In this document: positions 1 through 64,000 of the stretch, piece by piece
How the letters are laid out: the number at the start of each line of letters is the position of its first letter
How positions within the stretch are numbered: the first letter of the stretch is position 1
DNA from: Streptomyces natalensis ATCC 27448
GTDB lineage: Bacteria > Actinomycetota > Actinomycetes > Streptomycetales > Streptomycetaceae
Length of the DNA stretch: 64,000 nt
Direction: 5' to 3'
Assembly (NCBI RefSeq): GCF_000935125.1
Contig: NZ_JRKI01000029.1
Coordinates: forward strand, 186,001-250,000
Translations under genes and position numbers: made by a program
The notes under the pieces: model-generated
What the model saw: only the letters and a program-made list of their open reading frames with translations
Told to the model about the DNA's origin: nothing
Database searches by the model: none

Positions 1-60
1 CGATCCACGCCCCGGCGTGACCCTGCCCTTCAACGAACGTTGCGTTGCCAGGTCCACGCG

Positions 61-84
61 AGCCGCCCGAAGTGCCGGGCGGCT
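61..84. terminator. Hairpin near the left edge
   Basis: A 9-bp perfect stem (AGCCGCCCG with CGGGCGGCT) and a 6-nt loop. There is no T-run. It could end a gene lying left of the window. The first 199 bases hold nothing else I can name. Confidence 0.35.
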
Positions 85-199
85 CCGGTGAAGTTGTGCG
101 GGTTCGTCGGGTGGTGAACGCCGCTGTTCAGATCGACGCCCTCGCCATAACTCGGCACCGCTTCCACGGCGAGTGCCCGATCGGACACGAGAGGTAGAT

Positions 200-1096
200 A
201 TGCCCATGCTGCTCATTACGGGCTCGTACCGCATCCTCGGCGACCGGCCCGACGGTGACACCGTCCACTTCACCCCGCGCGACCCGGGGTTCTGGTGTGA
301 GGTCCCCGGCCAACACCGCGTCAAGCGGGACGAGCACGGCGGTGCCTCGATCCGGCTGGACGGAATCGACGCCGCCGAGACCCACTACAAGGGCGTCGGG
401 CCCGACTTCGTCCACCAGCCACTGAACCTCGGCGCGCACGCCGCCCGGGATGAACTGCTGAACTGGCTGGGCTTCACCGACGTCACCCAGGACACCGAGG
501 AGAAGGTCACTGCTTCGGCCCCCGAGACCGTGCCCGGCTACATCCTCACCACCGGCGCCGACGTTTACGGCCGGTGCGTTGCGCTGATCGGGCGCGGCGA
601 CCCGCCGAAGGTCGGCAACCCCCCGAAGCCCGCGAAGAGCGGCGCCCGGATCGACGTCGCCCTCGACATGCTGCACCAGACCGTCAACCACCACCTGCTG
701 TCCCTGGGCCTGGTCTACCCCACCTTCTACAGCAGCCTGTTCAAGGAGCTGCGGGCGGACATGACCGCCACCGCGCAGCAGGCCAGGGCGGCCAAGGCTC
801 CCAACAGCGTCTGGCTGTACGACGTGACCACCACCGGCGCGAAGATCGAGGGGCTCGCCTCTCTCACGGACGAGCTGGTGATCGTGCCCAAGCTGTTCCG
901 CCGCCTGGCCGACTACGTCCGGCTCTTCGGCCCGCCGCTCGCTTGTCTCCCCGCCTACCTGGCCGGTGGCGCCGACGAGTTTCACGTCCCCGGACAGCGC
1001 GACAGCATCACCGGCCTCCATCACGTGGTCGAGGTCACCAACGGCACCTTCCGGATGACCCGTCCCATCGAAGACCTCGTGTTTGTCGAGAAGTAG
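200..1096 (+). CDS. Staphylococcal-nuclease-like (SNase) domain protein
   Basis: 298 residues. The N-terminal half has the pattern of the SNase/thermonuclease fold: a 'RLDGIDAAETH' segment (family pattern RLxGIDxPE) at about residues 50-60 and a 'DVYGRCVAL' segment (family pattern DxYGRxLA) at about 120. These carry the Asp, Glu and Arg expected near the calcium/phosphate site, although Pro of the first motif is Ala. The C-terminal half is unassigned. I see no signal peptide, so it is probably cytoplasmic. ATG at 200 was chosen over GTG at 173 because a GAGAGG ribosome site sits just upstream. Nuclease activity is inferred from motifs only. Confidence 0.65.
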   Translation: MPMLLITGSYRILGDRPDGDTVHFTPRDPGFWCEVPGQHRVKRDEHGGASIRLDGIDAAETHYKGVGPDFVHQPLNLGAHAARDELLNWLGFTDVTQDTEEKVTASAPETVPGYILTTGADVYGRCVALIGRGDPPKVGNPPKPAKSGARIDVALDMLHQTVNHHLLSLGLVYPTFYSSLFKELRADMTATAQQARAAKAPNSVWLYDVTTTGAKIEGLASLTDELVIVPKLFRRLADYVRLFGPPLACLPAYLAGGADEFHVPGQRDSITGLHHVVEVTNGTFRMTRPIEDLVFVEK

Positions 1097-1116
1097 ACCG
1101 GAGAACGAGACGCACC

Positions 1117-1305
1117 ATGAGTGCCGACACCAACTTCCAGGCACCGGCTGCACTTCTCGCCGTCGTAGCCTCGTTGGACGCCCGGGGCGCCGAAGGCACA
1201 CCCGCGCAGTACCAGGACGGCCTGATCTGGCCCCTCCTCAAGGCTCATCCGCCATCTACCGCGCCCAACCGCCGCCACCAACTGATTGGCGACCAGGATC
1301 GCTAA
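1117..1305 (+). CDS. Small unknown protein, possibly truncated
   Basis: 62 residues, starting 20 bp after the SNase-like gene with a GGAGAA site upstream, so it could be co-transcribed. The first 40 residues are well-behaved (an Ala/Leu-rich helix, then 'GTPAQYQDGLIWPLLK'). The tail is Pro/Arg-rich and looks out of frame. It may be the N-terminal stub of a longer gene cut at about 1240. I do not recognise the family. Confidence 0.35.
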   Translation: MSADTNFQAPAALLAVVASLDARGAEGTPAQYQDGLIWPLLKAHPPSTAPNRRHQLIGDQDR

Positions 1306-1806
1306 CGCGGTGACGTCGACCAGGTACGTGCACTGTTCTGCGCCAGAGCCCTCCCTCCATCGCGTAGCTCTTGTGGAATGCCGCCCAGCTCCGCACCAGG
1401 CAGGGGGGACGGGTTGATCGGTGGGCGTGTTCAGTCGGCCGCGACGGGGGTGAACCGGATGCTCCGCCAGCTCGCCCCGCCGCATCGCATTCACCTGCTG
1501 CCGGGTCCGCCCCAGTTCAGCCCACCGCCGTGACCTGCACCACCCAGACCACAACACCGCCCCCGCAGCCATCGTCACCGGACCACCACACCCCGGCAGC
1601 ACCGCCGAGCCGTCCCGCCAACCCCCACACCAGATCATCCAGGCCTACACACCTCACGACCACAGCTGAACGGCACCTACTTATGCCCGACTGCTCACCT
1701 TGAGCAAGGCAATCGAACTCCCGACACCTCAGTCGATCCGAACCATCGCAGGTCAGAGCCTCACGTTGGTACACCTTGACTGAGAGGGGTCACGGGCAGT
1801 TCACAG
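1306..1806. other. Gap with no supportable gene
   Basis: Open frames here are Pro/Thr/Arg-rich artefacts of GC composition with no start context. No transposase motif or complete RNA gene is visible. It separates the rightward SNase pair from the leftward 224-residue gene. Confidence 0.5.
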
Positions 1807-2481
1807 CTATTGCTCCACCTGGCCGCTCAACTGTGCCCAGGTATAGCTGTCCATACTGTCGTGAGGGCCGATCCTGGAGAGTTCCGAGCCGTCGCGCCCC
1901 ACTGCCACGATGAGCGGTCGTATCCCCCCGTGGCCTGTATACGGGGACTTCCAGACGACGATGAACCTGCCGTGTCCGGGCACCTCGATCCGTCGATCGC
2001 CGAGGAGGAGATGATCCACTTCGGCCGCCACCTGGAGCATGTTGGAACCGACCCACGGGGCCGTCCCGATGATGTCCGGATGACAAGACCCCCGCAGGCG
2101 ATAGGCATAGCTCAGACCACCTGTGCCTTCGCCGACCTCGATCATGCCGACCTGCCCCGGCTGGCCCACCGCCAGCCTCCCGGCAGGCAGGTCACCGTCC
2201 GACGCACTGCCGCCGCCTGTGTACTGCCACGTCTCGCCGCAGCGCTCGATCAGTGCGGTGTGCGTCTCCGCTTTCGCGGACCTGGGACGCCGGACGAGCC
2301 AGACTGCGCCGACCCCCGCGTCCAGGTCGACGTCACCGGACACCAGGGTCATCCAGCGGTGAGGCAGCCAACCGGGCTGCGATACGTCGCCGTTGACCAC
2401 GCGTCTGACCACCCTCGGCAGAATGATCTGCATCCAGCGGTGAATACGGCGAATCCGACGCAGCTCAGCGCGAGTGGACAT
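1807..2481 (-). CDS. Conserved-looking unknown protein, 224 residues
   Basis: Intact leftward frame starting at ATG 2481 and ending at 1807. Codon use is typical of the host and the product is soluble, with no membrane segment. The middle has alternating hydrophobic strands with several Gly-rich turns ('TGGGSASDGD', 'GEGTGGLSYAYRLRGS'), which suggests a beta-rich fold. The frame stays open upstream into an ATP-grasp remnant, so a fused 408-residue product is formally possible. The upstream sequence stops resembling its family well before this ATG, so I treat the two as separate. The ribosome site is weak. Function unknown. Confidence 0.5.
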   Translation of the reverse strand: MSTRAELRRIRRIHRWMQIILPRVVRRVVNGDVSQPGWLPHRWMTLVSGDVDLDAGVGAVWLVRRPRSAKAETHTALIERCGETWQYTGGGSASDGDLPAGRLAVGQPGQVGMIEVGEGTGGLSYAYRLRGSCHPDIIGTAPWVGSNMLQVAAEVDHLLLGDRRIEVPGHGRFIVVWKSPYTGHGGIRPLIVAVGRDGSELSRIGPHDSMDSYTWAQLSGQVEQ

Positions 2482-3033
2482 GTTCACACGGTACCCAGGG
2501 GCGAAGCCCGCCGCGCCAGTGACGCCGAAGGCGTGGCCTTGACCGCTGCAGATCCCCATCCCTGGTACGACGACGGAGCACGACCTGCGAACGCATTCCT
2601 TCAGGTGAAGTGCAGTTAACGACACGGAACTGTTCCCCGAACCAACGACCCGCGCAAAGCTGATGGCCAGCAGATGAGCCCGGTATGTGTCGACGCCTAC
2701 CGCGAATCTTTCGGGGTCGACGACGACCCGGGTGCCCTGGCTGAGGGTCCGCAGCGCCTCGATGTGGTAGCTGCCGGGCCGGCGGTCGATCTGCGCGTAC
2801 CACACGTACAGATCCAGCTCGTTCAGACACAACCCGCCGTGGCACGCCCGACCACCGCGGATGTGGGTGCGGTCGATGTTCAGATCGTGGACGAAGTCCA
2901 CATCCGCCATGCCCGCGAGGAGTTCAAGACATCGCTCCCCGGCTTCAGCGGGGACGGTGGGGCTGCGCGGCAGCCGCCGCACGGCCTCGGACATCCCGAT
3001 GGGTGCGCTGGACAAGAACGTACCCACCCGCAA
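2482..3033 (-). pseudogene. N-terminal remnant of an ATP-grasp (RimK/glutathione-synthetase-like) protein
   Basis: Residues about 1-120 of this frame (TTG start at 3033) resemble the N-terminal part of actinobacterial ATP-grasp ligase-like proteins. The recognisable stretch includes 'CLNELDLYVWYAQIDRRPG' followed by 'TRVVVDPERFAVGVDTYRAH'. After about residue 120 the pattern is lost, and no ATP-binding lid, Walker-like loop or catalytic Glu/Asn pair follows. The gene is therefore broken, by deletion or frameshift, between about 2600 and 2680. Family assignment is from memory of the motif and is moderate. Confidence 0.45.
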
Positions 3034-3294
3034 TGGCCGAATGCCGACCCACTCCCCCAGAACTGTGCAGTAAGCGACAGGCTGCCCGAGACCTGCCGGA
3101 GCTACGCGTACGACCTGCTGCGGTGGTTCCGGGTCCTGTGGTCCCTGGAGTTGTGCAGAGGGCGATCCGGCCTGCGGCCGCGGTCGGAATTTCGCCGGTT
3201 CGTCATCTCCAGGTCGCCATTGGTGCCATGTCGCGCTCCCTGAGTATCAGTTCACTGGAGCGCCCCCCGCACACCGGACCTGAAAGAGGGACGC

Positions 3295-4563
3295 ATGCTA
3301 AGACGCGGGCTTATCACGCTCGTTGCCGTCGGCCTTGCCATTTCGGTGGGGTCGGTGGGGTCGGTCGCCACGGCATCGGCAGCCGGCAGCCCGGTGACAC
3401 TCGCCGTGTTCGGCGACTCGCCGTACGGCAGGTCGGCGTACGCGCCCGCGGGCCAGACCGCCGACACCTCGCAGTTCCAGAAAACCCCGGCGTTCATCGG
3501 CACCATCAACAGTGACCCGACGATCAGCGACGCCATCCACGTGGGCGACATCCACTCGGGCAAGGAGTTCTGCACCGAGGACTACGACGCCTCGATCGCG
3601 TCCGTGTGGAAGACCCTCACCAAGCCGCTCGTCTACACGCCGGGCGACAACGAGTGGGCCGACTGCCACAAGGCGTCGAGTCTCACCTCGCCCGGTCAGG
3701 GCGGCGGCTTCTACGACTCGGCCTCGGGCACGACCAACTACATCGGCACGAGCGGCCTGTCGACCAACACGGCGGACTGCGTCAGCTACCACTGTGGCAA
3801 CCCGCTCGACAACCTGGCCAAAGTCCGGCAGAACTTCTTCGCGCAGCCCGGCCGCACCCTCGGCAGCGGGACACTGAAGGTGGTGTCCCAGGCCACCGCC
3901 TACGACCCGAGCCACCCGGGCGACGCCCAGTACGCCGAGAACGTGAGGTGGGCACAGAACGACATCGTCTTCGTGACCATCAACGTGCCCGGCGGCTCGA
4001 ACAACGACGCCGACCCCTGGTACAAGGTGCCGACCGCGACTCAGGCGCAGACCGACGAGCGGACCAATCGGACCGCGGCCGACGTCCGCTGGCTCGATGC
4101 CGCCTTCGCCGACGCGGCGGTCCAGCACGCCAAGGCCGTGGTGATCACGTCGCAGGCCGACGTGTGGGACCTCGACGGCAAGACCAAGGACCACCTGACG
4201 AACTACGAGCCGGTCATCAGCGAGGTCGCGGCGAAGACGACCGAGTTCGGCCGTCCGGTGCTGATGCTCAACGGTGACTCGCACCTGTACCGCTCGGACA
4301 ACCCGCTGTCGCCGACGGCGACGTGCACCGGCGAGACGGACCCGGCCACCGGGGCCGGCGTGTGCGCCCACGACCCGGGTGACAACGCTTGGAACGAGCA
4401 CCCGTACTACAACGTCTCGAACTTCCACCGGATCGTCGTGCACGGCAGCACCACTCCGCTGGAATGGCTGAAACTGACAGCCGACCCGAACGCCAACTAC
4501 GCCGTCACCGACACAACCTACGGCCCGTTCAGCTGGCAGCGGATGCCGCAGCCACAGCTGTAA
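3295..4563 (+). CDS. Secreted calcineurin-like metallophosphoesterase
   Basis: 422 residues. The first about 30 residues are a Sec signal peptide (basic start, hydrophobic core, Ala-X-Ala-like end at 'ATASAAG'). The mature part has the metallophosphoesterase signature blocks in order: 'VFGDSPYG' (D), 'HVGDIHSG' (GD plus H), 'YTPGDNEW' (GDNE) and, near residue 325, 'LNGDSHLYRSD' (the GHxH-like region, here GDSHLY). It should act outside the membrane on a phosphoester of unknown identity. The start has an AAAGAGGG ribosome site 5 bp upstream. It is transcribed alone. The replacement of the usual last GHxH by GDSH is typical of some secreted relatives but should be noted. Confidence 0.75.
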   Translation: MLRRGLITLVAVGLAISVGSVGSVATASAAGSPVTLAVFGDSPYGRSAYAPAGQTADTSQFQKTPAFIGTINSDPTISDAIHVGDIHSGKEFCTEDYDASIASVWKTLTKPLVYTPGDNEWADCHKASSLTSPGQGGGFYDSASGTTNYIGTSGLSTNTADCVSYHCGNPLDNLAKVRQNFFAQPGRTLGSGTLKVVSQATAYDPSHPGDAQYAENVRWAQNDIVFVTINVPGGSNNDADPWYKVPTATQAQTDERTNRTAADVRWLDAAFADAAVQHAKAVVITSQADVWDLDGKTKDHLTNYEPVISEVAAKTTEFGRPVLMLNGDSHLYRSDNPLSPTATCTGETDPATGAGVCAHDPGDNAWNEHPYYNVSNFHRIVVHGSTTPLEWLKLTADPNANYAVTDTTYGPFSWQRMPQPQL

Positions 4564-4835
4564 AGCCCGCTGAGAACACACGACCGGCCAGGTGTCCGAT
4601 GTGGACCCCCGGTCGGTCGCATGCTGCTGGAACGACGCCTGATCGATGGTGCTTGGCGCGCCGTGCCTGTGGGCCGCGTCCTTCGGTGCCAGCGTGCCGC
4701 ACGACCTCGTCGCCGTGTTCGCGGGCGCTCTCAGCTCCACCGCGCCGGTCCTGCGTCGGGTGCTGCCCGAGAGCACGAGGGACCGGCTCCTGCGCGCTCC
4801 GGCGGGCTGGGCGTCGGCCCCACCCCCCTACGACG
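4564..4835. other. Gap after the phosphoesterase
   Basis: A short rightward frame from 4646 exists but has no ribosome site, and it runs into the terminator hairpin, so I do not call it a gene. Confidence 0.4.
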
Positions 4836-4876
4836 CACGAAGCCCGGCCTCCCTGGCAGGGAGGCCGGGCTTCGTG
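4836..4876. terminator. Near-perfect long hairpin, probable bidirectional terminator
   Basis: A 19-bp perfect inverted repeat (left arm 4836-4854, right arm 4858-4876, 3-nt loop GGC) with a GC-rich core. It lies between the rightward phosphoesterase gene and the leftward SH3-like gene, where a two-way terminator is expected. Confidence 0.75.
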
Positions 4877-5021
4877 TTGTGCTCTGACATGCGGGATATC
4901 GCGGCTTCACACCCCGGAGCCAGAACGTGATGGTGCCCCCGACCCACGGGGTTGGGAGCACCAGGTTCGGTCCCGGCCGCCCCAGGCGAGTGGGCACCGT
5001 GCCGCCCGGTCGTCGAGGCCA

Positions 5022-5060
5022 TGGGCGAGTCCACTGGGAAGTGGGCGAGTCCACTGGGAA
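5022..5060. repeat. Two direct copies of a 19-bp repeat, 20-bp period
   Basis: TGGGCGAGTCCACTGGGAA occurs at 5022-5040 and again at 5042-5060, downstream of the SH3-like gene. No coding role is visible. Confidence 0.7.
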
Positions 5061-5150
5061 ATGTGAATGAGTAGTTCACCGACGTGTGGGGTTCCCCGCC
5101 AGCCTGTGACCGGCAGGGAACCTGATGGGTTGATCGAGTCGGGAAAAGGG

Positions 5151-5468
5151 TCAGCAGACCGGGGGGTCGGGGGTCCCCCACTCGCGCAATACCTGGTCCG
5201 GCTGCCATACCCAGCCGGCGGCTTCCGGGGCATTGAGGTTCCACCAGTTCCCGTCAGCCGTTTGACAGTTGATGGTGACTTGCTGGCCGTTCCGGCCTTT
5301 GCCCACGATCGCTCCGTCGGGGGCTGCCAGGATGTCGGCGTCTGCGATGAAGCGCCCGGGCACTCCTGCCGCGGCTTGGGCCGCCTGTGCCTGCGGGGAC
5401 AGGAGCGCTCCTCCGAGGAAAGCGACGGACAGGCCAACCAGTGTCAGCTTTGAAGCGAGTTTACGCAC
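5151..5468 (-). CDS. Small secreted SH3-like protein
   Basis: 105 residues. Residues 1-29 are a clear signal peptide (MRKL start, hydrophobic stretch, cleavage near 'AQA-AQA'). The mature about 75 residues match the shape of actinobacterial bacterial-SH3 peptides: 'ADILAAPDGAIVGKGRNGQQV', a Cys, then 'GNWWNLNAPEAAGWVW', and a C-terminal Cys that could pair with the first. The GTG start at 5468 has GGAGAC upstream. It is probably an extracellular or cell-wall protein of unknown ligand. It is monocistronic and ends near a 20-bp direct repeat. Confidence 0.7.
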   Translation of the reverse strand: MRKLASKLTLVGLSVAFLGGALLSPQAQAAQAAAGVPGRFIADADILAAPDGAIVGKGRNGQQVTINCQTADGNWWNLNAPEAAGWVWQPDQVLREWGTPDPPVC

Positions 5469-5747
5469 TAGGTCTCCATGGCCGGAGGCGATATTCGCGA
5501 ATACCGGAATATCGCATGGTCAATTCCCGGTGCACGCTAGTAGGCGGCGATGAAATTCCGGTGTAACGGCTGGTGCTTCCCATTTATGCATAGGGGCCTC
5601 TCCTAACGCCCTCTTGCACGGTTGGCCGTGGCTTGGTGCCCCGGTAGCTCGCTGACTGTGCATGACGGGGGCTGGGGCGCGTGAGCGCATCGTGGCGGAG
5701 TACCGGGCCGCTGGGCAGCCGGCCGCGGGCCGCAGGGACCTGGACAG

Positions 5748-5960
5748 TTCGCCTCCGGCAAGACCCAGCAGAACGCCGTGAACGGGTGGTGAAGCCGCCA
5801 CACCACAAGTTCAAGAAGAACGCTCCCGCCTGATACGAGGCACGGCACGAACAGCAGCGCAAAGCCCACTCCTCACGACGCATCCGAATCGAGCACGGCA
5901 ATGCACACATGAAGAACTGAAGGGCGCTTACCCAACACCACGGTGTCGGTTGAAAGCCAG
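5748..5960 (+). pseudogene. Degraded IS5-family-type transposase remnant
   Basis: A 'FASGKTQQNAVNG' segment (about 5748-5790) matches the start of the DDE domain in IS5-like elements. A second block from 5804 reads HKFKKNAPA-stop-YEARHEQQRKAHSSRRIRIEHG, then NAHMKN-stop-RALTQHHG, which matches the C-terminal end of such transposases. Both stops are TGA where the family has Trp (TGG), so two G-to-A changes inactivate it. The region between the two blocks is deleted. I could not identify terminal inverted repeats. Confidence 0.6.
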
Positions 5961-6162
5961 TAGCCAGATGTCAACCCTGAGCCGCCATCAGCCATTGTCC
6001 TCTACCTGCTCGGCCTGGTGTTTTTCTAGCGCTACTACTGGCAGGGGATGAGGTTGAGTTGTGGCGAGCAGTGACCTCACATCGGACAGCCTGGTGACTC
6101 TTCCCGAGAAGGCCCACGGAGGCAGGCAGACCGCTGGTGCTGCGTCATGGCAGGATCCCCGC

Positions 6163-7050
6163 ATGGATGACCGACGACGGACCGCGGCACGCAGGAGCAT
6201 CGAGGGGCTGGCGTTCGGCGATGCCTTCGGGGAGCGCTTCTTCGGGCTGTTCCGCCCCGAGGCCGAGGCCCGCCGGCTGATCTCGGAGCGCATCGCACCG
6301 CCCGACCCGCACTGGCACTGGACGGACGACACCGCCATGGCGCTGGAGCTGCTCGCCGTCCTGGAGACACATGGCGAGGTGCGGTCGCAGACGCTCGCAG
6401 AGCGCTTCGCCGCACGCTACAAGGCCGACCCCGGCCGCGGTTACGGCTCCGGTATGCACGCCCTGCTGCCCCGCGTCGCCGCCACCCCCGGCGAATGGGA
6501 GACGCTGGCCACCACCCTCTTCGGCGGCGAGGGCAGCCTCGGCAACGGCGCGGCGATGCGGGTCGCCCCGCTGGGCGCCTGGTTCCACGACGACCTCGAC
6601 CGCACCGCCGAACAGGCCGCCCGCTCCGCCCGGGTCACCCATGCCCACCCCGAGGGCGTCGCGGGCGCGGTGGCGGTGGCCGTGGCAGCCGCCCTATCGG
6701 CCCGCGGCGAGCCGCCGGCACCCGCCGCGGTCGCCGACCGCACCCCCGACGGCGCGGTACGACGGGGCCTGCTGGCCGCCGCCGGATTGCCGCCGGACAC
6801 CGACCCTGTCGCCGCCGCGGCGGCCCTCGGCAACGGCCGCATGGTCCGCGCCGACGACACCGTCCCGTTCGCGCTGTGGTGCGCCGCCCGGCACCCCGAC
6901 GACCTGCCGACCGCACTCTGGGCGACCGCAGCAGGCTTGGGCGATGTGGACACCACCTGCGCCATCACGGGCGGGGTGGTGTCGGCCCGGACGGGCACCG
7001 GCGGGCTGCCGCCGGAGTGGTCCGAGCGCCGGGAACCGCTGCCCCACTAA
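6163..7050 (+). CDS. ADP-ribosylglycohydrolase family protein
   Basis: 295 residues, a usual length for the family. Metal-binding motifs are present at both ends: 'WTDDTAMAL' near residue 50 and 'GDVDTTCAITGG' near residue 265. Both are typical of DraG-like hydrolases that remove ADP-ribose from proteins or small molecules. 'GNGAAMRVAPLG' near residue 130 is also characteristic. ATG at 6163 begins the conserved sequence (MDDRRRTAARRSIEGLAFGDAFG). The longer frame from GTG 6061 has a better ribosome site but adds unmatched residues. It is transcribed alone. The target of de-ADP-ribosylation cannot be told from context. Confidence 0.85.
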   Translation: MDDRRRTAARRSIEGLAFGDAFGERFFGLFRPEAEARRLISERIAPPDPHWHWTDDTAMALELLAVLETHGEVRSQTLAERFAARYKADPGRGYGSGMHALLPRVAATPGEWETLATTLFGGEGSLGNGAAMRVAPLGAWFHDDLDRTAEQAARSARVTHAHPEGVAGAVAVAVAAALSARGEPPAPAAVADRTPDGAVRRGLLAAAGLPPDTDPVAAAAALGNGRMVRADDTVPFALWCAARHPDDLPTALWATAAGLGDVDTTCAITGGVVSARTGTGGLPPEWSERREPLPH

Positions 7051-7333
7051 CGCCTGCCCGAGTGCGCCGGCCACCGCCCCTCATGCCAGGACACCTCGAT
7101 CGGCGGGCCGAAGCACGCGCGCCGGCCTGCTGACAGGCTGTGGCGCCCAGACGAGAAGCGACGCCGCCGGTACCAGTGCGGTCGCGGCGCCAGCCACCGC
7201 CCAGCACAACCACCTTCAGCAGCCCGTGCAGACCACCGCGGCGGACTGGAAACCGGGCGCCGGCACCCTCGGCCGCACCGGCACGCTGATGAAGGGCGCC
7301 GTCTCTCAGAAGCTTTCTGCTTACCAGTCAGCC

Positions 7334-7391
7334 GAGTTGTCCGATCGAGCAGCTGAGTTGCCTGATCGAGCAGCTGAGTTGTCCGATCGAG
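7334..7391. repeat. 21-bp tandem repeat, 2.8 copies
   Basis: Units at 7334-7354, 7355-7375 and 7376-7391 (partial) share GAGTTG-YCYGATCGAG-CAGCT with two substitutions. The unit is seven codons long but lies in no gene I can support, between the ADP-ribosylglycohydrolase and the tetR remnant. Confidence 0.85.
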
Positions 7392-7452
7392 CCGGGTTCC
7401 GGATCGGGCGAACGGGCGGCGTCCGTACATGACCGGGCCCCCCTTCCTCGTG

Positions 7453-7683
7453 TCAGCCCAGCAGCCCGGCCAGCACCGCCGTTGTCGCGTTCAGCAACTG
7501 CTCGGAGGACGGGCCACCCGCGGCGGTGCGGGCGAGCAGGCCCTCGCGTGCGGCCAGGATCACCTCGGCGGCCTGCTCGGCGGAGGCCCCGGGCGGCACC
7601 AACTCCGGCAGGACCCGCTCCAGCAGGGCCGCCAGCGCCGCCGTCACCGTGCGGTCGTGTACGGCGACCCGCTCGGTGACGAC
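7453..7683 (-). pseudogene. C-terminal remnant of a TetR-family regulator
   Basis: Reading leftward, about 75 residues ending at 7453 ('TVTAALAALLERVLPELVPPG' region, then 'SAEQAAEVILAAREGLLART') look like the ligand-domain tail of a TetR regulator. The DNA-binding N-terminus, expected at higher coordinates, is absent. Homology stops at about 7680, where the amidohydrolase fragment on the other strand begins. Confidence 0.5.
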
Positions 7684-7689
7684 TCGGTG

Positions 7690-8451
7690 CCCTGCTGCGA
7701 GAGCCGTCCCGACTTCGCCCGGATCGCGGACGGCGTCGACGCCGTCCGCGCGGCGGCCCGGGACGAGTTCCGCAAGGGCGCCGCCCATCTGAAGGTGTTG
7801 CTCTCCGGCGGGGTGGCCTCGCCGCACGACGAGATCGCGGCCGTCCAGTACAGCGAGGACGAGATACGCGCCGCAGTGGAGGAGGCGGAGAACCACAACC
7901 GGTACGTCACCGCGCACGCCTACCACCCGCGCGCCATCGATCGGGCCCTGCGGGCCGGCGTGCGCTGCGTCGAACACGGCAACCTGATCGACGACGCGAC
8001 CATCGCCCTGCTGCTGGAGCGGGACGCCTTCCTGGTGCCCACCCTGATCGCCTACGAGCAGACGGCGAAGCTCGGCCGGCAGTCCGGCCTGCCGGAGTCG
8101 TCCTACCGCAAGCTCACCGAGGTCCGCGACCATGGGCTGGCCGCCCTGGAGAAGGCCCATCGCGCGGGCGTCAATCTGGTCCACGGCAGCGACTTGCTCG
8201 GGCCGCTGCACCCGGCCCAGTTGGAGGAGTTCACCCTGCGCGCCGAGGTCCAGCCCGCTGCGGATGTGATCCGTTCCGCCACGAGCACGGCGGCCCGCCT
8301 GCTGCGGATGGAGGGCGAGATCGGCACCCTCGCGCCGGGCGCGCACGCCGACCTGCTCGTCGTGGACGGCGACCCGCTGGCGGACCTGGCCGTCCTCACC
8401 CGCCCCGAGCGCCACCTGCGGCACGTGGTCAAAGCCGGTGCCGTCCTCTGA
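7690..8451 (+). pseudogene. C-terminal part of an amidohydrolase (imidazolonepropionase/prolidase-like)
   Basis: About 250 residues of an amidohydrolase barrel remain: 'HLKVLLSGGVASPHDEI' (metal-bridging Lys region), 'TAHAYHPRAI' and 'CVEHGNLID' (two metal His), 'NLVHGSDLLGP' (catalytic Asp), and a C-terminal 'GTLAPGAHADLLVVDGDPL' that closes the composite beta-sandwich. The N-terminal HxH metal site and the start codon are missing. Sequence before about 7690 belongs to a tetR remnant on the opposite strand. It is therefore unlikely to be functional even though the frame stays open upstream. Confidence 0.7.
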
Positions 8452-8728
8452 GAAGGCTTCCGCTCACCGGCCGGTGGGCCTGATCAGTCGGTTCTGGATC
8501 GGGTGATCGCGACAACGTCGGCGCATGAACACAGGGCCCCTCGGTAGCTCGGTTCACGACGCCACTCGAGCACCAGGGCCCCTGTTGTCGCACTCTTGCG
8601 CGTCCACGCCTCGCCACACATCCAACTCCCATGCGTCACCGCGCGATTGGCTCATGCTCAGCTTCGACGACGCGGCGGACAGAAGGGACCACACGCAAAG
8701 CTGCGGCTCCGAGGGTCGTTCACGCCCG
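8452..8728. other. Gap with no supportable gene
   Basis: It lies between the amidohydrolase fragment and the end of the nucleotidyltransferase gene. Short frames on both strands lack start signals and family motifs. Confidence 0.4.
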
Positions 8729-9535
8729 TCACGACCGTGGGGCCTTCTCGCCGTGCACAGCTGTGTATTCGGCTGTGAGCCAAGGGCCGAGATCGTTGAT
8801 GAGCATCCCGAGCACCGCCGGGTCGGGTGAGGGCGCACGGCCAATGGACGCGGCGACGCGCATCTGCTCGACGCGCTCTGGGTAGTAGCGGCCGAAGAGC
8901 TCGGCGGACTGGTCGAGGTCGCTGGTCCAGCCGCCCCATCGGGGCATGATCAGGGTGAATCCTGTGCGGACCGTACGACGGCCGACGAGCCGGCTGAGGG
9001 TCCGGCGATCGGCGTCCGTGGTGGCTTCGGCTGCTTTGGCACGCCAGTATGGAAGCACGCGAGCGAGGTCACCGTTGGTCTCCCGCGCGAGTACGACTGT
9101 GGGGCGGTAACGGGGCAGTTGTTCTGCGAGGTCAGGGCCCAGCAACGGGGTGCAGAGGCAGGCGATGAAGAATCCGCCGTCGTGACGTTCGACGTCGCTG
9201 AGCAGAACCCGCGTGCTGCTCAGCAGGATCCCGACGCCGTCGATCTGCGGGAATGCACGGTCGAGTACAACCTCGATCGCTTTGGCGTCAGCCCGATCGC
9301 CTTCGGTGGGCTCGTCGTGGAGGGCGAGCTGGAGGTCGAGGTCGGAGACTCCGGGCGTGGCGGTGCCACGGGGGATGCTGCCGTAGAGGTAGGCGCTGTG
9401 CAGGCGCGTTCCGCCGAACGTCTCGGTGATATGAGCGCGGGCGGCATCGACGACGGGGACGAACGCTGCCGGCACTCGGTCCAGTGCGCCTTCACGTGCG
9501 ATCGTCCCGTCACGGTCCAAACCACGATCATTCAT
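8729..9535 (-). CDS. Nucleotidyltransferase-domain protein (pol-beta superfamily)
   Basis: 268 residues from ATG 9535. Near residue 45 it has the superfamily signature 'YLYGSIPRGTATPGVSDLDL' (GS, then DxD). A further acidic residue is expected in the following strand. The remainder is helical and resembles the C-terminal domains of aminoglycoside adenylyltransferase-like and other stand-alone nucleotidyltransferases. It could transfer a nucleotide to a small molecule or a protein, and nothing nearby points to a substrate. The longer frame to 9736 adds unmatched Arg-rich sequence, so the later ATG was chosen. Transcribed alone. Confidence 0.7.
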   Translation of the reverse strand: MNDRGLDRDGTIAREGALDRVPAAFVPVVDAARAHITETFGGTRLHSAYLYGSIPRGTATPGVSDLDLQLALHDEPTEGDRADAKAIEVVLDRAFPQIDGVGILLSSTRVLLSDVERHDGGFFIACLCTPLLGPDLAEQLPRYRPTVVLARETNGDLARVLPYWRAKAAEATTDADRRTLSRLVGRRTVRTGFTLIMPRWGGWTSDLDQSAELFGRYYPERVEQMRVAASIGRAPSPDPAVLGMLINDLGPWLTAEYTAVHGEKAPRS

Positions 9536-9974
9536 GCGCCCACTGTGCCTTGTGCCGCTGTGTGCTGCCGAGCGGATTTCCGAGACTGTGAGGCGTCCGC
9601 GAATCGCACTGCCCACCCATCCGCGAGCGGGCGGCGCAGCACCGGTCCGCCAGGATCGACAGACGCGACCTCGCCGCCCTCGTTCGTTCGCCAACCCGCA
9701 GGGTTGCGTCGCCGTCACTACTTCCTGATTGCCCATCAGCAGGGCATCGCGCGAAAGCCGTTTTACGAGAGGTTATGAGAACGAAGATCAAGGCCAAACC
9801 GGACACGATCCGACGGGGCCCGTGATCTCTCAGCACTACTCATGTATGAGAATCGCGTTTCACGCAGCTCTGGCCCCAGGTGGGGTTGGGTCGAAGCGGC
9901 CTGCCCCGGTCCCATTTCGTCTGCCGATATCGGATTCCGTAAGACGTGCGCCGCGCCGCCGAAGGAGTGGGGCC
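9536..9974. other. Divergent intergenic region
   Basis: It separates the leftward nucleotidyltransferase from the rightward permease fragment. I see no gene. It presumably holds both promoters, but I cannot point to specific boxes. Confidence 0.4.
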
Positions 9975-10425
9975 ATGAACAAGCCATCGGCCGCCGGCAT
10001 CGTGCCGGACGAGTTGCACCGGCAGCTGGGGGTGTCCGACGCCGTGGTCATCGGCCTGGGGTCGATGATCGGTGCCGGGATCTTTGCCGCGCTCGCTCCG
10101 GCGGCTCGCGCGGCCGGGTCCGGGTTGCTGCTCGGTCTGGCACTGGCGGCCGTGGTCGCGTACTGCAACGCGACATCGTCCGCCCGCCTTGCCGCGCGCT
10201 ATCCAGCGTCGGGCGGCACCTATGTCTACGGCCGTGAGCGCCTGGGCGATTTCTGGGGCTACCTCGCGGGGTGGGGCTTCGTCGTCGGCAAGACCGCCTC
10301 CTGCGCGGCGATGGCGCTGACGGTCGGTTCGTACGTGTGGCCGGGCCAGGCCCACGCGGTAGCGGTCGCGGCGGTGGTGGCGCTGACCGCTGTGAACTAC
10401 GCCGGGGTACAGAAGTCCGCGCTCG
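9975..10425 (+). pseudogene. Truncated amino-acid permease (APC family), N-terminal third
   Basis: A good start (ATG 9975 with AAGGAG upstream) leads into about 150 residues of an APC-superfamily transporter: 'VVIGLGSMIGAGIFAALAP' (TM1 with the GAGIF motif), further hydrophobic segments, 'YPASGGTYVYGRERLGDFWG' and 'AVNYAGVQKSAL'. After about 10425 the same frame continues only as antisense of a PadR gene. Roughly two thirds of the transporter, some eight membrane segments, is missing, so it cannot transport. Confidence 0.7.
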
Positions 10426-10748
10426 ACTGCCGCAGTGGGCGCTGCCGGCCGCTGGCCGTCTCCCGGACTACGGGCGTCGTCGCCGAGGACTTCGCGGGCC
10501 AGTTCCTTGAGCGCCTGCCGGACCTCGGCCAGGGCCGGCTTCCCGGCCTCGGTCGGCTTGCAGACGCGCCGGGTGCGGGCGTCGACCACCCGCTGCTCGG
10601 AGGTCAGCAGCCCGTCGTCCTCCAGCCGGTGCGGCGTCGGGTACGAGATGCCGGGGCTGATCTCGTAGCCGTGGGTGGCGAGTTCCCCGGTCATCCATGC
10701 GCCGTGGATCTCTTCTTCGGCGGCGTGGTGCAGGGTCAGACGGAGCAC
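10425..10748 (-). pseudogene. PadR-family regulator, truncated at its C-terminus
   Basis: Leftward from GTG 10748: 'VLRLTLHHAAEEEIHGAWM', then 'HGYEISPGISYPTPHRLEDDG' and 'LLTSEQRVVDARTRRVCKPTEAGK'. These are the winged-helix signature of PadR regulators (usual text GTLYPxLHRLExxGLL). Thr-Leu of GTLYP has become Ile-Ser, and the helix after 'ALKELAREVLGDD' runs straight into antisense of the permease fragment without its own stop. It is probably a broken gene. Confidence 0.55.
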
Positions 10749-10940
10749 CGCGCACCGCTGGAACCCTCCGTAGCGTGGCCCACCTCCGGCAGCGACGAAC
10801 CCGCTCCGGTCCCCGCATGGACGTCCCCCTTCGCAGAGCCACGGCCCTCCACCCCCAAACGGTCCACAAGAGAAGCACTTAAAGATGCCGAACGCCTCGC
10901 CTACGGCCAAACTGGCCACTAAGCGCATTTTCTCCGGTGC

Positions 10941-10980
10941 GTTCTCCCCGCCTCCGAGCCCGAACCGGCGGCGGGGAGAA
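10941..10980. terminator. GC-rich hairpin
   Basis: An 11-bp inverted repeat (TTCTCCCCGCC with GGCGGGGAGAA) and a 17-nt loop, in the long gap between padR and rmlC. It could be a terminator or an insertion scar. Confidence 0.35.
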
Positions 10981-11202
10981 AACGTCGTGCGAAGCGCGGA
11001 GACGGCAACAAGACGGGAACCTGGTACTGGCGGAAGAGCGACGGCCCCCACCGGACGCCGCGGCATCCGCTCGCTGACGCGCCCGGTAGCCGGTCCACCT
11101 GGTACGCCTCCCCCGACAGCCGCCGCAGCAACACCCGGTGAGGTTCGGGGGCGGAGCCACGGAGCGGTGCACGGACTTCGTAGGCGGCTGAGAGTCTGGA
11201 CC

Positions 11203-11313
11203 GGTGCTGACAGAGAGCCGATGCTGATGGAGAGCCGGTGCTGACAGAGAGCCAGTGCTGGCAGAGAGCCGGTGCTGGCAGAGAGCTGGTGCTGACAGAG
11301 AGCCGGTGCTGAG
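11203..11313. repeat. 17-bp tandem repeat, six full copies plus a partial
   Basis: Six contiguous units with consensus GGTGCTGACAGAGAGCC run from 11203 to 11304, followed by a 9-bp partial. Copies differ at one to four positions. The 17-bp period is not a multiple of three, so it is not protein-coding. It lies about 255 bp upstream of rmlC in an otherwise empty 820-bp gap and could be a regulator-binding array or a simple expansion. Confidence 0.9.
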
Positions 11314-11568
11314 GCTGATAAGAGGATCCGGGAACGCGCCCCTTGCCGCAGGTGGGAAACTGCCGGCTGGTGGGGCGATCCGGCACTCGTGGTCGAGTGT
11401 GCGAACGTCACGGCGGCAGCGGTGCGGCACGGTCAGGGCCGAGGCCGTCCCGCCACACCGGCCGGAGTGCTCGGTGGCCCGGCCAAGTGCGTGGCAAGGT
11501 GGTGGCCCGGAGAGCGGAGTGTCAGATTCCGTAACCAGCCGTGAGGGCACGGAGTGAAGGGGTGTCAG

Positions 11569-12189
11569 GTGCGGGCACTGGACATCGCGGGGGCGTGGAT
11601 CACTGAGCCAGACGTCTTCGGAGATCACCGGGGCACCTTCCACGAGTGGTTCCGCGCGGAACGGTTCCGTGAATGCACCGGCCATGACCTGAGGGTCCTC
11701 CAGGCCAACTGCTCGGTGTCCCGGCGCGGGGTGCTGCGCGGGGTGCACTTCACCGATGTGCCGCCGGGCCAGGGGAAGTTCGTCACCTGTGTGCGGGGGG
11801 CGGTGCTGGACGTGGTCGTGGACATCCGGCTGGGCTCGCCGACGTACGGGCGGTGGGTGGCGCAACGGCTCGACGACCGGACCCGGCGTGCCCTCTATGT
11901 CGCGGAGGGACTGGGCCACGCCTTCATGGCGCTGTCCGACGACGCGACCGTGGTGTATCTGTGCTCCGAGGGATACGCACCGGGGCGCCAGCACGGCATT
12001 CATCCGCTCGATCCCGAACTGGGCATCGACTGGCCGGCCGGGCTGAAACCGGTCCTGTCCGAGAAGGACGAGGGCGCCCCGTCGCTGGCCGAGGCGGAAC
12101 GGGCCGGACTGCTCCCGTTCTTCGACCGGTGTCTGGCTCACTACGAACGACGCCCGGCTCGGTCGGAATCCCGGTCAGAGCGGCAGTGA
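11569..12189 (+). CDS. rmlC: dTDP-4-dehydrorhamnose 3,5-epimerase-type sugar epimerase
   Basis: 206 residues. Cupin epimerase of the RmlC family, which inverts C3 and/or C5 of dTDP-4-keto-6-deoxyglucose. Visible landmarks: 'DHRGTFHEWF', 'RRGVLRGVHF' (catalytic His), 'QGKFVTCVRGAVLDVVVDIR' (the Lys after the His), 'GLGHAFMAL', 'YLCSEGYAPGRQHGI' (Tyr region) and 'DPELGIDWP'. GTG 11569 was chosen because AAGGGG sits 6 bp upstream. GTG 11554 would add five residues. It faces rmlD, whose stop is 2 bp away. With rmlA, rmlB and rmlD on the other strand it completes a dTDP-L-rhamnose set. It could instead be a single-centre epimerase giving another 6-deoxyhexose. Confidence 0.85.
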   Translation: MRALDIAGAWITEPDVFGDHRGTFHEWFRAERFRECTGHDLRVLQANCSVSRRGVLRGVHFTDVPPGQGKFVTCVRGAVLDVVVDIRLGSPTYGRWVAQRLDDRTRRALYVAEGLGHAFMALSDDATVVYLCSEGYAPGRQHGIHPLDPELGIDWPAGLKPVLSEKDEGAPSLAEAERAGLLPFFDRCLAHYERRPARSESRSERQ

Positions 12190-12191
12190 GC

Positions 12192-13100
12192 CTACGGACC
12201 GGTGCCCGGCGGCCGCTGCCGCTCGGCGGCGAGCAGGGCAGGGAACGCCTCGGTGAGCGCGGCCCTCCAATGCCGGATCGGTTCGATCCCGGCAGCCCGC
12301 CAGGCCGCGTGGCCCAGCACGCCGTGGGCCGGCCTGGCGGCGGGGCGGGCCAGTTCCTGGCTGGTGATGCTCTCCACCCGCCCCGGGTCCGCGCCCAGCA
12401 GACGGAACGTTTCCTGGGCCAGGCTGTGCCACGTGGTCGCGCCGCGGCTGGTGCCGTGGTAGACGCCGGCCGGTGCGGTACCGCGCAGCGCGCCGAGACC
12501 GAGCCGTACGAGCAGGTCGGCGAGGTCGACGGTCCAAGTCGGTTGGCCTCGCTGGTCGTCCACGACCTGGACGTGGTCGCGTTCGCGCTCCATCCGGATC
12601 ATGGTGCGGACGAAGTTGCGGCCGCCCGCGCCGAAGAGCCAGGCGGTGCGGACGACATAGCCGGTGTGCGGCAGACCCGCCAGCACGGCCTGTTCCCCGG
12701 CCAGCTTGCTGCGTCCGTAGGCGTTCCGTGGGCCGGGACGGTCGGTTTCGGCGCGGGGGCCCTCCGGGTCGCCGGAGAAGACGTAGTTCGTGGAGAGGTG
12801 GAGCAGCCGGGCACCGGACTCGGCGCAGGCTTCGGCGAGATGGCGTGGCCCGTCGCCGTTGACGCCGGCGGCGGCGTCCTCGTGGGTCTCGGCGTCGTCC
12901 ACGGCGGTCCATGCGGCGCAGTTCACCACCATGTCAGGCCGGTGTGCATGCAACGCGGCGCGGACGGCGCGGGCCTGGGTGATGTCGAGATCGCGGCGGA
13001 GCAGCCCGGTGACTTCCGTACCCTCCAGCCGGGCGAGCCGGGCGCACACATCCCGCCCGAGCAATCCGCCGGCCCCGGTCACCAGCCAGCGGACTACCAT
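12192..13100 (-). CDS. rmlD: dTDP-4-dehydrorhamnose reductase
   Basis: 302 residues of the RmlD short-chain reductase family, which reduces the 4-keto sugar to dTDP-L-rhamnose. The N-terminus is a Rossmann loop 'LVTGAGGLLGRDV'. Mid-protein 'VNCAAWTAVDDAE' and 'LHLSTNYVFSGD' are family signatures. The catalytic 'YGRSKLAGE' (YxxxK) is present, as is 'VVRTAWLFGAGGRNFV'. Its ATG at 13100 overlaps the end of rmlB by 7 bp, so the two are co-translated in the leftward rmlA-rmlB-rmlD operon. It converges on rmlC with a 2-bp gap. Confidence 0.9.
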   Translation of the reverse strand: MVVRWLVTGAGGLLGRDVCARLARLEGTEVTGLLRRDLDITQARAVRAALHAHRPDMVVNCAAWTAVDDAETHEDAAAGVNGDGPRHLAEACAESGARLLHLSTNYVFSGDPEGPRAETDRPGPRNAYGRSKLAGEQAVLAGLPHTGYVVRTAWLFGAGGRNFVRTMIRMERERDHVQVVDDQRGQPTWTVDLADLLVRLGLGALRGTAPAGVYHGTSRGATTWHSLAQETFRLLGADPGRVESITSQELARPAARPAHGVLGHAAWRAAGIEPIRHWRAALTEAFPALLAAERQRPPGTGP

Positions 13101-14080
13101 GTCTGCTCCCACCAGTGGCGGTTGTCGCGGTACCAGGCCACGGTCTCGGCGAGGCCGGTGGCGAAGTCCGTGCGCGGGCGGTACCCCAGCTCTTCCCAGA
13201 TCTTCGTGGAGTCGAGGGAGTACCGCCGGTCGTGGGCCTTGCGGTCGGCGACCTGCTCGACCAGCTCCCAGCCCGCCCCGCAGGCGGCCAGGAGCCGACC
13301 GGTCAGTTCCCGGTTGGTGAGTTCGGTGCCCCCGCCGACGTTGTAGATCTCGCCGGGGCGGCCGGCGGTCCGGACCAGTTCGACGGCGCGGACATGGTCG
13401 TCGACGTGCAGCCACTCGCGGACGTTCAGCCCGTCGCCGTAGAGCGGCACCTTCTGTCCCCGCAGCAGCCGGGTGACGAAGAGCGGGATGAGCTTCTCCG
13501 GGTACTGGTGGTGTCCGTAGGTGTTGGAGCAGCGGGTGATCCTGACGTCCAGGCCGTGGGTGCGGTGGTAGGCGAGGGCGGTCAGATCGGCGGCCGCCTT
13601 GGAGGCGGCGTAGGGCGAGTTGGGCAGGAGGGGCGCGGTCTCCGTCCAGGAGCCCGTGGTGAGGGAGCCGTAGACCTCGTCGGTGGAGATCTGGACGAAG
13701 GTCCGCACGCCCGCGCGCAGGGCGGCGTCCAGCAGGGTGTGTGTACCGAGGACGTTGGTCGTCATGAAGTCCGCGGCGTCGGCGATGGACCGGTCGACAT
13801 GGGATTCCGCGGCGAAGTTGACCACGTACTGGTGATTGCCCATCAGCTCTGCGACGAGCCCGGCGTCGCAGATGTCCCCGGTGACGACGGTGCAGGCGGG
13901 ATGGTCGCGGACGGCCGCCAGATTGTCCGTGTTGCCGGCGTAGGTCATCTTGTCCAGCACGGTGATGCGGGGTGTACCGGCCGCGTCACCGTGTCCCGGC
14001 TCGGCGGCGAGCAAGGTGCGCACGTAGTGGGAACCGATGAACCCGGCCGCTCCGGTGACGAGGATCGCCTCGGCGCTCAT
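13094..14080 (-). CDS. rmlB: dTDP-glucose 4,6-dehydratase
   Basis: 328 residues, the normal length. It makes dTDP-4-keto-6-deoxyglucose from dTDP-glucose. The Rossmann loop is 'LVTGAAGFIGSHYV'. 'DKMTYAGNTDNLA' and 'VNFAAESHVDRSI' are RmlB signatures. The active site 'ISTDEVYGSL' (Thr/Asp/Glu) and 'YAASKAAADL' (YxxxK) are intact, as are 'RCSNTYGHHQYPEKLIPL' and 'REWLHVDDH'. ATG 14080 overlaps the rmlA stop by 4 bp (ATGA). The product feeds rmlC and rmlD here. Confidence 0.93.
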   Translation of the reverse strand: MSAEAILVTGAAGFIGSHYVRTLLAAEPGHGDAAGTPRITVLDKMTYAGNTDNLAAVRDHPACTVVTGDICDAGLVAELMGNHQYVVNFAAESHVDRSIADAADFMTTNVLGTHTLLDAALRAGVRTFVQISTDEVYGSLTTGSWTETAPLLPNSPYAASKAAADLTALAYHRTHGLDVRITRCSNTYGHHQYPEKLIPLFVTRLLRGQKVPLYGDGLNVREWLHVDDHVRAVELVRTAGRPGEIYNVGGGTELTNRELTGRLLAACGAGWELVEQVADRKAHDRRYSLDSTKIWEELGYRPRTDFATGLAETVAWYRDNRHWWEQTW

Positions 14081-15144
14081 GAGCAGATCCTGGCCGAGCT
14101 GTGGTCGCCGAGGACGAACCGGTGGGCGCGTGGCGTCGTCGATGCCGGGGCGACGTCGACGGCGCGTCCGATGAGGGACGCCTCGATCCGCCGGACACCG
14201 CGGATCGAGGAGCCCGGGAGCACGATGGAGAACTCGATCTCGCTGTCGTGGACGTGGCAGTCCTCGGCGACCGAGGTGGACGGGCCGATGTAGGAGTCGG
14301 CGACGGTCGTGCCGCGGCCGATGATCGCCGGGCCGACGATGCGGGACCCGCGGATGCGGGCGCCCTCGGCGATGGACACCCGGCCGATGATCTCGCTGTC
14401 GCTGTCGACGGATCCGTCGGTACAGGGCTCGACCGTCTCCAGCACGGCACGGTTGACTTCCAGCATGTCCGTGACGTTCCCGGTGTCCTTCCAGTAGCCG
14501 GAGACGACCGTGGAGCGTACGTCCTTGCCGTTGTCCAGCAGCCATTGGAGGGCGTCGGTGATTTCCAGCTCGCCGCGCCGGGAAGGCTGGATGGCCCGTA
14601 CGGCGGAATGGACCGCGGGAGTGAAGAGGTAGACCCCGACCAGCGCCAGGTCGCTCTTGGGCCGGGGCGGTTTCTCCTCCAGTCGGATGACCCTGCCGGA
14701 GCCATCCAGCTCGGCCACACCGAAGGCGGTGGGATCGGTCACGGCGGTGAGGAGGATCTGCGCGTCCGGGCGTTGCCGGCGGAAGGCGCCGACGAGGCCG
14801 GTGATGCCACCGATGATGAAGTTGTCACCCAGATACATCACGAAGTCGTCGTCCCCGAGGAAGTCCCGGGCGATGAGCACGGCGTGGGCGATCCCCAGCG
14901 GGGCGTCCTGGGGGATGTAGGTGACGTCGAGGCCGAACGCCGATCCGTCCCCGACGGCCTGCCGGATCTCCTGGCAGGTGGCACCGACGACGATGCCGAC
15001 GTCAGTGATTCCGGCCTCGGCGATTGCCTCGAGACCGTAGAAGAGCACCGGTTTGTTGGCGACCGGGACCAGTTGCTTGGCGGACGTGTGGGTGATCGGC
15101 CGGAGCCGTACGCCCGCGCCTCCGGCCAGCACAAGAGCCTTCAC
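14077..15144 (-). CDS. rmlA: Glucose-1-phosphate thymidylyltransferase, long antibiotic-cluster type
   Basis: 355 residues from GTG 15144 (MKALVLAGG start). ATG 15156 would add four residues and no ribosome site decides between them. It activates glucose-1-phosphate with dTTP. The nucleotide-binding 'LVLAGGAGVRLRPITHTSAKQLVPVANKP' segment, the 'YLGDNFI' metal motif, 'EKPPRPKSDLALVGVYLF' and 'GYWKDTGNVTDML' are all present. The C-terminal about 100 residues form a left-handed beta-helix with hexapeptide-like turns ('RVSIAEGARIRGSRIVGPAIIG'). That is the form found in many secondary-metabolite deoxysugar clusters rather than the shorter housekeeping RmlA. First gene of the rmlABD operon, divergent from the cyclodipeptide synthase. 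Confidence 0.9.
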   Translation of the reverse strand: MKALVLAGGAGVRLRPITHTSAKQLVPVANKPVLFYGLEAIAEAGITDVGIVVGATCQEIRQAVGDGSAFGLDVTYIPQDAPLGIAHAVLIARDFLGDDDFVMYLGDNFIIGGITGLVGAFRRQRPDAQILLTAVTDPTAFGVAELDGSGRVIRLEEKPPRPKSDLALVGVYLFTPAVHSAVRAIQPSRRGELEITDALQWLLDNGKDVRSTVVSGYWKDTGNVTDMLEVNRAVLETVEPCTDGSVDSDSEIIGRVSIAEGARIRGSRIVGPAIIGRGTTVADSYIGPSTSVAEDCHVHDSEIEFSIVLPGSSIRGVRRIEASLIGRAVDVAPASTTPRAHRFVLGDHSSARICS

Positions 15145-15228
15145 GGCGGTGATCATATGGGCGGCTTGCCGTCAACCGGAATCATCGGCTCATCTTCGGC
15201 GAGCCTTCGGTCCGCGCGCGAGCCGACA
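15145..15228. promoter_or_regulatory. Divergent control region between rmlA and the cyclodipeptide synthase
   Basis: About 80 bp separates the leftward rml operon from the rightward synthase/P450 pair. Both promoters must lie here or inside the coding ends, which would favour shared control of sugar supply and peptide scaffold. I cannot assign -10 or -35 boxes with confidence. Confidence 0.4.
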
Positions 15229-15969
15229 ATGCCGGTGGCAATATGCGTATTCATGAGCGCAAATACCCATATAGGCGATTTTACCGTCCGTACCCTGTCG
15301 CGCCGCCATCAGCGGATCCTGAACCGTGCGGAACACGTCCTCATAGGCCTGAGCCCGTTCAACGGCTACTACAAGCCGCGGCTCGTCCGGGACCTGGTGG
15401 CCTGGGGTCACCATCACTTCGACCGTACGGACGTGTTCATCCCTGGCTGGGAGACCGCCCATACGCTGACCGGCGCCGGCATGAGTCCCCGCGACGCGGT
15501 GCACCGCTCCCGCCGGGCTGCCAAGCGCCTCCGCAACGCCGCCGTCGACGCCCTGCGGTCCTGCGGCGACACCGAACCGCATACGCGCGTCCACACCTCC
15601 ACGACGCTCGCCAGCCGGGGGGCGTACACCCGACTGCACGAACGGGTCCGCACGGAGTACGCGCGCGATCCGGTGGTCCGCGCCGCCTGCCGGGAGACCG
15701 CCCGCGAGGCCCTGCGGACGCACTGCGACGGACAGCCGTCCGAGCAGCAGGTCGACCTCGCCGTCAGCTATCCGCTCGCCGAACTCCCGCTGATCCTCGA
15801 CAGCCCGGCGATCTTCGCGACGGAGTCGTCGGTCGTCGTCTACCACCGCGAACTGGGCCCCTTGACCCCGCTGATCCTGGGCCGCTCCCCGACCGTGTGG
15901 CCGGTCGCCGGACAGGGCTTCGCCGTCGTCACACCACCGCCGACCGCCCTCGAAAGGAGGGAAGGATGA
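15229..15969 (+). CDS. tRNA-dependent cyclodipeptide synthase, AlbC-like
   Basis: 246 residues from ATG 15229, or 238 from ATG 15253 (AlbC is about 239). These enzymes take two aminoacyl-tRNAs and form a 2,5-diketopiperazine by ping-pong catalysis. In the numbering from 15253, the nucleophile is Ser34 in 'LIGLSPFNGYY', followed by Asn37 as in AlbC. The catalytic pair is Tyr173 and Glu177 ('SYPLAELPL'), and Tyr197 lies in 'SSVVVYH'. Spacing matches AlbC Ser37, Asn40, Tyr178, Glu182 and Tyr202 within two residues. An Arg/Lys-rich helix ('HRSRRAAKRLRNA') matches the tRNA-binding patch. First-pocket positions recalled for AlbC (Leu33, Gly35, Val65, Leu185) read Leu, Gly, Phe, Leu here. The stop overlaps the P450 start. 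The amino acids used cannot be read from sequence alone. Confidence 0.9.
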   Translation: MPVAICVFMSANTHIGDFTVRTLSRRHQRILNRAEHVLIGLSPFNGYYKPRLVRDLVAWGHHHFDRTDVFIPGWETAHTLTGAGMSPRDAVHRSRRAAKRLRNAAVDALRSCGDTEPHTRVHTSTTLASRGAYTRLHERVRTEYARDPVVRAACRETAREALRTHCDGQPSEQQVDLAVSYPLAELPLILDSPAIFATESSVVVYHRELGPLTPLILGRSPTVWPVAGQGFAVVTPPPTALERREG

Positions 15970-17171
15970 GCCGCGTCGACGATTTCAGCCCACCCCTGCG
16001 CTACCCCTTCGCGCTGGGCCCGCACGGCACGCCGCCCCCGGTCATCGCATGGGCGCGCAAGCACCACCCGGTGTGCCCGGTGCTCCTGCCCAGTGGCCAA
16101 CAGGTCTGGATGGTCACCCGGAAGGACGACATCACCCGGCTGCTCACCCAACCGGTCTTCTCCCGCGACCTGGTCTACCCCGGCGCGCCGCGCTTCGTCG
16201 GCGAGGACTTCACCGCCGTGCCCGGCGGCATCTTCAATCTGGACGGCGCCGACCACGCCCGGATCCGCCACATCCTCGCGCCGCACTTCACGCCCTCGGC
16301 GGCGGCCCGGCACACGGAGATGATCGCCCGGCACGCGGAGGGCCTGCTGGACGCCATGGAGACCGGGCTGAACCCCGCCGATCTCGTCGAGGCGTACGCG
16401 GCGCCGCTGCCGCTCAGGGTGAGCTGCGAAGTTCTCGGCATACCCCTGGAGCAGCGGGCCGCGTACCTGGACGCCTTCCGCACCCAGACGAGCCTGGTGG
16501 TCAGCGCCGCGGATGTCGCCGCCGCGACCGCCGCGACGCTGGATCTCACCGAGCAGATCATCAAGGCCAAACGAGCGGACGGCGACCACAACGGGCCCCT
16601 CGGGGCGCTGGTCGGGGCCGAGGCCGAAGGCGTCCTCAGCGACGAGGAGTTGCACGGCACCGCCAGCTATCTCCTCGTCACCGGGTCCGAGCCGCTGGTA
16701 CCACCGCTGGCCACCGGGGCGGTGACCCTGATGCGCCACCCCGACCAGCTCAACGCCTGTGTCGCCGAAGAGGAGTTGTGGCCGCAGGCGGTGGACGAGG
16801 TGCTGCGCTACCACCACAACGGAGTCCTGGGCCTGCCCCGCGTGGCCACCGAGGACGTCACCCTGCACGGTGTGCGCATCGCGGCGGGCGACGGGGTCTG
16901 CGCACCGATGCTCGGCGCCACCTGGGACCCCAGGCACTACCGGCACCCGGAGAAGTTCGACATCCATCGCAGCGGAGACATGTCGGCGACCTTCGGCGCC
17001 GGACCGCACTTCTGCCTGGGAGGCGCGTTCGCACGGGTCTTCCTGACCACCGCCTACGCGGCCCTGTTCCGGCGCTTCCCCGACCTGTTCCTGGCCGTGC
17101 CCGAGGACGACCTGCCCTGGCAGGTGGACATTCAACTGATCCGGCCGGCCAGGGTGCCGGTCTGCTGGTGA
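15966..17171 (+). CDS. Cytochrome P450, likely diketopiperazine-tailoring
   Basis: 401 residues, soluble bacterial class I P450. The heme loop is 'FGAGPHFCLGG' with Cys350, and the K-helix ExxR is 'EVLR' at 278-281. 'DGADHARIRHILAPHF' near 93-108 is the C-helix region. The I-helix is odd: residues 239-244 read TGSEPL, where most P450s have (A/G)GxE/D-T-T. The acid is kept but the conserved oxygen-activating Thr is replaced by Pro/Leu. The ATG overlaps the synthase stop by 4 bp (ATGA) and GGAGGGAAGG precedes it, so the two proteins should be made in step. It probably oxidises or couples the cyclodipeptide. Ferredoxin and reductase are not encoded nearby. Confidence 0.9.
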   Translation: MSRVDDFSPPLRYPFALGPHGTPPPVIAWARKHHPVCPVLLPSGQQVWMVTRKDDITRLLTQPVFSRDLVYPGAPRFVGEDFTAVPGGIFNLDGADHARIRHILAPHFTPSAAARHTEMIARHAEGLLDAMETGLNPADLVEAYAAPLPLRVSCEVLGIPLEQRAAYLDAFRTQTSLVVSAADVAAATAATLDLTEQIIKAKRADGDHNGPLGALVGAEAEGVLSDEELHGTASYLLVTGSEPLVPPLATGAVTLMRHPDQLNACVAEEELWPQAVDEVLRYHHNGVLGLPRVATEDVTLHGVRIAAGDGVCAPMLGATWDPRHYRHPEKFDIHRSGDMSATFGAGPHFCLGGAFARVFLTTAYAALFRRFPDLFLAVPEDDLPWQVDIQLIRPARVPVCW

Positions 17172-17272
17172 CGCGCCCGCAGGGCTCGCCGTCCCGCGGG
17201 GCGGCGGGCAGCGACAGCGGCCCGGTGACGGCCTCCCGTACGGACCGTTGCCCTGCCGCTCCGCCCGTGCGC

Positions 17273-18433
17273 TCAGGACGCCGCCGCGGCGAGCCGCCGG
17301 ACGAACGCGTCCGGTCCCGGCATGGCGGCGATCTCCTCCCGCACCTCGGAGCACGCCTGGCGGATCTCCGCGTCACCCAGCGCCCGCTCCACGGCTTCGC
17401 GCAACTCGGCACGGCCGGGGCGGGTCTTCTCCAGGGCCGTGCCGACTCCTCGGCCGAGTACGGCCTGCGCGTTGATCGGCTGATCCGCGGCGTGTGGCAT
17501 CACCACCTGAGGGATACCGAGGGCGAGCGCGGTGAACGTGCTGCCCGAGCCTCCGTGATGGACGACCGCGGCACAGCCCGGCAGAAGCGCGGTGAGCGGA
17601 ACCCAGCCGACCGTCCGGACGCCAGGCGGAAGGGTACGCCCTGCCGGCGGTGTGGCGGAGCCGACGGCGAGGACGACCTCGGCGTCGATGCCGTCCAGGG
17701 CCTCCAGCACGGTGGCCAGGGTCTCGTCCATGCCCAGCTCCGGGAGAACCGATCCCCAGGTCACGCAGATCCGCGGGCGCCGGGGACGGACGAGCAGCCA
17801 GTCGGGTACCACCCCGCCGCCGTTGCACGGCACGAACCGCAGCGGCACACCGGGCTTGGCACCGGGCGGGTGCAGACTCGGCGGGCAGACGTTGGCGGTG
17901 AGCACGGGCGGGGCGGGCGGGTCCGGCAGCATTTTGGAGAGGTCGGGGTGGGGCATGCCGATGCCGATGTGGACGGAGGCGACACCCGCCTGGTCGGCCG
18001 CGGACTGTCCACCGCCGATGAAGGAGGTGAACACCAGCAGGTCCGGCGCCCAGTCACGGATGGCGCGCAGAATCCCGTCGGTCATCTGCCGACCCACCTC
18101 CAGCGCTTCGGAGACGTCGTCGTTCTGGCCGCCCTCGGCCTGGTCCTGGCCACCCTCCGGCCGCGGCGGACGCGTGAACCGCTGCCAGGCGGTCGACAGG
18201 TCGTGGGCCGCCGGCCGGGCGGCCATCGCACGCTCGGCGAGGCGGCGGTAGGCGTGGGCGGCGGTACCGTCCGAGACCTCAACGGCGGCCAGTCCCAGCC
18301 GGGTCGCCATGTCCAGGCTCGGGCCGGTCGCGGCCACCCGCACCTCATGGCCGGCGGACTGCGCCGCCCATGCCGTCGGTACAGCGGGCAACAGATGGCC
18401 GACTCCGGGTGCTGCCACGAAAAGGATGCGCAC
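17273..18433 (-). CDS. Natural-product glycosyltransferase (MGT/UGT type, GT1)
   Basis: 386 residues, GT-B fold. The N-terminal domain begins 'MRILFVAAPGVGHLLPAVPTA' with the acceptor-side His in GVGH. The C-terminal domain has 'ICVTWGSVLPE', 'VRTVGWVPLTALLPGCAAVV' and the donor motif 'HHGGSGSTFTALALGIPQV' (HGGSGST at 293-299), then 'PHAADQPINAQAV'. This is the family that attaches dTDP-deoxysugars to macrolides and aromatics. The GTG start has GGGGAG 6 bp upstream. It points toward the P450, with their ends 101 bp apart. With rmlABCD alongside, the likely donor is dTDP-L-rhamnose or a close relative, and the likely acceptor is a hydroxyl on the diketopiperazine. The acceptor is inference. 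Confidence 0.85.
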   Translation of the reverse strand: MRILFVAAPGVGHLLPAVPTAWAAQSAGHEVRVAATGPSLDMATRLGLAAVEVSDGTAAHAYRRLAERAMAARPAAHDLSTAWQRFTRPPRPEGGQDQAEGGQNDDVSEALEVGRQMTDGILRAIRDWAPDLLVFTSFIGGGQSAADQAGVASVHIGIGMPHPDLSKMLPDPPAPPVLTANVCPPSLHPPGAKPGVPLRFVPCNGGGVVPDWLLVRPRRPRICVTWGSVLPELGMDETLATVLEALDGIDAEVVLAVGSATPPAGRTLPPGVRTVGWVPLTALLPGCAAVVHHGGSGSTFTALALGIPQVVMPHAADQPINAQAVLGRGVGTALEKTRPGRAELREAVERALGDAEIRQACSEVREEIAAMPGPDAFVRRLAAAAS

Positions 18434-18540
18434 GGCGGGCTCCCCTGCGGAGGTGGGCGGCGGTGCCGAGGTGGTCGCGACTATACGGGCGAGGTACGGG
18501 TCGGCAACGCAGCCGCGCCCCCGCACCGGGGAGTTTCACC

Positions 18541-19689
18541 ATGACGCCGACGACCTCGCCGCCCGAGCGGTTGCCGTCCCTGACCGGTCTGCGGTTCGTC
18601 GCCGCCTTCGGGGTGTACCTCTGCCACGCGGTCTTCCTCGGCCTGCGGGGCCGGGCATGGATACCGACCGAACTGCTGGGCCCGCTGGCGGTGTCGCTCT
18701 TCTTCATCCTCAGTGGTTTCGTGCTCACCCGGTTCGCCCGCCCCGGGGACACGGCGCGCGCTTTCTGGCGCCGACGGGTCGTCAAGATCTACCCGAACCA
18801 CCTGACCGCCTTGGTGCTGTTCATGATCTATTTCCTGGTCATCGGCATGGCGGTGCAGCCGTCCGGCTCGGTCCTGTCGCTGGTACCGGGCATTCTCCTG
18901 GTGCATACCTGGCTGCCGAACTACACCCTGATCGGCAGCGGAAACATCGTCTCCTGGTCGCTGGCGTGCGAGGTCTTCTTCTATCTGCTGTTCCCGCTCC
19001 TGCTGACCCTGGTCCGCAAAATCCCACCACGGCGGCTGGCGGCCGCCGCGGTCTGCATGGCGGCGGCCGTGTGGACCGTACCGGTGGTCTCCTACGCGCT
19101 GCACGGCGCGCCGCTGCCCGGATTCCCCTGGCCGGTGCCCCGGGACCAGCTGTGGTTCGCCTACTTCCTGCCGCTCTGCCGTCTGCCGGAGTTCGTCCTC
19201 GGAATCATCCTGGCCACCGGTATGCGGTCCGGTGACCGTAAGCGGCGCACGGGTGTGTGGGCCTCGTCCGCACTGCTACTCGCCTCACTGGTCCTCGGCG
19301 CGACCGTGCTGCCGCCGGTCTTCCTCTTCGCCGCGGTCGGAGTGGTGCCGCTGACACTGCTGATCCGGGCCACCGCCTCGCTGGATCTGCGCGGCGCCCG
19401 GTCGCCGTTGCGGACGCCGGTGATGGTCTTCCTCGGCGAGATCTCGTACGCCTTCTACCTGGTCCACACCCTGGCGCTGCTGGTGGTCGACCACTTCACC
19501 GGTGCCGCCTGGTCCGGCCTGGCCACGGGCGTGCTGGGGCTGCCCGTGGCGCTGCTCATGGCATGGCTGCTGTACGCCCTGGTGGAGCAGCCCTGCATGC
19601 GGCGATTCGCGCGGCGGCGGAGACCCGCTCCCGGCTCCGCGCCTGCGCCGGCCACGGCGGAGTCCGAGGAGCCCGGGAAGGCGGTGTGA
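18541..19689 (+). CDS. Membrane O-acyltransferase (acyltransferase-3, OafA/YrhL type)
   Basis: 382 residues with about ten hydrophobic segments. Family landmarks: 'LPSLTGLRFVAAFGVYLCH' (His in the first membrane segment), 'GPLAVSLFFILSGFVLTRFA', 'RRRVVKIYPNHL', and 'IVSWSLACEVFFYLLFP'. In related antibiotic clusters such enzymes acylate a sugar hydroxyl on macrolides, and elsewhere they acylate surface polysaccharides. The ATG start at 18541 has GGGGAG upstream. It diverges from the glycosyltransferase across a 107-bp gap. Placement suggests acylation of the attached deoxysugar, but a role on cell-surface glycan is possible. Confidence 0.85.
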   Translation: MTPTTSPPERLPSLTGLRFVAAFGVYLCHAVFLGLRGRAWIPTELLGPLAVSLFFILSGFVLTRFARPGDTARAFWRRRVVKIYPNHLTALVLFMIYFLVIGMAVQPSGSVLSLVPGILLVHTWLPNYTLIGSGNIVSWSLACEVFFYLLFPLLLTLVRKIPPRRLAAAAVCMAAAVWTVPVVSYALHGAPLPGFPWPVPRDQLWFAYFLPLCRLPEFVLGIILATGMRSGDRKRRTGVWASSALLLASLVLGATVLPPVFLFAAVGVVPLTLLIRATASLDLRGARSPLRTPVMVFLGEISYAFYLVHTLALLVVDHFTGAAWSGLATGVLGLPVALLMAWLLYALVEQPCMRRFARRRRPAPGSAPAPATAESEEPGKAV

Positions 19690-19899
19690 GTCGGGGGGCG
19701 AGGAGGACGCACGGCCCCGGGCCCTCTCGTCGATGCTCCGCGACGCCGTGTACACCGTCTCCCTGGCCGTCCTCGCCGCCGGAGGGTTCGAGGACCGCGC
19801 GGCCCGTGAGGCTGCTGACGGCCCGGCTGCCCGACGTGAGGGCCGCCTTCTCGTCCCACCGGCCCAGTAGCGCGCGTACGTATCGCCACCGACAGGACC

Positions 19900-20030
19900 G
19901 GGGCGCATCACCGAGCAACGGTCGGCGGAACCTCTGAAGCCGGCCAGGCGGTTCTTCGATCTGCCCGAGGAACGGCGGCTCGCGGTGGAGAGCATCCCGC
20001 CCGCCGCCGCGGACCGTGGTCCCCAGGCCC
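19900..20030 (+). pseudogene. Fragment resembling an isopenicillin-N-synthase-like 2-oxoglutarate/Fe(II) oxygenase
   Basis: One frame reads 'AEPLKPARRFFDLPEERRLA', then 'VESIPPAAADRG'. This resembles the N-terminal 'ARRFFxLPxEEKLxV' segment of IPNS-like dioxygenases. Nothing upstream or downstream extends it and no HxD iron motif is present. It is a short remnant between the acyltransferase and the anti-sigma-like gene. Family call is tentative. Confidence 0.35.
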
Positions 20031-20065
20031 GGCACGCGCTGGGGCCGGGCCGGGATGAACCCTGC

Positions 20066-20485
20066 TCACGCTGCAAGGAACTCCGCCCACCGTGTGACAC
20101 CGGTCTCGTGGACCCGCGTGCCGCACTCGGCCGCCAGGGTGGTGACGATGCCGAGCCCACGGCCGTGCTCGTCCATGGGCTGGGCGGACAACCGGCCGGT
20201 GGACACGGGCCCCGCGTCGGTGACCTCGACGCGCAGGGCGCTGCGCCCGCCGACCCCGAGCCGTGACAGCCGCAGCGCCGCCGGCGGCAGGGCGTGGACG
20301 ACCGCGTTGGTGATCAGCTCCGAGATCACGAGGAGCGCGTCCTCGGCGAGGTCCGGGGTCAGGTCCCAGTCGGCCAGGACCGTACGCATCCGCCGGCGTA
20401 CGACCGAGACGGCCTCGGGGATGTGTGGCAGCGGACAGACATGCTCGGCCACCTCCCGGAACACCACTTCAAGCTGTGCTGTCAT
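20066..20485 (-). CDS. RsbW-like ATP-binding protein (HATPase, anti-sigma type)
   Basis: 139 residues. Single GHKL ATPase domain: 'DALLVISELITNAVVHA' is the N-box with its ExxxN metal site, 'RVEVTDAGPVS' is the G1 region, and 'DEHGRGLGIVTTLAAECGTRV' is the G2 region. Streptomyces encode dozens of these small kinases, many paired with anti-sigma antagonists or orphan. ATG 20485 has a strong GGAGGAGG site 6 bp upstream, and the longer frame lacks one. It diverges from the IclR gene. Partner unknown. Confidence 0.85.
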   Translation of the reverse strand: MTAQLEVVFREVAEHVCPLPHIPEAVSVVRRRMRTVLADWDLTPDLAEDALLVISELITNAVVHALPPAALRLSRLGVGGRSALRVEVTDAGPVSTGRLSAQPMDEHGRGLGIVTTLAAECGTRVHETGVTRWAEFLAA

Positions 20486-20648
20486 GCCGCCTCCTCCGAG
20501 GCCCGCTACCGGCTGAACACCGGTCTTGAGGGCGACGCTATGGGCGACGGCGGAGGCGGTCAATGAACACCGGTCGGCATTACCGAACGCCTGTCTGCGG
20601 CAAGCCGTCCCTCCCGGCAGATGCCGACCGCGGGACTACGATGGCCTC

Positions 20649-21416
20649 ATGGCCGGCCCGGTCCAGTCGATCGAACGGGCGGCGGCAATCCTGCGTCTGC
20701 TCGCCAGCGGGCCCCGTCGGCTCGGACTGGGTGAGGTGGCCGCCTCGCTCGGACTGGCGAAGGGCACCACCCACGGCATTCTGCGCACCCTGCAGAACAT
20801 CGACTTCGTCGAGCAGGACCCGGCGACCGGGAAGTACCAGCTCGGGGCCGCGCTGCTGCACCTGGGCACCAGTTACCTCGATGTGAACGAGCTGCGGTCC
20901 CGCTCCATCAACTGGGCCGACGCCCTGGCCGCCCGCAGCGGGGAGGCGGTCCGCCTGGGCACGCCCCTGGAGGGCAAGGTGCTCATAGTCCACCATGTCT
21001 TCCGCCCCGACGACACCTTCCAGACCCTGGAAGTGGGCTCACTGCTCCCCCTGCACGCCTCCTCGCTCGGCAAGGTGCTGCTGGCCTTCGGCAGCGTGCC
21101 CCTGGAACCGGCCGTGGAGGCCGGGCTGGAGGCGTACACCCGGCACACCCTGGCCGCCCCGGAGAACCTCACCCTGGCGCTCACCGAGGTCCGGGAGCTC
21201 GGGTGGGCTGCCGAAGTACAAGAGATGATCACGGGCGAGGCCGGTATCGCCGCGCCGATCCGGGGCCACGGTGGACTCGTGGTGGGCGCCATCGGCGTCT
21301 CCGGCACGATCGAGCGGATCTGCGACTCCAAAGGGATCCCGCTGCCGGCCATGGTGACCCAGGTCCGGCACGCCGCGCGGGCGATCTCCAGAGATCTGGG
21401 GGCCGCCCGCTGGTGA
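20649..21416 (+). CDS. IclR-family transcriptional regulator, GylR-like
   Basis: 255 residues. The winged HTH occupies about residues 1-65 ('[42 protein letters not shown]'), with the effector-binding IclR domain after it ('[15 protein letters not shown]', '[22 protein letters not shown]'). The next gene, 37 bp downstream on the same strand, is glycerol kinase. In Streptomyces the IclR protein GylR represses the glycerol operon, so this is the obvious role, with glycerol-3-phosphate as the known inducer there. Confidence 0.85.
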
Positions 21417-21453
21417 GCCCCGCCGCCGTCCTTACCGCAACGGAAGGCTGATC

Positions 21454-22968
21454 ATGGTTGAGCGGTATGTGATGTCCATCGACCAGGGCACCACCTCCAC
21501 CCGATGCATCCTTTTCGACCACGGGGGTCGGCTGGTGTCGGTCGCCCAGCAGGAGCACGAGCAGCACTTCCCCCGGCCCGGATGGGTCGAGCACGACGCC
21601 GTCGAGATCTGGCACACCTTGCAGCGCGTGGTACCGCAGGCGCTCTCGCACGCCGATGTCAGCCCCGATGAGGTCGCCGCCATCGGGATCGCCAACCAGC
21701 GCGAGACGACCGTGCTGTGGGACCGGCGTACGGGCACCCCGCTGGGCAGGGCGATCGTCTGGCAGGACACCCGAACCGCCCCGCTGGTCGAGGACCTCAG
21801 AAACCGGCCCGGGGACGAGTTCTTCCTCCGGCGCTGCTGCCTGCCGCCCTCCACATACTTCTCCGCCCCCCGCATCCGCTGGCTGTTCGACCACGTCGAC
21901 GGGCTGCGGCAGCGCGCCGAGGACGGCGAGGTGCTGTTCGGCACGATGGAGAGCTGGCTGATCTGGAACCTCACCGGCGGACCGGCCGGCGGCCTGCACA
22001 TCACCGACGTCACCAACGCCAGCCGCACCATGCTGATGAACATCAGCACCCTCGACTGGGACGAGGAGCTGCTGGAGTTCTTCGGCGTCCCGCGCCAGAT
22101 GCTCCCGGAGATCCACTCCTCGGCCGAGACCTATGGAGCCGCCCGCACCGTCCTGCCGGGCGTCCGTATCACCGCGGCACTCGGCGATCAGCAGGCGGCG
22201 CTGTTCGGACAGACCTGTTTCGCCCCCGGGGAGGCGAAGTGCACCTACGGAACCGGCAGCTTCCTGCTGCTCAACACCGGGACCGATCTCGTACGGTCCC
22301 GGCACGGACTGCTCACCACCGTCGCCTACAAGATCGAGGGCCAGCCCGCGGTCTATGCACTTGAAGGCCCGATCGCCGTCACCGGAGCGTTGGTCCAGTG
22401 GTTCCGCGACCGGCTGGGGCTGATCAGCACCGCCCCCGAGATCGAGACCCTCGCGCGCAGCGTCGAGGACAACGGAGGCTGCTACATCGTCCCGGCGTTC
22501 TCCGGCCTGTACGCGCCGCGCTGGCGCAGCGACGCCCGTGGTGTCATCGTCGGGCTCACCTCGTACATCACCAAGGGGCATCTGGCCCGAGCCGTACTGG
22601 AGGCCACCGGCTGGCAGACCCGGGAGGTGGTGGACGCCATGAACGCCGACTTCTCGCTTGCGTTGAAGGTGCTCAAGGTGGACGGCGGCATGACGTCCGA
22701 CAACCTGCTCATGCAGTTCCTGGCCGACGCGCTCGACGTGCCCGTGGTGCGCCCCATGGCCGTCGAGACGGTTTCCCTGGGCGCCGCGTACGCCGCTGGG
22801 CTCGCCGCCGGCTACTGGCCCGACCTGGAGGTCCTGCGCCGCAACTGGCACCGGGCCGCTCAATGGCTGCCGGACATGTCCCCCGAGCGGCGGCAGTCGG
22901 AGTACGAGAACTGGAAGCGGGCGGTCGAGCGCTCGCTCGGCTGGATCGCGCCGCCGAGCCCGCCCTGA
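21454..22968 (+). CDS. glpK: Glycerol kinase
   Basis: 504 residues, full length for the FGGY family. It phosphorylates glycerol to sn-glycerol-3-phosphate in the cytoplasm. Signatures: '[17 protein letters not shown]' (phosphate-1 loop), '[16 protein letters not shown]', 'IVWQDTRTA', '[15 protein letters not shown]', '[15 protein letters not shown]' and '[15 protein letters not shown]'. GGAAGG lies upstream of ATG 21454. It follows the IclR/GylR-like gene. Unusually, no glycerol facilitator or glycerol-3-phosphate dehydrogenase gene adjoins it, so this may be a second copy outside the main gyl operon. Confidence 0.95.
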
Positions 22969-23087
22969 CGGCGCGCCCTCGTACGCGCCGAAGTGCCCAG
23001 GCGCAGGGCCGCATCGCCTACGGCTGGGTCCGCAAGGGCGAGTGCAAGGGGCAGCCAGCTCCTTGGCAACCCACCGATCCGTAGGCG

Positions 23088-23121
23088 GTGTCGGCGTACG
23101 CCTGGGGTGTCGGCGTACGCC
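23088..23121. repeat. Two direct copies of a 15-bp repeat
   Basis: GTGTCGGCGTACGCC at 23088-23102 and 23107-23121, between the convergent glpK and lysR genes. The rest of the 160-bp gap holds a possible transposase scrap too short to assign. Confidence 0.7.
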
Positions 23122-23130
23122 TTGACTTCC

Positions 23131-24084
23131 TCAGTTGCGTACGGATGAGTGGGGTCGGTTGGTGGTGTGTGGGGGGCAGGGGGCGTCCATTGCCGCTGCT
23201 TGTTCCTGGAGGGCCTGCATCAGGGTGCTGACCTGGGGGTGGTTTCGGCGGTGGATCGTGGCAACGCCGATGTGCCGGGTCGGAGTCGGCGGTGTGATCG
23301 GGATGGTGCGTAGTCCTGGGATCGGCGGGGTCTGCGCGATGGAGGGGATCAGCGAGATCCCCGTGCCCGCGGCGACGAGGGAGCGGGCGAAGAAGTAGTC
23401 GGTCGTGGTGCCGCGCACCTCGGGGTCGAAGCCGGCGTGTTCGGCGTAGCGGCGCAGGTAGGTCTCGGACTTGAGGCAGCCGAGTACCCAGGGCTCGGCG
23501 GCCAGTTCGGTGATGTCGAGCGCCCGGCGGCCGGCCAGGGGATGTGTCTCGGGCAGGACAACGTGCAGGGGGTCCTCCATGAGGGCCGTCCACACCAGGC
23601 TGGAACTCCGGCCGGGCCGGCCGGGCAGCGGGCCGTCGAAGTGGTAGGCGAGGGCGAGGTCTACGGCGCCTTGGCGGACCAGCGGCAGGCTGTCTTCGGG
23701 TTCGGCCTCCCGCACGTGGACGACGGTGTCGGGATGGGTGGTGGTGAGGCGGGCGAGTGCGCCGGGCAGCAGGAGCCTTCCTCCGCTGGTGAAGGTGGCG
23801 ATGGTGAGCTGGGAGCGGCCGCTGCCGAGCCGGTCGACCTGCTGCTGGGCGTGTGCGAGTTCCGCGGCGACCGATTCGGCGGCCCCGACCATGATCCGGC
23901 CGGCCGGGGTGAGGGTGACGCCGCGGGTGCTGCGCGCCACGACCTGGGCGCCGAGGCTGCGTTCCAGGGCGGCGATGTGCTGGGAGATGGCGGAGGGGGT
24001 GAGGTGGAGTGCCTGCGCTGCCTGGTTGAAGCTGCCGTGTTCCGCCACCGTCCGCAGGACACGCAGTCGCTGTACATCGATCAA
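23131..24084 (-). CDS. LysR-family transcriptional regulator
   Basis: 317 residues. HTH at residues 1-60 ('QRLRVLRTVAEHGSFNQAAQALHLTPSAISQHIAALERSLG' region), then the substrate-binding domain ('TIATFTSGGRLLLPGALARL', 'DLALAYHFDG', 'ARSLVAAGTGISLIPSIA'). TTG start at 24084 with AAGGA upstream. It is divergent from an epimerase/aldo-keto reductase pair across 70 bp, the standard layout for a LysR protein controlling its neighbours. Effector unknown. Confidence 0.9.
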   Translation of the reverse strand: MIDVQRLRVLRTVAEHGSFNQAAQALHLTPSAISQHIAALERSLGAQVVARSTRGVTLTPAGRIMVGAAESVAAELAHAQQQVDRLGSGRSQLTIATFTSGGRLLLPGALARLTTTHPDTVVHVREAEPEDSLPLVRQGAVDLALAYHFDGPLPGRPGRSSSLVWTALMEDPLHVVLPETHPLAGRRALDITELAAEPWVLGCLKSETYLRRYAEHAGFDPEVRGTTTDYFFARSLVAAGTGISLIPSIAQTPPIPGLRTIPITPPTPTRHIGVATIHRRNHPQVSTLMQALQEQAAAMDAPCPPHTTNRPHSSVRN

Positions 24085-24154
24085 CAGTATTCCTTAATGC
24101 GTATCCAGTAAGTGGGCACTTCTGCTGATGATGGCAGGTGTCCAGGATGGGGGC
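24085..24154. promoter_or_regulatory. LysR/epimerase divergent control region
   Basis: About 70 bp between opposite starts. It contains AT-richer sequence (ATTCCTTAATGCGTATCC) unlike its surroundings, where the promoters and a T-N11-A LysR site are expected. The exact site is not assigned. Confidence 0.45.
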
Positions 24155-25096
24155 ATGCACAAGATCTGCGTTATCGGCGGAAGCCGTTACTTCGGCAAGC
24201 TCCTGGTGAAGCTTCTGCAAGCGGCCGGCCACCAGGTCACGGTCATCAACCGCGGCTCGACCCCGCCGCCGGCCGGCGTCGAGCACGTCGTCGTCGACCG
24301 CAACGACGAGGCCGCCCTGAGCGCTGCGCTTGGCCCGGCCACCTTCGACGTGGTCATCGATCAGGTCTGCTACACCCCGGTACAGGCCGCGATCGCCGCC
24401 GGCGCTTTCCGCGGCCGCACCCCGCGCTACGTCATGACCTCCACCATCGAGGTCTACGACCCGGCAACCGCCGCGCTGGCCACCGTTCCGCACGGCACAC
24501 CGGTGCCGGAGGAGAGTGTGGACCCGGCCACCTGGCTCGTGGCCATGGACCTGCCCTGGCACGACACGGCATACCTTCAGGCTCACTACGCCGAAGGCAA
24601 GCGCCAGGCCGAGGCCGTCTTCACCCAGCACCAGGGGTTCGACTTCGCCGCCGTGCGCAGCGCCCATGTGCTCGGTGGCGGCACGGCGGAGTTCACCGGC
24701 CGGCTGGCGCACTATGTCGAGCGCATCACCCACGGCAGGGAGATCGCCGTGCACTCCGAGGCGCTGCCCACGGTCTTCATCCACTACCAGGAGCTGGCGG
24801 ACCTGCTGGGGTGGGCGGCCACCACCACCGACGCCATCGGCCCCGTCAACGCCTGCTCCGACGGCCCGCTCGACGTGTACGAGCTGGGGGCCGTGATCGC
24901 CGCACGGGCCGGCCGGGAGCCCGTCTACCGCAGTGTCGCCGCGGGCGAGCCGGCCTCGCCGTTCTCCTTCGACCGTCACTACGCCATGAGCAACGCCCGC
25001 GCGAAGAACCTGGGCTTCTCCTTCTCCCACACCACCGACTGGCTGCCCGGCGCCGTCGCCGAAGCACTCAACACCATCCCCGCCACCACCGCCTGA
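24155..25096 (+). CDS. NAD(P)-dependent epimerase/reductase (extended SDR)
   Basis: 313 residues from ATG 24155 (GATGGGGG just upstream). N-terminal Rossmann motif 'VIGGSRYFGKLLVKLL', an atypical SDR loop GGSRYFG rather than GxxGxxG. Further landmarks are 'MTSTIEVYDP' and 'YAEGKRQAEAVF' (Tyr and Lys, one residue off the classic YxxxK spacing context). Similar proteins are annotated as NAD-dependent epimerases or isoflavone-reductase-like, with substrates mostly unknown. It is followed 16 bp later by the aldo/keto reductase and is divergent from lysR, so the pair probably acts on one small metabolite. Confidence 0.75.
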   Translation: MHKICVIGGSRYFGKLLVKLLQAAGHQVTVINRGSTPPPAGVEHVVVDRNDEAALSAALGPATFDVVIDQVCYTPVQAAIAAGAFRGRTPRYVMTSTIEVYDPATAALATVPHGTPVPEESVDPATWLVAMDLPWHDTAYLQAHYAEGKRQAEAVFTQHQGFDFAAVRSAHVLGGGTAEFTGRLAHYVERITHGREIAVHSEALPTVFIHYQELADLLGWAATTTDAIGPVNACSDGPLDVYELGAVIAARAGREPVYRSVAAGEPASPFSFDRHYAMSNARAKNLGFSFSHTTDWLPGAVAEALNTIPATTA

Positions 25097-25112
25097 GGAG
25101 CAGTCACCCACC

Positions 25113-26003
25113 ATGCAGTACCGCACGATGGGAAACACCACCGTCAGCGCCGTCGGCCTGGGCGCCATGCCGCTGTCCATCGAGCACCGCCCGGACGAAC
25201 CACAGGCGATTGCCACCATCCACGCCGCGCTGGACGCCGGGATCACGCTCATCGACACGGCCGACAGCTACCACTGGCACGCCGGCGAAGCCGGTCACAA
25301 CGAACTTCTGGTCGCCCGCGCCCTGGCCCGCTACGGCCGGGACACCTCTCATGTCCTCGTCGCCACCAAGGGCGGCCGTGGCCGCCCCGGCGACGGCAGC
25401 TGGACCGTCACCGCCACCCCCGCCCACCTCAAGAGCGCCGCCGAAGCATCCCGTAAACGCCTGGGCGTGGAGGCCATCGGCCTGTACCAGCTGCACAAGC
25501 CGGATCCGGCCGTGCCCTGGGCGGAGTCAGTGGGCGCGCTGCGCGAGCTCCTCGACGCCGGCACCATCCGCGCCGCCGGGATCTCCAACGTCACCACCGG
25601 CCAGATCCGCCAGGCCCACGCGATCCTCGGCAACGACCTCGTCTCCGTGCAGAACCAGTACTCGCCCGCCGTGCGCGACAGCGAGCCCGAGCTGCGGCTG
25701 AGTACGCAGCTGAGGCTGGCCTTCCTGCCCTGGAGTCCGCTGGGCGGCATCTCCCGCAGCTCCCTCGACGGACCGTCCGGTCCAACCTCTGCGAGCACCG
25801 CATTCCACCGCATCGCGGCCGCGCACGGCGCCAGCCCGCAGCAGATCGCCCTGGCCTGGCTGCTGACCCGTTCCCCGACGGTGATCCCGGTACCGGGCGC
25901 CAGCCGCCCGGCCTCCATCCAGGACTCCGCCAGAGCGGTGGAGCTCAAGCTCAGCGAGGAGGAGCAGGCACAGTTGGCAGACGCACTGCCACTGTCCGGC
26001 TGA
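25113..26003 (+). CDS. Aldo/keto reductase
   Basis: 296 residues, (beta/alpha)8 NADPH reductase. Landmarks: 'TMGNTTVSAVGLGAMPLS', 'GITLIDTADSYHWHAG' (catalytic Asp and Tyr), 'VLVATKGGRG' (Lys), 'GLYQLHKPDP' (His region), 'GISNVT', and C-terminal 'TVIPVPGASRPASIQDSARAV' for cofactor binding. GAGGAG precedes the start. Second gene of the LysR-linked pair. Confidence 0.9.
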   Translation: MQYRTMGNTTVSAVGLGAMPLSIEHRPDEPQAIATIHAALDAGITLIDTADSYHWHAGEAGHNELLVARALARYGRDTSHVLVATKGGRGRPGDGSWTVTATPAHLKSAAEASRKRLGVEAIGLYQLHKPDPAVPWAESVGALRELLDAGTIRAAGISNVTTGQIRQAHAILGNDLVSVQNQYSPAVRDSEPELRLSTQLRLAFLPWSPLGGISRSSLDGPSGPTSASTAFHRIAAAHGASPQQIALAWLLTRSPTVIPVPGASRPASIQDSARAVELKLSEEEQAQLADALPLSG

Positions 26004-26248
26004 GCCGGCCCACTCGTCGGCCGCTGTGACACATGAGCGCGGCGCTCGACCGCTAAAGGTGAGCACCGCCGCACGGCATGGGGCGGGCCGCGGATCCGGC
26101 CGTCGGCAGGACGGACTGCCTCCACGCTCGTCGAACGGCACCTGCCCGACCAGCCCCGCGAGCCACGACGATCCGGGGAGGCACCGCAGGTGTACTGATC
26201 ACGAGCGCTGCACTCGCCCAAGCATCACGCTGCTACAAGTCGAGCTAC
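26004..26248. other. Convergent gap
   Basis: Between the reductase and the small leftward gene. I see a weak GAGCGC/GCGCTC hairpin near 26035 and nothing else. Confidence 0.35.
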
Positions 26249-26557
26249 CTACTCCACCGCGTACAGCAGCCTGTACTCAGCCCCGTCCGCCCTGAAGCGC
26301 AGACTGCGCTCACCAGGCGTATCCGTGATCCGCTGCTCCCCGAGCTCGCCATCCCCACCCGAGGCGCCGAGCTCCCCAAGAGAGACAGCAATCGTCCCCG
26401 TGAAGTCGCAGTCGTACTTGACGGTGAACATCCGGTCCCCCAGCACCGTTCCATTCCACACCGTGCCGCGGTCCTGGACAATGAGCCTCGGCTCATCGAA
26501 GCCGCTCCAGCCCTCAGTCGTGACGCACTTGAGCTTCTCCAGATACAGCCTGGCCAT
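26249..26557 (-). CDS. Small unknown protein, probably beta-sheet
   Basis: 102 residues from ATG 26557 with AGGGGAA 5 bp upstream. No signal peptide or membrane segment. The pattern 'ARLYLEKLKCVTTEGWSG', then 'DEPRLIVQDRGTVWNGTVL' and a C-terminal 'LRFRADGAEYRLLYAVE' recalls short Streptomyces proteins of alternating strands with no assigned role. One Cys. Transcribed alone. Confidence 0.6.
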   Translation of the reverse strand: MARLYLEKLKCVTTEGWSGFDEPRLIVQDRGTVWNGTVLGDRMFTVKYDCDFTGTIAVSLGELGASGGDGELGEQRITDTPGERSLRFRADGAEYRLLYAVE

Positions 26558-26918
26558 ACCGTTCCCCTGTGATGGATCCTTCTCGACACTTCACATCCTG
26601 CCGAGCCCCGATAAACGATCACTAAATGGTCTCTGCGCGGCTACTGCCTCAGCGGCCCGGTCGCCGTGGCCAGACGCCCGGTTCGTAGGCCGAGGGCGGA
26701 AGTCGGATACGGGTCTGCGGGCGCCGGTAGGACTCTGGGGACGGCCTGGCCGACATCGGCGTGCTGCACGCAGCGCCACCGGGAGGCCCGCACGGAGAGC
26801 CAACCGCGTTTCGAAGCATGGAAGACGGCGCTCACCGTGGTGCGGTCGGTGAAACGTGTGTAGTAGTCGGGGACGGCAGCGCGAACCGGGGAAAGTCTGG
26901 TCCCCACAGGGAACAGCA
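26558..26918. other. Gap with no supportable gene
   Basis: It lies upstream of the small leftward gene and downstream of the propeller gene terminator. A leftward frame is open through it but only as an out-of-frame continuation of the neighbour. Confidence 0.35.
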
Positions 26919-26956
26919 GGGGCTTCTGGCCGGCAGTGGCGCCGGCCAGAGGCCCC
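26919..26956 (-). terminator. Terminator hairpin for the ABC/phosphoesterase operon
   Basis: A 16-bp inverted repeat (left arm 26919-26934, right arm 26941-26956) with one G-U-type mismatch and a 6-nt loop, about 20 bp past the stop of the propeller gene. Confidence 0.7.
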
Positions 26957-26975
26957 TTGACGCGCGCAGCCTTCG

Positions 26976-29762
26976 TCAGCCGTCGGACTCCGCCGACGGG
27001 ATGTAGGCACCCGGCACGTCCTTCGGTGCGTAGATCTTGGACTCGCCGGGGTAGGGCTTGGCCCAGTTGTGCGTCTGGTACCACGTGAGGTGGTTCATCT
27101 GCGCGGGGTTCGCGAAGTCGGGCACGGCGTGCGGGCCGGTCAGACGCTGGTGGGACTCCCATGTCTTCCACTGCGCCGCGAGCGTCTGCTTGTCCGCCGG
27201 CACCTTCGTCGTCGTCGGCGCGAGCACCGCCTTGCTGTCCTGCGGGGCCGGGGTGTCCGCGCCGCAGGGAGGCGGGGTGCTCAGGCCGTCGGTCAGTGAG
27301 ATCCGGTTGGGCTGTGCCGTGAACGGGGTGTTGTCCGGCTTCCGGGTGAACGCCCCGTACATCGGCGTCGCCGCGCTGTCCTTCTGGTTCATCGGGTGGA
27401 TCCCGAGGATCTGCTCGACGGTGCGGATCATCGTCATCTGCGAGTAGTAGTGGCTGTCGACCTTGCCGTGCTGGGCCCACGGGCTGATGATCTGGACCGG
27501 GGCACGGTGCCCGTCGACGTGGTCGATGCCGGCCTGGGAGTCGTCCTCGACGACGAAGATCGCAGAGTCCTTCCAGTACTTGCTGTGCGAGATCTCGTCG
27601 ACCATCTTGCCGACCGCGAGGTCGTTGTCCGCGACCTCGGCGGCCGGGCTCGGCGGGCCGCCGGTGTGGTCGTTGGAGAACCAGAACATGTTCAGGTTCG
27701 CCGGGCCGTTCTTCTCGAATTCCTGCTTCCAGATCTGGTACTTGTACACGTCCGGGACGTCGAGGTCGAACAGCGGGAAGCCGGGCACCGACACCTTGTT
27801 GAGCGACGGGATCGCCGAACCCGTCTGCATCGGGTACGCGGTCTGCTGACCCGTCGCGTCCATGTTCTTGGCGTCGCAGTACAGGTTCTGCCACGTCGCA
27901 CCGGCCGGCTTGCTCTCGACCGACTGGAACTCGCCGTAGTCCTTCACGGACTTGCCGACCGCCTGCGCACCGGACCATATGAAGCCGGTCTTCTGGTGGC
28001 CGAGGACGTCGTTCTCAGTGTCGTAGCTGCGCGCGTACTCACCGGCCGAGGACTCGGTGTACTCCGGATTGTCCGACTGCATCAGCCAGTTGTGGCCCTC
28101 GGCCGAGTTCGTGCCGATGTCGTAGAAGTTGTCGTAGAGCCCGAACTTCCTGGCCAGCGCGTGCTGGTTCGGCGTCACGTTCTCGCCGAACTGCGTGAAC
28201 GTCGGGTCGCCGTCGCCCTGCGACAGGTCGCCGTAGACCTGGTCGTAGGTCCGGTTCTCCTTCACGAGCAGGAAGACGTGCTTGATCGTCGAGGGGTCGC
28301 CGAGCCGCACCGGGACCGGCAGCGGTTTGGCGTGGCTCTTGCCCGTGGCCGTCGTGACCGAGCCGGGCGTCCAGCCGTTCTGCTTGAAGACCTTGGCCGT
28401 CTGGGACCTGATGACGCGGTCGTCCGGCAGCGTGAACTGCGTCAGGCTCGACGTCGTGTCATGGGTGCCGTGTCCGCCGGTGGTGGAGGGGCGGCGGGCG
28501 TCGATACCACGGGTATGGGAGACGACCACGTGTTTGCCCACGGCGGCGATTCCGGAGGGGAAGTAGTCCGTCGGCAGCAGGCCGAGGTAACTGGCGGGCT
28601 CCTGCGGGGACTTGTAGCGGTAGACGGCGACCGCGTTGGCGCGGCCGAGCGTCACCAGCAGGTGGCCGTCGTCGGTGAGCGTCACCGCGTTCGGCTCGTA
28701 GCCGACCCGGGCCTCCGGCCACGGCTGGGTGGAGATGGTCTGCACGACCTTGTCCTTGCGGCTGTCGATGACCGACACATTGTTGTCGGCGGTGTTGGTG
28801 ACGAACACCGCGCCCTTGGTCGCGTACACGGCGGTCGGGTGCAGACCGACGTCGATGGTGCCGACGGCGGCGTCGGGGTATCCCCTGCTCGAAGAGCTTG
28901 GGGAAGGGTCCGTCACGTCGATGACGCTGACCGTGCCGGTGGTGCTGGCTCCGGTGTGCGGGTTGGCCACCACCTGGGTGCCGTAGGAGTCGATCGTGGT
29001 GTCGCCGGGCTTCGCCGGGCGCCCGCCCTCGTTGCTGACGTACAACTTGCCACCGACCAGGGCGATTCCGCGGGGAGCGTTGCCAACTGGCCAGCTCTGC
29101 TTGAGGGTTCCGGTCGCCGCGTCGATGGCGACCACCCGGTTCTGGCCGTTGACCGCGGAATACACGGTGGAGCCGTCGGCGGAGAACACCGCAGCGCCCA
29201 CGAGCGCGTGCTTGGTTCCGTCGACCGGGATGGAGACGGTCACCGGGCTGGAGAGGGTGCCGTCCGCGGCCACGGTGAACTTGGTGTAGCCGTCTGCCTG
29301 GCCCAGCCACAGCTGCTTGCCGTCGGGCGAGTACGTCGGGCCCTCCTGGCCGACGGCGCCGCTCTTGATCCGCAGGTCGTCCGCCGCGTTGGTGCCGACC
29401 TTCTGCTTCACCTGCCCGGTCGCGAGGTCCATGACGACCAGCGACGCGTCACCGTCGGCGACCGAGGCCGCGAGGTGGGTGCCGTCCGGGCTGACCGCGG
29501 ACGACATGATCTTGCCGTCGTTGAGGACGGTGCGACTGCCGTACGGCTTGATGTACTGGTCGCTGGAGATGACCTGGCCGTCGGCGGTGACCTGGGCGAC
29601 CTGCTGGGTGCCGAACTGGCACGTCGAGGCGACCGCGGTACCCGTGACCCCGAGGGCGACGGCGATGCCTGCCGTCACCAGCAAGGTCCGGCGGCCGACG
29701 CGTCTGCCGAAGAGGTTGACCTGCGCCTTCTCGTCAACCCGGCGCTGCCGTGTTACCTGCAT
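26976..29762 (-). CDS. Secreted or anchored YVTN beta-propeller plus phosphoesterase protein
   Basis: 928 residues. A cytoplasmic basic stretch, then a hydrophobic segment at about 28-46 ('TLLVTAGIAVALGVTGTAVA'), places it outside the membrane. Residues about 60-430 are YncE-like beta-propeller repeats ('VSPDGTHLAASVADGDASLVV', 'NAVTLTDDGHLLVTLGRANAVAV'). Residues about 490-860 are a phosphoesterase (acid phosphatase/phospholipase C-like) domain: 'HVFLLVKENRTYDQVYGD', 'NSAEGHNWLMQ', 'AIFVVEDDSQAGIDHVDGHR'. Such fusions are known, with unclear substrates. It is last in an operon with an ABC exporter, 4 bp after the permease stop. A 33-bp palindromic element is inserted in frame at about residues 286-296, in the propeller. 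Confidence 0.85.
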   Translation of the reverse strand: MQVTRQRRVDEKAQVNLFGRRVGRRTLLVTAGIAVALGVTGTAVASTCQFGTQQVAQVTADGQVISSDQYIKPYGSRTVLNDGKIMSSAVSPDGTHLAASVADGDASLVVMDLATGQVKQKVGTNAADDLRIKSGAVGQEGPTYSPDGKQLWLGQADGYTKFTVAADGTLSSPVTVSIPVDGTKHALVGAAVFSADGSTVYSAVNGQNRVVAIDAATGTLKQSWPVGNAPRGIALVGGKLYVSNEGGRPAKPGDTTIDSYGTQVVANPHTGASTTGTVSVIDVTDPSPSSSSRGYPDAAVGTIDVGLHPTAVYATKGAVFVTNTADNNVSVIDSRKDKVVQTISTQPWPEARVGYEPNAVTLTDDGHLLVTLGRANAVAVYRYKSPQEPASYLGLLPTDYFPSGIAAVGKHVVVSHTRGIDARRPSTTGGHGTHDTTSSLTQFTLPDDRVIRSQTAKVFKQNGWTPGSVTTATGKSHAKPLPVPVRLGDPSTIKHVFLLVKENRTYDQVYGDLSQGDGDPTFTQFGENVTPNQHALARKFGLYDNFYDIGTNSAEGHNWLMQSDNPEYTESSAGEYARSYDTENDVLGHQKTGFIWSGAQAVGKSVKDYGEFQSVESKPAGATWQNLYCDAKNMDATGQQTAYPMQTGSAIPSLNKVSVPGFPLFDLDVPDVYKYQIWKQEFEKNGPANLNMFWFSNDHTGGPPSPAAEVADNDLAVGKMVDEISHSKYWKDSAIFVVEDDSQAGIDHVDGHRAPVQIISPWAQHGKVDSHYYSQMTMIRTVEQILGIHPMNQKDSAATPMYGAFTRKPDNTPFTAQPNRISLTDGLSTPPPCGADTPAPQDSKAVLAPTTTKVPADKQTLAAQWKTWESHQRLTGPHAVPDFANPAQMNHLTWYQTHNWAKPYPGESKIYAPKDVPGAYIPSAESDG
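28875..28907 (-). repeat. 33-bp palindromic element, copy A (in frame inside the propeller gene)
   Basis: On the minus strand it begins CCTTCCCCAAGCTC and ends CAGGGGATACCCC. It can fold through CCCC/GGGG and GCTC/GAGC. It encodes PSPSSSSRGYP, preceded by Asp. It is identical over 33 bp to copies at 38167 and 45988. Confidence 0.95.
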
Positions 29763-29766
29763 GGAA

Positions 29767-31125
29767 CTATCCCTTCGAGGTGGTGTCGAGCAGTTCGACG
29801 TTGCCGTCGAACTGCCACAGCGGATTCGGGGAGTCCCCGGTCGAAGTCCGCAGCAGGAAGTAGCCGTTCACTTCCTTCGGTCCGTCACCGTCGGCCACGA
29901 ACCGACCGTCAGGGCCGACGTCGAGCTGGTAGATGGCCGTCCCCGCGACGGCGATGCCGGGCAGATGCCAGGTCACGACGCAGCGCCAGTCGTTGCCCGC
30001 CCCTTCCTGGGCGGCCTGGCCGTCGCTCTTGGTGCACGCCGCCGTGGTCCGCAGCTGCGCCTCCGTGACGGCGGGGCGGTGGAGCTGCCGGGTCTGGAGG
30101 CGATAGAGGTGGGCGAACGCCGTGGCGACGGACCGCTGGACCGTGCCCTGCTCGATCCCGGAACCCGCCGAGGGGGTCGCCACGGCGAGGGCCACAACGG
30201 TGAGAGCGGTCAGTCCGGCCAGTGGCAGGAGCCCGACGGTGAGCGCACGGCGCCCGGAACCGTCGTGGACGAGATTGGTGAAGTCCCGCCGCAGGAACAG
30301 CACATGGGCCAGCGCGGTCGCGAGCACGGCCCACACCAGGCTGACGACGATGCCGATCAGGAGCGGGCCGAGCTGCATGGGGCTGGTGAACAGACCGTTC
30401 CAGGCGATGAAGGCGTAGCTCGGCAGGGCGAGGCGTACGGCGACGGGCAGCGGCAGCATCTGGGCGAGCTGCATCGCGAGCGCGAGGAGGCCGGGCAGCA
30501 GCAGTCCCATCGGGGACCGCCCCAGCGCGATGGACCCGAGCAGTCCGACCGCGGCGAGGGCCAACGTCGGGGCGAGTACGCAAATCCAGGCGAGCAGGAC
30601 CTTACCGGCGGCGTCCGCCGGCGCGAGCAGATGGCCGTCGAGGCCGACCAGCGGCTGGTTGCCGACCGCCACCACGCCGCCGGCCGCGCTGGAACAGCCC
30701 AGCCCGGTCACGAGCAGCAGCAGGACGGTAAGACTGGCCAGTGCCTTCGCCGCGAAGATCCGTCGGGGCGACCGGACGGCCACGAGGAGGTGGCGCCAGG
30801 TGCCGAGCCGGTCCTCGGAGGCGAACACGTCGCCGGCGACCACCGAGGTCAGCAGTGGGAGCGCCCAGGTGCCCGCGAATCCGAGCATCACCAGCGGACC
30901 GGCCCACCCGGTGGAGTGCATCCAGCGGCCGAAGAGCGTGTCGGAAGGGAGCGTGCTCTGCTGACTCACTGCGGCGACGAAGAGCGCCGGCGCGATCCAG
31001 CAGGCGAGGACGAGCAAGCGGATGCGCCCTTGCGAGACCAGCTTGACCAGCTCGAAGCGGTAGCTGCGCGACACCGAAACGCGCCGGGCACCGGCGACCT
31101 CGCGCGCGGCGACGGCCGCGGTCAT
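29767..31125 (-). CDS. ABC transporter permease with an extra extracytoplasmic tail
   Basis: 452 residues. At least six hydrophobic segments lie in residues 1-320 ('RIRLLVLACWIAPALFVAAV', 'LLLLVTGLGCSSAAGGVVAVG', 'VLLAWICVLAPTLALAAVGLL' and others), the ABC-2 style of exporter permease. The C-terminal about 110 residues after the last segment are hydrophilic ('VQRSVATAFAHLYRLQTRQL', later 'YQLDVGPDGRFVADGDGPKEV') and should face outside. ATG 31125 overlaps the ATPase stop (ATGA). The cargo is unknown. The neighbour is an external phosphoesterase. Confidence 0.8.
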   Translation of the reverse strand: MTAAVAAREVAGARRVSVSRSYRFELVKLVSQGRIRLLVLACWIAPALFVAAVSQQSTLPSDTLFGRWMHSTGWAGPLVMLGFAGTWALPLLTSVVAGDVFASEDRLGTWRHLLVAVRSPRRIFAAKALASLTVLLLLVTGLGCSSAAGGVVAVGNQPLVGLDGHLLAPADAAGKVLLAWICVLAPTLALAAVGLLGSIALGRSPMGLLLPGLLALAMQLAQMLPLPVAVRLALPSYAFIAWNGLFTSPMQLGPLLIGIVVSLVWAVLATALAHVLFLRRDFTNLVHDGSGRRALTVGLLPLAGLTALTVVALAVATPSAGSGIEQGTVQRSVATAFAHLYRLQTRQLHRPAVTEAQLRTTAACTKSDGQAAQEGAGNDWRCVVTWHLPGIAVAGTAIYQLDVGPDGRFVADGDGPKEVNGYFLLRTSTGDSPNPLWQFDGNVELLDTTSKG

Positions 31126-32063
31126 CGGCCCGCCTCCTGCTGCTCGGTGAGAGCGAGGAACGCGGCCTCGAGCGGCGACACCACAGGTGCGAGCTCGCGC
31201 ACCGCGACACCCGACTGCACGAGCCGCACCACCAGCTCATCCAGAGCCGGCAGCAGCGTGCGCACCACGAGCACCTCGGCGTCATGCCGTGCCCCGGCGT
31301 CGTCGACGACCCGGATACCGGCCGTGTCGGCGGCCAGCCGGCGCGCGGACTGCGGGTCGGAGGTGCGCAACCGGTAGTCGAGGTCACGGTTCTCGGCGGC
31401 CAGCTTGTTCAGCGGTCCGGAGAAGACCACCCGTCCGGTGGCGAGGAGGGTGACCTCGGAGCACAGTGCCTCGACGTCATCCATGCGGTGGCTCGAGAGC
31501 ACGACGCTGGTTCCGTCGTTCGCGAGCCGGGTGAGGACACCGTGCACGTGTTTTTTGCCCGCCGGGTCGAGGCCGTTGGAAGGTTCGTCGAGCACGATCA
31601 GCCGGGGCTTGGTGAGCAGGGCGGCGGCGAGCCCGAGCCGCTGACGCATGCCGAGGGAGAAGCCGCGGACCCGGTCGTCGGCGACATCAGTGAGCCCGAC
31701 CTGGTCGAGCACGTCGTCGATCCCCGCCGTCCGCGCGTCGTGGCCGCGGAGAGCGGCCAGTGCGGCGAGGTTCTGCCGGGCGGTGAGCGAGGGGTAGAGA
31801 CCAGGCCCGTCCACGAAGCCGGCGACACCGTCGGGAGCGGCGAGCGCCCGCCCGACCGGCATGCCCAGGATCTTCAGGCTCCCGCTGTCGGCGACGGCCA
31901 GGCCCAGCAGCAGGCCGAGCAATGTCGTCTTGCCGGCGCCGTTGGGGCCGGCCAAGCCGTGGATCTGGCCCTGCGGAACCTCCAGATCGATGTCGTCGAG
32001 TGCGACGACGTCGCCGAAGCATTTCGTGATCCCGCGAGCCCGGACCGCGAGGACTGCGTCCAT
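31122..32063 (-). CDS. ABC transporter ATP-binding protein (BcrA-like)
   Basis: 313 residues. Walker A 'GPNGAGKTTLL', signature 'SLGMRQRLGLAAALL', Walker B 'LIVLDEPSNGLDP' and the switch His ('VLSSHRMDD') are all intact, with a C-terminal about 90-residue extension as in bacitracin- or drug-exporter ATPases. AAGGAGGG precedes ATG 32063. First gene of the leftward three-gene operon, and it powers the adjoining permease. Confidence 0.95.
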   Translation of the reverse strand: MDAVLAVRARGITKCFGDVVALDDIDLEVPQGQIHGLAGPNGAGKTTLLGLLLGLAVADSGSLKILGMPVGRALAAPDGVAGFVDGPGLYPSLTARQNLAALAALRGHDARTAGIDDVLDQVGLTDVADDRVRGFSLGMRQRLGLAAALLTKPRLIVLDEPSNGLDPAGKKHVHGVLTRLANDGTSVVLSSHRMDDVEALCSEVTLLATGRVVFSGPLNKLAAENRDLDYRLRTSDPQSARRLAADTAGIRVVDDAGARHDAEVLVVRTLLPALDELVVRLVQSGVAVRELAPVVSPLEAAFLALTEQQEAGR

Positions 32064-32720
32064 GAACCCCCTCCTTACAAACCGTCAAGGACCGTAGGGA
32101 CGGCATGGAACGGGGGCAGGGAGACGAGCTGAACGTTCCGGGAACGGGGGACGGCAGGCGTCCCAAGCACTGACGCCCCGCCGCCGGTCCTTCGCCGGAC
32201 CGGACGACACCGACCAGGCACCCGCCTGACAACAGCTCAGCTCAACTCAACTCCCGGGCCCGGCCAGGGACATGGGGCAGGCCCGCGCCAACTCGCCCAC
32301 TGCGGCGTAGATATCTGTACCCCCTTTGAGGACCCGGCACTACTGACCGCGGCTCAGCCGGCAGTGCCGGGACGCCTCGGGGTTGCCGGTGCCGGCGGCT
32401 CGGAGGATTCCCGTCATCCCAGGTCAGGAGGCATGTCTTCGTCGCCAAGCACCCACAGGTAGTGATCGTTTGGTGAATCCGGCTTCAAAGCCTGAGCACA
32501 AGTTGCACACATCCCCTCTTCAGGCGGGCTCCGATGCTCTACATTGACCGTGCTTCACATGACACGAGGCGACAAATCATGATCTATAGGTCCAATGCTA
32601 TGGACAGCCAACAGCCGCGCCCCCGGCGCCAGATGTGGGGGTGATCAATTCCTGGAGCCCGAGAGGGGCTCGGGTGCGGGGAGCACCCGAGGCAGCGCTG
32701 CAACAGCCGGAATGTCATTA
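32064..32720. promoter_or_regulatory. Divergent region between the ABC operon and the polysaccharide operon
   Basis: About 650 bp with no supportable gene. The part from 32460 to 32600 is the least GC-rich of the region (e.g. GACAAATCATGATCTATAGG) and is the natural place for the promoter of the 28-kb polysaccharide operon. No single box is assigned. Confidence 0.4.
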
Positions 32721-32833
32721 GCGGGGGGCGGGGGCCTCCCGGGGGGAGGAACAGCGCGGCGCGGGGGGCGGGGGCTTCCCGAAGGGAGGAACAGTGTGGG
32801 GGGCACGCGCCTCCCAGGGGGAGGAACCGTGTG
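32721..32833 (+). repeat. 40-bp tandem repeat carrying three Shine-Dalgarno hairpins
   Basis: Copies at 32721-32760 and 32761-32800 match at about 34 of 40 bases, and a shorter third copy runs to 32833. Each contains a 6-bp hairpin whose right arm is a GGGAGG ribosome site: 32735-32749 (CCTCCC/GGGAGG), 32775-32789 (CTTCCC/GGGAGG, loop GAA) and 32810-32824 (CCTCCC/GGGAGG). The last precedes the chosen start of the priming transferase. Sequestration could throttle translation of the operon's first gene. Confidence 0.75.
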
Positions 32834-34355
32834 GAGCGAACACGTCGAGCCCACTGGCGACGTGGGGGGGTCTGTGCAACAGGGGGAATGGGTCAGCCCT
32901 TTTCTCTCGGCGGACGGGCATCCGGTGGACGGGGCAGTCAGCCCGCCCGCGATCGACTGGGAGCAGCGCTACCGCCGTACCGTGATCACCAGCGATACCG
33001 TGACCACCGCCTTCGTGGTGGCGGCGATCGGCAACTTCTTCGGGGTCCGGGACGCGGCCAACTGGCATGAGAAGTGGGGGATTCTCGCATTCTGCACCGA
33101 GCTGCTGGTGCTGGGGGCGCTTGCGGTGAGCCGGTCGTGGGCTCCGGCCGTGCTCGGCCAGGGCGCCGAGGAATTCCGCCGGCTCGGACGCTCACTGTTC
33201 ATGGCGACCGTCGTACTGGCGCTCGGCGGGATCGCCCTCACCTCGCGCAACATCAAGCTCTGGATCTTCGTCGCGATACCCGCGATCGCGCTCATCACCA
33301 TGACCGCGCGGTATCTGCTGCGCCTCTGGCTGCACAAACAGCGGAAGGAAGGACGGTGCCTGCGACCGGTGCTAGCTGCCGGGAGCCTGGTCACCGTGCG
33401 CGACCTGATCGCCCGGACCCGCAAGTTCCCGCACCTCGGCTGGCGGGTGGATGCGGTGTGCACGACGGACGGTCTCGGGCTCGACGAGGGTGACCAACTG
33501 GACGGAGTACCGGTCGTCGGTCGCCTGCCGGACGTCGCGAGCCACGTCCAGCGCGACGGTTACCGTGTCGTCGCGGTCACACCGGACCCGTACTGGTCAC
33601 CGGAGCGGCTGCAACGGCTGGCCTGGAACCTCGAAGGCAGCGATGCCGAGATGGTCGTGGCCCCCGTGCTGATGGAGGTGGCCGGCCCGCGGCTGCACGT
33701 CGACGCGGTGCTCGGGATACCACTGCTGCGGGTCAGCATGCCGATCTTCACCGGGGGCCGCCGGGCGGTCAAAGAGGTCGTCGACCGGATGGGCGCGGCG
33801 GTCCTGCTGATGCTGTTCGCGCCGCTGATGGTGCTCGTCGGGCTACTGGTGCTGACGGACAGCCGGGGCGGGGCGTTCTACCGCCAGCGCAGGGTCGGCA
33901 AGGACGGCCGCGAGTTCACCATTCTCAAGTTCCGCACCATGGTCGTCGGGGCCCACGGGGCACGTGCCGCGCTGGCCGACCACAACGAGGGTGCGGGGCT
34001 GTTGTTCAAGGTTCGCCGGGATCCGCGGGTGACCCGGGTGGGAACGGTGCTGCGCCGGTACTCGCTCGACGAGCTCCCGCAGCTCTTCAACGTGCTCACC
34101 GGATCGATGTCGCTCGTCGGTCCGCGCCCTCCGTTGCCGGAGGAGTCCGCCGCGTACGGCCCGGACATCCGGCGACGACTGCTGGTCAAGCCCGGACTCA
34201 CCGGCCTGTGGCAGATCAGCGGACGCAGCGACCTGCCGTGGGAGGAGGCCGTCCGCCTCGACCTGCGGTACGTGGAGGACTGGTCGCTCGCCCTCGACAC
34301 GGTGATCTTGTGGAAGACGCTGCGTGCGGTGCTCCACGGGCAGGGGGCGTACTGA
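32829..34355 (+). CDS. Polyprenyl-phosphate sugar phosphotransferase, priming enzyme of polysaccharide synthesis (WcaJ/CpsE-like)
   Basis: 508 residues from GTG 32829. It transfers sugar-1-phosphate from a nucleotide sugar to undecaprenyl phosphate, the first committed step. Four hydrophobic segments fall in residues about 55-180, a CoA-binding-like middle domain follows, and a last membrane segment is at about 320-343. The catalytic bacterial sugar transferase domain follows: 'YRQRRVGKDGREFTILKFRTM', 'LRRYSLDELPQLFNVLTG', 'MSLVGPRPPLPEE' and 'KPGLTGLWQISGRSD'. The frame is open 230 bp upstream through Gly/Arg-rich repeats, so alternative starts (GTG 32796) exist. It has a GGGGGAGG site inside a hairpin. 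First gene of the operon. Confidence 0.9.
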   Translation: MWSEHVEPTGDVGGSVQQGEWVSPFLSADGHPVDGAVSPPAIDWEQRYRRTVITSDTVTTAFVVAAIGNFFGVRDAANWHEKWGILAFCTELLVLGALAVSRSWAPAVLGQGAEEFRRLGRSLFMATVVLALGGIALTSRNIKLWIFVAIPAIALITMTARYLLRLWLHKQRKEGRCLRPVLAAGSLVTVRDLIARTRKFPHLGWRVDAVCTTDGLGLDEGDQLDGVPVVGRLPDVASHVQRDGYRVVAVTPDPYWSPERLQRLAWNLEGSDAEMVVAPVLMEVAGPRLHVDAVLGIPLLRVSMPIFTGGRRAVKEVVDRMGAAVLLMLFAPLMVLVGLLVLTDSRGGAFYRQRRVGKDGREFTILKFRTMVVGAHGARAALADHNEGAGLLFKVRRDPRVTRVGTVLRRYSLDELPQLFNVLTGSMSLVGPRPPLPEESAAYGPDIRRRLLVKPGLTGLWQISGRSDLPWEEAVRLDLRYVEDWSLALDTVILWKTLRAVLHGQGAY

Positions 34356-34389
34356 TGCGCGGGGGGTGCCGTTTGGTCGGCGCACGGAC

Positions 34390-34420
34390 GGCAGGCCGCA
34401 GGGGCCTGCCTGGGGGGAGG
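34390..34420 (+). promoter_or_regulatory. Hairpin and strong ribosome site before the dehydrogenase
   Basis: GGCAGGCC (34390-34397) pairs with GGCCTGCC (34403-34410), directly followed by TGGGGGGAGG, 8 bp from GTG 34429. It resembles the leader hairpins of the first gene and may set expression of the second. Confidence 0.5.
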
Positions 34421-34428
34421 AACGAGTC

Positions 34429-35760
34429 GTGAGAGTAAGCGTCTTCGGGCTCGGTTACGTGGGCTGCGTGTCGGCCGCGTGCCTGGCCAGCATGGGTCAC
34501 GAGGTCATCGGGGTGGACGTCAACCAGGTGAAGGTCGACCTGGTCAACGACGGCAAGGCCCCGGTGGTCGAGGAACGGATCGGCGAGCTCAGCGCCGAGG
34601 TCGTGCGGGCCGGAGCGTTGCGCGCCACCCGCGACGTCCGCGAGGCGATCATGGGCAGCGAGGTGTCGCTGGTCTGCGTGGGCACGCCGTCGGAGCCCAA
34701 CGGCAGCCTGTGCACCACGTACTTGGAGCGGGTCACCGAGCAGATCGGCGCCGCGCTGGCGGAGCGGGGTGGGCGCAGCGGGCGGCACACCGTCGTGTTC
34801 CGCAGCACCATGCTGCCGGGCACCTGCCTGAACCTGCTGGTACCGATCCTGGAGAAGTACGTCGGCGGCACGACCGGGGTGGACTTCGGGGTCGCGGTCA
34901 ACCCGGAGTTCCTGCGCGAGGGCACGAGCGTGCGGGACTTCTTCGACCCGCCCAAGACCGTCATCGGCGAACTCGACCCGGCAAGCGGCGACGTGGTGGC
35001 GGCGCTGTACGACGGCCTGCCCGGCGAGGTGTTCCGGGTGCCGGTCCCGACGGCCGAGGCCATCAAGTATGCGGACAACGCGTTCCACGGCCTCAAGATC
35101 GGCTTCGCGAACGAGCTGGGCGCGGTGTGCCAGGCGCTCGGGGTGGACTCGCACCAGGTGATCGACGTGTTCCTGGCCGACCGCAAGCTGAACATCAGCC
35201 CCGCCTACCTGCGGCCCGGCTTCGCCTTCGGCGGCTCCTGCCTGCCCAAGGACCTGCGCAGCCTGGTCCACGCGGCGCAGCGGGCCGACGTCTCGGTGCC
35301 CATCCTCGCCCATGTGCTGCCCTCCAACTCCGACCATCTGCAACGCGCGGTGGAGCTGGTCGAGCGCACCGGCAAACGCCGGGTGGGAATGTTCGGGCTG
35401 TCCTTCAAACCCGGCACCGACGACCTCCGTGAGAGCCCGCTCGTCGAGCTGGCGGAGCGGCTCTTCGGCAAGGGTTACGACCTCAAGATCTATGACGCCA
35501 ACGTGAGCCTTTCCCGGCTGCTCGGCGCGAACCGCGAGTACATCGAGAACCGACTGCCGCACCTCGCGCAGCTGCTCGCGGACTCCGTCGACGAGGTGCT
35601 CAAGCATGCCGAGGTGTGCCTGGTCGGGACCAGAGATCCGGCCGTCCTTTCGGCGCTGCCCCATGGCGGCGCCGACGGGTCGCTGATCGTCGACCTCATC
35701 CGCCTTCCCGACGCCGAGTCGCGCCGGGCCGAACCGGGGTACGTGGGCCTTGCTTGGTGA
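34429..35760 (+). CDS. Nucleotide-sugar 6-dehydrogenase, closest in motifs to GDP-mannose dehydrogenase AlgD
   Basis: 443 residues. NAD-dependent four-electron oxidation of a nucleotide hexose to the uronate. Rossmann start 'VSVFGLGYVGCVSA', substrate motif 'VNPEFLREGTSVRDFF', catalytic Cys271 in 'FAFGGSCLPKDLR', and 'FGLSFKPGTDDLRESPLVEL'. The text around residues 320-440 ('LFGKGYDLKIYDANV', 'GANREYIENRLPHL', C-terminal Trp) tracks AlgD better than UDP-glucose dehydrogenases, so GDP-mannose to GDP-mannuronate is my first choice and UDP-glucose the alternative. The GTG start has GGGGGGAGG. The last bases run into a 15-bp tandem repeat shared with the next gene. Confidence 0.85.
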   Translation: MRVSVFGLGYVGCVSAACLASMGHEVIGVDVNQVKVDLVNDGKAPVVEERIGELSAEVVRAGALRATRDVREAIMGSEVSLVCVGTPSEPNGSLCTTYLERVTEQIGAALAERGGRSGRHTVVFRSTMLPGTCLNLLVPILEKYVGGTTGVDFGVAVNPEFLREGTSVRDFFDPPKTVIGELDPASGDVVAALYDGLPGEVFRVPVPTAEAIKYADNAFHGLKIGFANELGAVCQALGVDSHQVIDVFLADRKLNISPAYLRPGFAFGGSCLPKDLRSLVHAAQRADVSVPILAHVLPSNSDHLQRAVELVERTGKRRVGMFGLSFKPGTDDLRESPLVELAERLFGKGYDLKIYDANVSLSRLLGANREYIENRLPHLAQLLADSVDEVLKHAEVCLVGTRDPAVLSALPHGGADGSLIVDLIRLPDAESRRAEPGYVGLAW

Positions 35761-37075
35761 CACATCGTTTGATGACGCATCGTTGGATGACACATCGTTG
35801 GGTGACACATCGTTGGGTGACACAGCCGGCGGCGTCGGGTCGGACCGGCGCGCGCTGATCCTGGTGGAGAACCTGTCGGTGCCGTTCGACCGGCGGGTGT
35901 GGCAGGAGTGCACAACGCTGCGCGACGCGGGCTGGGAGGTGCACGTCATCTGTCCCCGGGGGGAGAAGCGGGACACGGAGCCGGAGGCGGTGATCGACGG
36001 GGTGCGGATCCACCGCTACCCGTTGCGCGCGGCCGCCGGAGGACCGGCCGGCTACCTGCGGGAGTACGGATCGGCGTTGTGGCATACGGCCCGGCTGGCC
36101 CGCAAGGTCGGCCCGGTCGACGTGGTCCACGCCTGCAACCCGCCCGACCTGCTGTTCCTGCCGGCACTGTGGCTGAAGCGGCGCGGCGCGCGGTTCGTCT
36201 TCGACCAGCACGACCTGGTACCCGAGCTGTACCTCTCCCGGTTCGACCGCGGCGAGGACCTGCTCTACCGCGCCGTGTGCGCGCTGGAACGGCGGACCTA
36301 CCGGGCCGCGGACATCGTGCTCGCCACGAACGAGAGCTACCGGGACGTCGCGATGCGCCGTGGCGGCAAGCGGCCGGAGGACGTCTTCGTGGTGCGCAGC
36401 GCGCCCGCGATCGAGCGGTTCCAACCGGTGCCGCCCGAACCGGAGTTGAAGCGCGGCAAGCCTCATCTGCTGTGTTATCTCGGCGTCATGGGCCCTCAGG
36501 ACGGCGTCGACTACGCCTTGCGGGCCCTTGCGGAGCTGCGCGACAAGCTCGGGCGGACCGACTGGCATGCGGTGTTCGTCGGCGCCGGCGACGCCTTCGA
36601 CGCGATGGTGGAGCTGTCCCGGCAGCTCGGGCTAGGGGAGCAGGTGCAGTTCACCGGGCGCATTCCGGACGCCGACCTGGTGCGCTACCTGTCCACCGCG
36701 GACGTGTGCCTCTCCCCCGACCCGCGCAATCCGCTCAACGACGTGTCGACCATGAACAAGGTCCTGGAGTACATGGCGATGGGCCGGCCGATCGTCTCGT
36801 TCGACCTCCGGGAGGCGCGCGTCTCCGCCGGTGACGCCGCCGTCTACGCGCCCGCCAACGACGAGGCAGAGTTCGCCGAGCTCATCGCGCTGCTGCTCGA
36901 CGATCCGGAGAAGCGGGCCCGGATGGGCAAGATCGGCCAGGAGCGGATCGGCGGGCCGCTCTCCTGGCGGAACTCGCAAGCGTCGCTGCTCGCCGCCTAC
37001 GCCGCTGCCTGCCGTGACCATGCTCCGATGTCGGCACGTGGGCCGCTCCGTACGGGGAAGAGGCCGCGCCATTGA
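35750..37075 (+). CDS. Glycosyltransferase family 4 with a repeat-encoded N-terminus
   Basis: Up to 441 residues. The core from about residue 30 is a GT-B retaining transferase: 'ALILVENLSVPFDRRVWQE', 'VDVVHACNPPDLLFLPALW', 'VFDQHDLVPELYL', 'LLCYLGVMGPQDGVDYALRAL', and the donor loop 'NPLNDVSTMNKVLEYMAMGRPIVSFD'. The first about 24 residues (MLGDTSFDDASLDDTSLGDT...) are translated 15-bp repeats. No ATG or GTG with a ribosome site precedes the core, so initiation is probably at TTG 35750 or at a TTG within the repeats, coupled to termination of the dehydrogenase (stop at 35758). It adds a sugar to the lipid-linked intermediate at the cytoplasmic face. Confidence 0.85.
   Translation: MLGDTSFDDASLDDTSLGDTSLGDTAGGVGSDRRALILVENLSVPFDRRVWQECTTLRDAGWEVHVICPRGEKRDTEPEAVIDGVRIHRYPLRAAAGGPAGYLREYGSALWHTARLARKVGPVDVVHACNPPDLLFLPALWLKRRGARFVFDQHDLVPELYLSRFDRGEDLLYRAVCALERRTYRAADIVLATNESYRDVAMRRGGKRPEDVFVVRSAPAIERFQPVPPEPELKRGKPHLLCYLGVMGPQDGVDYALRALAELRDKLGRTDWHAVFVGAGDAFDAMVELSRQLGLGEQVQFTGRIPDADLVRYLSTADVCLSPDPRNPLNDVSTMNKVLEYMAMGRPIVSFDLREARVSAGDAAVYAPANDEAEFAELIALLLDDPEKRARMGKIGQERIGGPLSWRNSQASLLAAYAAACRDHAPMSARGPLRTGKRPRH
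35756..35824. repeat. 15-bp tandem repeat, four copies plus 9 bp
   Basis: Units at 35756-35770, 35771-35785, 35786-35800 and 35801-35815, then GGTGACACA. Consensus GGTGACACATCGTTG. It overlaps the stop of the dehydrogenase and encodes the start of the glycosyltransferase as Asp-Thr-Ser-Leu repeats. Each copy offers a TTG codon. Confidence 0.95.
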
Positions 37076-38472
37076 GTGAGGACACGATCCGGCTGGTCAC
37101 GATCGGACGGATTCTCCGTCGGCGGTGGCGGCTTCTCGCCGTCCTCGCCGTGGCGGGCGCGCTCGTCGGCTACGGCGCCTCGGTGCTGCTGTTTCCGCCG
37201 CGGTACACGACGTCGGCATCGGTACTGCTGCCGGGGCAGTGGGAGGAGCGCGAGCTGCTGACTCAGGTGGACATCGCGACCAGTTCGGCGGTGGTCGACC
37301 GGGCGGCCGCCGCGCTCGGCTGGAGCGGGGTCAGCGGCGCCGAACTGCGGGATCAAGTGAGCGCCCAGGCCGCCGACGGAAACATCATCAAGATCTCGGG
37401 TACCGCCGACACCCCGGATCACGCGCAGCAGCTCTCCGAGCAGGTTGCCCAGCAACTCGTCACCTTCGCCACGCGGATCGCAGGCGGCAGCACCGACCCC
37501 GAAGCGGCTACGGGGACCGAGGCGCTGCGGAAGAAGGTGGCGGATACCAACCGCCGCATCACCGACCTGGCCAACGCAGCCGATCCGGGGAAGACCGTGG
37601 AGAGCGTGCAGGCCCGCACCGCGCTTGAGAAGCTGCGCACGTCGCTGCAAGAGGCCATGAAGAAGCTGGACGAGGCCGACCCGGCGGCCAACAAGGCCGG
37701 CATGGTCGTCATGGGATCGGCAGCCCGGCCGACCGGCGCGGCGCCGCCGACGAGGATGCAGCTCATCGTCGCCGGGGCCCTGCTGTTCTTCCTGCTCGCA
37801 CTCATCGGCCATCTCGTCGCCGCACGGATGAATCGCCGGCTGTGCACCGAACCGGAGATCGCCGCGGCGCTGGGCTCGACACTGCTCGGCACCGTCGACG
37901 TGCCTGGTGAAGGGCGCGCGCACCGGCCGGAAGGCAGTGGCCCACGGGCCTGGATCCGCCGGCTCCTCGGCGTCGACACCCGATGGGACATACCGGCCCC
38001 GCAGAGGTCCGGCGACGAGGCCGGCAGGCGGATCCGCTACCGGCGGGTGTGCGCTCGCCTCCGGGACCAGCTGCCGGCCCCGCGGCGGTTGCTGGTCGTC
38101 GTACCGGACGGCGACGAGATCGCCCGCCGGGCCGCCGGGCAGCTGGTCGCCGAGGCCGAGAGCGATCCTTCCCCAAGCTCTTCGAGCAGGGGATACCCCA
38201 AGCTGCGGGTGGTGGAGGTTTCGGTCGACCGGCCGATGCTGCCGGACGGCGACACCGAGTCCGGTGTCCTGGTCGTCCTCAGCACGGGCAGCTGGACCGC
38301 GGAGGAGCTGACCGGCATCGCCGATGCCTGTGCGGACGGCAGGCATGAGGTCGTCGGCATCGTCGTCGCCGGCACGGTCCGGGCCCGTCCGACGCGGAAT
38401 GCCGACCGTCCCCCGGACGAGGCCACTTTGGCACTCGCGGTGCGCGGCCCCGTGACGGGAGGTTCAGCGTGA
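37072..38472 (+). CDS. Wzz-like polysaccharide co-polymerase / chain-length determinant, first copy
   Basis: 466 residues. Membrane segments at about 23-43 and 229-249 flank an external helical domain ('TSASVLLPGQWEERELLTQVD', 'ALRKKVADTNRRITDLANAA'), the Wzz/CapA pattern. The cytoplasmic tail after 250 ends in a Rossmann-like stretch ('RLLVVVPDGDEIARRAAGQL', 'GVLVVLSTGSWTAEELTGI') that resembles a tyrosine-kinase domain without a recognisable Walker A. TTG 37072 overlaps the previous stop. A 33-bp element lies in frame at residues 366-376. Role: setting chain length with the Wzy polymerase. Confidence 0.75.
   Translation: MSEDTIRLVTIGRILRRRWRLLAVLAVAGALVGYGASVLLFPPRYTTSASVLLPGQWEERELLTQVDIATSSAVVDRAAAALGWSGVSGAELRDQVSAQAADGNIIKISGTADTPDHAQQLSEQVAQQLVTFATRIAGGSTDPEAATGTEALRKKVADTNRRITDLANAADPGKTVESVQARTALEKLRTSLQEAMKKLDEADPAANKAGMVVMGSAARPTGAAPPTRMQLIVAGALLFFLLALIGHLVAARMNRRLCTEPEIAAALGSTLLGTVDVPGEGRAHRPEGSGPRAWIRRLLGVDTRWDIPAPQRSGDEAGRRIRYRRVCARLRDQLPAPRRLLVVVPDGDEIARRAAGQLVAEAESDPSPSSSSRGYPKLRVVEVSVDRPMLPDGDTESGVLVVLSTGSWTAEELTGIADACADGRHEVVGIVVAGTVRARPTRNADRPPDEATLALAVRGPVTGGSA
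38167..38199 (+). repeat. 33-bp palindromic element, copy B (in frame inside wzz-like gene 1)
   Basis: Identical to copies A and C over 33 bp. It encodes PSPSSSSRGYP after Asp, between 'AEAES' and 'KLRVVEV', inside the cytoplasmic tail. Confidence 0.95.
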
Positions 38473-39989
38473 CGACGAGCACGACTTCGGAGTCGTCGGC
38501 CGCCACTCCGCTCCTTGACCTCCAGGCGCTGGTGGCGGCTGTGCGCAGACGCCGCCGCCTCTGGTGCTCCCTGGCGCTGCTGGGACTGCTGGCGGGCGCG
38601 GCGGTGGCGGTCCTGATGCCGCCGGCGCCGAGCGCGGTGACCAAGGTGCTGGTCGCGCACCAGGAGGACCAGCCGAACGACACCGGAACGCTGATCCGCA
38701 CCGACGTCGAGGTGCTGGGGACCACGCGGATCGCCGACAAGGCCCTGCGATCCCTCAAGTCCCCGGAAAACGCCGACGACTTCATGCGGGAATACCGGGG
38801 CACCGGCCTGACCAACAACCTGCTGCAAATCGATGTGACGGGTGACAGCGACGCGGAAGCGGTGGCCCGGGCCAAGGCGCTGGCCGATGCGTTCGTCGCG
38901 GACCATGTGAGGCGGATGCGGGAGACCGCGAACGCCGATACCAAGGCCCTGCTCGACCGGCGTGACGACATGCAGAGCGAACTCGCCGAGGTCAACAAGG
39001 CGATCGGGGACCGGTCGCCGGGGAACGACCCCAAAGCGTCGGCGAGCGTCGAGTCGCTCTTCGCCCGCCGGGCCGAGCTCACCTCGCGGATCGCCGATTT
39101 CGACCAGCGCGCCGAGGATGCGCGCCTCGGCACGCCCCGGATCATCACCGACACACAGATCGTGGACGCCCCGCACGCGGTGCGGCAGTCCCTGCCCAAG
39201 GCCGCCGGCACCAACGCCGCGATCGGGCTCGTCCTCGGACTCGTCATAGGGCTCGCGCTGGCCGCGGTCGGCACGGTGGTGGCGGACCGCCCCGTGTTGC
39301 GCCGGGACATCGCGGCGAACCTGGGCGCCTCGGTCATCTCGGAGCTGCCCCGCCGGTCGGGCAGGCTGTGGCAGCGCCGACGGACCCGGGCGGCACGCGA
39401 ACGGCTCACCGCGTCCCTGGCCCGCACCGTGCGCGACTCCGCGGAACCGGTGTCGCTGCTGGAACTGGGCTGTGCCCGCAGCGCGAGCGGGATCGCCCTG
39501 AACGTCGCCAGGGCGCTGGCGGCGGAGGGGCCGGTGATCGTCATCGATGGTCTGCCCGGCTCGCAGCTCGCAGGCCACCGCGCCAAGCCGGGAGGCCCGA
39601 CCGTGGTCAGCGGCGAGCGTGCCGCGGCCGTTCCGGACGAGGGGCGCCGGCTCGGCGTCGGCTCGGTCGCGCCCGGCACGGCGTGGACCGACCTCCAGTA
39701 CCTGGGCACCCAGACCGTGCTCGTCGTGCGTGCCGGGCACGGCAGCGCCGCATGGCTGCACACCGTGGCGCGGCAGCTCGCGGACCAGGACATTCCGGTG
39801 ATCGGTGTGGTGCTGATCGACCCCGATCCGCGGGACCGGACCGACGGCACGCTGTGGGACGGGCTGCACATCGCGCTGCGGGGCCATGGCGAGCGGTCGG
39901 CCCGGCAGAAGGGGACAGGCCGGCGGCGGACGGAGCGGCTGCCCATGTGGGCCGCACAGGTCCCGGACAACGACCAGGAGGCGCGGTAG
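38469..39989 (+). CDS. Wzz-like polysaccharide co-polymerase, second copy
   Basis: 506 residues. Same layout as the preceding gene: membrane segments at about 32-52 and 245-265, an external coiled region ('ETANADTKALLDRRDDMQSEL'), and a cytoplasmic tail resembling a degenerate BY-kinase/ParA fold ('VSLLELGCARSASGIALNVAR', 'PVIVIDGLPGSQL', 'TVLVVRAGHGSAAW'). The usual P-loop GKT/S is replaced by CARSASG, so kinase activity is doubtful. GTG 38469 overlaps the previous stop (GTGA). Two such proteins in series may form a hetero-oligomer. Confidence 0.75.
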   Translation: MTTSTTSESSAATPLLDLQALVAAVRRRRRLWCSLALLGLLAGAAVAVLMPPAPSAVTKVLVAHQEDQPNDTGTLIRTDVEVLGTTRIADKALRSLKSPENADDFMREYRGTGLTNNLLQIDVTGDSDAEAVARAKALADAFVADHVRRMRETANADTKALLDRRDDMQSELAEVNKAIGDRSPGNDPKASASVESLFARRAELTSRIADFDQRAEDARLGTPRIITDTQIVDAPHAVRQSLPKAAGTNAAIGLVLGLVIGLALAAVGTVVADRPVLRRDIAANLGASVISELPRRSGRLWQRRRTRAARERLTASLARTVRDSAEPVSLLELGCARSASGIALNVARALAAEGPVIVIDGLPGSQLAGHRAKPGGPTVVSGERAAAVPDEGRRLGVGSVAPGTAWTDLQYLGTQTVLVVRAGHGSAAWLHTVARQLADQDIPVIGVVLIDPDPRDRTDGTLWDGLHIALRGHGERSARQKGTGRRRTERLPMWAAQVPDNDQEAR

Positions 39990-39992
39990 GAC

Positions 39993-41918
39993 ATGTGTGG
40001 CATCGCAGGCACGTACCGATGGCCGGACGGGAAGGTCGTGACCGACCGGCTCACCGATACCCTCGCCCACCGCGGTCCGGACGGGGCGGGTCGGTACAAC
40101 CACCCCGCCGGTGACGGCGAAGTGCACCTGGGGCACCGTCGGCTGGCCATCATCGACCTGTCCGGGACCGGCGCCCAGCCGATGGTCTCGGGCGGCCTCG
40201 CCCTGACGTACAACGGCGAGCTGTACAACGCGCCCGAGCTGCGTGCCGAGCTGGCAGCCGCCGGGGTGCGTTTCCGCGGTACCTCCGACACCGAGGTGGT
40301 GCTGGAGTCCTGGCGGCGCTGGGGCACGGACTGTCTGCCCCGGCTGCGCGGCATGTTCGCGTTCGGGATCTTCGACGAGCGCACCGGTGAACTGGTGCTC
40401 GCCCGCGACCAGTTGGGCATCAAGCCGCTGTTCCTGCTCCGGCGCGGCGGCGGCCTGGTGTTCGCCTCCGAGCTCAAGGCGCTCGCCGCCGCGACCGGCG
40501 GGTTGCTGGAGGTGGACCATGCGGCACTGGTGGCTTCGCTGTTGTACTACTGGGTGCCGGACTCACGGTGCGCGTTCCGCGAAGCGGAGAAGTTGCCGCC
40601 GGGGAGCTGGCTGCGGATCCGGCCCGACGGCCGGGTGGAGCGCGGCCGGTTCTGGCAGTTGAAGGACGTCGCCGCCGAGGGCCGGGAGCGGGCCCGCAGC
40701 GGCGAGCGGCCGGACGTGGCCGCCATCGTCGAGGAGTCGACCCGGCGCCACCTGCTCTCCGACGTACCCGTGGCGACCTTCCTCTCCGGCGGCCTCGACT
40801 CCAGCTATCTGACCGCGCTGGCGGCCCGCCACCAGCCAGGGATCTCCGCTTACACGATCGGATTCCGCGCCGAGGACGCCAAGTTCGAGGCGATGCCGGA
40901 CGACCTGCGCTACGCCCGGCGGGTGGCCGAGCGGTTCGGCGTCGACCTGCACGAGATCGAGATCGCTCCGAACGTCCTCGACCTGCTGCCGCGGATGACG
41001 TACCACCTGGACGAGCCGATCGGCGACCCCGCCGCGATCAACACCTTCCTGATCTGCTCGGCCGCCCGGGAGGCCGGGGTCAAGGTGATGCTCTCGGGGA
41101 TGGGCGCCGACGAATTGTTCGCCGGGTACCGCAAGCACCTGGCCAACCTGCTCGCGCTGCGCTACCAGCGCGTCCCGCGGCCCCTGCGGCACGGCCTCTC
41201 CAGGGCCGTGGACCGGCTGCCGGTCGCCACGTCCCGCCGGGGGTACCGGTCGGTGCGCTTCGCGAAGCGGTTCCTCTCCTTCGCCGATCTGCCGGAGGAG
41301 ACCGCGTTCCGGCGCAGCTACACCATGTACGACCAGGACGAGCTGCTCGCACTGGTCGATCCGGACCTGGCCGGGACCGTCGAGGACGTGCTGACCGAGC
41401 ATGCGGACATCTACCGGGACAACGACCTCGACGACTTCGTCAACCGCATGTGCCTGGGCGACGCGCGGATGTTCCTGCCGGGCCTGAACCTCGCCTACAC
41501 GGACCGGTCGAGCATGGCCGCGTCGACCGAGGTGCGGGTGCCGTACGTGGACGTCGAGGTGGTCAAGGCGGCGTTCGCCGTGCCCGGTGATCGCAAGATC
41601 GTCGGACGGCAGGGCAAGGCCGTCCTCAAGGAGGCGGCCACCTCGGTCCTGCCCCGGGAGATCGTGTACCGGCCCAAGGGCCTGTTCAGCGCCCCGCTGC
41701 GGGCCTGGATGAGCCGGGATCTGGCACCGCTGGTGCGCGAGGTGGTCAACGACGGCCTGCTCGTCCGCTCCGGGTTCCTGCGCCGCGACGCGCTGGCGCG
41801 GATGGTCGCCGAGGACGCCGCCGGGCAGCGGGACTTCTCCAAGCATCTGTGGCATGTGCTGACCCTTGAGTACTGGTATCGCGACGCGACCTCTGGGTCC
41901 GGCCAGAGCACTCGGTAA
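39993..41918 (+). CDS. Asparagine-synthase-type glutamine amidotransferase
   Basis: 641 residues. Class II glutaminase domain with N-terminal Cys2 ('MCGIAGTYRWPDG'), 'AHRGPDGAGRY', 'LTYNGELYN' and 'GTSDTEVVLESW'. The ATP-pyrophosphatase synthetase domain follows ('VATFLSGGLDSSYLTALAA', the SGGxDS loop, and 'MLSGMGADELFAGY'). In polysaccharide loci such AsnB relatives are proposed to turn uronic acids into uronamides. Here the dehydrogenase four genes upstream could supply the uronate. A plain asparagine synthetase role cannot be excluded. GGAGGCG site 3 genes into the overlap chain, 3-bp gap from wzz2. Confidence 0.88.
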   Translation: MCGIAGTYRWPDGKVVTDRLTDTLAHRGPDGAGRYNHPAGDGEVHLGHRRLAIIDLSGTGAQPMVSGGLALTYNGELYNAPELRAELAAAGVRFRGTSDTEVVLESWRRWGTDCLPRLRGMFAFGIFDERTGELVLARDQLGIKPLFLLRRGGGLVFASELKALAAATGGLLEVDHAALVASLLYYWVPDSRCAFREAEKLPPGSWLRIRPDGRVERGRFWQLKDVAAEGRERARSGERPDVAAIVEESTRRHLLSDVPVATFLSGGLDSSYLTALAARHQPGISAYTIGFRAEDAKFEAMPDDLRYARRVAERFGVDLHEIEIAPNVLDLLPRMTYHLDEPIGDPAAINTFLICSAAREAGVKVMLSGMGADELFAGYRKHLANLLALRYQRVPRPLRHGLSRAVDRLPVATSRRGYRSVRFAKRFLSFADLPEETAFRRSYTMYDQDELLALVDPDLAGTVEDVLTEHADIYRDNDLDDFVNRMCLGDARMFLPGLNLAYTDRSSMAASTEVRVPYVDVEVVKAAFAVPGDRKIVGRQGKAVLKEAATSVLPREIVYRPKGLFSAPLRAWMSRDLAPLVREVVNDGLLVRSGFLRRDALARMVAEDAAGQRDFSKHLWHVLTLEYWYRDATSGSGQSTR

Positions 41919-41944
41919 ACCGGTTAGGAATCAGAGGAGTTCGG

Positions 41945-44152
41945 GTGAAACAGGTTGTACAGAACTACAAGAGCGGTGAGCTGGCGGTGCTCGACGTGCC
42001 GGTGCCGGGGTGCAAGCCGGGCGGTGTACTGGTCCGCAGCGCCTACTCGCTGATCTCCACCGGGACCGAGCTGATGAAGGTGTCCGAGGCCGGCATGTCG
42101 ATGCTGGGCAAGGCCCGCTCCCGGCCGGACCAGGTGGCCAAGGTCATGCAGAGCGTGGCCACCAACGGGGTGCCCGCCACCTACCGCAAGGTGATGGGCA
42201 AGCTGGACTCCTACACGCCGCTGGGCTACTCGCTGTGCGGGGTGGTCGAGCAGGTCGGCACCGGGATCGACGAGGTGAAGGTCGGCGACCTCGTGGCCTG
42301 CGCCGGCAATGAGCACGCGTTGCACGCCGAGCTGAACTGGGTGCCGAAGAACCTCTACGCCCGGGTGCCGGACGGCCTCGCGCCGCGGCACGCGGCCTTC
42401 GGCACCGTCGGGTCGATCGCGATGCAGGGCGTGCGCCGCGGCGAGCCACAGCTCGGCGACGTGGCGCTGGTCATCGGCCTCGGCCTGATCGGTCAGCTGG
42501 TGGTGCAGCTCCTCGCCGCCTCGGGAGTCCGCGTCGTCGGCGCCGACCCCGACCCGGCACGCTGCGAACTCGCCGAACGCCTGGGCGCCGCGGCCTGCGG
42601 CGATCCCGCGTCCGCGGCCGTGGAAGCCGCCGTCGCCGAACTCACCGACGGTCATGGCGTGGACCAGGTGTACCTGGCCGCCGGCGGCGGCAGCAATCAG
42701 CCCGTCGAGCTGGCCGCCCGGCTCTGCCGGGACCGCGGCCGGGTCGTCGACATCGGCAAGTGCCGCCTGGACCTGCCGTGGAACGCGTACTACGAGAAGG
42801 AGCTCGACGTCCGGTTCTCGCGCTCGTACGGTCCCGGGCGCTACGACCCTTCGTACGAGCTCGAAGGGCGGGACTACCCGATCGGCTATGTGCGCTGGAC
42901 CGAGCGCCGCAACCTGGCGTGTTTCCTCGATCTCCTCGCCCGCGGCCGCGTCGACGTGGAGCCCCTGGTCTCCCACGTCGCCGACTTCGACGACGCCGTC
43001 GAGACGTACCAGCGCCTGAAGGACGGCGACCTGAAGGCCGTGGCCGTGCTGTTCCGGTACCCCGAACGCGCGGGAGACGAGGGGGAAGCGGAGGCTCCTA
43101 CGGTGGCCGTGCCCGCGGTGAAAGCACGCAGCGGCCCGGCGTCCACCCCGGCCAGGGCCGCCAAGTCGCCCCTGCGCCTCGCGTTCGTCGGCGCGGGAAA
43201 CTATGCGACGTCGATGCTGCTGCCACACCTGGCACAGCGCGACGGCGTCGCATTGTCGACGGTCGTCACCACGACGGCGCTGTCCGCGGCCAACGCGAAG
43301 CGGAAGTTCGGCTTCGCCGAGGCGACCACCGACCTCGACGCCGTACTCGGCGACACGTCCATCGACGCGGTGTTCGTCGTCACCCGGCACAGCTCCCACG
43401 CCGAACTGACCCGACGGGCCCTGCTGGCCGGCAAGACCGTGTTCGTGGAGAAGCCCCTGGCCCTCACCGAGGACGAACTGGCCGGCGTGCTCGCGGCGGT
43501 GGAGGAGTCCGGCAACGACCGGCTACAGGTGGGCTTCAACCGCCGGTTCGCGCCGCTGCTGGAGGAGGCCAGGAAGCGGTTCGGCGCCCGGACCGGTCCG
43601 GCGCACCTCCGCTACCTGGTCAACGCGGGCCGGTTGCAGCACGGCAGCTGGTACCTCCGACAAGGCACCGAGGGCTCGCGGTTCGTCGGCGAGGGCGGAC
43701 ACTTCATCGACACGGCGAGCTGGCTGCTCGGGGCCGACCCGGTATCGGTGTACGCGGTCGCCACGTCCGGCAACGAGGACCTCCAGGTCGTGCTGCGCTA
43801 CCCGGACGGGTCCACCGCCACCATCAGCTACGTCACCACCGGGCCGGCCGGCTTCCCCAAGGAGACGCTCGATCTGGTCGCGGACGGCCGTGCGCTGCGG
43901 CTCGACGACTTCGTCCGTGCCTCGGTGTTTTTGGATGGCACAGTCGGCCAGAAGCGCTGGGTCAGTTCGCGGCTGCCCAAGGCCCGGGACAAGGGCCAGA
44001 ACGCCGAACTGGCCTCGTTCATCAAGGCCGTTCGGACCGGCGGGCCGATGCCGGTGCCGCTGGAGTCGCTGGTCGCCACCACGGCGGCCACCCTCGCCGT
44101 GCAGACCGGCCTGGCCGGCGGTGCGCCGGTGACGTTGGCGAGGACGCGATGA
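41945..44152 (+). CDS. Two-domain oxidoreductase: zinc-type alcohol dehydrogenase fused to Gfo/Idh/MocA dehydrogenase
   Basis: 735 residues. Residues 1-375 are a medium-chain dehydrogenase ('YSLISTGTELMKVSEAG', 'GYSLCGVVEQVGTGIDEVKVGD', Rossmann 'ALVIGLGLIGQLVVQLL'). It lacks an obvious catalytic GHE zinc motif. After a Pro/Ala-rich linker (about 376-410), residues 411-735 are a Gfo/Idh/MocA enzyme ('LAFVGAGNYATSMLLPHL', 'VFVEKPLALTEDEL' with the EKP catalytic motif, 'GFNRRFAPL'). Fusions of this kind recur beside heparinase-like genes in O-antigen loci. They probably act in sequence on one sugar. The GTG start has AGAGGAG. The stop overlaps the next start (ATGA). Confidence 0.88.
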   Translation: MKQVVQNYKSGELAVLDVPVPGCKPGGVLVRSAYSLISTGTELMKVSEAGMSMLGKARSRPDQVAKVMQSVATNGVPATYRKVMGKLDSYTPLGYSLCGVVEQVGTGIDEVKVGDLVACAGNEHALHAELNWVPKNLYARVPDGLAPRHAAFGTVGSIAMQGVRRGEPQLGDVALVIGLGLIGQLVVQLLAASGVRVVGADPDPARCELAERLGAAACGDPASAAVEAAVAELTDGHGVDQVYLAAGGGSNQPVELAARLCRDRGRVVDIGKCRLDLPWNAYYEKELDVRFSRSYGPGRYDPSYELEGRDYPIGYVRWTERRNLACFLDLLARGRVDVEPLVSHVADFDDAVETYQRLKDGDLKAVAVLFRYPERAGDEGEAEAPTVAVPAVKARSGPASTPARAAKSPLRLAFVGAGNYATSMLLPHLAQRDGVALSTVVTTTALSAANAKRKFGFAEATTDLDAVLGDTSIDAVFVVTRHSSHAELTRRALLAGKTVFVEKPLALTEDELAGVLAAVEESGNDRLQVGFNRRFAPLLEEARKRFGARTGPAHLRYLVNAGRLQHGSWYLRQGTEGSRFVGEGGHFIDTASWLLGADPVSVYAVATSGNEDLQVVLRYPDGSTATISYVTTGPAGFPKETLDLVADGRALRLDDFVRASVFLDGTVGQKRWVSSRLPKARDKGQNAELASFIKAVRTGGPMPVPLESLVATTAATLAVQTGLAGGAPVTLARTR

Positions 44153-46137
44153 CCATGAGCGCGGGCTGGTACCTGCGGCGGCTGTCCCGGATGGGACCGC
44201 GGGAGGTCGGCGGCCGGGTGGGCGACGCGGTGCGCAGGCGGCGGTGGCGGTCGGCGCGGCCGGACTGCCCGAGGGTGACCGGCGCCCGGTTCACCGCGGT
44301 ACTGCCCGCCGGGACCATCGCCGCCATACCTCCCGACGCCGCGAAACGCCTCATCGCCGAGGCGGACCGGCTGATGGACGGGCACGCCGAGTATTTCGGG
44401 GTGGTCCGCGACGACCTGGCCGCACCGGACTGGTGGCGCGACCCGAAGACCGGGCGCCGGGCTCCGCGGGGCTACGCCTTCGACGTGCCGTACCGCAACG
44501 AGGACGCGGTCGGGGACATCAAGCAGATCTGGGAGCTGTCCCGGCATCAGTACCTCACCGTGCTCGCCGCCGCCTACGCGATCACCGGGAACGAGCGGTA
44601 CGCCGGGCGGGTGGCCGAGCACCTGCGGTCGTGGTGGGCGGCCAACCCACCGCTGTGCGGCGTCCATTGGGTCAGCGGCATCGAGCTGGGCATCCGGCTG
44701 CTGTCCTGGGTGTGGATCCGCCGGTTGCTCGACGGCTGGCCGGGCGCGGCCGGGCTGTTCGAGGACAACCCGGTGGCGCTGAACCAGATCTGGCACCACC
44801 AGCGCTGGCTGGCCGCCTTCCCCAGCCGGGGATCTTCGGCGAACAACCACGTCATCGCCGAGGCCGCCGGGCAGTTCGCCGCGGCCTGCGCGTTCGGGTG
44901 GTTCCCCTCCTCGGCGCGCTGGCGGGCCGGCGCGCTGCGGTCGCTGGAGCGGCATCTGCGCAGCAACACCTTCCACTCCGGCCTCAACCGCGAGCTGGCC
45001 ACCGAGTATCACGGCCTCGTGCTGGAACTCGGCCTGGCCGCGGTGGCCGAGGCGGACGCCGTCGGTGTGCCGGTCCCCGCGTCCGTCCGCCTTGTGCTGC
45101 TACGGATGACCGACGCGCTCGCGGCCATCGTGGACAACCGGCTGCGGCCGCCGCGCCAGGGGGACGCGGACGACGGGCACGGTCTGGTCCTGGACGGCGC
45201 GGGCACCGACCGCTGGGCCTCGCTGCTGGCCACCGGGGACGCCGTGTTCGGCCGGCTCGCCTGGTGGCCGACGGTGACCGGCACCGATGTGCGCACCGCG
45301 CTGCTGGCCGCGCTCATCCGGCCTTACGCGGCAAAGGGAACCGCACCGGCGGTGGCCCGCCCGGCAAGCCGACCGGGCCACTTCGCCGACGCGGGTATGA
45401 CCATCCTGCGCGGTCCGGAGGAGATCTGGTGCCGCTGCGACGGTGGTCCGCACGGTTTCCTGTCCATCGCCGCGCATGCCCATGCGGACGCGCTGTCCGT
45501 GGAGGTCCGGCACGACGGGGTCGACGTGCTCGCCGACCCGGGGACGTACTGCTATCACGGGCAGCCCGAGTGGCGGCAGTACTTCCGGTCGACCCTCGCC
45601 CACAACACCCTGCAATGGGACGGCGGTGACCAGTCCGTCTCCGGCGGCCCGTTCCTGTGGACCCGGCATGCCCCCAGCCGCGTGCTGGTCGCGGACCCAT
45701 CCGGTGAGGGTGTGGCCCGTTGGTGCGCCGAGCACGACGGCTACCGGCCCTCCGTGCACCGCCGCCGGGTGGAACTGACGGCCGCGAGCCAGGAGTTGAG
45801 GGTGGTCGACGAGGTGTGCGGCCCGCGCCGGGCCGTGCGGCTGGCGTTCCACCTCGGCCCGGCGATCGCCGCGGACCTGGCGGGGAACCGGGCACAGCTC
45901 ACCTGGATCCGGGACGGCGAGGAACGCTCCGCGGTGCTCGACCTGCCCGGGCAGCTGACCTGGCGGGCGCACCGCGGCGAGACCGATCCTTCCCCAAGCT
46001 CTTCGAGCAGGGGATACCCCATGCTGGGCTGGTACTCCCCCGGCTTCGGGCGCAAGGAACCCACCACCACGCTGGTCGGCACCGGTTTCCCCGACGGCGC
46101 GGCGGGGTTCACCACCGTGCTCAGATTCCGCGGCTAG
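44149..46137 (+). CDS. Heparinase II/III-family protein (putative polysaccharide lyase)
   Basis: 662 residues. The N-terminal (alpha/alpha) toroid contains 'FDVPYRNEDAVGDIKQIWELSRHQYL' split by conserved Asn/Arg/His residues and 'SSANNHVIAEAAGQFAAACAF' with the Asn-Asn-His active-site motif. The C-terminal beta-sandwich begins near 400 ('GFLSIAAHAHADALSVEVRHDGVD', 'DPGTYCYHGQPEWRQYFRSTLAHNT'). The family cleaves uronate-containing chains by beta-elimination. No signal peptide is visible, which is common for these EPS-locus members and leaves its site of action unclear. A 33-bp element is in frame at residues 614-624. Confidence 0.85.
   Translation: MTMSAGWYLRRLSRMGPREVGGRVGDAVRRRRWRSARPDCPRVTGARFTAVLPAGTIAAIPPDAAKRLIAEADRLMDGHAEYFGVVRDDLAAPDWWRDPKTGRRAPRGYAFDVPYRNEDAVGDIKQIWELSRHQYLTVLAAAYAITGNERYAGRVAEHLRSWWAANPPLCGVHWVSGIELGIRLLSWVWIRRLLDGWPGAAGLFEDNPVALNQIWHHQRWLAAFPSRGSSANNHVIAEAAGQFAAACAFGWFPSSARWRAGALRSLERHLRSNTFHSGLNRELATEYHGLVLELGLAAVAEADAVGVPVPASVRLVLLRMTDALAAIVDNRLRPPRQGDADDGHGLVLDGAGTDRWASLLATGDAVFGRLAWWPTVTGTDVRTALLAALIRPYAAKGTAPAVARPASRPGHFADAGMTILRGPEEIWCRCDGGPHGFLSIAAHAHADALSVEVRHDGVDVLADPGTYCYHGQPEWRQYFRSTLAHNTLQWDGGDQSVSGGPFLWTRHAPSRVLVADPSGEGVARWCAEHDGYRPSVHRRRVELTAASQELRVVDEVCGPRRAVRLAFHLGPAIAADLAGNRAQLTWIRDGEERSAVLDLPGQLTWRAHRGETDPSPSSSSRGYPMLGWYSPGFGRKEPTTTLVGTGFPDGAAGFTTVLRFRG
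45988..46020 (+). repeat. 33-bp palindromic element, copy C (in frame inside the heparinase-like gene)
   Basis: Identical to copies A and B. It encodes PSPSSSSRGYP after Asp, between 'AHRGET' and 'MLGWYSPGFG' in a C-terminal beta-sandwich loop. Confidence 0.95.
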
Positions 46138-46148
46138 GGGGACGTGTG

Positions 46149-47684
46149 GTGAGGAAGTGGCGGAACTGGGTGTTACCGGTGGCGCTGCCGACGCTGGTCG
46201 TGCTGGCTGCGACCGGCTGTACGTGCCCGCCGGACGCCCCGGCGAAGGCGGCCGGTACGCCGTCCGTGTCGGGGGCGCCGTCCACGCCCGTGGCACGGGT
46301 GTGCGCCAAGCCCGCGGCCGGGCCGGTGAAGGCGCCGGCGGGTGCGGTGACGGTCGACCCCGCGGTGGTCGGTGACCTGGCGGCGAAGACCAAGAGCAGC
46401 CCCCCGAACACCACGTTCTGGCTTCGACCCGGCAAGCACAGGCTCGATCCGGACCGCTACGCCCAGGTCATTCCCAAGACGGGGGACCGCTACCTCGGTG
46501 CGCCGGGCGCGGTGCTCGACGGCCGGAAGAAGAACCAGTACGCGTTCGGCGGTACCGCCCGCAATGTCACCCTCCGCTACCTGACCGTGCGGGGTTTCGT
46601 CGCGCCGCAGAACGAGGGCGTGGTCAACCATGACTCGGCCGACGGGTGGGTGATCGAGTACGCGACGATCCAGCACAACTCCGGCGCCGGGCTGATGGCC
46701 GGTGCCCGCCAGCGGGTCCGCGCCAGCTGCCTGCGCGGCAACGGCCAGTACGGCATGAACGCGTACAAGAACAAAGGCCGTATCGGCGGCCTGGTGGTCG
46801 AGGGCAACGAGATCGTGGGCAACAACACCGGCGACTGGGAGCGGCGTAACCCGGGCTGCGGCTGCACCGGAGGCGTGAAGTTCTGGGCCGTCGACGGCGC
46901 CGACGTACGCGGCAACTGGGTGCACGACAACCGCGGAACAGGGTTGTGGGCGGACACCAACAACAACGACTTCCGCATCGAGAACAACGTGATCGAGGCC
47001 AACGACGGTGCCGCGCTGATCTACGAGACCAGCTACAACGCGGTCATCCGGAACAACGCGATCCGGCGGAACAACTGGGTCGAGGGCCGCAGGGCAGCCG
47101 ACCGCGGCGACACCTTCCCGTTCGCGACCGTCTACCTGTCCGAGTCCGGCGGCGAACCACGGATCCCAGCCCGCACCGGCAAGATCGAGATCTACCGGAA
47201 CGTGCTGGAGAACAACTGGTCCGGGATCACCCTGTGGGAAAACGCCGACCGGTTCTGCAACAGCCCGGCCAACACCTCCTCCGGTGACTGCACTTTGCTG
47301 GTGCGGGACACCGACCGCTGTGTGAAGCGGGCGATCGCCACCGCGCCGCTCTACGCCGACTGCCGGTGGAAGACCCAGCGGGTGGACATCCACGACAACC
47401 GCTTCGTGCTGGACACGTCCGTCGTCAAGTGCACGGAGAAGTGCGACCGCATGGCGGTGCTGGCCAACTACGGCACCTATCCGGACTGGTCGCCGTACCA
47501 GGGCGAACGGGTGGCCGAGGCGATCACCCGCGACCAGCACAACCGCTGGCACGACAACGTCTACCTCGGGCCGTGGAAGTTCATCGCCCACGACCCCAGC
47601 CGGGTACTCGACTTCGGGCAGTGGCAGGGCACACCGTACCGGCAGGACGCGGGCAGCACCTTCCGTGCACGGGACGGTGGTTGA
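46149..47684 (+). CDS. Right-handed beta-helix lipoprotein (pectate-lyase/C5-epimerase-like fold)
   Basis: 511 residues. Signal segment with lipobox 'VLAATGC' (Cys about 22), so it is anchored outside the membrane. The body is parallel beta-helix: repeated strands such as 'RNVTLRYLTVRGF', 'DGWVIEYATIQHNSGAGLM', 'ADVRGNWVHDNRGTGLWADT' and 'DFRIENNVIEANDGAALIYE', typical of pectate-lyase superfamily (NosD/AlgG-like) proteins. With an AlgD-like dehydrogenase and a heparinase-like protein in the operon, it may bind, cleave or epimerise a uronate polymer during export. Catalytic residues are not assigned. GGGGGA sits 6 bp before GTG 46149. Confidence 0.8.
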   Translation: MRKWRNWVLPVALPTLVVLAATGCTCPPDAPAKAAGTPSVSGAPSTPVARVCAKPAAGPVKAPAGAVTVDPAVVGDLAAKTKSSPPNTTFWLRPGKHRLDPDRYAQVIPKTGDRYLGAPGAVLDGRKKNQYAFGGTARNVTLRYLTVRGFVAPQNEGVVNHDSADGWVIEYATIQHNSGAGLMAGARQRVRASCLRGNGQYGMNAYKNKGRIGGLVVEGNEIVGNNTGDWERRNPGCGCTGGVKFWAVDGADVRGNWVHDNRGTGLWADTNNNDFRIENNVIEANDGAALIYETSYNAVIRNNAIRRNNWVEGRRAADRGDTFPFATVYLSESGGEPRIPARTGKIEIYRNVLENNWSGITLWENADRFCNSPANTSSGDCTLLVRDTDRCVKRAIATAPLYADCRWKTQRVDIHDNRFVLDTSVVKCTEKCDRMAVLANYGTYPDWSPYQGERVAEAITRDQHNRWHDNVYLGPWKFIAHDPSRVLDFGQWQGTPYRQDAGSTFRARDGG

Positions 47685-47685
47685 G

Positions 47686-48918
47686 ATGGGCGCGGACCAC
47701 CCGCCGAAGATCGCCGGGACGGTCTGGGGGCTGCTGGTCCTCAACACGCTCGGCTCCGCCGGGGCGAAGACCATCATCCCGCTGCCCCGCTCCCTCATCC
47801 AGATGGTCACCATGGGCGCGCTGGTCGCCGCGTTCGCGCTGGCGCTCGCGGTCAATCTCCGGCTGCGCATCCGCGCCAGTGCTTACGTGTTCCTGCTCAC
47901 CCTGCTCCTGGTGACGAGCGTGATCTCCAGCGCGCACCTGGAGTCCGGATTCGGCGCACTGTTCCGCTGCTTCCGGCTGGCTCTCTTCGTCGGCACGCTG
48001 TGGCTGCTCAGCCGCTGGTGGGACGGCGGCCTGACGTTCGTCCGGCACCACATCCGGATGTACTTCGCGGTGCTCGGGTCGGTGGCCGCCGGCCTGGTCG
48101 TCTCACCGGGCGCGGCCCTGCCCGACCTCTACGGCGGACGCCTCGTCGGCGCGTTGTGGCCCCTCACCCCGCCGCAGATCGGACAGTACGCCGCGGTGAT
48201 CACCGGGCTCACCGTGCTGCTCGTACTGGGCCGCCGGACCGACAGGGCCGGCGCGGCGGTGGTCATCGTGCCGTCACTCGTCCTGCTCGCGTTGACCCAT
48301 ACCCGCACGGCCACGCTCGGCCTGCTCATCGGGCTGGCGTTGGCGATCGGCTCGCTCCTCCTGACCAGCGCCGCCGCCCGGCGGTTCTTCACCTGGGCGG
48401 TGCTGAGCGTCACGGTGGCCGCGGTGGGGTTCGCCTCCGCGCTCCAGGCGTGGTTCCTGCGCGGACAGAGCCAGGAGAACTTCTCCAACCTCACCGGTAG
48501 GGCCAAGGTCTGGGACGCCCTGCTGACTGCGCCCCGGTCGACCTCGGAGAAGGTGTTCGGCGTGGGCCTGGGCGACAAGTCGTTCGGCGGGCTGCCGATC
48601 GACAACAGCTGGCTGGCCGTTTACAACGAGCAGGGTCTGATCGGCGTCGCCCTCGTCGCGGCGATCATCATCGTGCTGGGCGGCGTCGCGCTGTTGCGGC
48701 CGCCGTCGCTGCCGAGGGCCTGCGCCATCTTCCTGATCAGCTACTGCGCGATCGCCTCGTACACCGAGGCCGGGCTTGGCGACGCCTCGCCGTATCTGCT
48801 GCATCTGGCCCTGGCCGCCGCACTGCTTGCGTCATCTGCCGCGGCCGCTTCCCCTTCGCCGCCCGAAGTCCCTGGGCGGCACATCCCGAGCTGGGCCCAG
48901 AGATCGGAGGTGACCTGA
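47686..48918 (+). CDS. O-antigen-polymerase-like membrane protein (Wzy/WaaL family)
   Basis: 410 residues with about ten to twelve hydrophobic segments and one larger external loop ('ALQAWFLRGQSQENFSNLTGR', then 'GVGLGDKSFGGLPIDNSWLAVYNEQGLIG'). That loop has the G-x-G...N-x-x-L pattern of Wzy_C-domain polymerases. It should join lipid-linked repeat units on the outer face of the membrane. It starts one base after the beta-helix stop and is followed after 2 bp by a glycosyltransferase. Confidence 0.8.
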   Translation: MGADHPPKIAGTVWGLLVLNTLGSAGAKTIIPLPRSLIQMVTMGALVAAFALALAVNLRLRIRASAYVFLLTLLLVTSVISSAHLESGFGALFRCFRLALFVGTLWLLSRWWDGGLTFVRHHIRMYFAVLGSVAAGLVVSPGAALPDLYGGRLVGALWPLTPPQIGQYAAVITGLTVLLVLGRRTDRAGAAVVIVPSLVLLALTHTRTATLGLLIGLALAIGSLLLTSAAARRFFTWAVLSVTVAAVGFASALQAWFLRGQSQENFSNLTGRAKVWDALLTAPRSTSEKVFGVGLGDKSFGGLPIDNSWLAVYNEQGLIGVALVAAIIIVLGGVALLRPPSLPRACAIFLISYCAIASYTEAGLGDASPYLLHLALAAALLASSAAAASPSPPEVPGRHIPSWAQRSEVT

Positions 48919-48920
48919 GC

Positions 48921-50129
48921 ATGCATGTCCTCGTGGTGCACAACCGCTACGCCTCGGCGCAGCCAAGTGGGGAGAACAAGGTCGTCGACCAGGAGGTGGC
49001 GCTGCTGCGCGCGGCCGGCCACCGGGTCGAGGTGTTCGAGCGGCGCAGCGACGACATCGCCGCCCGGTCCCTCCTGGCCAAGGCCGCGGTGCCGCTCCTT
49101 GTGCCGTGGAACCCGGCGGTCCGCACGGAACTTGCCGCCCGGCTGCGCACCGAGCGGCCGGACATCGTCCACGTCCACAACGTCTTCCCGCTCCTGTCGC
49201 CGGCGGTGCTGGCCGCCTGCGCCGACGCCGGCGTGCCCGCCGTCGCCACGCTGCACAACTACACCCAGATCTGCCCGCCCGGCACGCTCCAGCGGGACGG
49301 CCGGCCGTGCACCGAGTGCGTAGGGTCCGCGCCGCTGCCCGCCGTCCGGCACGGCTGCTACCGGAGCTCCCGGCTGGCGACGGTACCGCTCGCGGTCAGC
49401 CTGTCGGTCAACCGGCGGCGGTGGTGGTCCGGCGTGGAGCGGTTCCTCTGCATCTCCGCGGCACAGCGCGACGTCCTGGTGCGGGCCGGCATGCCACCCG
49501 AGCGGCTGGCGGTGAAGCACAACTTCGTGCCCGACCCGGACACCCGCCGAGCGGGCGCAGGCGAGCATCTGCTCTATCTCGGCCGGCTCGCGGAGGCCAA
49601 GGGCGTACGGCTGCTCATGGCCGCGTGGGACGAGATCGCCGCGGACGGGGGTGTGGGCGTACCGCTCGCGATCGCCGGCGCGGGGCCACTGGAGCAAGAG
49701 GTGACCGCCTGGGCGGCGGGCCGGGACGACGTGCGCTACGTCGGCCTGTACGACACGGCTCAGTGCCGTCAGGCCGTCGCGCGGTCGGTCGCCGTGGTGG
49801 CTCCCTCGACGTGGCTGGAGGCGTTCGGCCTAGTGGTCGTGGAGGCGATGGCGGCGGGGGTCCCGACCGTCGCCGCCGGTCACGGCGCCTTCGTCGAACT
49901 CGTCGAGGACGGGGTGACCGGGCTGCTGCACCGGCCGGGCGAGCCCGCCTCGCTCGCGTCCTGCATACGCCGGATCGCGGCCGAGCCGGCCCGCAACCGG
50001 GAGATGGGCCAGGCGGCCCGGCGCCGTTACGAGCAGGGTTTCAGCCCGTCCGTCGGGCTGGAGCGCCTGGTGGAGGAGTACCGCACCGCGATCGCGGGTC
50101 GGACGGAATCAATGGGGGGCAGTAAATGA
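48921..50129 (+). CDS. Glycosyltransferase family 4
   Basis: 402 residues, GT-B. 'HVLVVHNRYASAQPSGENKVVDQE' opens the acceptor domain and 'PDIVHVHNVFPLLSPAVL' follows. A Cys-rich insertion ('QICPPGTLQRDGRPCTECVG', then 'HGCYRSS') is shared by a subgroup of these enzymes. The donor domain has 'HLLYLGRLAEAKGVRLLMAAW' and the E-x7-E motif 'EAFGLVVVEAMAAGVPTVA'. GGAGG precedes the ATG. The stop overlaps the C-methyltransferase start. Confidence 0.9.
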   Translation: MHVLVVHNRYASAQPSGENKVVDQEVALLRAAGHRVEVFERRSDDIAARSLLAKAAVPLLVPWNPAVRTELAARLRTERPDIVHVHNVFPLLSPAVLAACADAGVPAVATLHNYTQICPPGTLQRDGRPCTECVGSAPLPAVRHGCYRSSRLATVPLAVSLSVNRRRWWSGVERFLCISAAQRDVLVRAGMPPERLAVKHNFVPDPDTRRAGAGEHLLYLGRLAEAKGVRLLMAAWDEIAADGGVGVPLAIAGAGPLEQEVTAWAAGRDDVRYVGLYDTAQCRQAVARSVAVVAPSTWLEAFGLVVVEAMAAGVPTVAAGHGAFVELVEDGVTGLLHRPGEPASLASCIRRIAAEPARNREMGQAARRRYEQGFSPSVGLERLVEEYRTAIAGRTESMGGSK

Positions 50130-51361
50130 CACGATGCCGACTCTGCGGCTCGGAGGCGATGGCGAGCGTCGTCGATCTCGGGGCGACGCCACCATGTGAG
50201 AGCTTTCTCGCCGCGGACCAACTGGACCAACCGGAACCGGCGTACCCGCTGCACCTGCGGGTCTGCACCGACTGCTGGCTGGCGCAGATCCCGCCGCTGA
50301 TCACGCCGGAGGTGACGTTCACGCAGTACGCGTACTTCTCCTCCTACTCGACCTCCTGGGTGGAGCACGCGCGCACGTTCGTCGCCGACGCCGCAGCGCG
50401 CCTTGCTCTCGGCCCCGACGCCTTCGTGGTCGAGGTCGCGAGCAACGACGGGTACCTGCTGCGGCACATGGTGGACCGGGGGATCCGCTGCCTCGGCATC
50501 GAGCCGTCGGTGAACGTCGGCGCCGCGGCGCGGGACGCGGGTGTGCCCACGCTCACGGAGTTCCTGAGCCCGGACACCGGCTCGGCCGTCCGCACCGAGC
50601 ACGGCCCGGCCGACCTGGTCGTGGCCAACAACGTGTACGCGCACATCCCCGACGTCGTCGGGTTCACCCGGGGGCTGCGCGCCCTGGTAGCCGACGACGG
50701 CTGGGTCTCCATCGAGGTGCAGCACCTGCTGACCCTGATCGAGGAGAACCAGTACGACACGATCTACCACGAGCACTTCCAGTACTACACGGTCGCGTCC
50801 GCGATCCGGGCGCTCGAGAGCGGCGGACTCGCGCTCGTGGACGTCGAGTTGCTGCCCACGCACGGTGGCTCCATCCGGCTGTGGGCCCGGCCGGTCGAGG
50901 TGTCCGGTGAGCCCTCGCAGCAGGTCGCGGACGTGCTGGCCAGGGAGAAGGCCGCCGGTCTTCAGGAGCTGTCCGGGTACGCGGAGTTCGCAGCCCGTGT
51001 GGCCAAGGTGCGCCGGGACCTGCTGAAGTTCCTCATCGAGGCGGCCGAGCAGGGCAAGTCCGTCGTCGGCTACGGCGCCCCCGGCAAGGGCAACACCCTG
51101 CTCAACCACTGCGGCATCCGGCCCGACCTGCTCGCGTACACGGTCGACCGCAACCCGTACAAGCACGGCAGGTTCACCCCGGGCACCCGTATCCCGATCC
51201 TGGCGCCCGAGCAGATCGCCGCCGACAAGCCGGACTACGTCCTCGTCCTGCCGTGGAACCTGCGGGCCGAACTCGTCGAGCAGCTGTCGTACGTGCACGA
51301 GTGGGGCGGCCGACTGGTCTTCCCCATCCCGGAACTGAGCATTGTCGAGGTCGCGTCGTGA
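50126..51361 (+). CDS. Sugar C-methyltransferase (TylCIII/NovU-type, SAM-dependent)
   Basis: 411 residues in three parts typical of nucleotide-sugar C-methyltransferases. A zinc-binding N-terminus carries Cys pairs ('CRLCG' and 'CTDCW'). The SAM domain has 'VVEVASNDGYLLRHMVDRG' and 'ADLVVANNVYAHIPDV'. The C-terminal domain has 'YDTIYHEHFQYYTVASAI' (the YHEH catalytic motif) and 'VVGYGAPGKGNTLLNHCG'. Enzymes of this family put a methyl branch on C3 or C5 of 4-keto-6-deoxy sugars, so a branched sugar in the polymer is likely. It is coupled upstream by ATGA and precedes a CDP-sugar gene. Confidence 0.88.
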   Translation: MTRCRLCGSEAMASVVDLGATPPCESFLAADQLDQPEPAYPLHLRVCTDCWLAQIPPLITPEVTFTQYAYFSSYSTSWVEHARTFVADAAARLALGPDAFVVEVASNDGYLLRHMVDRGIRCLGIEPSVNVGAAARDAGVPTLTEFLSPDTGSAVRTEHGPADLVVANNVYAHIPDVVGFTRGLRALVADDGWVSIEVQHLLTLIEENQYDTIYHEHFQYYTVASAIRALESGGLALVDVELLPTHGGSIRLWARPVEVSGEPSQQVADVLAREKAAGLQELSGYAEFAARVAKVRRDLLKFLIEAAEQGKSVVGYGAPGKGNTLLNHCGIRPDLLAYTVDRNPYKHGRFTPGTRIPILAPEQIAADKPDYVLVLPWNLRAELVEQLSYVHEWGGRLVFPIPELSIVEVAS

Positions 51362-51374
51362 AAGAGGTAGCAGC

Positions 51375-52169
51375 ATGAAGGTCGTCCTGTTCTGCGGCGG
51401 CTACGGAATGCGGATGCGCAGCGGCGCCGCCGACGACGTCCCCAAGCCCATGGCGATGGTCGGGCCCCGGCCGCTGATCTGGCACGTCATGCGCTACTAC
51501 GCGCACTTCGGGCACACGGAGTTCATCCTGTGCCTCGGCTACGGCGCCCACCACATCAAGAACTTCTTCCTCAACTACGAGGAGACGACGTCCAACGACT
51601 TCGTGCTGCGGGGCGGGCGGCCCGAGCTGCTGTCCACTGACATCTCCGACTGGACGATCACGTTCGCGCAGACGGGCGTCGAGTCGCCGATCGGGGAGCG
51701 GCTGCGCCGGGTGCGGCACCACCTGGAGGGCGACGAGATGTTCCTCGCCAACTACGCCGACGTGCTCACCGACGCCCCGCTGCCGGAGATGATCGAGAAC
51801 TTCACCCGGCGCGAGGCCGGTGCGTCGATGATGGTGGTGCCGCCCCAATCCTCGTTCCACTGCGTGGAGTTGGGCGAGGACGGCCTCGTGGGCGGCATCA
51901 CCGCGGTGAGTGAACTGCCGCTGTGGGAGAACGGCGGCTACTTCGTGCTCCGTCAGGAGGTCTTCGACCACATACCGGAGAACGGGGACCTGGTCGCCGA
52001 CGGATGCGCCCAACTCGCCAAGCGCGGCCGGTTGGTGGCGCATCAGCACCGCGGATTCTGGAAGCCGACCGACACCGTGAAGGAGCGGGCCGCGCTCGAC
52101 ACCGCCTACGCCCGGGGCGACCGCCCGTGGGCCGTGTGGGAACGGGACCACGCCGGGGTGAGCGCGTGA
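51375..52169 (+). CDS. Glucose-1-phosphate cytidylyltransferase-like (RfbF family)
   Basis: 264 residues. Opening loop 'VVLFCGGYGMRMRSGAAD', with a Cys where most family members have Ala. Then 'PKPMAMVGPRPLIWHVMRYYAHFG', 'FILCLGYGAHHIKNFFLNY' and 'MFLANYADVLTDAPL'. These are hallmarks of RfbF, which makes CDP-glucose, the entry to CDP-linked 3,6-dideoxy and branched sugars. 'ENGGYFVLRQEVFDHI' and 'GFWKPTDTVKERAAL' complete the fold. No recognisable CDP-glucose 4,6-dehydratase (RfbG) is present, so the epimerase two genes downstream may take that place. Stop overlaps the next start (GTGA). Confidence 0.85.
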   Translation: MKVVLFCGGYGMRMRSGAADDVPKPMAMVGPRPLIWHVMRYYAHFGHTEFILCLGYGAHHIKNFFLNYEETTSNDFVLRGGRPELLSTDISDWTITFAQTGVESPIGERLRRVRHHLEGDEMFLANYADVLTDAPLPEMIENFTRREAGASMMVVPPQSSFHCVELGEDGLVGGITAVSELPLWENGGYFVLRQEVFDHIPENGDLVADGCAQLAKRGRLVAHQHRGFWKPTDTVKERAALDTAYARGDRPWAVWERDHAGVSA

Positions 52170-52813
52170 TCCGGCTCGGGGCCGGGCGCCTGGACCGGAT
52201 CGTCGCGGTAGGCGCGCACTGCGACGACATCGCCATCGGCGCCGGCGGCACGATCCTGACGATGTGCCGCGCGAGGCCGGGTATCCGCATCGACGCGCTG
52301 GTGCTCTCCGGCGGCGGCAGCGCACGCGAGCAGGAGGAGCAGGCCGCGCTCGCCGCCTTCTGTCCGGGCGCCGAACTGCGCCTGACCGTACTGAAGTTGC
52401 CGGACGGCCGGATGCCCGTCCACTGGGAGGAGGCCAAGGCCGCGGTCGAGGAACTGCGCGAGCGGACCGAGCCGGATCTGATCCTGGCCCCGCGCACGGA
52501 TGACGCGCACCAGGATCACCGCGGCCTGGCTCAGCTGATACCCACCGCATTCCGCGACCATCTCGTGCTCGGCTACGAGATCGTCAAATGGGACGGCGAT
52601 CTCGGCCGTCCGGCGGCGTACCAGCCGCTCTCGCCGGAGATCGCCGAACAAAAGGTGCGGCTGCTACAGGAGCACTACCCCTCGCAGCGGCACCGGCCCT
52701 GGTACGACCGGGAAGCCTTCCTCGGTCTTGCACGGATCCGCGGCATCGAATGCCACGCGCGCTACGCCGAGGCGTTCGCCGTCACCAAACTCACTCTCAA
52801 CCTGGGGGAATGA
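52166..52813 (+). CDS. PIG-L/LmbE-family zinc deacetylase
   Basis: 215 residues. Zinc site 'VGAHCDDIAIGAGGTIL' (AHxDD) near residue 17 and 'APRTDDAHQDHRGLAQL' (HxDH) near 112, both as in N-acetylglucosaminyl deacetylases of the PIG-L group. It would free an amino group on an acetamido sugar. In this module it could work with the PLP enzyme at the operon end, or on a sugar-bound acyl amide. GTG 52166 overlaps the previous stop. Confidence 0.88.
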   Translation: MIRLGAGRLDRIVAVGAHCDDIAIGAGGTILTMCRARPGIRIDALVLSGGGSAREQEEQAALAAFCPGAELRLTVLKLPDGRMPVHWEEAKAAVEELRERTEPDLILAPRTDDAHQDHRGLAQLIPTAFRDHLVLGYEIVKWDGDLGRPAAYQPLSPEIAEQKVRLLQEHYPSQRHRPWYDREAFLGLARIRGIECHARYAEAFAVTKLTLNLGE

Positions 52814-52816
52814 ACC

Positions 52817-53842
52817 TTGCGCGTACTACTGACCGGACACCAGGGCTACTTGGGCACCGTGATGGCCCCGGTCCTTGCTGCCGCCGGGCACGAGGTCGTC
52901 GGTCTTGACGCCGGCCTGTTCGCCGACTGCGTTCTTGGCCCGGCGCCCGCGGACCCGCAGGGGCATCGGGTGGACCTGCGTGACGTCACGGCGGAACACG
53001 TGGCCGGGGTCGACGCCGTGATCCACCTGGCCGCGCTCTCCAACGACCCGCTGGGATCGCTGGCCCCGGAGCTCACCTACGACATCAACCACCACGCGTC
53101 GGTACGCCTTGCCCGGCTGGCACGCGACGCCGGGGTACGGCGCTTCCTGTACGCGTCCATCTGCTCGGTCTACGGCGCCGCCGGCGGTGACGACCTGGTG
53201 GCCGAGGACGCCCCGCTGCGCCCGGTGACGCCGTACGCGGAGTCCAAGGTGCGGGTGGAGGACGACCTGCACGCGCTGTCCGACGGCGACTTCACCCCGG
53301 TGTTCATGCGCAACGCCACCGCCTTCGGCTACTCGCCCCGGCTGCGCGCCGACATCGTGCTGAACAACCTGGTGGGCCACGCGCTGCTGTCCGGCGAGGT
53401 CCTCGTACTCTCGGACGGCACCCCGTGGCGCCCGCTGGTGCACGCCGCCGACATCGCACGGGCCTTCGCGGCTGCATTGACGGCCCCTCAGGAGGCTGTC
53501 CACGACCGGGCGTTCAACATCGGCAGCGAGACGAACAACGTCACGGTCGCCGAGATCGCCGAGCAGGTCGCCGAGGCGGTGTCCGGCGCGAAGGTGAAGA
53601 TCACCGGGGAGAACGGTGCCGATCCGCGCTCGTACCGGGTGGACTTCTCCGCCTTCCGCACCGCGATCCCCGGCTTCGACTGCGAGTGGACGGTGAAGCG
53701 GGGAGCGCTTGAACTCGCCGACACCTACCGCAAGTTCGCTCTGACCCGGGAGGACTTCGAGCAGCGCTTCACACGCCTCGCCGTGCTGCGCGCGGCGTCC
53801 GACGCCGGCACCGTCGACGACACCCTGCGGTGGCGCCGGTGA
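52817..53842 (+). CDS. NAD-dependent nucleotide-sugar epimerase/dehydratase
   Basis: 341 residues, extended SDR. Loop 'VLLTGHQGYLGTVMAPVL' (GxxGxxG), 'DAVIHLAALSNDP', 'YASICSVYGAA', catalytic 'TPYAESKVRVE' (Tyr and Lys), 'RNATAFGYSPRLR' and 'WRPLVHAADIARAF'. The substrate is probably the CDP-sugar made by the preceding cytidylyltransferase. Epimerase, reductase and 4,6-dehydratase roles cannot be separated by eye. TTG start with GGGGGA upstream. Confidence 0.85.
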   Translation: MRVLLTGHQGYLGTVMAPVLAAAGHEVVGLDAGLFADCVLGPAPADPQGHRVDLRDVTAEHVAGVDAVIHLAALSNDPLGSLAPELTYDINHHASVRLARLARDAGVRRFLYASICSVYGAAGGDDLVAEDAPLRPVTPYAESKVRVEDDLHALSDGDFTPVFMRNATAFGYSPRLRADIVLNNLVGHALLSGEVLVLSDGTPWRPLVHAADIARAFAAALTAPQEAVHDRAFNIGSETNNVTVAEIAEQVAEAVSGAKVKITGENGADPRSYRVDFSAFRTAIPGFDCEWTVKRGALELADTYRKFALTREDFEQRFTRLAVLRAASDAGTVDDTLRWRR

Positions 53843-55113
53843 CCGAGCACGGCGAGGAGATGTACGCCCTGGTGGAGCGGCTGTACCCGCTCTGCCGGAG
53901 CATCACCGGCGACGGTGTGCGCGCCACCCTGGACATCGTCGGCGAGCACATCCCGCTGCACGTGCACGAGGTGCCGACCGGGACCCAGGTGCTCGACTGG
54001 ACGGTGCCGCAGGAGTGGAACATCCGGGACGCGTACATCGCCGACCCCGCCGGCCACCGGGTCGTCGACTTCGCCGCGTCCAGCCTGCACGTGCTCGGCT
54101 ACAGCGTGCCGGTGTCGGCGACCATGCCGCTCGCCGAGCTGCGAGAACACCTGCACACCCTGCCGGACCACCCGTCCTGGGTGCCGTACCGCACCAGCTA
54201 CTACAAGCCGGAATGGGGGTTCTGCCTGGCCCAGGAGACCTTGGACGCGCTGCCGGACGGCGACTACGAGGTCCGCATCGACTCCACCCTCGCCGACGGC
54301 CACCTCACCTACGCCGAGCACGTGATCCCCGGGCAGGTACCCGACGAGGTGATCGTCTCCTGCCATGTCTGTCATCCGTCGCTGGCCAACGACAACCTGG
54401 CCGGCATCGCAGTGGCGACGTTCCTGGCCCGAACGCTGGCGGAGCAGACGCCGTACTACACCTACCGGTTCCTCTTCGCGCCCGGCACCATCGGGGCGAT
54501 CACCTGGCTGGCCCGCAACACGGAGCGGATCGACCGGGTGCAGCACGGCCTGGTGCTGGCCTGCGCAGGCGACCCGGGCCGGTTGACGTACAAGCAGAGC
54601 AGGCGCGGCGACGCGGAGATCGACCGGGTGATGCGGCATGTGCTGGCCGCCTCCGAACGTCCGCACCAGGTCAACGAGTTCACTCCGTACGGCTACGACG
54701 AGCGGCAGTTCTGCTCGCCCGGATTCGATCTGGGTGTGGGCTCGCTCAGCCGGACCCCGTACGCCGGCTACCCCGAGTACCACACCTCGGCGGACAACCT
54801 GGACTTCGTCTCCCCGGAGGCGATGGCGGACACGCTCGCCGTCTGCCGCGAGGCATTCGCCGTGCTCGACCGCAACCGGCGGTACGTCAACCTGAGCCCC
54901 TGCGGCGAACCACAGCTGGGCCGACGCGGGTTGTACGACGCGCTCGGCGGCCGCAGCGACACCAAGCAGGCCCAGATGGCCATGCTCTGGGTGCTCAGCC
55001 TCTCCGACGGCGAGCACGGTCTGCTGGATGTCGCCGAGCGGTCCGGGCTGCCGTTCGACACCGTCGCCGTCGCGGCCGGCGCCCTGCACGGCGCCGGGCT
55101 GATCAAGGCATGA
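53839..55113 (+). CDS. DUF4910/DUF2172-type aminopeptidase-like protein
   Basis: 424 residues. An M28-peptidase-like fold is interrupted by a small inserted domain (about 60-130), with a C-terminal winged-helix-like tail ('LWVLSLSDGEHGLLDVAERSG'). Putative metal residues lie in 'VSCHVCHPSLANDNLAGI' (His and Asp) and 'YHTSADNLDFV' (His). Members of this family recur in bacterial surface-polysaccharide loci next to CDP-sugar and PIG-L genes. A role in making or hydrolysing an amide on a sugar has to be considered rather than protein digestion. GTG 53839 overlaps the previous stop, and its own stop overlaps the flippase start. Function not established. Confidence 0.75.
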   Translation: MTEHGEEMYALVERLYPLCRSITGDGVRATLDIVGEHIPLHVHEVPTGTQVLDWTVPQEWNIRDAYIADPAGHRVVDFAASSLHVLGYSVPVSATMPLAELREHLHTLPDHPSWVPYRTSYYKPEWGFCLAQETLDALPDGDYEVRIDSTLADGHLTYAEHVIPGQVPDEVIVSCHVCHPSLANDNLAGIAVATFLARTLAEQTPYYTYRFLFAPGTIGAITWLARNTERIDRVQHGLVLACAGDPGRLTYKQSRRGDAEIDRVMRHVLAASERPHQVNEFTPYGYDERQFCSPGFDLGVGSLSRTPYAGYPEYHTSADNLDFVSPEAMADTLAVCREAFAVLDRNRRYVNLSPCGEPQLGRRGLYDALGGRSDTKQAQMAMLWVLSLSDGEHGLLDVAERSGLPFDTVAVAAGALHGAGLIKA

Positions 55114-56417
55114 CGCCGATGCGCACCGAGGGGGAGAATCCGCGGACAACGGCGCCACCGGCCGGATCCGCCAAGCGGGCCCTCGTCGGCCGGCTGTCCT
55201 GGGGACTGGCCGACCAGGCGGCCTCCAGCATCAGCAACTTCGCGGTGGGGATCTACGTGGCCCGCTCGCTGGGGGTGACCGCGTTCGGCGTGTTCAGCCT
55301 CGCCTGGGTGACGTACGGCGTGGTGCTCAACGTCTCCCGCGGGCTGGCCACCGACCCGCTCGTGGTGCGCTTCAGCGGCGTATCGGACGCGTCCTGGCGC
55401 GGGGCGGTGGCCCGGTCGTCGGGTACCGCGCTCGGCGTCGGTGCCGCCGGTGGCGCGGCGTGTCTGATGGTCGGCCTCGCGCTCGGCGGCCGCGTGGGGT
55501 CCGCGTTCGCCTGTCTCGGCGTCCTGCTGCCGGGGCTGCTGTTGCAGGACGCCTGGCGGTTCGCGTTCTTCGCCGCCGGCACCGGGCGGAAGGCGTTCGT
55601 CAACGACCTCGTGTGGGGCGTCGCGCTCGTCCCTGGCATGGTCGTGGCGGCCCGCGTGGGCAGCGTGGCCGCCTTCGTGCTCGCCTGGGGAGCCTCCGCC
55701 GCGGTGGCCGCCGCGTACGGCTGCTTCCAGTCCGGGATCAGGCCCCGGTTGACCGGAGCACGCGAGTGGCTTCGCGAGCACCGCGACCTCGGCCACCGGT
55801 ATCTGGTCGAGAACGTCAGCCTCAGCGGCGCGAGCCAGCTGCGGGCGTACGGGCTCGGCGCGATCATCGGGGTCGGCGCGGTGGGCGCGGTGCGGGGCGC
55901 CGAGCTCCTGCTCGGCCCGTTCCTCGCCGTGCTGATGGGGCTTTCGCTGGTCACCGTCCCGGAGGCGGCACGGGTTCTCCGGCGGGCCCCGCACCGGCTC
56001 GGCACGTTCTGTCTCCTGTTGGGTGGCGGGCAGGCCGTCGGCGCGCTGCTCTGGGGCGGGGCGCTGCTGCTGGTGCCGGACCGGCTCGGCGAGTTCGTGC
56101 TCGGCGGCGTCTGGCACTCCTCCTCACAGCTCATCGTGCCGGTCGCCCTCGGCGTCGCGGGCGCCGGCCTCGGCACCGGCGCGGCGGCCGGGCTGCGTGC
56201 ACTCGGCGCGGCCCGGCGCAGCCTGCGCTCCCAGCTGTTCGCCTCCGCTTGCTATGTCGGCGGCGGGCTCGGCGGGGCGGCCGTCGCCGGCACCGTCGGC
56301 TCGGCCTGGGGCGTCGCCACCGCGACCGTCAGCGGCTCGGCCGTGTGGTGGCTGCACCTGCGCTCCGCCCTGCACGAGCACCACCAAGACCCCATCCGCG
56401 AAGTGAGGACGCCATGA
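55110..56417 (+). CDS. Polysaccharide flippase, Wzx-like (MOP superfamily)
   Basis: 435 residues with about twelve hydrophobic segments. 'LSWGLADQAASSISNFAVGIYVARSLG' split around a conserved Gln/Ser-rich first helix, and the 'GVFSLAWVTYGVV' segment, are typical of Wzx/MATE-type exporters. It moves the lipid-linked repeat unit to the outer face for the Wzy-like polymerase encoded earlier. Start and stop both overlap neighbours by 4 bp (ATGA). Confidence 0.85.
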   Translation: MTPMRTEGENPRTTAPPAGSAKRALVGRLSWGLADQAASSISNFAVGIYVARSLGVTAFGVFSLAWVTYGVVLNVSRGLATDPLVVRFSGVSDASWRGAVARSSGTALGVGAAGGAACLMVGLALGGRVGSAFACLGVLLPGLLLQDAWRFAFFAAGTGRKAFVNDLVWGVALVPGMVVAARVGSVAAFVLAWGASAAVAAAYGCFQSGIRPRLTGAREWLREHRDLGHRYLVENVSLSGASQLRAYGLGAIIGVGAVGAVRGAELLLGPFLAVLMGLSLVTVPEAARVLRRAPHRLGTFCLLLGGGQAVGALLWGGALLLVPDRLGEFVLGGVWHSSSQLIVPVALGVAGAGLGTGAAAGLRALGAARRSLRSQLFASACYVGGGLGGAAVAGTVGSAWGVATATVSGSAVWWLHLRSALHEHHQDPIREVRTP

Positions 56418-57388
56418 CCGCCCAACCCAGGCTGAGCATCGGCCTGCCCGTGTACAACGGCGAGGAGTATCTGGCCGAGTCGCTGGACGCGCTGCTCGGC
56501 CAGACCTACGAGGACTTCGAGCTGGTCATCTCCGACAACGCCTCGACCGACGGGACCGAGGACATCTGCCGCACATACGCCGCGCAGGACGCGCGCATCC
56601 GGTACCTCCGGCTGCCCCGGAACGTCGGCGCCACGCCGAACCACAACCGGGTGTTCGCCGAGTGCCGCGGCGAGCTGTTCAAGTGGGCCTCGCACGACGA
56701 CCTTTACGCCCGGGATCTGCTGCGTTGCTGCGTCCAGGCGCTGGACGAGCGGCCGGACGTGATCCTCGCGCACGCCGACCAGGCGGTGATCGACGGCGAC
56801 GGCCAGGTGAAGGTCCCGTACGAGTACACGCTCGCCACCGACTCACCGCACCCGCCGGAGCGCTTCCGCAGCATGCTGTTCGAGCCCGGCGGTGACGACT
56901 TCTACGGGGTGATCCGGGCCGACGTGCTCCGCCGGGTGAAGCCGATGGACAGCTACCACCACGCGGACCGCACATTCGTCGCCGAGATCGCCCTGCACGG
57001 GCGCTTCCACCAGGTGCCGGAGCTGCTGTACTTCCGCCGCGACCACCCCACCCGCGCCGAGCGGGCGAACCCGTCCAAGCGCTCCCGGTGCGTCAACCTG
57101 GATCCGCGCCGGGCGGGCCCGCTGCACCCGACGCCCCGGCTGCTCGCCGAGTACCTCTGGGGCTTCGCCTCGGCGATCCGGCGGGCGCCGTTGTCCCCGG
57201 CCGACCGGCGCGCGTGCTACCGCCACCTGGCCGCATGGATGACCAGCCGGGTCCGGCCGGGCGCCGGCGAGCGGGTCGAGGACCGCGCCCCGGTCGACCC
57301 GGCCGGGCTCACGGTCTCCGTCGACGCCGTCGTCGCCGGTCGCGAAGGTCGCGAAGGGCGCGAAGGTCGCGAAGGGGGGCAGGCATGA
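56414..57388 (+). CDS. Glycosyltransferase family 2 with a repeat tail
   Basis: 324 residues. GT-A fold: 'LSIGLPVYNGEEYLAESLDAL', 'ELVISDNASTDGTEDICRTY', 'GATPNHNRVF' and 'FKWASHDDLYARDLLRCCV' (the DD metal site). The C-terminus from about 310 is built of Arg-Glu-Gly tripeptides (REGREGREGREGG), encoded by 9-bp tandem repeats at 57338-57376 and beyond the fold, so it looks like a recent repeat expansion. Both ends overlap neighbours by 4 bp. Confidence 0.88.
   Translation: MTAQPRLSIGLPVYNGEEYLAESLDALLGQTYEDFELVISDNASTDGTEDICRTYAAQDARIRYLRLPRNVGATPNHNRVFAECRGELFKWASHDDLYARDLLRCCVQALDERPDVILAHADQAVIDGDGQVKVPYEYTLATDSPHPPERFRSMLFEPGGDDFYGVIRADVLRRVKPMDSYHHADRTFVAEIALHGRFHQVPELLYFRRDHPTRAERANPSKRSRCVNLDPRRAGPLHPTPRLLAEYLWGFASAIRRAPLSPADRRACYRHLAAWMTSRVRPGAGERVEDRAPVDPAGLTVSVDAVVAGREGREGREGREGGQA
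57338..57376 (+). repeat. 9-bp tandem repeat in a glycosyltransferase tail
   Basis: Units of the form GTCGCGAAG / GGCGCGAAG repeat four times, encoding Gly-Arg-Glu in frame at the end of the GT2 gene. Confidence 0.85.
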
Positions 57389-58662
57389 CGTCCGCGGACG
57401 AAACCCCGGTACGCGTCGGGGTGTTCGGCCTGCTCGGCTCCGGCAACCTCGGCAACGACGGATCGCTCGAAGCCGTGCTCGGCTACCTCCGCGCCCAACA
57501 CCCGGAGGCGGTGGTGGACGCGCTGTGCGGCGGACCCGAGGTCGTGACGACCCGGTTCGGGATCCCCGCGACGCGGCTGCACTGGTACCGCGGGGAGTAC
57601 CGGACCGCATCCCGTGCGAGCGCGATCGTGTCGAAGGGCCTGGGCAAACTCGTCGACGTCTTCCGCACCGCCGCCTGGGTGCGCCGGCACGACGTGGTGA
57701 TCGTGCCGGGCATGGGCGTACTGGAGGCCACCCTGCCGCTGCGGCCGTGGGGCTTCCCGTACTCGCTGTTCCTGCTGTGCGCGAGCGGGCGGCTGTTCGG
57801 CACCCGGGTCGCGCTGGTCAGCGTCGGCGCCGCCGAGATCGGCAACCGGCCGACCCGGGCCCTGGTGCGCTGGTCGGCCCGGCTGGCCGCGTACCGGTCG
57901 TACCGGGACGCCCCGTCCCGCGAGGCGATGGGGGCGATGGGCGTGGACACTTCGCGCGACGAGGTCTACCCGGACCTCGCCTTCTCCCTGTCGACGCAGC
58001 AGGAATGGGGTAACCCCTGCTCGGAGCTTGTCGGAGAGCTTGGGGAAGCGCCCTCGGGCCCACCCGGCCCGGTCTGCGTCGGCGTCATGGACTTCCACGG
58101 CGGCAACGACGACCGCGCCCGGGCCGAGGAGATCCACCGGCGCTACCTCGACGGGACGATCCGGTTCGTCCGCACGCTGGTCGAGGAGGGCAGGCCGGTC
58201 CGGCTGCTCACCGGGGACGCGTGCGATGCGTCGGTGGTCGTCGCGATCCTCGACGCGGTCAACTCGCCGCTGGTCACCGCCGCCGAACCGGCCGCACTGG
58301 CCGACCTGATGAAGGAGATGGCAGCTGCCGACACCGTGGTGGCGGTCCGGTACCACAACCTGATCTGCGCGCTGAAGACCGGCACGCCGGTGCTCGCCCT
58401 CAGCTATGCGGCGAAGAGCGACGCGCTCATGGCGCAGATGGGGTTCGGCGCGTACTGCCACCCGGCGCGCGAGGTCGACGCCGACCGGCTGCTGGAGCAG
58501 TTCCGGGCGCTGGAGAAGCGATCGGCCGAGCTGCGGCAGACCCTCACCGAGCGGAACCTGGCCGCCGTCCGGCGCCTGGAGCACCAGTTCACCGCCCTGA
58601 CCGCGGCCCTGTTCCCGGCGGCCGACCACGCCCACACCCACACCCTGCGGGAGGCTCCATGA
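57385..58662 (+). CDS. Polysaccharide pyruvyl transferase family protein
   Basis: 425 residues. Opening 'VGVFGLLGSGNLGNDGSLEAV' and 'HDVVIVPGMGVLEATLP', mid 'ALVSVGAAEIGNRPTRALV', later 'VVAVRYHNLICALKTGTPVLAL' (the R-x-H-x-x-I-x-A-L-x-x-G motif of CsaB/WcaK enzymes). These attach pyruvate ketals from phosphoenolpyruvate to sugars and add negative charge. A longer, inverted relative of the 33-bp element is translated at about residues 208-222 ('GNPCSELVGELGEA'), a likely surface loop. Both ends overlap neighbours. Confidence 0.85.
   Translation: MTSADETPVRVGVFGLLGSGNLGNDGSLEAVLGYLRAQHPEAVVDALCGGPEVVTTRFGIPATRLHWYRGEYRTASRASAIVSKGLGKLVDVFRTAAWVRRHDVVIVPGMGVLEATLPLRPWGFPYSLFLLCASGRLFGTRVALVSVGAAEIGNRPTRALVRWSARLAAYRSYRDAPSREAMGAMGVDTSRDEVYPDLAFSLSTQQEWGNPCSELVGELGEAPSGPPGPVCVGVMDFHGGNDDRARAEEIHRRYLDGTIRFVRTLVEEGRPVRLLTGDACDASVVVAILDAVNSPLVTAAEPAALADLMKEMAAADTVVAVRYHNLICALKTGTPVLALSYAAKSDALMAQMGFGAYCHPAREVDADRLLEQFRALEKRSAELRQTLTERNLAAVRRLEHQFTALTAALFPAADHAHTHTLREAP
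58007..58048 (-). repeat. Variant palindromic element, copy D (42 bp) inside the pyruvyltransferase gene
   Basis: GGGGTAACCCCTGCTC, then a longer stem region, then GAGAGCTTGGGGAAG. It shares both ends with the 33-bp element but has nine extra bases in the middle. It lies opposite to the coding strand, unlike copies A-C. It stays in frame (42 bp is 14 codons). Confidence 0.8.
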
Positions 58663-59210
58663 AAGCGACCGAAGTCCCGGAGATCGCCGGTGCGTACCTG
58701 TTCGAGCCGACACCGTACGCCGACGAGCGCGGCTTGTTCTGCCGCACCTTCGACGCCGACGTGGTCCGCTCGGTGGGCCTAGACCCGGACGCCTTCGTCC
58801 AGGACAGCATGTCCCGCTCGGTCCGGGGCGTGCTGCGCGGCCTGCACCTGCGCTCCGGCGCCGGCGAGGCCAAGCTGGTGCGGTGCTCGTACGGGAGGAT
58901 CTTCGACGTCGTCGTGGACCTGCGGACGGACTCCCCGACGTACCTGGGCCGGGCCTTCTTCAAGCTGTCCGACGAGACGCAGGCGACCGTCTACATCCCG
59001 GCGGGGTGCGCGCACGGCTTCCAGGCGCTGACCGAAACCGCCGACACCTCGTACCGGATCGACCGCCGGCACGATCCGGCCGAGGACGTGACGATCGCCT
59101 TCGACGACCCGGAGCTCGCCATTCCCTGGCCGCTGCCGGTAACCCTGACGTCCCAGCGGGACCGGGAGGCGCCGAGCCTCGCCGAGGTCCTGAAGCAAGT
59201 GGAAAGGTGA
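58659..59210 (+). CDS. dTDP-4-dehydrorhamnose 3,5-epimerase-like sugar epimerase
   Basis: 183 residues, the standard length of RmlC. 'YADERGLFCRTFDADV', 'RSVRGVLRGLHLRSGAGEAKLVRC' (catalytic His, then Lys), 'GRIFDVVVDLR', 'AGCAHGFQAL' and 'TSYRIDRRHDPAEDVTIAF' (Tyr). It is distinct from the rmlC of the left island. In this operon it probably epimerises the keto sugar of the CDP-linked branch rather than making rhamnose. Coupled by ATGA to the pyruvyltransferase. Confidence 0.88.
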   Translation: MKATEVPEIAGAYLFEPTPYADERGLFCRTFDADVVRSVGLDPDAFVQDSMSRSVRGVLRGLHLRSGAGEAKLVRCSYGRIFDVVVDLRTDSPTYLGRAFFKLSDETQATVYIPAGCAHGFQALTETADTSYRIDRRHDPAEDVTIAFDDPELAIPWPLPVTLTSQRDREAPSLAEVLKQVER

Positions 59211-59217
59211 GGTCGAC

Positions 59218-60561
59218 GTGAACATCGAAGAGACCGCAGACACCGGCGAGTTCCCCCTCCCCCGGTCGCGGCAGGCGAACGAGCGGCTGCACGCCCTGAT
59301 CCCCGGGGGTGCGCACACCTACGCCAAGGGCGACGACCAGTACCCCGAGGACCTGGCCCCGGTCATCAGCCACGGCCGCGGTGCCCACGTATGGGACATC
59401 GACGGCAACCGCTACATCGAGTACGGCTCCGGCCTGCGGTCGGTCAGCCTCGGCCACGCCCACCCACGCGTGATCGAGGCGGTGCGGCGGGAACTCGACC
59501 GCGGCAGCAACTTCGTCCGGCCGTCCATCGTGGAGGTCGAGGCCGCGGAACGCTTCCTGGCCACGGTACCGACCGCCGAGATGGTGAAGTTCGCGAAGAA
59601 CGGATCCGACGCCACCACCGCCGCGGTGCGCCTCGCCCGCGCGGCCACCGGGCGCCCGCGGGTGGCCCTCTGCGCCGACCACCCCTTCTTCTCCACCGAC
59701 GACTGGTTCATCGGCACCACCCCGATGTCCGCCGGTATTCCGACGGCGACCACCGAGCTCACCGTGTCCTTCCCATACGGGGACCTGGCCGCCACGGAGG
59801 AACTGCTGACCCGGTACCAGGACGAAATCGCCTGCCTGATCCTCGAACCCGCCACCCACACCGAGCCTCCGCCCGGGTACCTCGCAGGGCTGCGCGAACT
59901 GGCCGACCGATACGGCTGCGTACTGGTCTTCGACGAGATGATCACCGGCCTCCGCTGGTCCGAGGCGGGCGCCCAGGGCCTCTACGGCGTCGCCCCCGAC
60001 CTCTCCACGTTCGGCAAGGCGCTGGGCAACGGGTTCGCCGTATCCGCGCTGGCCGGACGCCGCGACCTGATGGAGCGGGGCGGGCTGCGTCACTCCCACG
60101 ACCGGGTGTTCCTGCTGTCCACCACACACGGTGCGGAAACGCACTCCCTGGCAGCCGCGATGGCCGTGCAGAGCACCTACGCCGAGGAGGGCATCACCGC
60201 CCAACTGCACGCTCTCGGCGAGCAGTTGGCGGCCGGTGTCCGCGAGGCCGCGGCCGCCATGGGCGTCGGCGACCACATCGTCGTCCGGGGCCGGGCCAGC
60301 AACCTGGTCTTCGCCACCCTCGACGAGAACCGGCAGCCGTCGCAGCAGTACCGCACCCTGTTCCTGCGCCGACTCCTCGCCGGCGGGGTGCTGGCCCCGT
60401 CCTTCGTCGTGAGCAGCGCGCTCGACGACGCCGACATCGACCGCACCATCGATGCGGTGGCCCAGGCATGTGCGGTGTACCGGAAGGCACTGGACGCCGC
60501 CGACCCCACCCCCTGGCTGGCCGGACGACCGGTGAAGCCCGTATTCCGCCGCCTGGCGTGA
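59218..60561 (+). CDS. GSA-aminomutase-type PLP enzyme (class III aminotransferase)
   Basis: 447 residues. 'NERLHALIPGGAHTYAKGDDQYPE' and 'WDIDGNRYIEYGSGLRSVSLGHAHP' open the fold. 'VKFAKNGSDATTAAVRLAR' binds the PLP phosphate, 'VLVFDEMITGLRW' holds the Asp, and the PLP lysine is in 'STFGKALGNGFAVSAL'. This resembles glutamate-1-semialdehyde aminomutases, but relatives in LPS/EPS loci are sugar or small-molecule aminotransferases. It is most likely here to aminate a keto sugar or make an amino substituent. A true hemL role is unlikely in this setting. The GTG start lies 7 bp after the epimerase. Last gene of the operon. Confidence 0.82.
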   Translation: MNIEETADTGEFPLPRSRQANERLHALIPGGAHTYAKGDDQYPEDLAPVISHGRGAHVWDIDGNRYIEYGSGLRSVSLGHAHPRVIEAVRRELDRGSNFVRPSIVEVEAAERFLATVPTAEMVKFAKNGSDATTAAVRLARAATGRPRVALCADHPFFSTDDWFIGTTPMSAGIPTATTELTVSFPYGDLAATEELLTRYQDEIACLILEPATHTEPPPGYLAGLRELADRYGCVLVFDEMITGLRWSEAGAQGLYGVAPDLSTFGKALGNGFAVSALAGRRDLMERGGLRHSHDRVFLLSTTHGAETHSLAAAMAVQSTYAEEGITAQLHALGEQLAAGVREAAAAMGVGDHIVVRGRASNLVFATLDENRQPSQQYRTLFLRRLLAGGVLAPSFVVSSALDDADIDRTIDAVAQACAVYRKALDAADPTPWLAGRPVKPVFRRLA

Positions 60562-60612
60562 AGAGACGGTGATGTGACGCGATGTGAGGGAGCGGCATCA
60601 CATGACGTGATG

Positions 60613-61299
60613 TCAGCGAAGCTCCCCCCGACCGACGTTGGCCATCTGACCGACCCACAGGTCAGCCACCCGATCGACCAGCCACGCGGTCGTCGGTATC
60701 ACCGCCAGCGCGGTGCACCAACCGCCGAGGACGTCGGTCGGGTAGTGCGCGCCCAGGGCAACCTGCGCCCAGCCCATGGCGCCGCCGGCAACCAGCGCCG
60801 CGCCGAGCACGAGTAACGTGCCGGCCGTCCTGCCGAGGCCGAGCCGGCCGGTCACGAGCAACGCCACCACGAGGGCAAACGCGGTGGCGAAGGCGGTGTG
60901 CCCACTCGGGTAGGACAGGTTGCCGTCACCGTGGATGGTACGTCCCACCAGGTGCTTGATCAGCGTCGTCGCCCCCACGGCGGCACCGACCCCGGCAACG
61001 GCGAGCACCACTGCGCGAAGACGCCGAAGCAGCAGACAGCCCGTCACGGCGACCACGACCAGCGTCACCGCTCCGGCGGGCTCCCCCAGGAAGTCCGTGG
61101 CCAGAGCGAGGTGCCGCCACGGCGGCCGCACACTGTCCGCCGTCGGACGGATGATCCACGTGTCCACCCTGCCGGGCCGGCTGTGGTCGGCATACATGAC
61201 CCCGATCACGACGACCACCAGCGCGGCGAGGGCCGCGATCATCCCGAGCGATGAGCGCAGCGATGGAGGCAGCACCGCGGGCGCCCGTCGGCCGGTCAC
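60613..61299 (-). CDS. PAP2-family membrane phosphatase
   Basis: 228 residues with about six membrane segments. 'KHLVGRTIHGDG' is motif 1 (KxxxxxxRP, here ending Arg-Thr), 'LSYPSGHTAFA' is motif 2 (PSGH), and 'WAQVALGAHYPTDVLGG' is motif 3 (SRxxxxxHxxxD). In motif 3 the Ser-Arg pair reads Ala-Gln, so the phosphate-binding Arg is missing while His and Asp remain. It could dephosphorylate undecaprenyl pyrophosphate released by the polysaccharide pathway, or be impaired. GTG start. It faces the polysaccharide operon tail to tail. Confidence 0.8.
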   Translation of the reverse strand: MTGRRAPAVLPPSLRSSLGMIAALAALVVVVIGVMYADHSRPGRVDTWIIRPTADSVRPPWRHLALATDFLGEPAGAVTLVVVAVTGCLLLRRLRAVVLAVAGVGAAVGATTLIKHLVGRTIHGDGNLSYPSGHTAFATAFALVVALLVTGRLGLGRTAGTLLVLGAALVAGGAMGWAQVALGAHYPTDVLGGWCTALAVIPTTAWLVDRVADLWVGQMANVGRGELR

Positions 61300-61362
61300 A
61301 CGCCCACCAGGTCCGGTCGACCTGCGGTAGCGACCTTCTTGTCTGCCGTACGCAGCGTCGGG

Positions 61363-61490
61363 CGTTGCGGGCTTACGTCGCCACCCTGTACGGGCTGCGC
61401 GGCTGGACCGAGCAAGATGACAAACCCGTCAAGCACAAAAGGGGCTGGACCGACTCCCAGGTCCGCTCCGACCAGGCGATCCAACGCGAG
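61363..61490 (+). pseudogene. IS701-type transposase C-terminal remnant
   Basis: The frame reads 'YGLRGWTEQDDKPVKHKRGW', then 'TDSQVRSDQAIQRE'. This matches the 'YxLRxWxEQSYKQVKxELGWADFQVRSDxAIRRH' end of Streptomyces IS701-like transposases with several substitutions. No other part of the element remains. Confidence 0.55.
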
Positions 61491-61604
61491 CCCCCCCCCG
61501 TCGAATCCGACCAGCCTCTACTTGTCACCCTAACCAAAATCCGCTCCTGGAATCGGGGGGTGACGAACCGGGTCCGGCAGGTTCAGGTGCCGGACCCGGC
61601 TGTG

Positions 61605-61823
61605 TCAGCCATTCATGGCCGCCCAGAACTCCTCGAAGGACATCTGGCGGTCGCCGTTGGTGTCCAGCGAGTCGATCAGCTCCTGGGCCTGCGACTCGGT
61701 TATCTCCGCCCCCTCCAACTCCGCCACGACCTTCCGGTACTCGTCCGCAGTGACCTGGCCGTCCCCGTCGATGTCGTAGCGCTCGAAGACCTTGCGCGCC
61801 GCCGTCTCCACGATGTCTGCCAT
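61605..61823 (-). CDS. EF-hand calcium-binding protein
   Basis: 72 residues from ATG 61823, with AAGGGTGGAG just upstream (GTG 61832 would add three). Two EF-hand loops are intact: 'DIDGDGQVTADE' and 'DTNGDRQMSFEE', each with the D-x-D/N-x-D-G...E ligands, separated by a helix. It is a small soluble calmodulin-like calcium sensor or buffer of the kind common in Streptomyces. Target unknown. Transcribed alone. Confidence 0.92.
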   Translation of the reverse strand: MADIVETAARKVFERYDIDGDGQVTADEYRKVVAELEGAEITESQAQELIDSLDTNGDRQMSFEEFWAAMNG

Positions 61824-61969
61824 ATGCTCCACCCTTCTGCGATCTTCGCTGACGGGCCCAGATTATCGGTCCACCCTCAGCAACGCGGACGCGCCCAACC
61901 TGCCTAGCTGTTGCGGACCGATCTCGTTGCGTACGGGCCCGCCAACACCCGGCCGGAGCCCGGAAAAAG

Positions 61970-62130
61970 AGGGGCAGGACTGAAGCGCCGGCCCGGTCCA
62001 CCACCAGCTGCGCGCCCGGCGCGTGCTCCTCGGCCGCGAAAGGCCGCGAAAGGCCGCGAACTCCTCCCGCATCCCCTCGTAACCGGCGGCCACCATGCCG
62101 TAGACCGCTATGAATCCTCCCGAACTGCCG
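61970..62130 (-). pseudogene. N-terminal remnant of a beta-lactamase-family serine hydrolase, frameshifted
   Basis: 'MVAAGYEGMREEFAAF' is the usual start of Streptomyces beta-lactamase-fold hydrolases. The continuation 'AAEEHAPGAQLVVDRAGA' is found only in another frame, after a 10-bp tandem repeat. No SxxK follows. It is a dead fragment. Confidence 0.45.
62031..62060. repeat. 10-bp tandem repeat, three copies
   Basis: (A/C)GGCCGCGAA three times in a row, at the frameshift point of the serine hydrolase remnant. Confidence 0.9.
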
Positions 62131-62180
62131 TACCGATCTTGTGCTTCCGGCAACCCGTCACATCGAACGAACCCATTCAT

Positions 62181-62873
62181 CTAGGCCAGCCCCGCGTACG
62201 TCACGGTCCTTCCCGGCCCGAGTTCGCGCGCGACGCGTTCGGCCAGCTCCTCGCCCCGACGGTCCAGTTCCCTTCGCCGGGCGTCGTCCCTGTCCTCGTC
62301 GCGCTCCTTCAGGTACAGCTCCATGTTGGCGTCGAAGTCCGCCGACCACCCGTGCAGGTCATCGATCAGCTCGTCCGACAACCCAAGGGCGGCGGCCGGA
62401 TCGTCCGGGGCGAAGTCTCCGAAGCCTTCCGCACGGAGCGGAAACCACTTGTACTCGCCCTCGACGACGATGTGGAGAGGATGCGGCGGATCGCCATGCG
62501 CGTCGAGGGTCCAGTGCAGGCGCTGACATCCCCAGCACGCGAACTTCGCCGCGTGGTGCTGCTCATCCCAGTAGCGCACCACCCACGCGGGTCCGAGATG
62601 CTTCGCCACCGCCTGGGCGAGCGTCAAGCCCTGCTTGACATGCTTGCGCAGCGGGGGGCGGGAGGCGAACCCGCCGGGCGGGCGGGCTGTGGACCAGGAG
62701 ACCAGCCCGCGCGCCAAGTCCTCAGGGAGATCCACGTCGGGATCATCGACAGGAACGCTGCTGGTGTAGTGGTCGCCGCCCTCCTCGGACAACCCCGCAT
62801 ACAGCTCGTGCAAGGGAGACCGGGCACCCTGGGCGCGCACGAGGAGATGGCGGCGCTCGTCATCTTGGTTCAC
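62181..62873 (-). CDS. Unknown protein, 230 residues
   Basis: Intact frame with a GTG start at 62873. Soluble, acidic C-terminus with a charged helix ('LKERDEDRDDARRRELDRR'). Visible features are 'FACWGCQRLHWTLDAHGD' (a CxxC that could bind metal or form a disulfide) and 'ADFDANMELYLKERDED'. I do not recognise the family. The ribosome site is poor (GGGGGCG far upstream). Flanked by gene fragments on both sides. Confidence 0.5.
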   Translation of the reverse strand: MNQDDERRHLLVRAQGARSPLHELYAGLSEEGGDHYTSSVPVDDPDVDLPEDLARGLVSWSTARPPGGFASRPPLRKHVKQGLTLAQAVAKHLGPAWVVRYWDEQHHAAKFACWGCQRLHWTLDAHGDPPHPLHIVVEGEYKWFPLRAEGFGDFAPDDPAAALGLSDELIDDLHGWSADFDANMELYLKERDEDRDDARRRELDRRGEELAERVARELGPGRTVTYAGLA

Positions 62874-62889
62874 ACTGATTCGCCCCCAC

Positions 62890-63207
62890 GATCAAACCGT
62901 TGTCGCCCATTATGAGGGCCTCGCCGGTTCACCGACGCGCCTGCGCAGCGCGGCCCAACGCACCGGCATCACCATCGAGGCCCAGGCCGCCGGCCCCCAG
63001 GAGCCCCACCCCGCAGTCCACGGCGTGGCCATCGGCAACGACCTCACCGACACCGACGGTCACGCCCGCAGCGCCTACGCCGCCACCCCGGGCGAACTCG
63101 TCCTCGTCCGCCCCGACGGACACATCGGCATCCGCACCCCTCGAAGACGATCCAGGACAGCCCCGAAGCCGGACATCGCGCCGGAAGTGCGCGGCCGCAC
63201 CGGCTGA
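62890..63207 (+). pseudogene. C-terminal fragment resembling an FAD-dependent aromatic monooxygenase
   Basis: Frame from 62890 to the stop at 63207. 'LTDTDGHARSAYAATPGELV' followed by 'LVRPDGHIGIR' is the closing segment of FAD-dependent hydroxylases (usual text LVRPDGYxxxR). No start codon with a ribosome site and no FAD-binding GxGxxG domain are present, so this is a stub. Confidence 0.45.
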
Positions 63208-63210
63208 GGA

Positions 63211-63753
63211 TCAGGTACGGTCCAAGCCCCACGTCTGCAGGGCGTAGGGCCGCCCCTTCTCCTCACCCTTGATCAGCGGCACGTCGAGCAGGCTGAAGCC
63301 CGTTTGGGTGGCCACCGCGACGCTGGCGTCGTTTTCGGCCTCCAGCTCCACGATCACGCGCTCCACGCCCAGCTGCTCGAAGGCATACGCAGCCATGACC
63401 CGCACAGCCCGCGCCGCCAGCCCCTGTCCGCGGTGCGCCGGGCCGACCGCGTAGCCGAGCTCGGTGCCCTCGGGGGCGCGCCGCAGCATCACCTCGCCGA
63501 GTGGTGCGCCGCCGTCGACGGTGATGGCGAGCAGGATGGCCGTGCCCTCCGCCCGCAGCTGACGGTCCCGGGCCAGCCGTGCGCGGGCGGCAGCTTCGTC
63601 GAAAGGGGAGACGATCGGCGTCCAGTACGCGATGTCGGGGTGGTCGAACAGCTCGGGCATCGCGGCCAGGTCCGCCTCCGTCCAGTCGCGCAGGACGAGA
63701 CCCTCCCCCGTGAGCTCGATCCGCGCGGGGAAGGATGACGTGGTGCTGCTCAT
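63211..63753 (-). CDS. GNAT-family N-acetyltransferase (RimJ/RimL-like)
   Basis: 180 residues. 'LVLRDWTEADLAAMPELFDHPD' opens the fold, 'ELGYAVGPAHRGQGLAARAV' is the acetyl-CoA-binding motif A (R/Q-x-x-G-x-G/A), and 'VIVELEAENDASVAVATQTGF' is motif B. AGGGAGG precedes ATG 63753. It transfers an acetyl group to an unknown amine. Transcribed alone. Confidence 0.9.
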   Translation of the reverse strand: MSSTTSSFPARIELTGEGLVLRDWTEADLAAMPELFDHPDIAYWTPIVSPFDEAAARARLARDRQLRAEGTAILLAITVDGGAPLGEVMLRRAPEGTELGYAVGPAHRGQGLAARAVRVMAAYAFEQLGVERVIVELEAENDASVAVATQTGFSLLDVPLIKGEEKGRPYALQTWGLDRT

Positions 63754-63867
63754 GCTGGGTGGCCTCCCTGGTCTGTTCAGGACGAGGCAGGATAACCGGG
63801 GCAGTCATCGGCTCACCGGAAGTTTTCCGGGGAACTCAGGGTTGAAGGCGCGCTCGAACGCCCGCCG

Positions 63868-63893
63868 TAAAAAATACGGCGTCGGCCGACGCC
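63868..63893 (-). terminator. Rho-independent terminator for a leftward gene beyond the window
   Basis: A perfect 16-bp palindrome GGCGTCGG/CCGACGCC (63878-63893). On the minus strand it is followed by a run of six T. It would stop a transcript entering from the right edge before the GNAT gene. The rest of 63754-64000 shows no gene. Confidence 0.65.
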
Positions 63894-64000
63894 GGACGCG
63901 CCGGACGCCCAGGACCGATGCTCACGGAGTTGCGGGCCCTACGCGGCAAGGAGTAACAGCAGCAAGGCAATTGGGTGCATCCTACAGGCGTATGCTCGCC

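Follow-up and report, generated by a model that had tools for sequence, protein, structure and literature searches.

The findings presented here confirm a tandem array of three 39-nt units at 32721-32834 on the forward strand of the window (the whole 64,000-nucleotide stretch that was analysed), upstream of a slime-polysaccharide operon. The array is a real, genus-wide, repeated leader element, and the first-pass annotation was right on its place and kind. The reading that we favour, tentatively and at slightly below an even chance, is that the units are repeated modules, each made of a hairpin and a Shine-Dalgarno (SD) sequence, in a structured 5′ leader, where they would act on translation initiation of the first gene in either direction. 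This reading is based on the repeat itself, its conservation, the covariation of one of two competing hairpins, the pattern of start codons in relatives and the recurrence of the same layout at the second gene of the operon.

The array and its recurrence in Streptomyces

Direct-repeat comparison placed the units at spacings of 40 and then 35 nt, with 100, 87 and 79% identity to unit 1, and Tandem Repeats Finder scored the three-unit array at 109. All three units lie on the forward strand and carry a hairpin, termed U, followed by an SD-like GGGAGG. Unit 1 (32721-32759) has U at 32722-32741, with the sequence CGGGGGGC-GGGG-GCCTCCCG, and GGGAGG at 32744-32749. Unit 2 (32761-32799) has U at 32762-32781 (CGGGGGGC-GGGG-GCTTCCCG), GGGAGG at 32784-32789 and GTG triplets at 32794 and 32796, while unit 3 (32796-32834) has U at 32797-32816 (TGGGGGGC-ACGC-GCCTCCCA), GGGAGG at 32819-32824 and GTG 32829. 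The closing pair of the unit 3 hairpin is changed on both sides relative to units 1 and 2, a U-A pair standing at the base in place of C-G. The first-pass annotation had described three CYTCCC-NNN-GGGAGG repeats, the last of them 4 bp from a GTG. Indeed, CCTCCC or CTTCCC, a 3-nt spacer and GGGAGG are present in all three units, and in the third unit GGGAGG runs to 32824, which leaves 4 nt to GTG 32829. That description had missed a longer self-complementarity, between CCTCCC and the G-rich stretch located 5′ of it within one unit.

The genes downstream encode, in this order, a Bac_transf transferase, a protein of the UDP-glucose dehydrogenase family, a glycosyltransferase, two Wzz-like proteins and an asparagine-synthase-like protein. 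Farther downstream in the window there are another glycosyltransferase and a weak Wzy/O-antigen-ligase match, and the gene order suggests that the whole is a polysaccharide operon. According to PMC8902715, the ste cluster makes Ebosin in Streptomyces sp. 139. A 15-nt tandem repeat (4.8 copies, 35754-35824) is found at the likely start of the glycosyltransferase and encodes a repeated DTSLG-like stretch.

The array is considered more than a chance arrangement because the same unit precedes the orthologous gene in other Streptomyces, the genus to which the window's genome can be assigned by its relatives. A contig scan produced 467 transferase relatives, and the best 80 of these 467 were kept. 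Enough clean upstream sequence was available for 69 leaders (the window and 68 relatives), and a search of 335 nt upstream, in which worn copies may be missed, listed one unit in 8 of them, two in 22, three in 31, four in 5 and five in 3. The comparison of repeat number that had been proposed earlier hence reveals differences between species, from 1 to 5 in the 69 leaders. The spacings in relatives cluster at 35 and 40, and near-identical copies within three loci (L013, L014 and L025) point to recent duplication. Further evidence came from 80 genomes sampled independently and evenly across the order, 65 of them in the genus, counting the window's own, and 15 of other genera. The transferase gene was present in 18 of the 80, that is, in 18 of 65 within the genus and 0 of 15 in the other genera. 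Of the 17 other gene-bearing genomes, 13 added new loci, 2 gave loci that were already in the set and 2 yielded no anchor; a fuzzy search found units at 12 of the 13 new loci. As judged from these comparisons, the transferase gene is patchy in its distribution, but highly alike where present. The exact unit pattern was found in 8 of 150 Streptomyces genomes, with all 8 sites directly upstream of the transferase gene, and none of the 150 carried it away from that gene. Similarly, no other array was found in the window's own genome, where a covariance model scored only the three units strongly. One further CTCCC..GGGAGGAAC site in this genome (L082) had no array and was judged to be chance, as were the weak covariance-model matches (L115 to L120, L126 and L128), which revealed no array on inspection.

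Mean pairwise identity was 0.826 in the array, 0.823 at four-fold sites, 0.864 in the block between array and gene (32828-32873) and 0.908 in an upstream box (32532-32556), with 0.70 to 0.82 in other near segments and 0.389 in a far-upstream segment. Part of the likeness between leaders is plain ancestry, because the leader overall is no more conserved than synonymous sites. That the array is conserved like four-fold sites, together with the near-identical copies mentioned above and a copy number down to one, would fit a neutral repeat made by replication slippage, or a set of operators for a DNA regulator, in which the RNA structure is incidental. We regard this explanation as improbable, since unit and loop (0.93-0.98) are kept while the flanks and the linker base (0.48) drift, the hairpin U covaries and the layout recurs at the second gene with unrelated sequence.

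Two competing hairpins in the unit

The CCTCCC of each unit can pair with the upstream G-run, forming U, or with the downstream GGGAGG, forming D, which was the pairing described in the first-pass annotation. U consists of CGGGRGGC-GGGG-GCCTCCCG, that is, 8 bp closed by a GGGG loop, and leaves GGGGAGGAAC outside the stem. When units were folded singly, 153 of 180 adopted U and 27 adopted D; all three window units folded as U, and so did 28 of the 31 new units from the independent sample. In 169 distinct units, 91.2% of the U pairs were standard compared with a shuffled mean of 90.0%, and 12 cells were changed on both sides compared with 3.0, neither value being reached in any of 500 shuffles. 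For D, by the same counts, which rest on related sequences and duplicated units, the pairs were at 88.6% in both real and shuffled alignments (295 of 500 shuffles reached this value) and the cells changed on both sides were 3 against 3.4 (347 of 500). An ungapped count made without shuffles in 139 units put U at 88.2% and D at 86.7%. A separate tool applied to 32 chosen units returned 4/500 for cells paired, 2/500 for the covariation score and 68/500 for pair types in the case of U, and 500/500 and 446/500 in the case of D. When U was slid along the alignment, the paired share dropped to 48-69%, while some of these slid controls had as many double changes or more; it is therefore the shuffles that carry the argument for U. 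Given the narrow margin and the kinship of the sequences, the comparison supports, rather than proves, that U and not D is the covarying hairpin.

The claim that each hairpin hides its SD did not hold in the comparison of the 169 units, where D can be drawn but stays at the shuffled level and U exceeds every shuffle; compensatory change that would keep an SD-sequestering stem was likewise at the level of the shuffles. RNA thermometers and other SD-sequestering hairpins resemble the array in that its CCTCCC is complementary to GGGAGG, and they differ from it in that this pairing has no comparative support in the array, which keeps the alternative stem. A translational brake, in which every unit hides its own SD within CYTCCC-NNN-GGGAGG and might be released by heat, or be held by a G-quadruplex of the 5′ G-run, is accordingly a doubtful explanation, and relatives that break D (for example, GCAGCGAGG in L025) argue against it too. 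The computational comparisons brought up no signature of a thermosensor. In its favour, most units can form D (88.6% of cells), which is also the preferred fold of the 27 single units given above. Folding in a wider context spoke against U. In whole-array folds of 125 units, CCTCCC paired as U with a share of 0.43, with its own SD with 0.12, with the SD of the previous unit with 0.08 and with other partners with 0.37. The mean accessibility of the SD was 0.54 for the last unit and 0.40 for inner units in these folds, and the SD was free in single-unit folds. When the window array was folded in context, unit 1 formed U at 0.73-0.99, units 2 and 3 did not form it, and SD2 and SD3 were mostly paired. 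In addition, when G-quadruplexes were allowed, 138 of 180 units took one and window units 1 and 2 flipped to D (CCTCCC or CTTCCC with GGGAGG), which became their best fold. A two-layer G-quadruplex pattern is kept in 152 of 169 units. We treat the quadruplex folds, with the flip to D, as a lead only, because the energies of two-layer quadruplexes are uncertain. Altogether, the low predicted accessibility of SD2 and SD3 in the window and the flip to D keep SD sequestration alive as a possible behaviour of the array.

The transferase start and the layout at the second gene

The priming sugar transferase (Bac_transf, PF02397) occupies 32874-34355 on the forward strand, with GTG 32874 as its most likely start. 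Of 77 aligned sequences, 76 keep GTG at this codon and the remaining one (L046) has GTA. The frame that follows it is intact in 77 of 77 over the compared stretch, and many frame-breaking indels are located before it. The start chosen in the first-pass annotation, GTG 32829, fared poorly in the same alignment. Only 24 of the 77 sequences have at the equivalent position a start codon whose frame runs uninterrupted into the gene. One further sequence shares the open frame but has no start codon there, 3 are in frame but meet a stop, and the other 49 are out of frame; the second codon was TGA in 10 of 77. In L096, the stretch from the SD through most of the block before the gene has been lost and the main GTG retained. 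These comparisons indicate that the conserved start is probably GTG 32874 and not 32829, a likely correction to where the operon's first enzyme begins. GTG 32796 and GTG 32829 had been offered as alternative starts of duplicated initiation regions; both are in frame with the transferase, but they occupy non-equivalent positions of their units (32829 and 32831 in unit 3). The idea of duplicated initiation regions itself stands, as the units look like duplicated initiation modules.

The block between array and gene (32828-32873, forward strand) is conserved and has one-base indels in many relatives. Codon periodicity in it is low, the values for the three codon positions of 32829-32873 being 0.934, 0.934 and 0.895, and it is likewise low when the comparison is confined to 13 in-frame sequences that share the window's type. 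In the window's own lineage, the transferase may still be extended N-terminally from 32829. A longer frame running through the repeats, which is open for 586 aa from ATG 32595 in the window, was discarded, as the frame-changing indels of relatives oppose it. In 27 of 77 sequences, 23 of which have a start codon at the 32829 equivalent and 4 of which do not, the frame read from that position stops at a TAG shortly after the beginning of the gene. A TAG at main codon 6 occurs in 32 of 42 sequences of the out-of-frame phase-2 class compared with 15 of 28 in the in-frame class. A short overlapping frame acting as a controlled leader peptide was also considered and rejected, since the TAG skew, although suggestive, is confounded by shared descent. 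Counted from GTG 32874, the sixth codon of the transferase (32889-32891; orthologs L002-L081) is TTA in 35 of the 76 sequences that have this GTG, CTA in 10 and ATA in 8, and TGG in the window. PMC2000904 describes the TTA codon as requiring the bldA tRNA in S. coelicolor; as codon 6 is this rare codon in many relatives, expression of the transferase may be bldA-linked there.

The second gene, of the UDP-glucose dehydrogenase family, starts at GTG 34429 and has an SD, GGGGGGAGGAAC, at 34412-34423 on the forward strand. Directly 5′ of this SD there is a hairpin, GGCAGGCC-GCAGG-GGCCTGCC (34390-34410, forward strand), which is placed in the same way before GGGGGGAGGAAC or its variants in 81 sequences, with varied loops, and is duplicated in tandem in 8 of the 81. 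In the 80 aligned sequences, 92.1% of its cells were paired compared with 88.3% in shuffles and 12 double changes were found compared with 2.2, and 0 of 500 shuffles reached either value. The sequence of this hairpin is unrelated to the array unit, which favours a structure beside the SD and opposes a DNA operator. Hairpin-plus-SD layouts occurred at 5 places in the window, as against 2, 4 and 5 in three Markov controls, and the count alone is therefore non-significant; what we counted as relevant is that 4 of the 5 places are the conserved sites, namely the array units and the second gene.

These results support the earlier view of the array as an RNA-level feature of the translation-initiation region and agree with hairpin-plus-SD modules acting at the ribosome, which we take to be the most probable mechanism. 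The array would be part of the 5′ leader of the polysaccharide operon mRNA, a leader whose transcription we infer. One module would comprise the 8-bp hairpin with its GGGG loop, two nucleotides and then a free SD-like GGGGAGGAAC, and modules would gain and lose copies by tandem duplication. The hairpins may keep the purine-rich docking sites from burial by upstream RNA, and the array could supply several sites for 30S docking upstream of the real start, GTG 32874, with a positive or a negative effect. The most that GTG 32829 could do would be to add an in-frame extension in certain species, or elsewhere to start a short frame that overlaps the gene. We counted against the module reading the in-context folds, the G-quadruplex flip, the conservation at the level of four-fold sites and the Markov layout count. 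Standby sites and other 5′UTR structures that raise translation are similar to the array, as they place structure upstream of a docking site, with a presumed action on the ribosome, and have been tested in tandem forms; in the part of PMC11087576 that deals with them, single hairpins alone gave no gain and two hairpins a moderate one. The elements described there are synthetic and were used in E. coli and in vitro, whereas the array is natural, repeated, genus-wide and known from its sequence.

G-rich loops, the upstream leader and known systems

Of the 169 units, 143 have GGGG as the loop of U, and the individual loop positions are as well conserved (93-98%) as the stem. GGGG-loop hairpins occurred 2.84 times per 460-nt leader in the 69 leaders compared with 0.10 in Markov controls, and the entire window has 5 on one strand and 2 on the other. 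A further hairpin, CTCGGGTGC-GGGGA-GCACCCGAG, is located upstream of the array at 32669-32691 (forward strand) and was found by ungapped match in 58 of 70 leaders. Its stem is unlike that of the array unit and covaries, with 13 double changes compared with 5.7 in shuffles (0 of 500) and 89.7% paired compared with 88.1% (1 of 500), and its loop is GGGGA in 49 of the 58. The hairpin of the second gene does not have such a loop, so that the loop is not a mere habit of hairpins. The conserved loops, the many GGGG hairpins and the varied loops at the second gene led us to retain a loop-binding regulator among the readings. Specifically, a putative RNA-binding protein could bridge the GGGG and GGGGA loops and the SD in a multivalent, CsrA-like manner, as CsrA acts with loops beside the SD in the glgC, psl and pgaA leaders according to PMC7652899. 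We consider this unlikely, though worth keeping in mind: the CsrA and TRAP families went unmatched in the window's genome, no candidate protein is at hand, unit 3 of the window has the loop ACGC and two other units have ACGG, and G-rich loops may simply be inherited. Equally unlikely in our estimation is its more specific form, a Streptomyces-specific leader whose GGGG(A) loops, a single one ahead of the array plus one to five within it, would be the multivalent target through which the putative regulator sets expression of the polysaccharide operon, with CsrA-like logic in the absence of CsrA and a number of sites tuned by duplication. In a variant, the leader would be a three-state switch between the U hairpin, a G-quadruplex and SD pairing.

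The CsrA/RsmA leaders described in the relevant part of PMC7652899 (glgC, psl and pgaABCD) resemble the array in that they precede carbohydrate or biofilm-polysaccharide genes, and in their hairpins beside the SD, their repeated sites and the GGA of a G-rich loop. They differ in presenting ANGGAN on a weak stem, whereas the array presents GGGG on an 8-bp stem in a variable tandem number. The loops depart from the ANGGAN rule, as the array has GGGG (in the 143 units above) and the leader GGGGA contains GGA but not ANGGAN. A search for CsrA (PF02599) gave no match in the window's genome and matched 3 of 14 control genomes, and a search of the window's genome for TRAP (PF02081) gave none. ANTAR dual-hairpin antiterminators, as presented in PMC3369931, are also tandem small leader hairpins with conserved loops, and one ANTAR domain gene is present in the window's genome. 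Their target, according to the same source text, has two hexanucleotide loops with A at position 1 and G at position 4. An ANTAR target was rejected for the array, where none of the 169 units has A at 1 (166 have G at 4) and no terminator was found. Antitermination of the LoaP/RfaH type, by a NusG paralogue, was rejected because the window's genome has a single NusG gene (one PF02357 match). That a cluster of hairpins without a U-tract might act here as a transcription attenuator, a role proposed for hairpin clusters in bacteria, is very improbable. PMC8355165 describes two tandem hairpins as terminating better than one in M. smegmatis, and the array has the likely promoter upstream of it and the gene downstream; an attenuator would leave the conservation of GGGGAGGAAC after each hairpin unexplained, a search for a terminator-like site found none, and the single NusG gene counts against it as well.

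Against Rfam, the window gave 0 matches at the gathering score, and 7 loci totalling 60147 bases gave 0 with the limit relaxed to E 1. No published description of the array was found in the literature searched, whose coverage left out most subscription papers. RNAalifold found little consistent structure over the whole upstream leader, owing to varying leader lengths and to about 80 nt that the window is without. Most relatives carry this extra stretch downstream of the GGGGA hairpin and ahead of the array, at the place that corresponds to 32690-32700 of the window. In a genome with no CsrA match and a leader with no Rfam family, the array of hairpin-plus-SD modules constitutes a system for asking how SD-adjacent hairpins change translation, and its variable copy number allows one to ask whether repeat number is a natural tuning knob.

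The most conserved boxes upstream, AGCACAAGTTGCACACATCC and CGATGCTCTACATTGACCGTGCTTC (32495-32556, forward strand), probably mark the promoter region. Within them, 32532-32556 had the highest pairwise identity (0.908) among the non-coding stretches measured at this locus; it carries a TAGATT/TACATT hexamer and is likely to be the promoter. Other repeats were observed elsewhere in the window. A 17-nt tandem repeat is present in 6.6 copies at 11201-11312, and a repeat of about 30 bases, GGGGTATCCCCTGCTCGAAGAGCTTGGGGAAGG, occurs three times (28884, 38172 and 45993), once on the forward and twice on the reverse strand, inside open reading frames.
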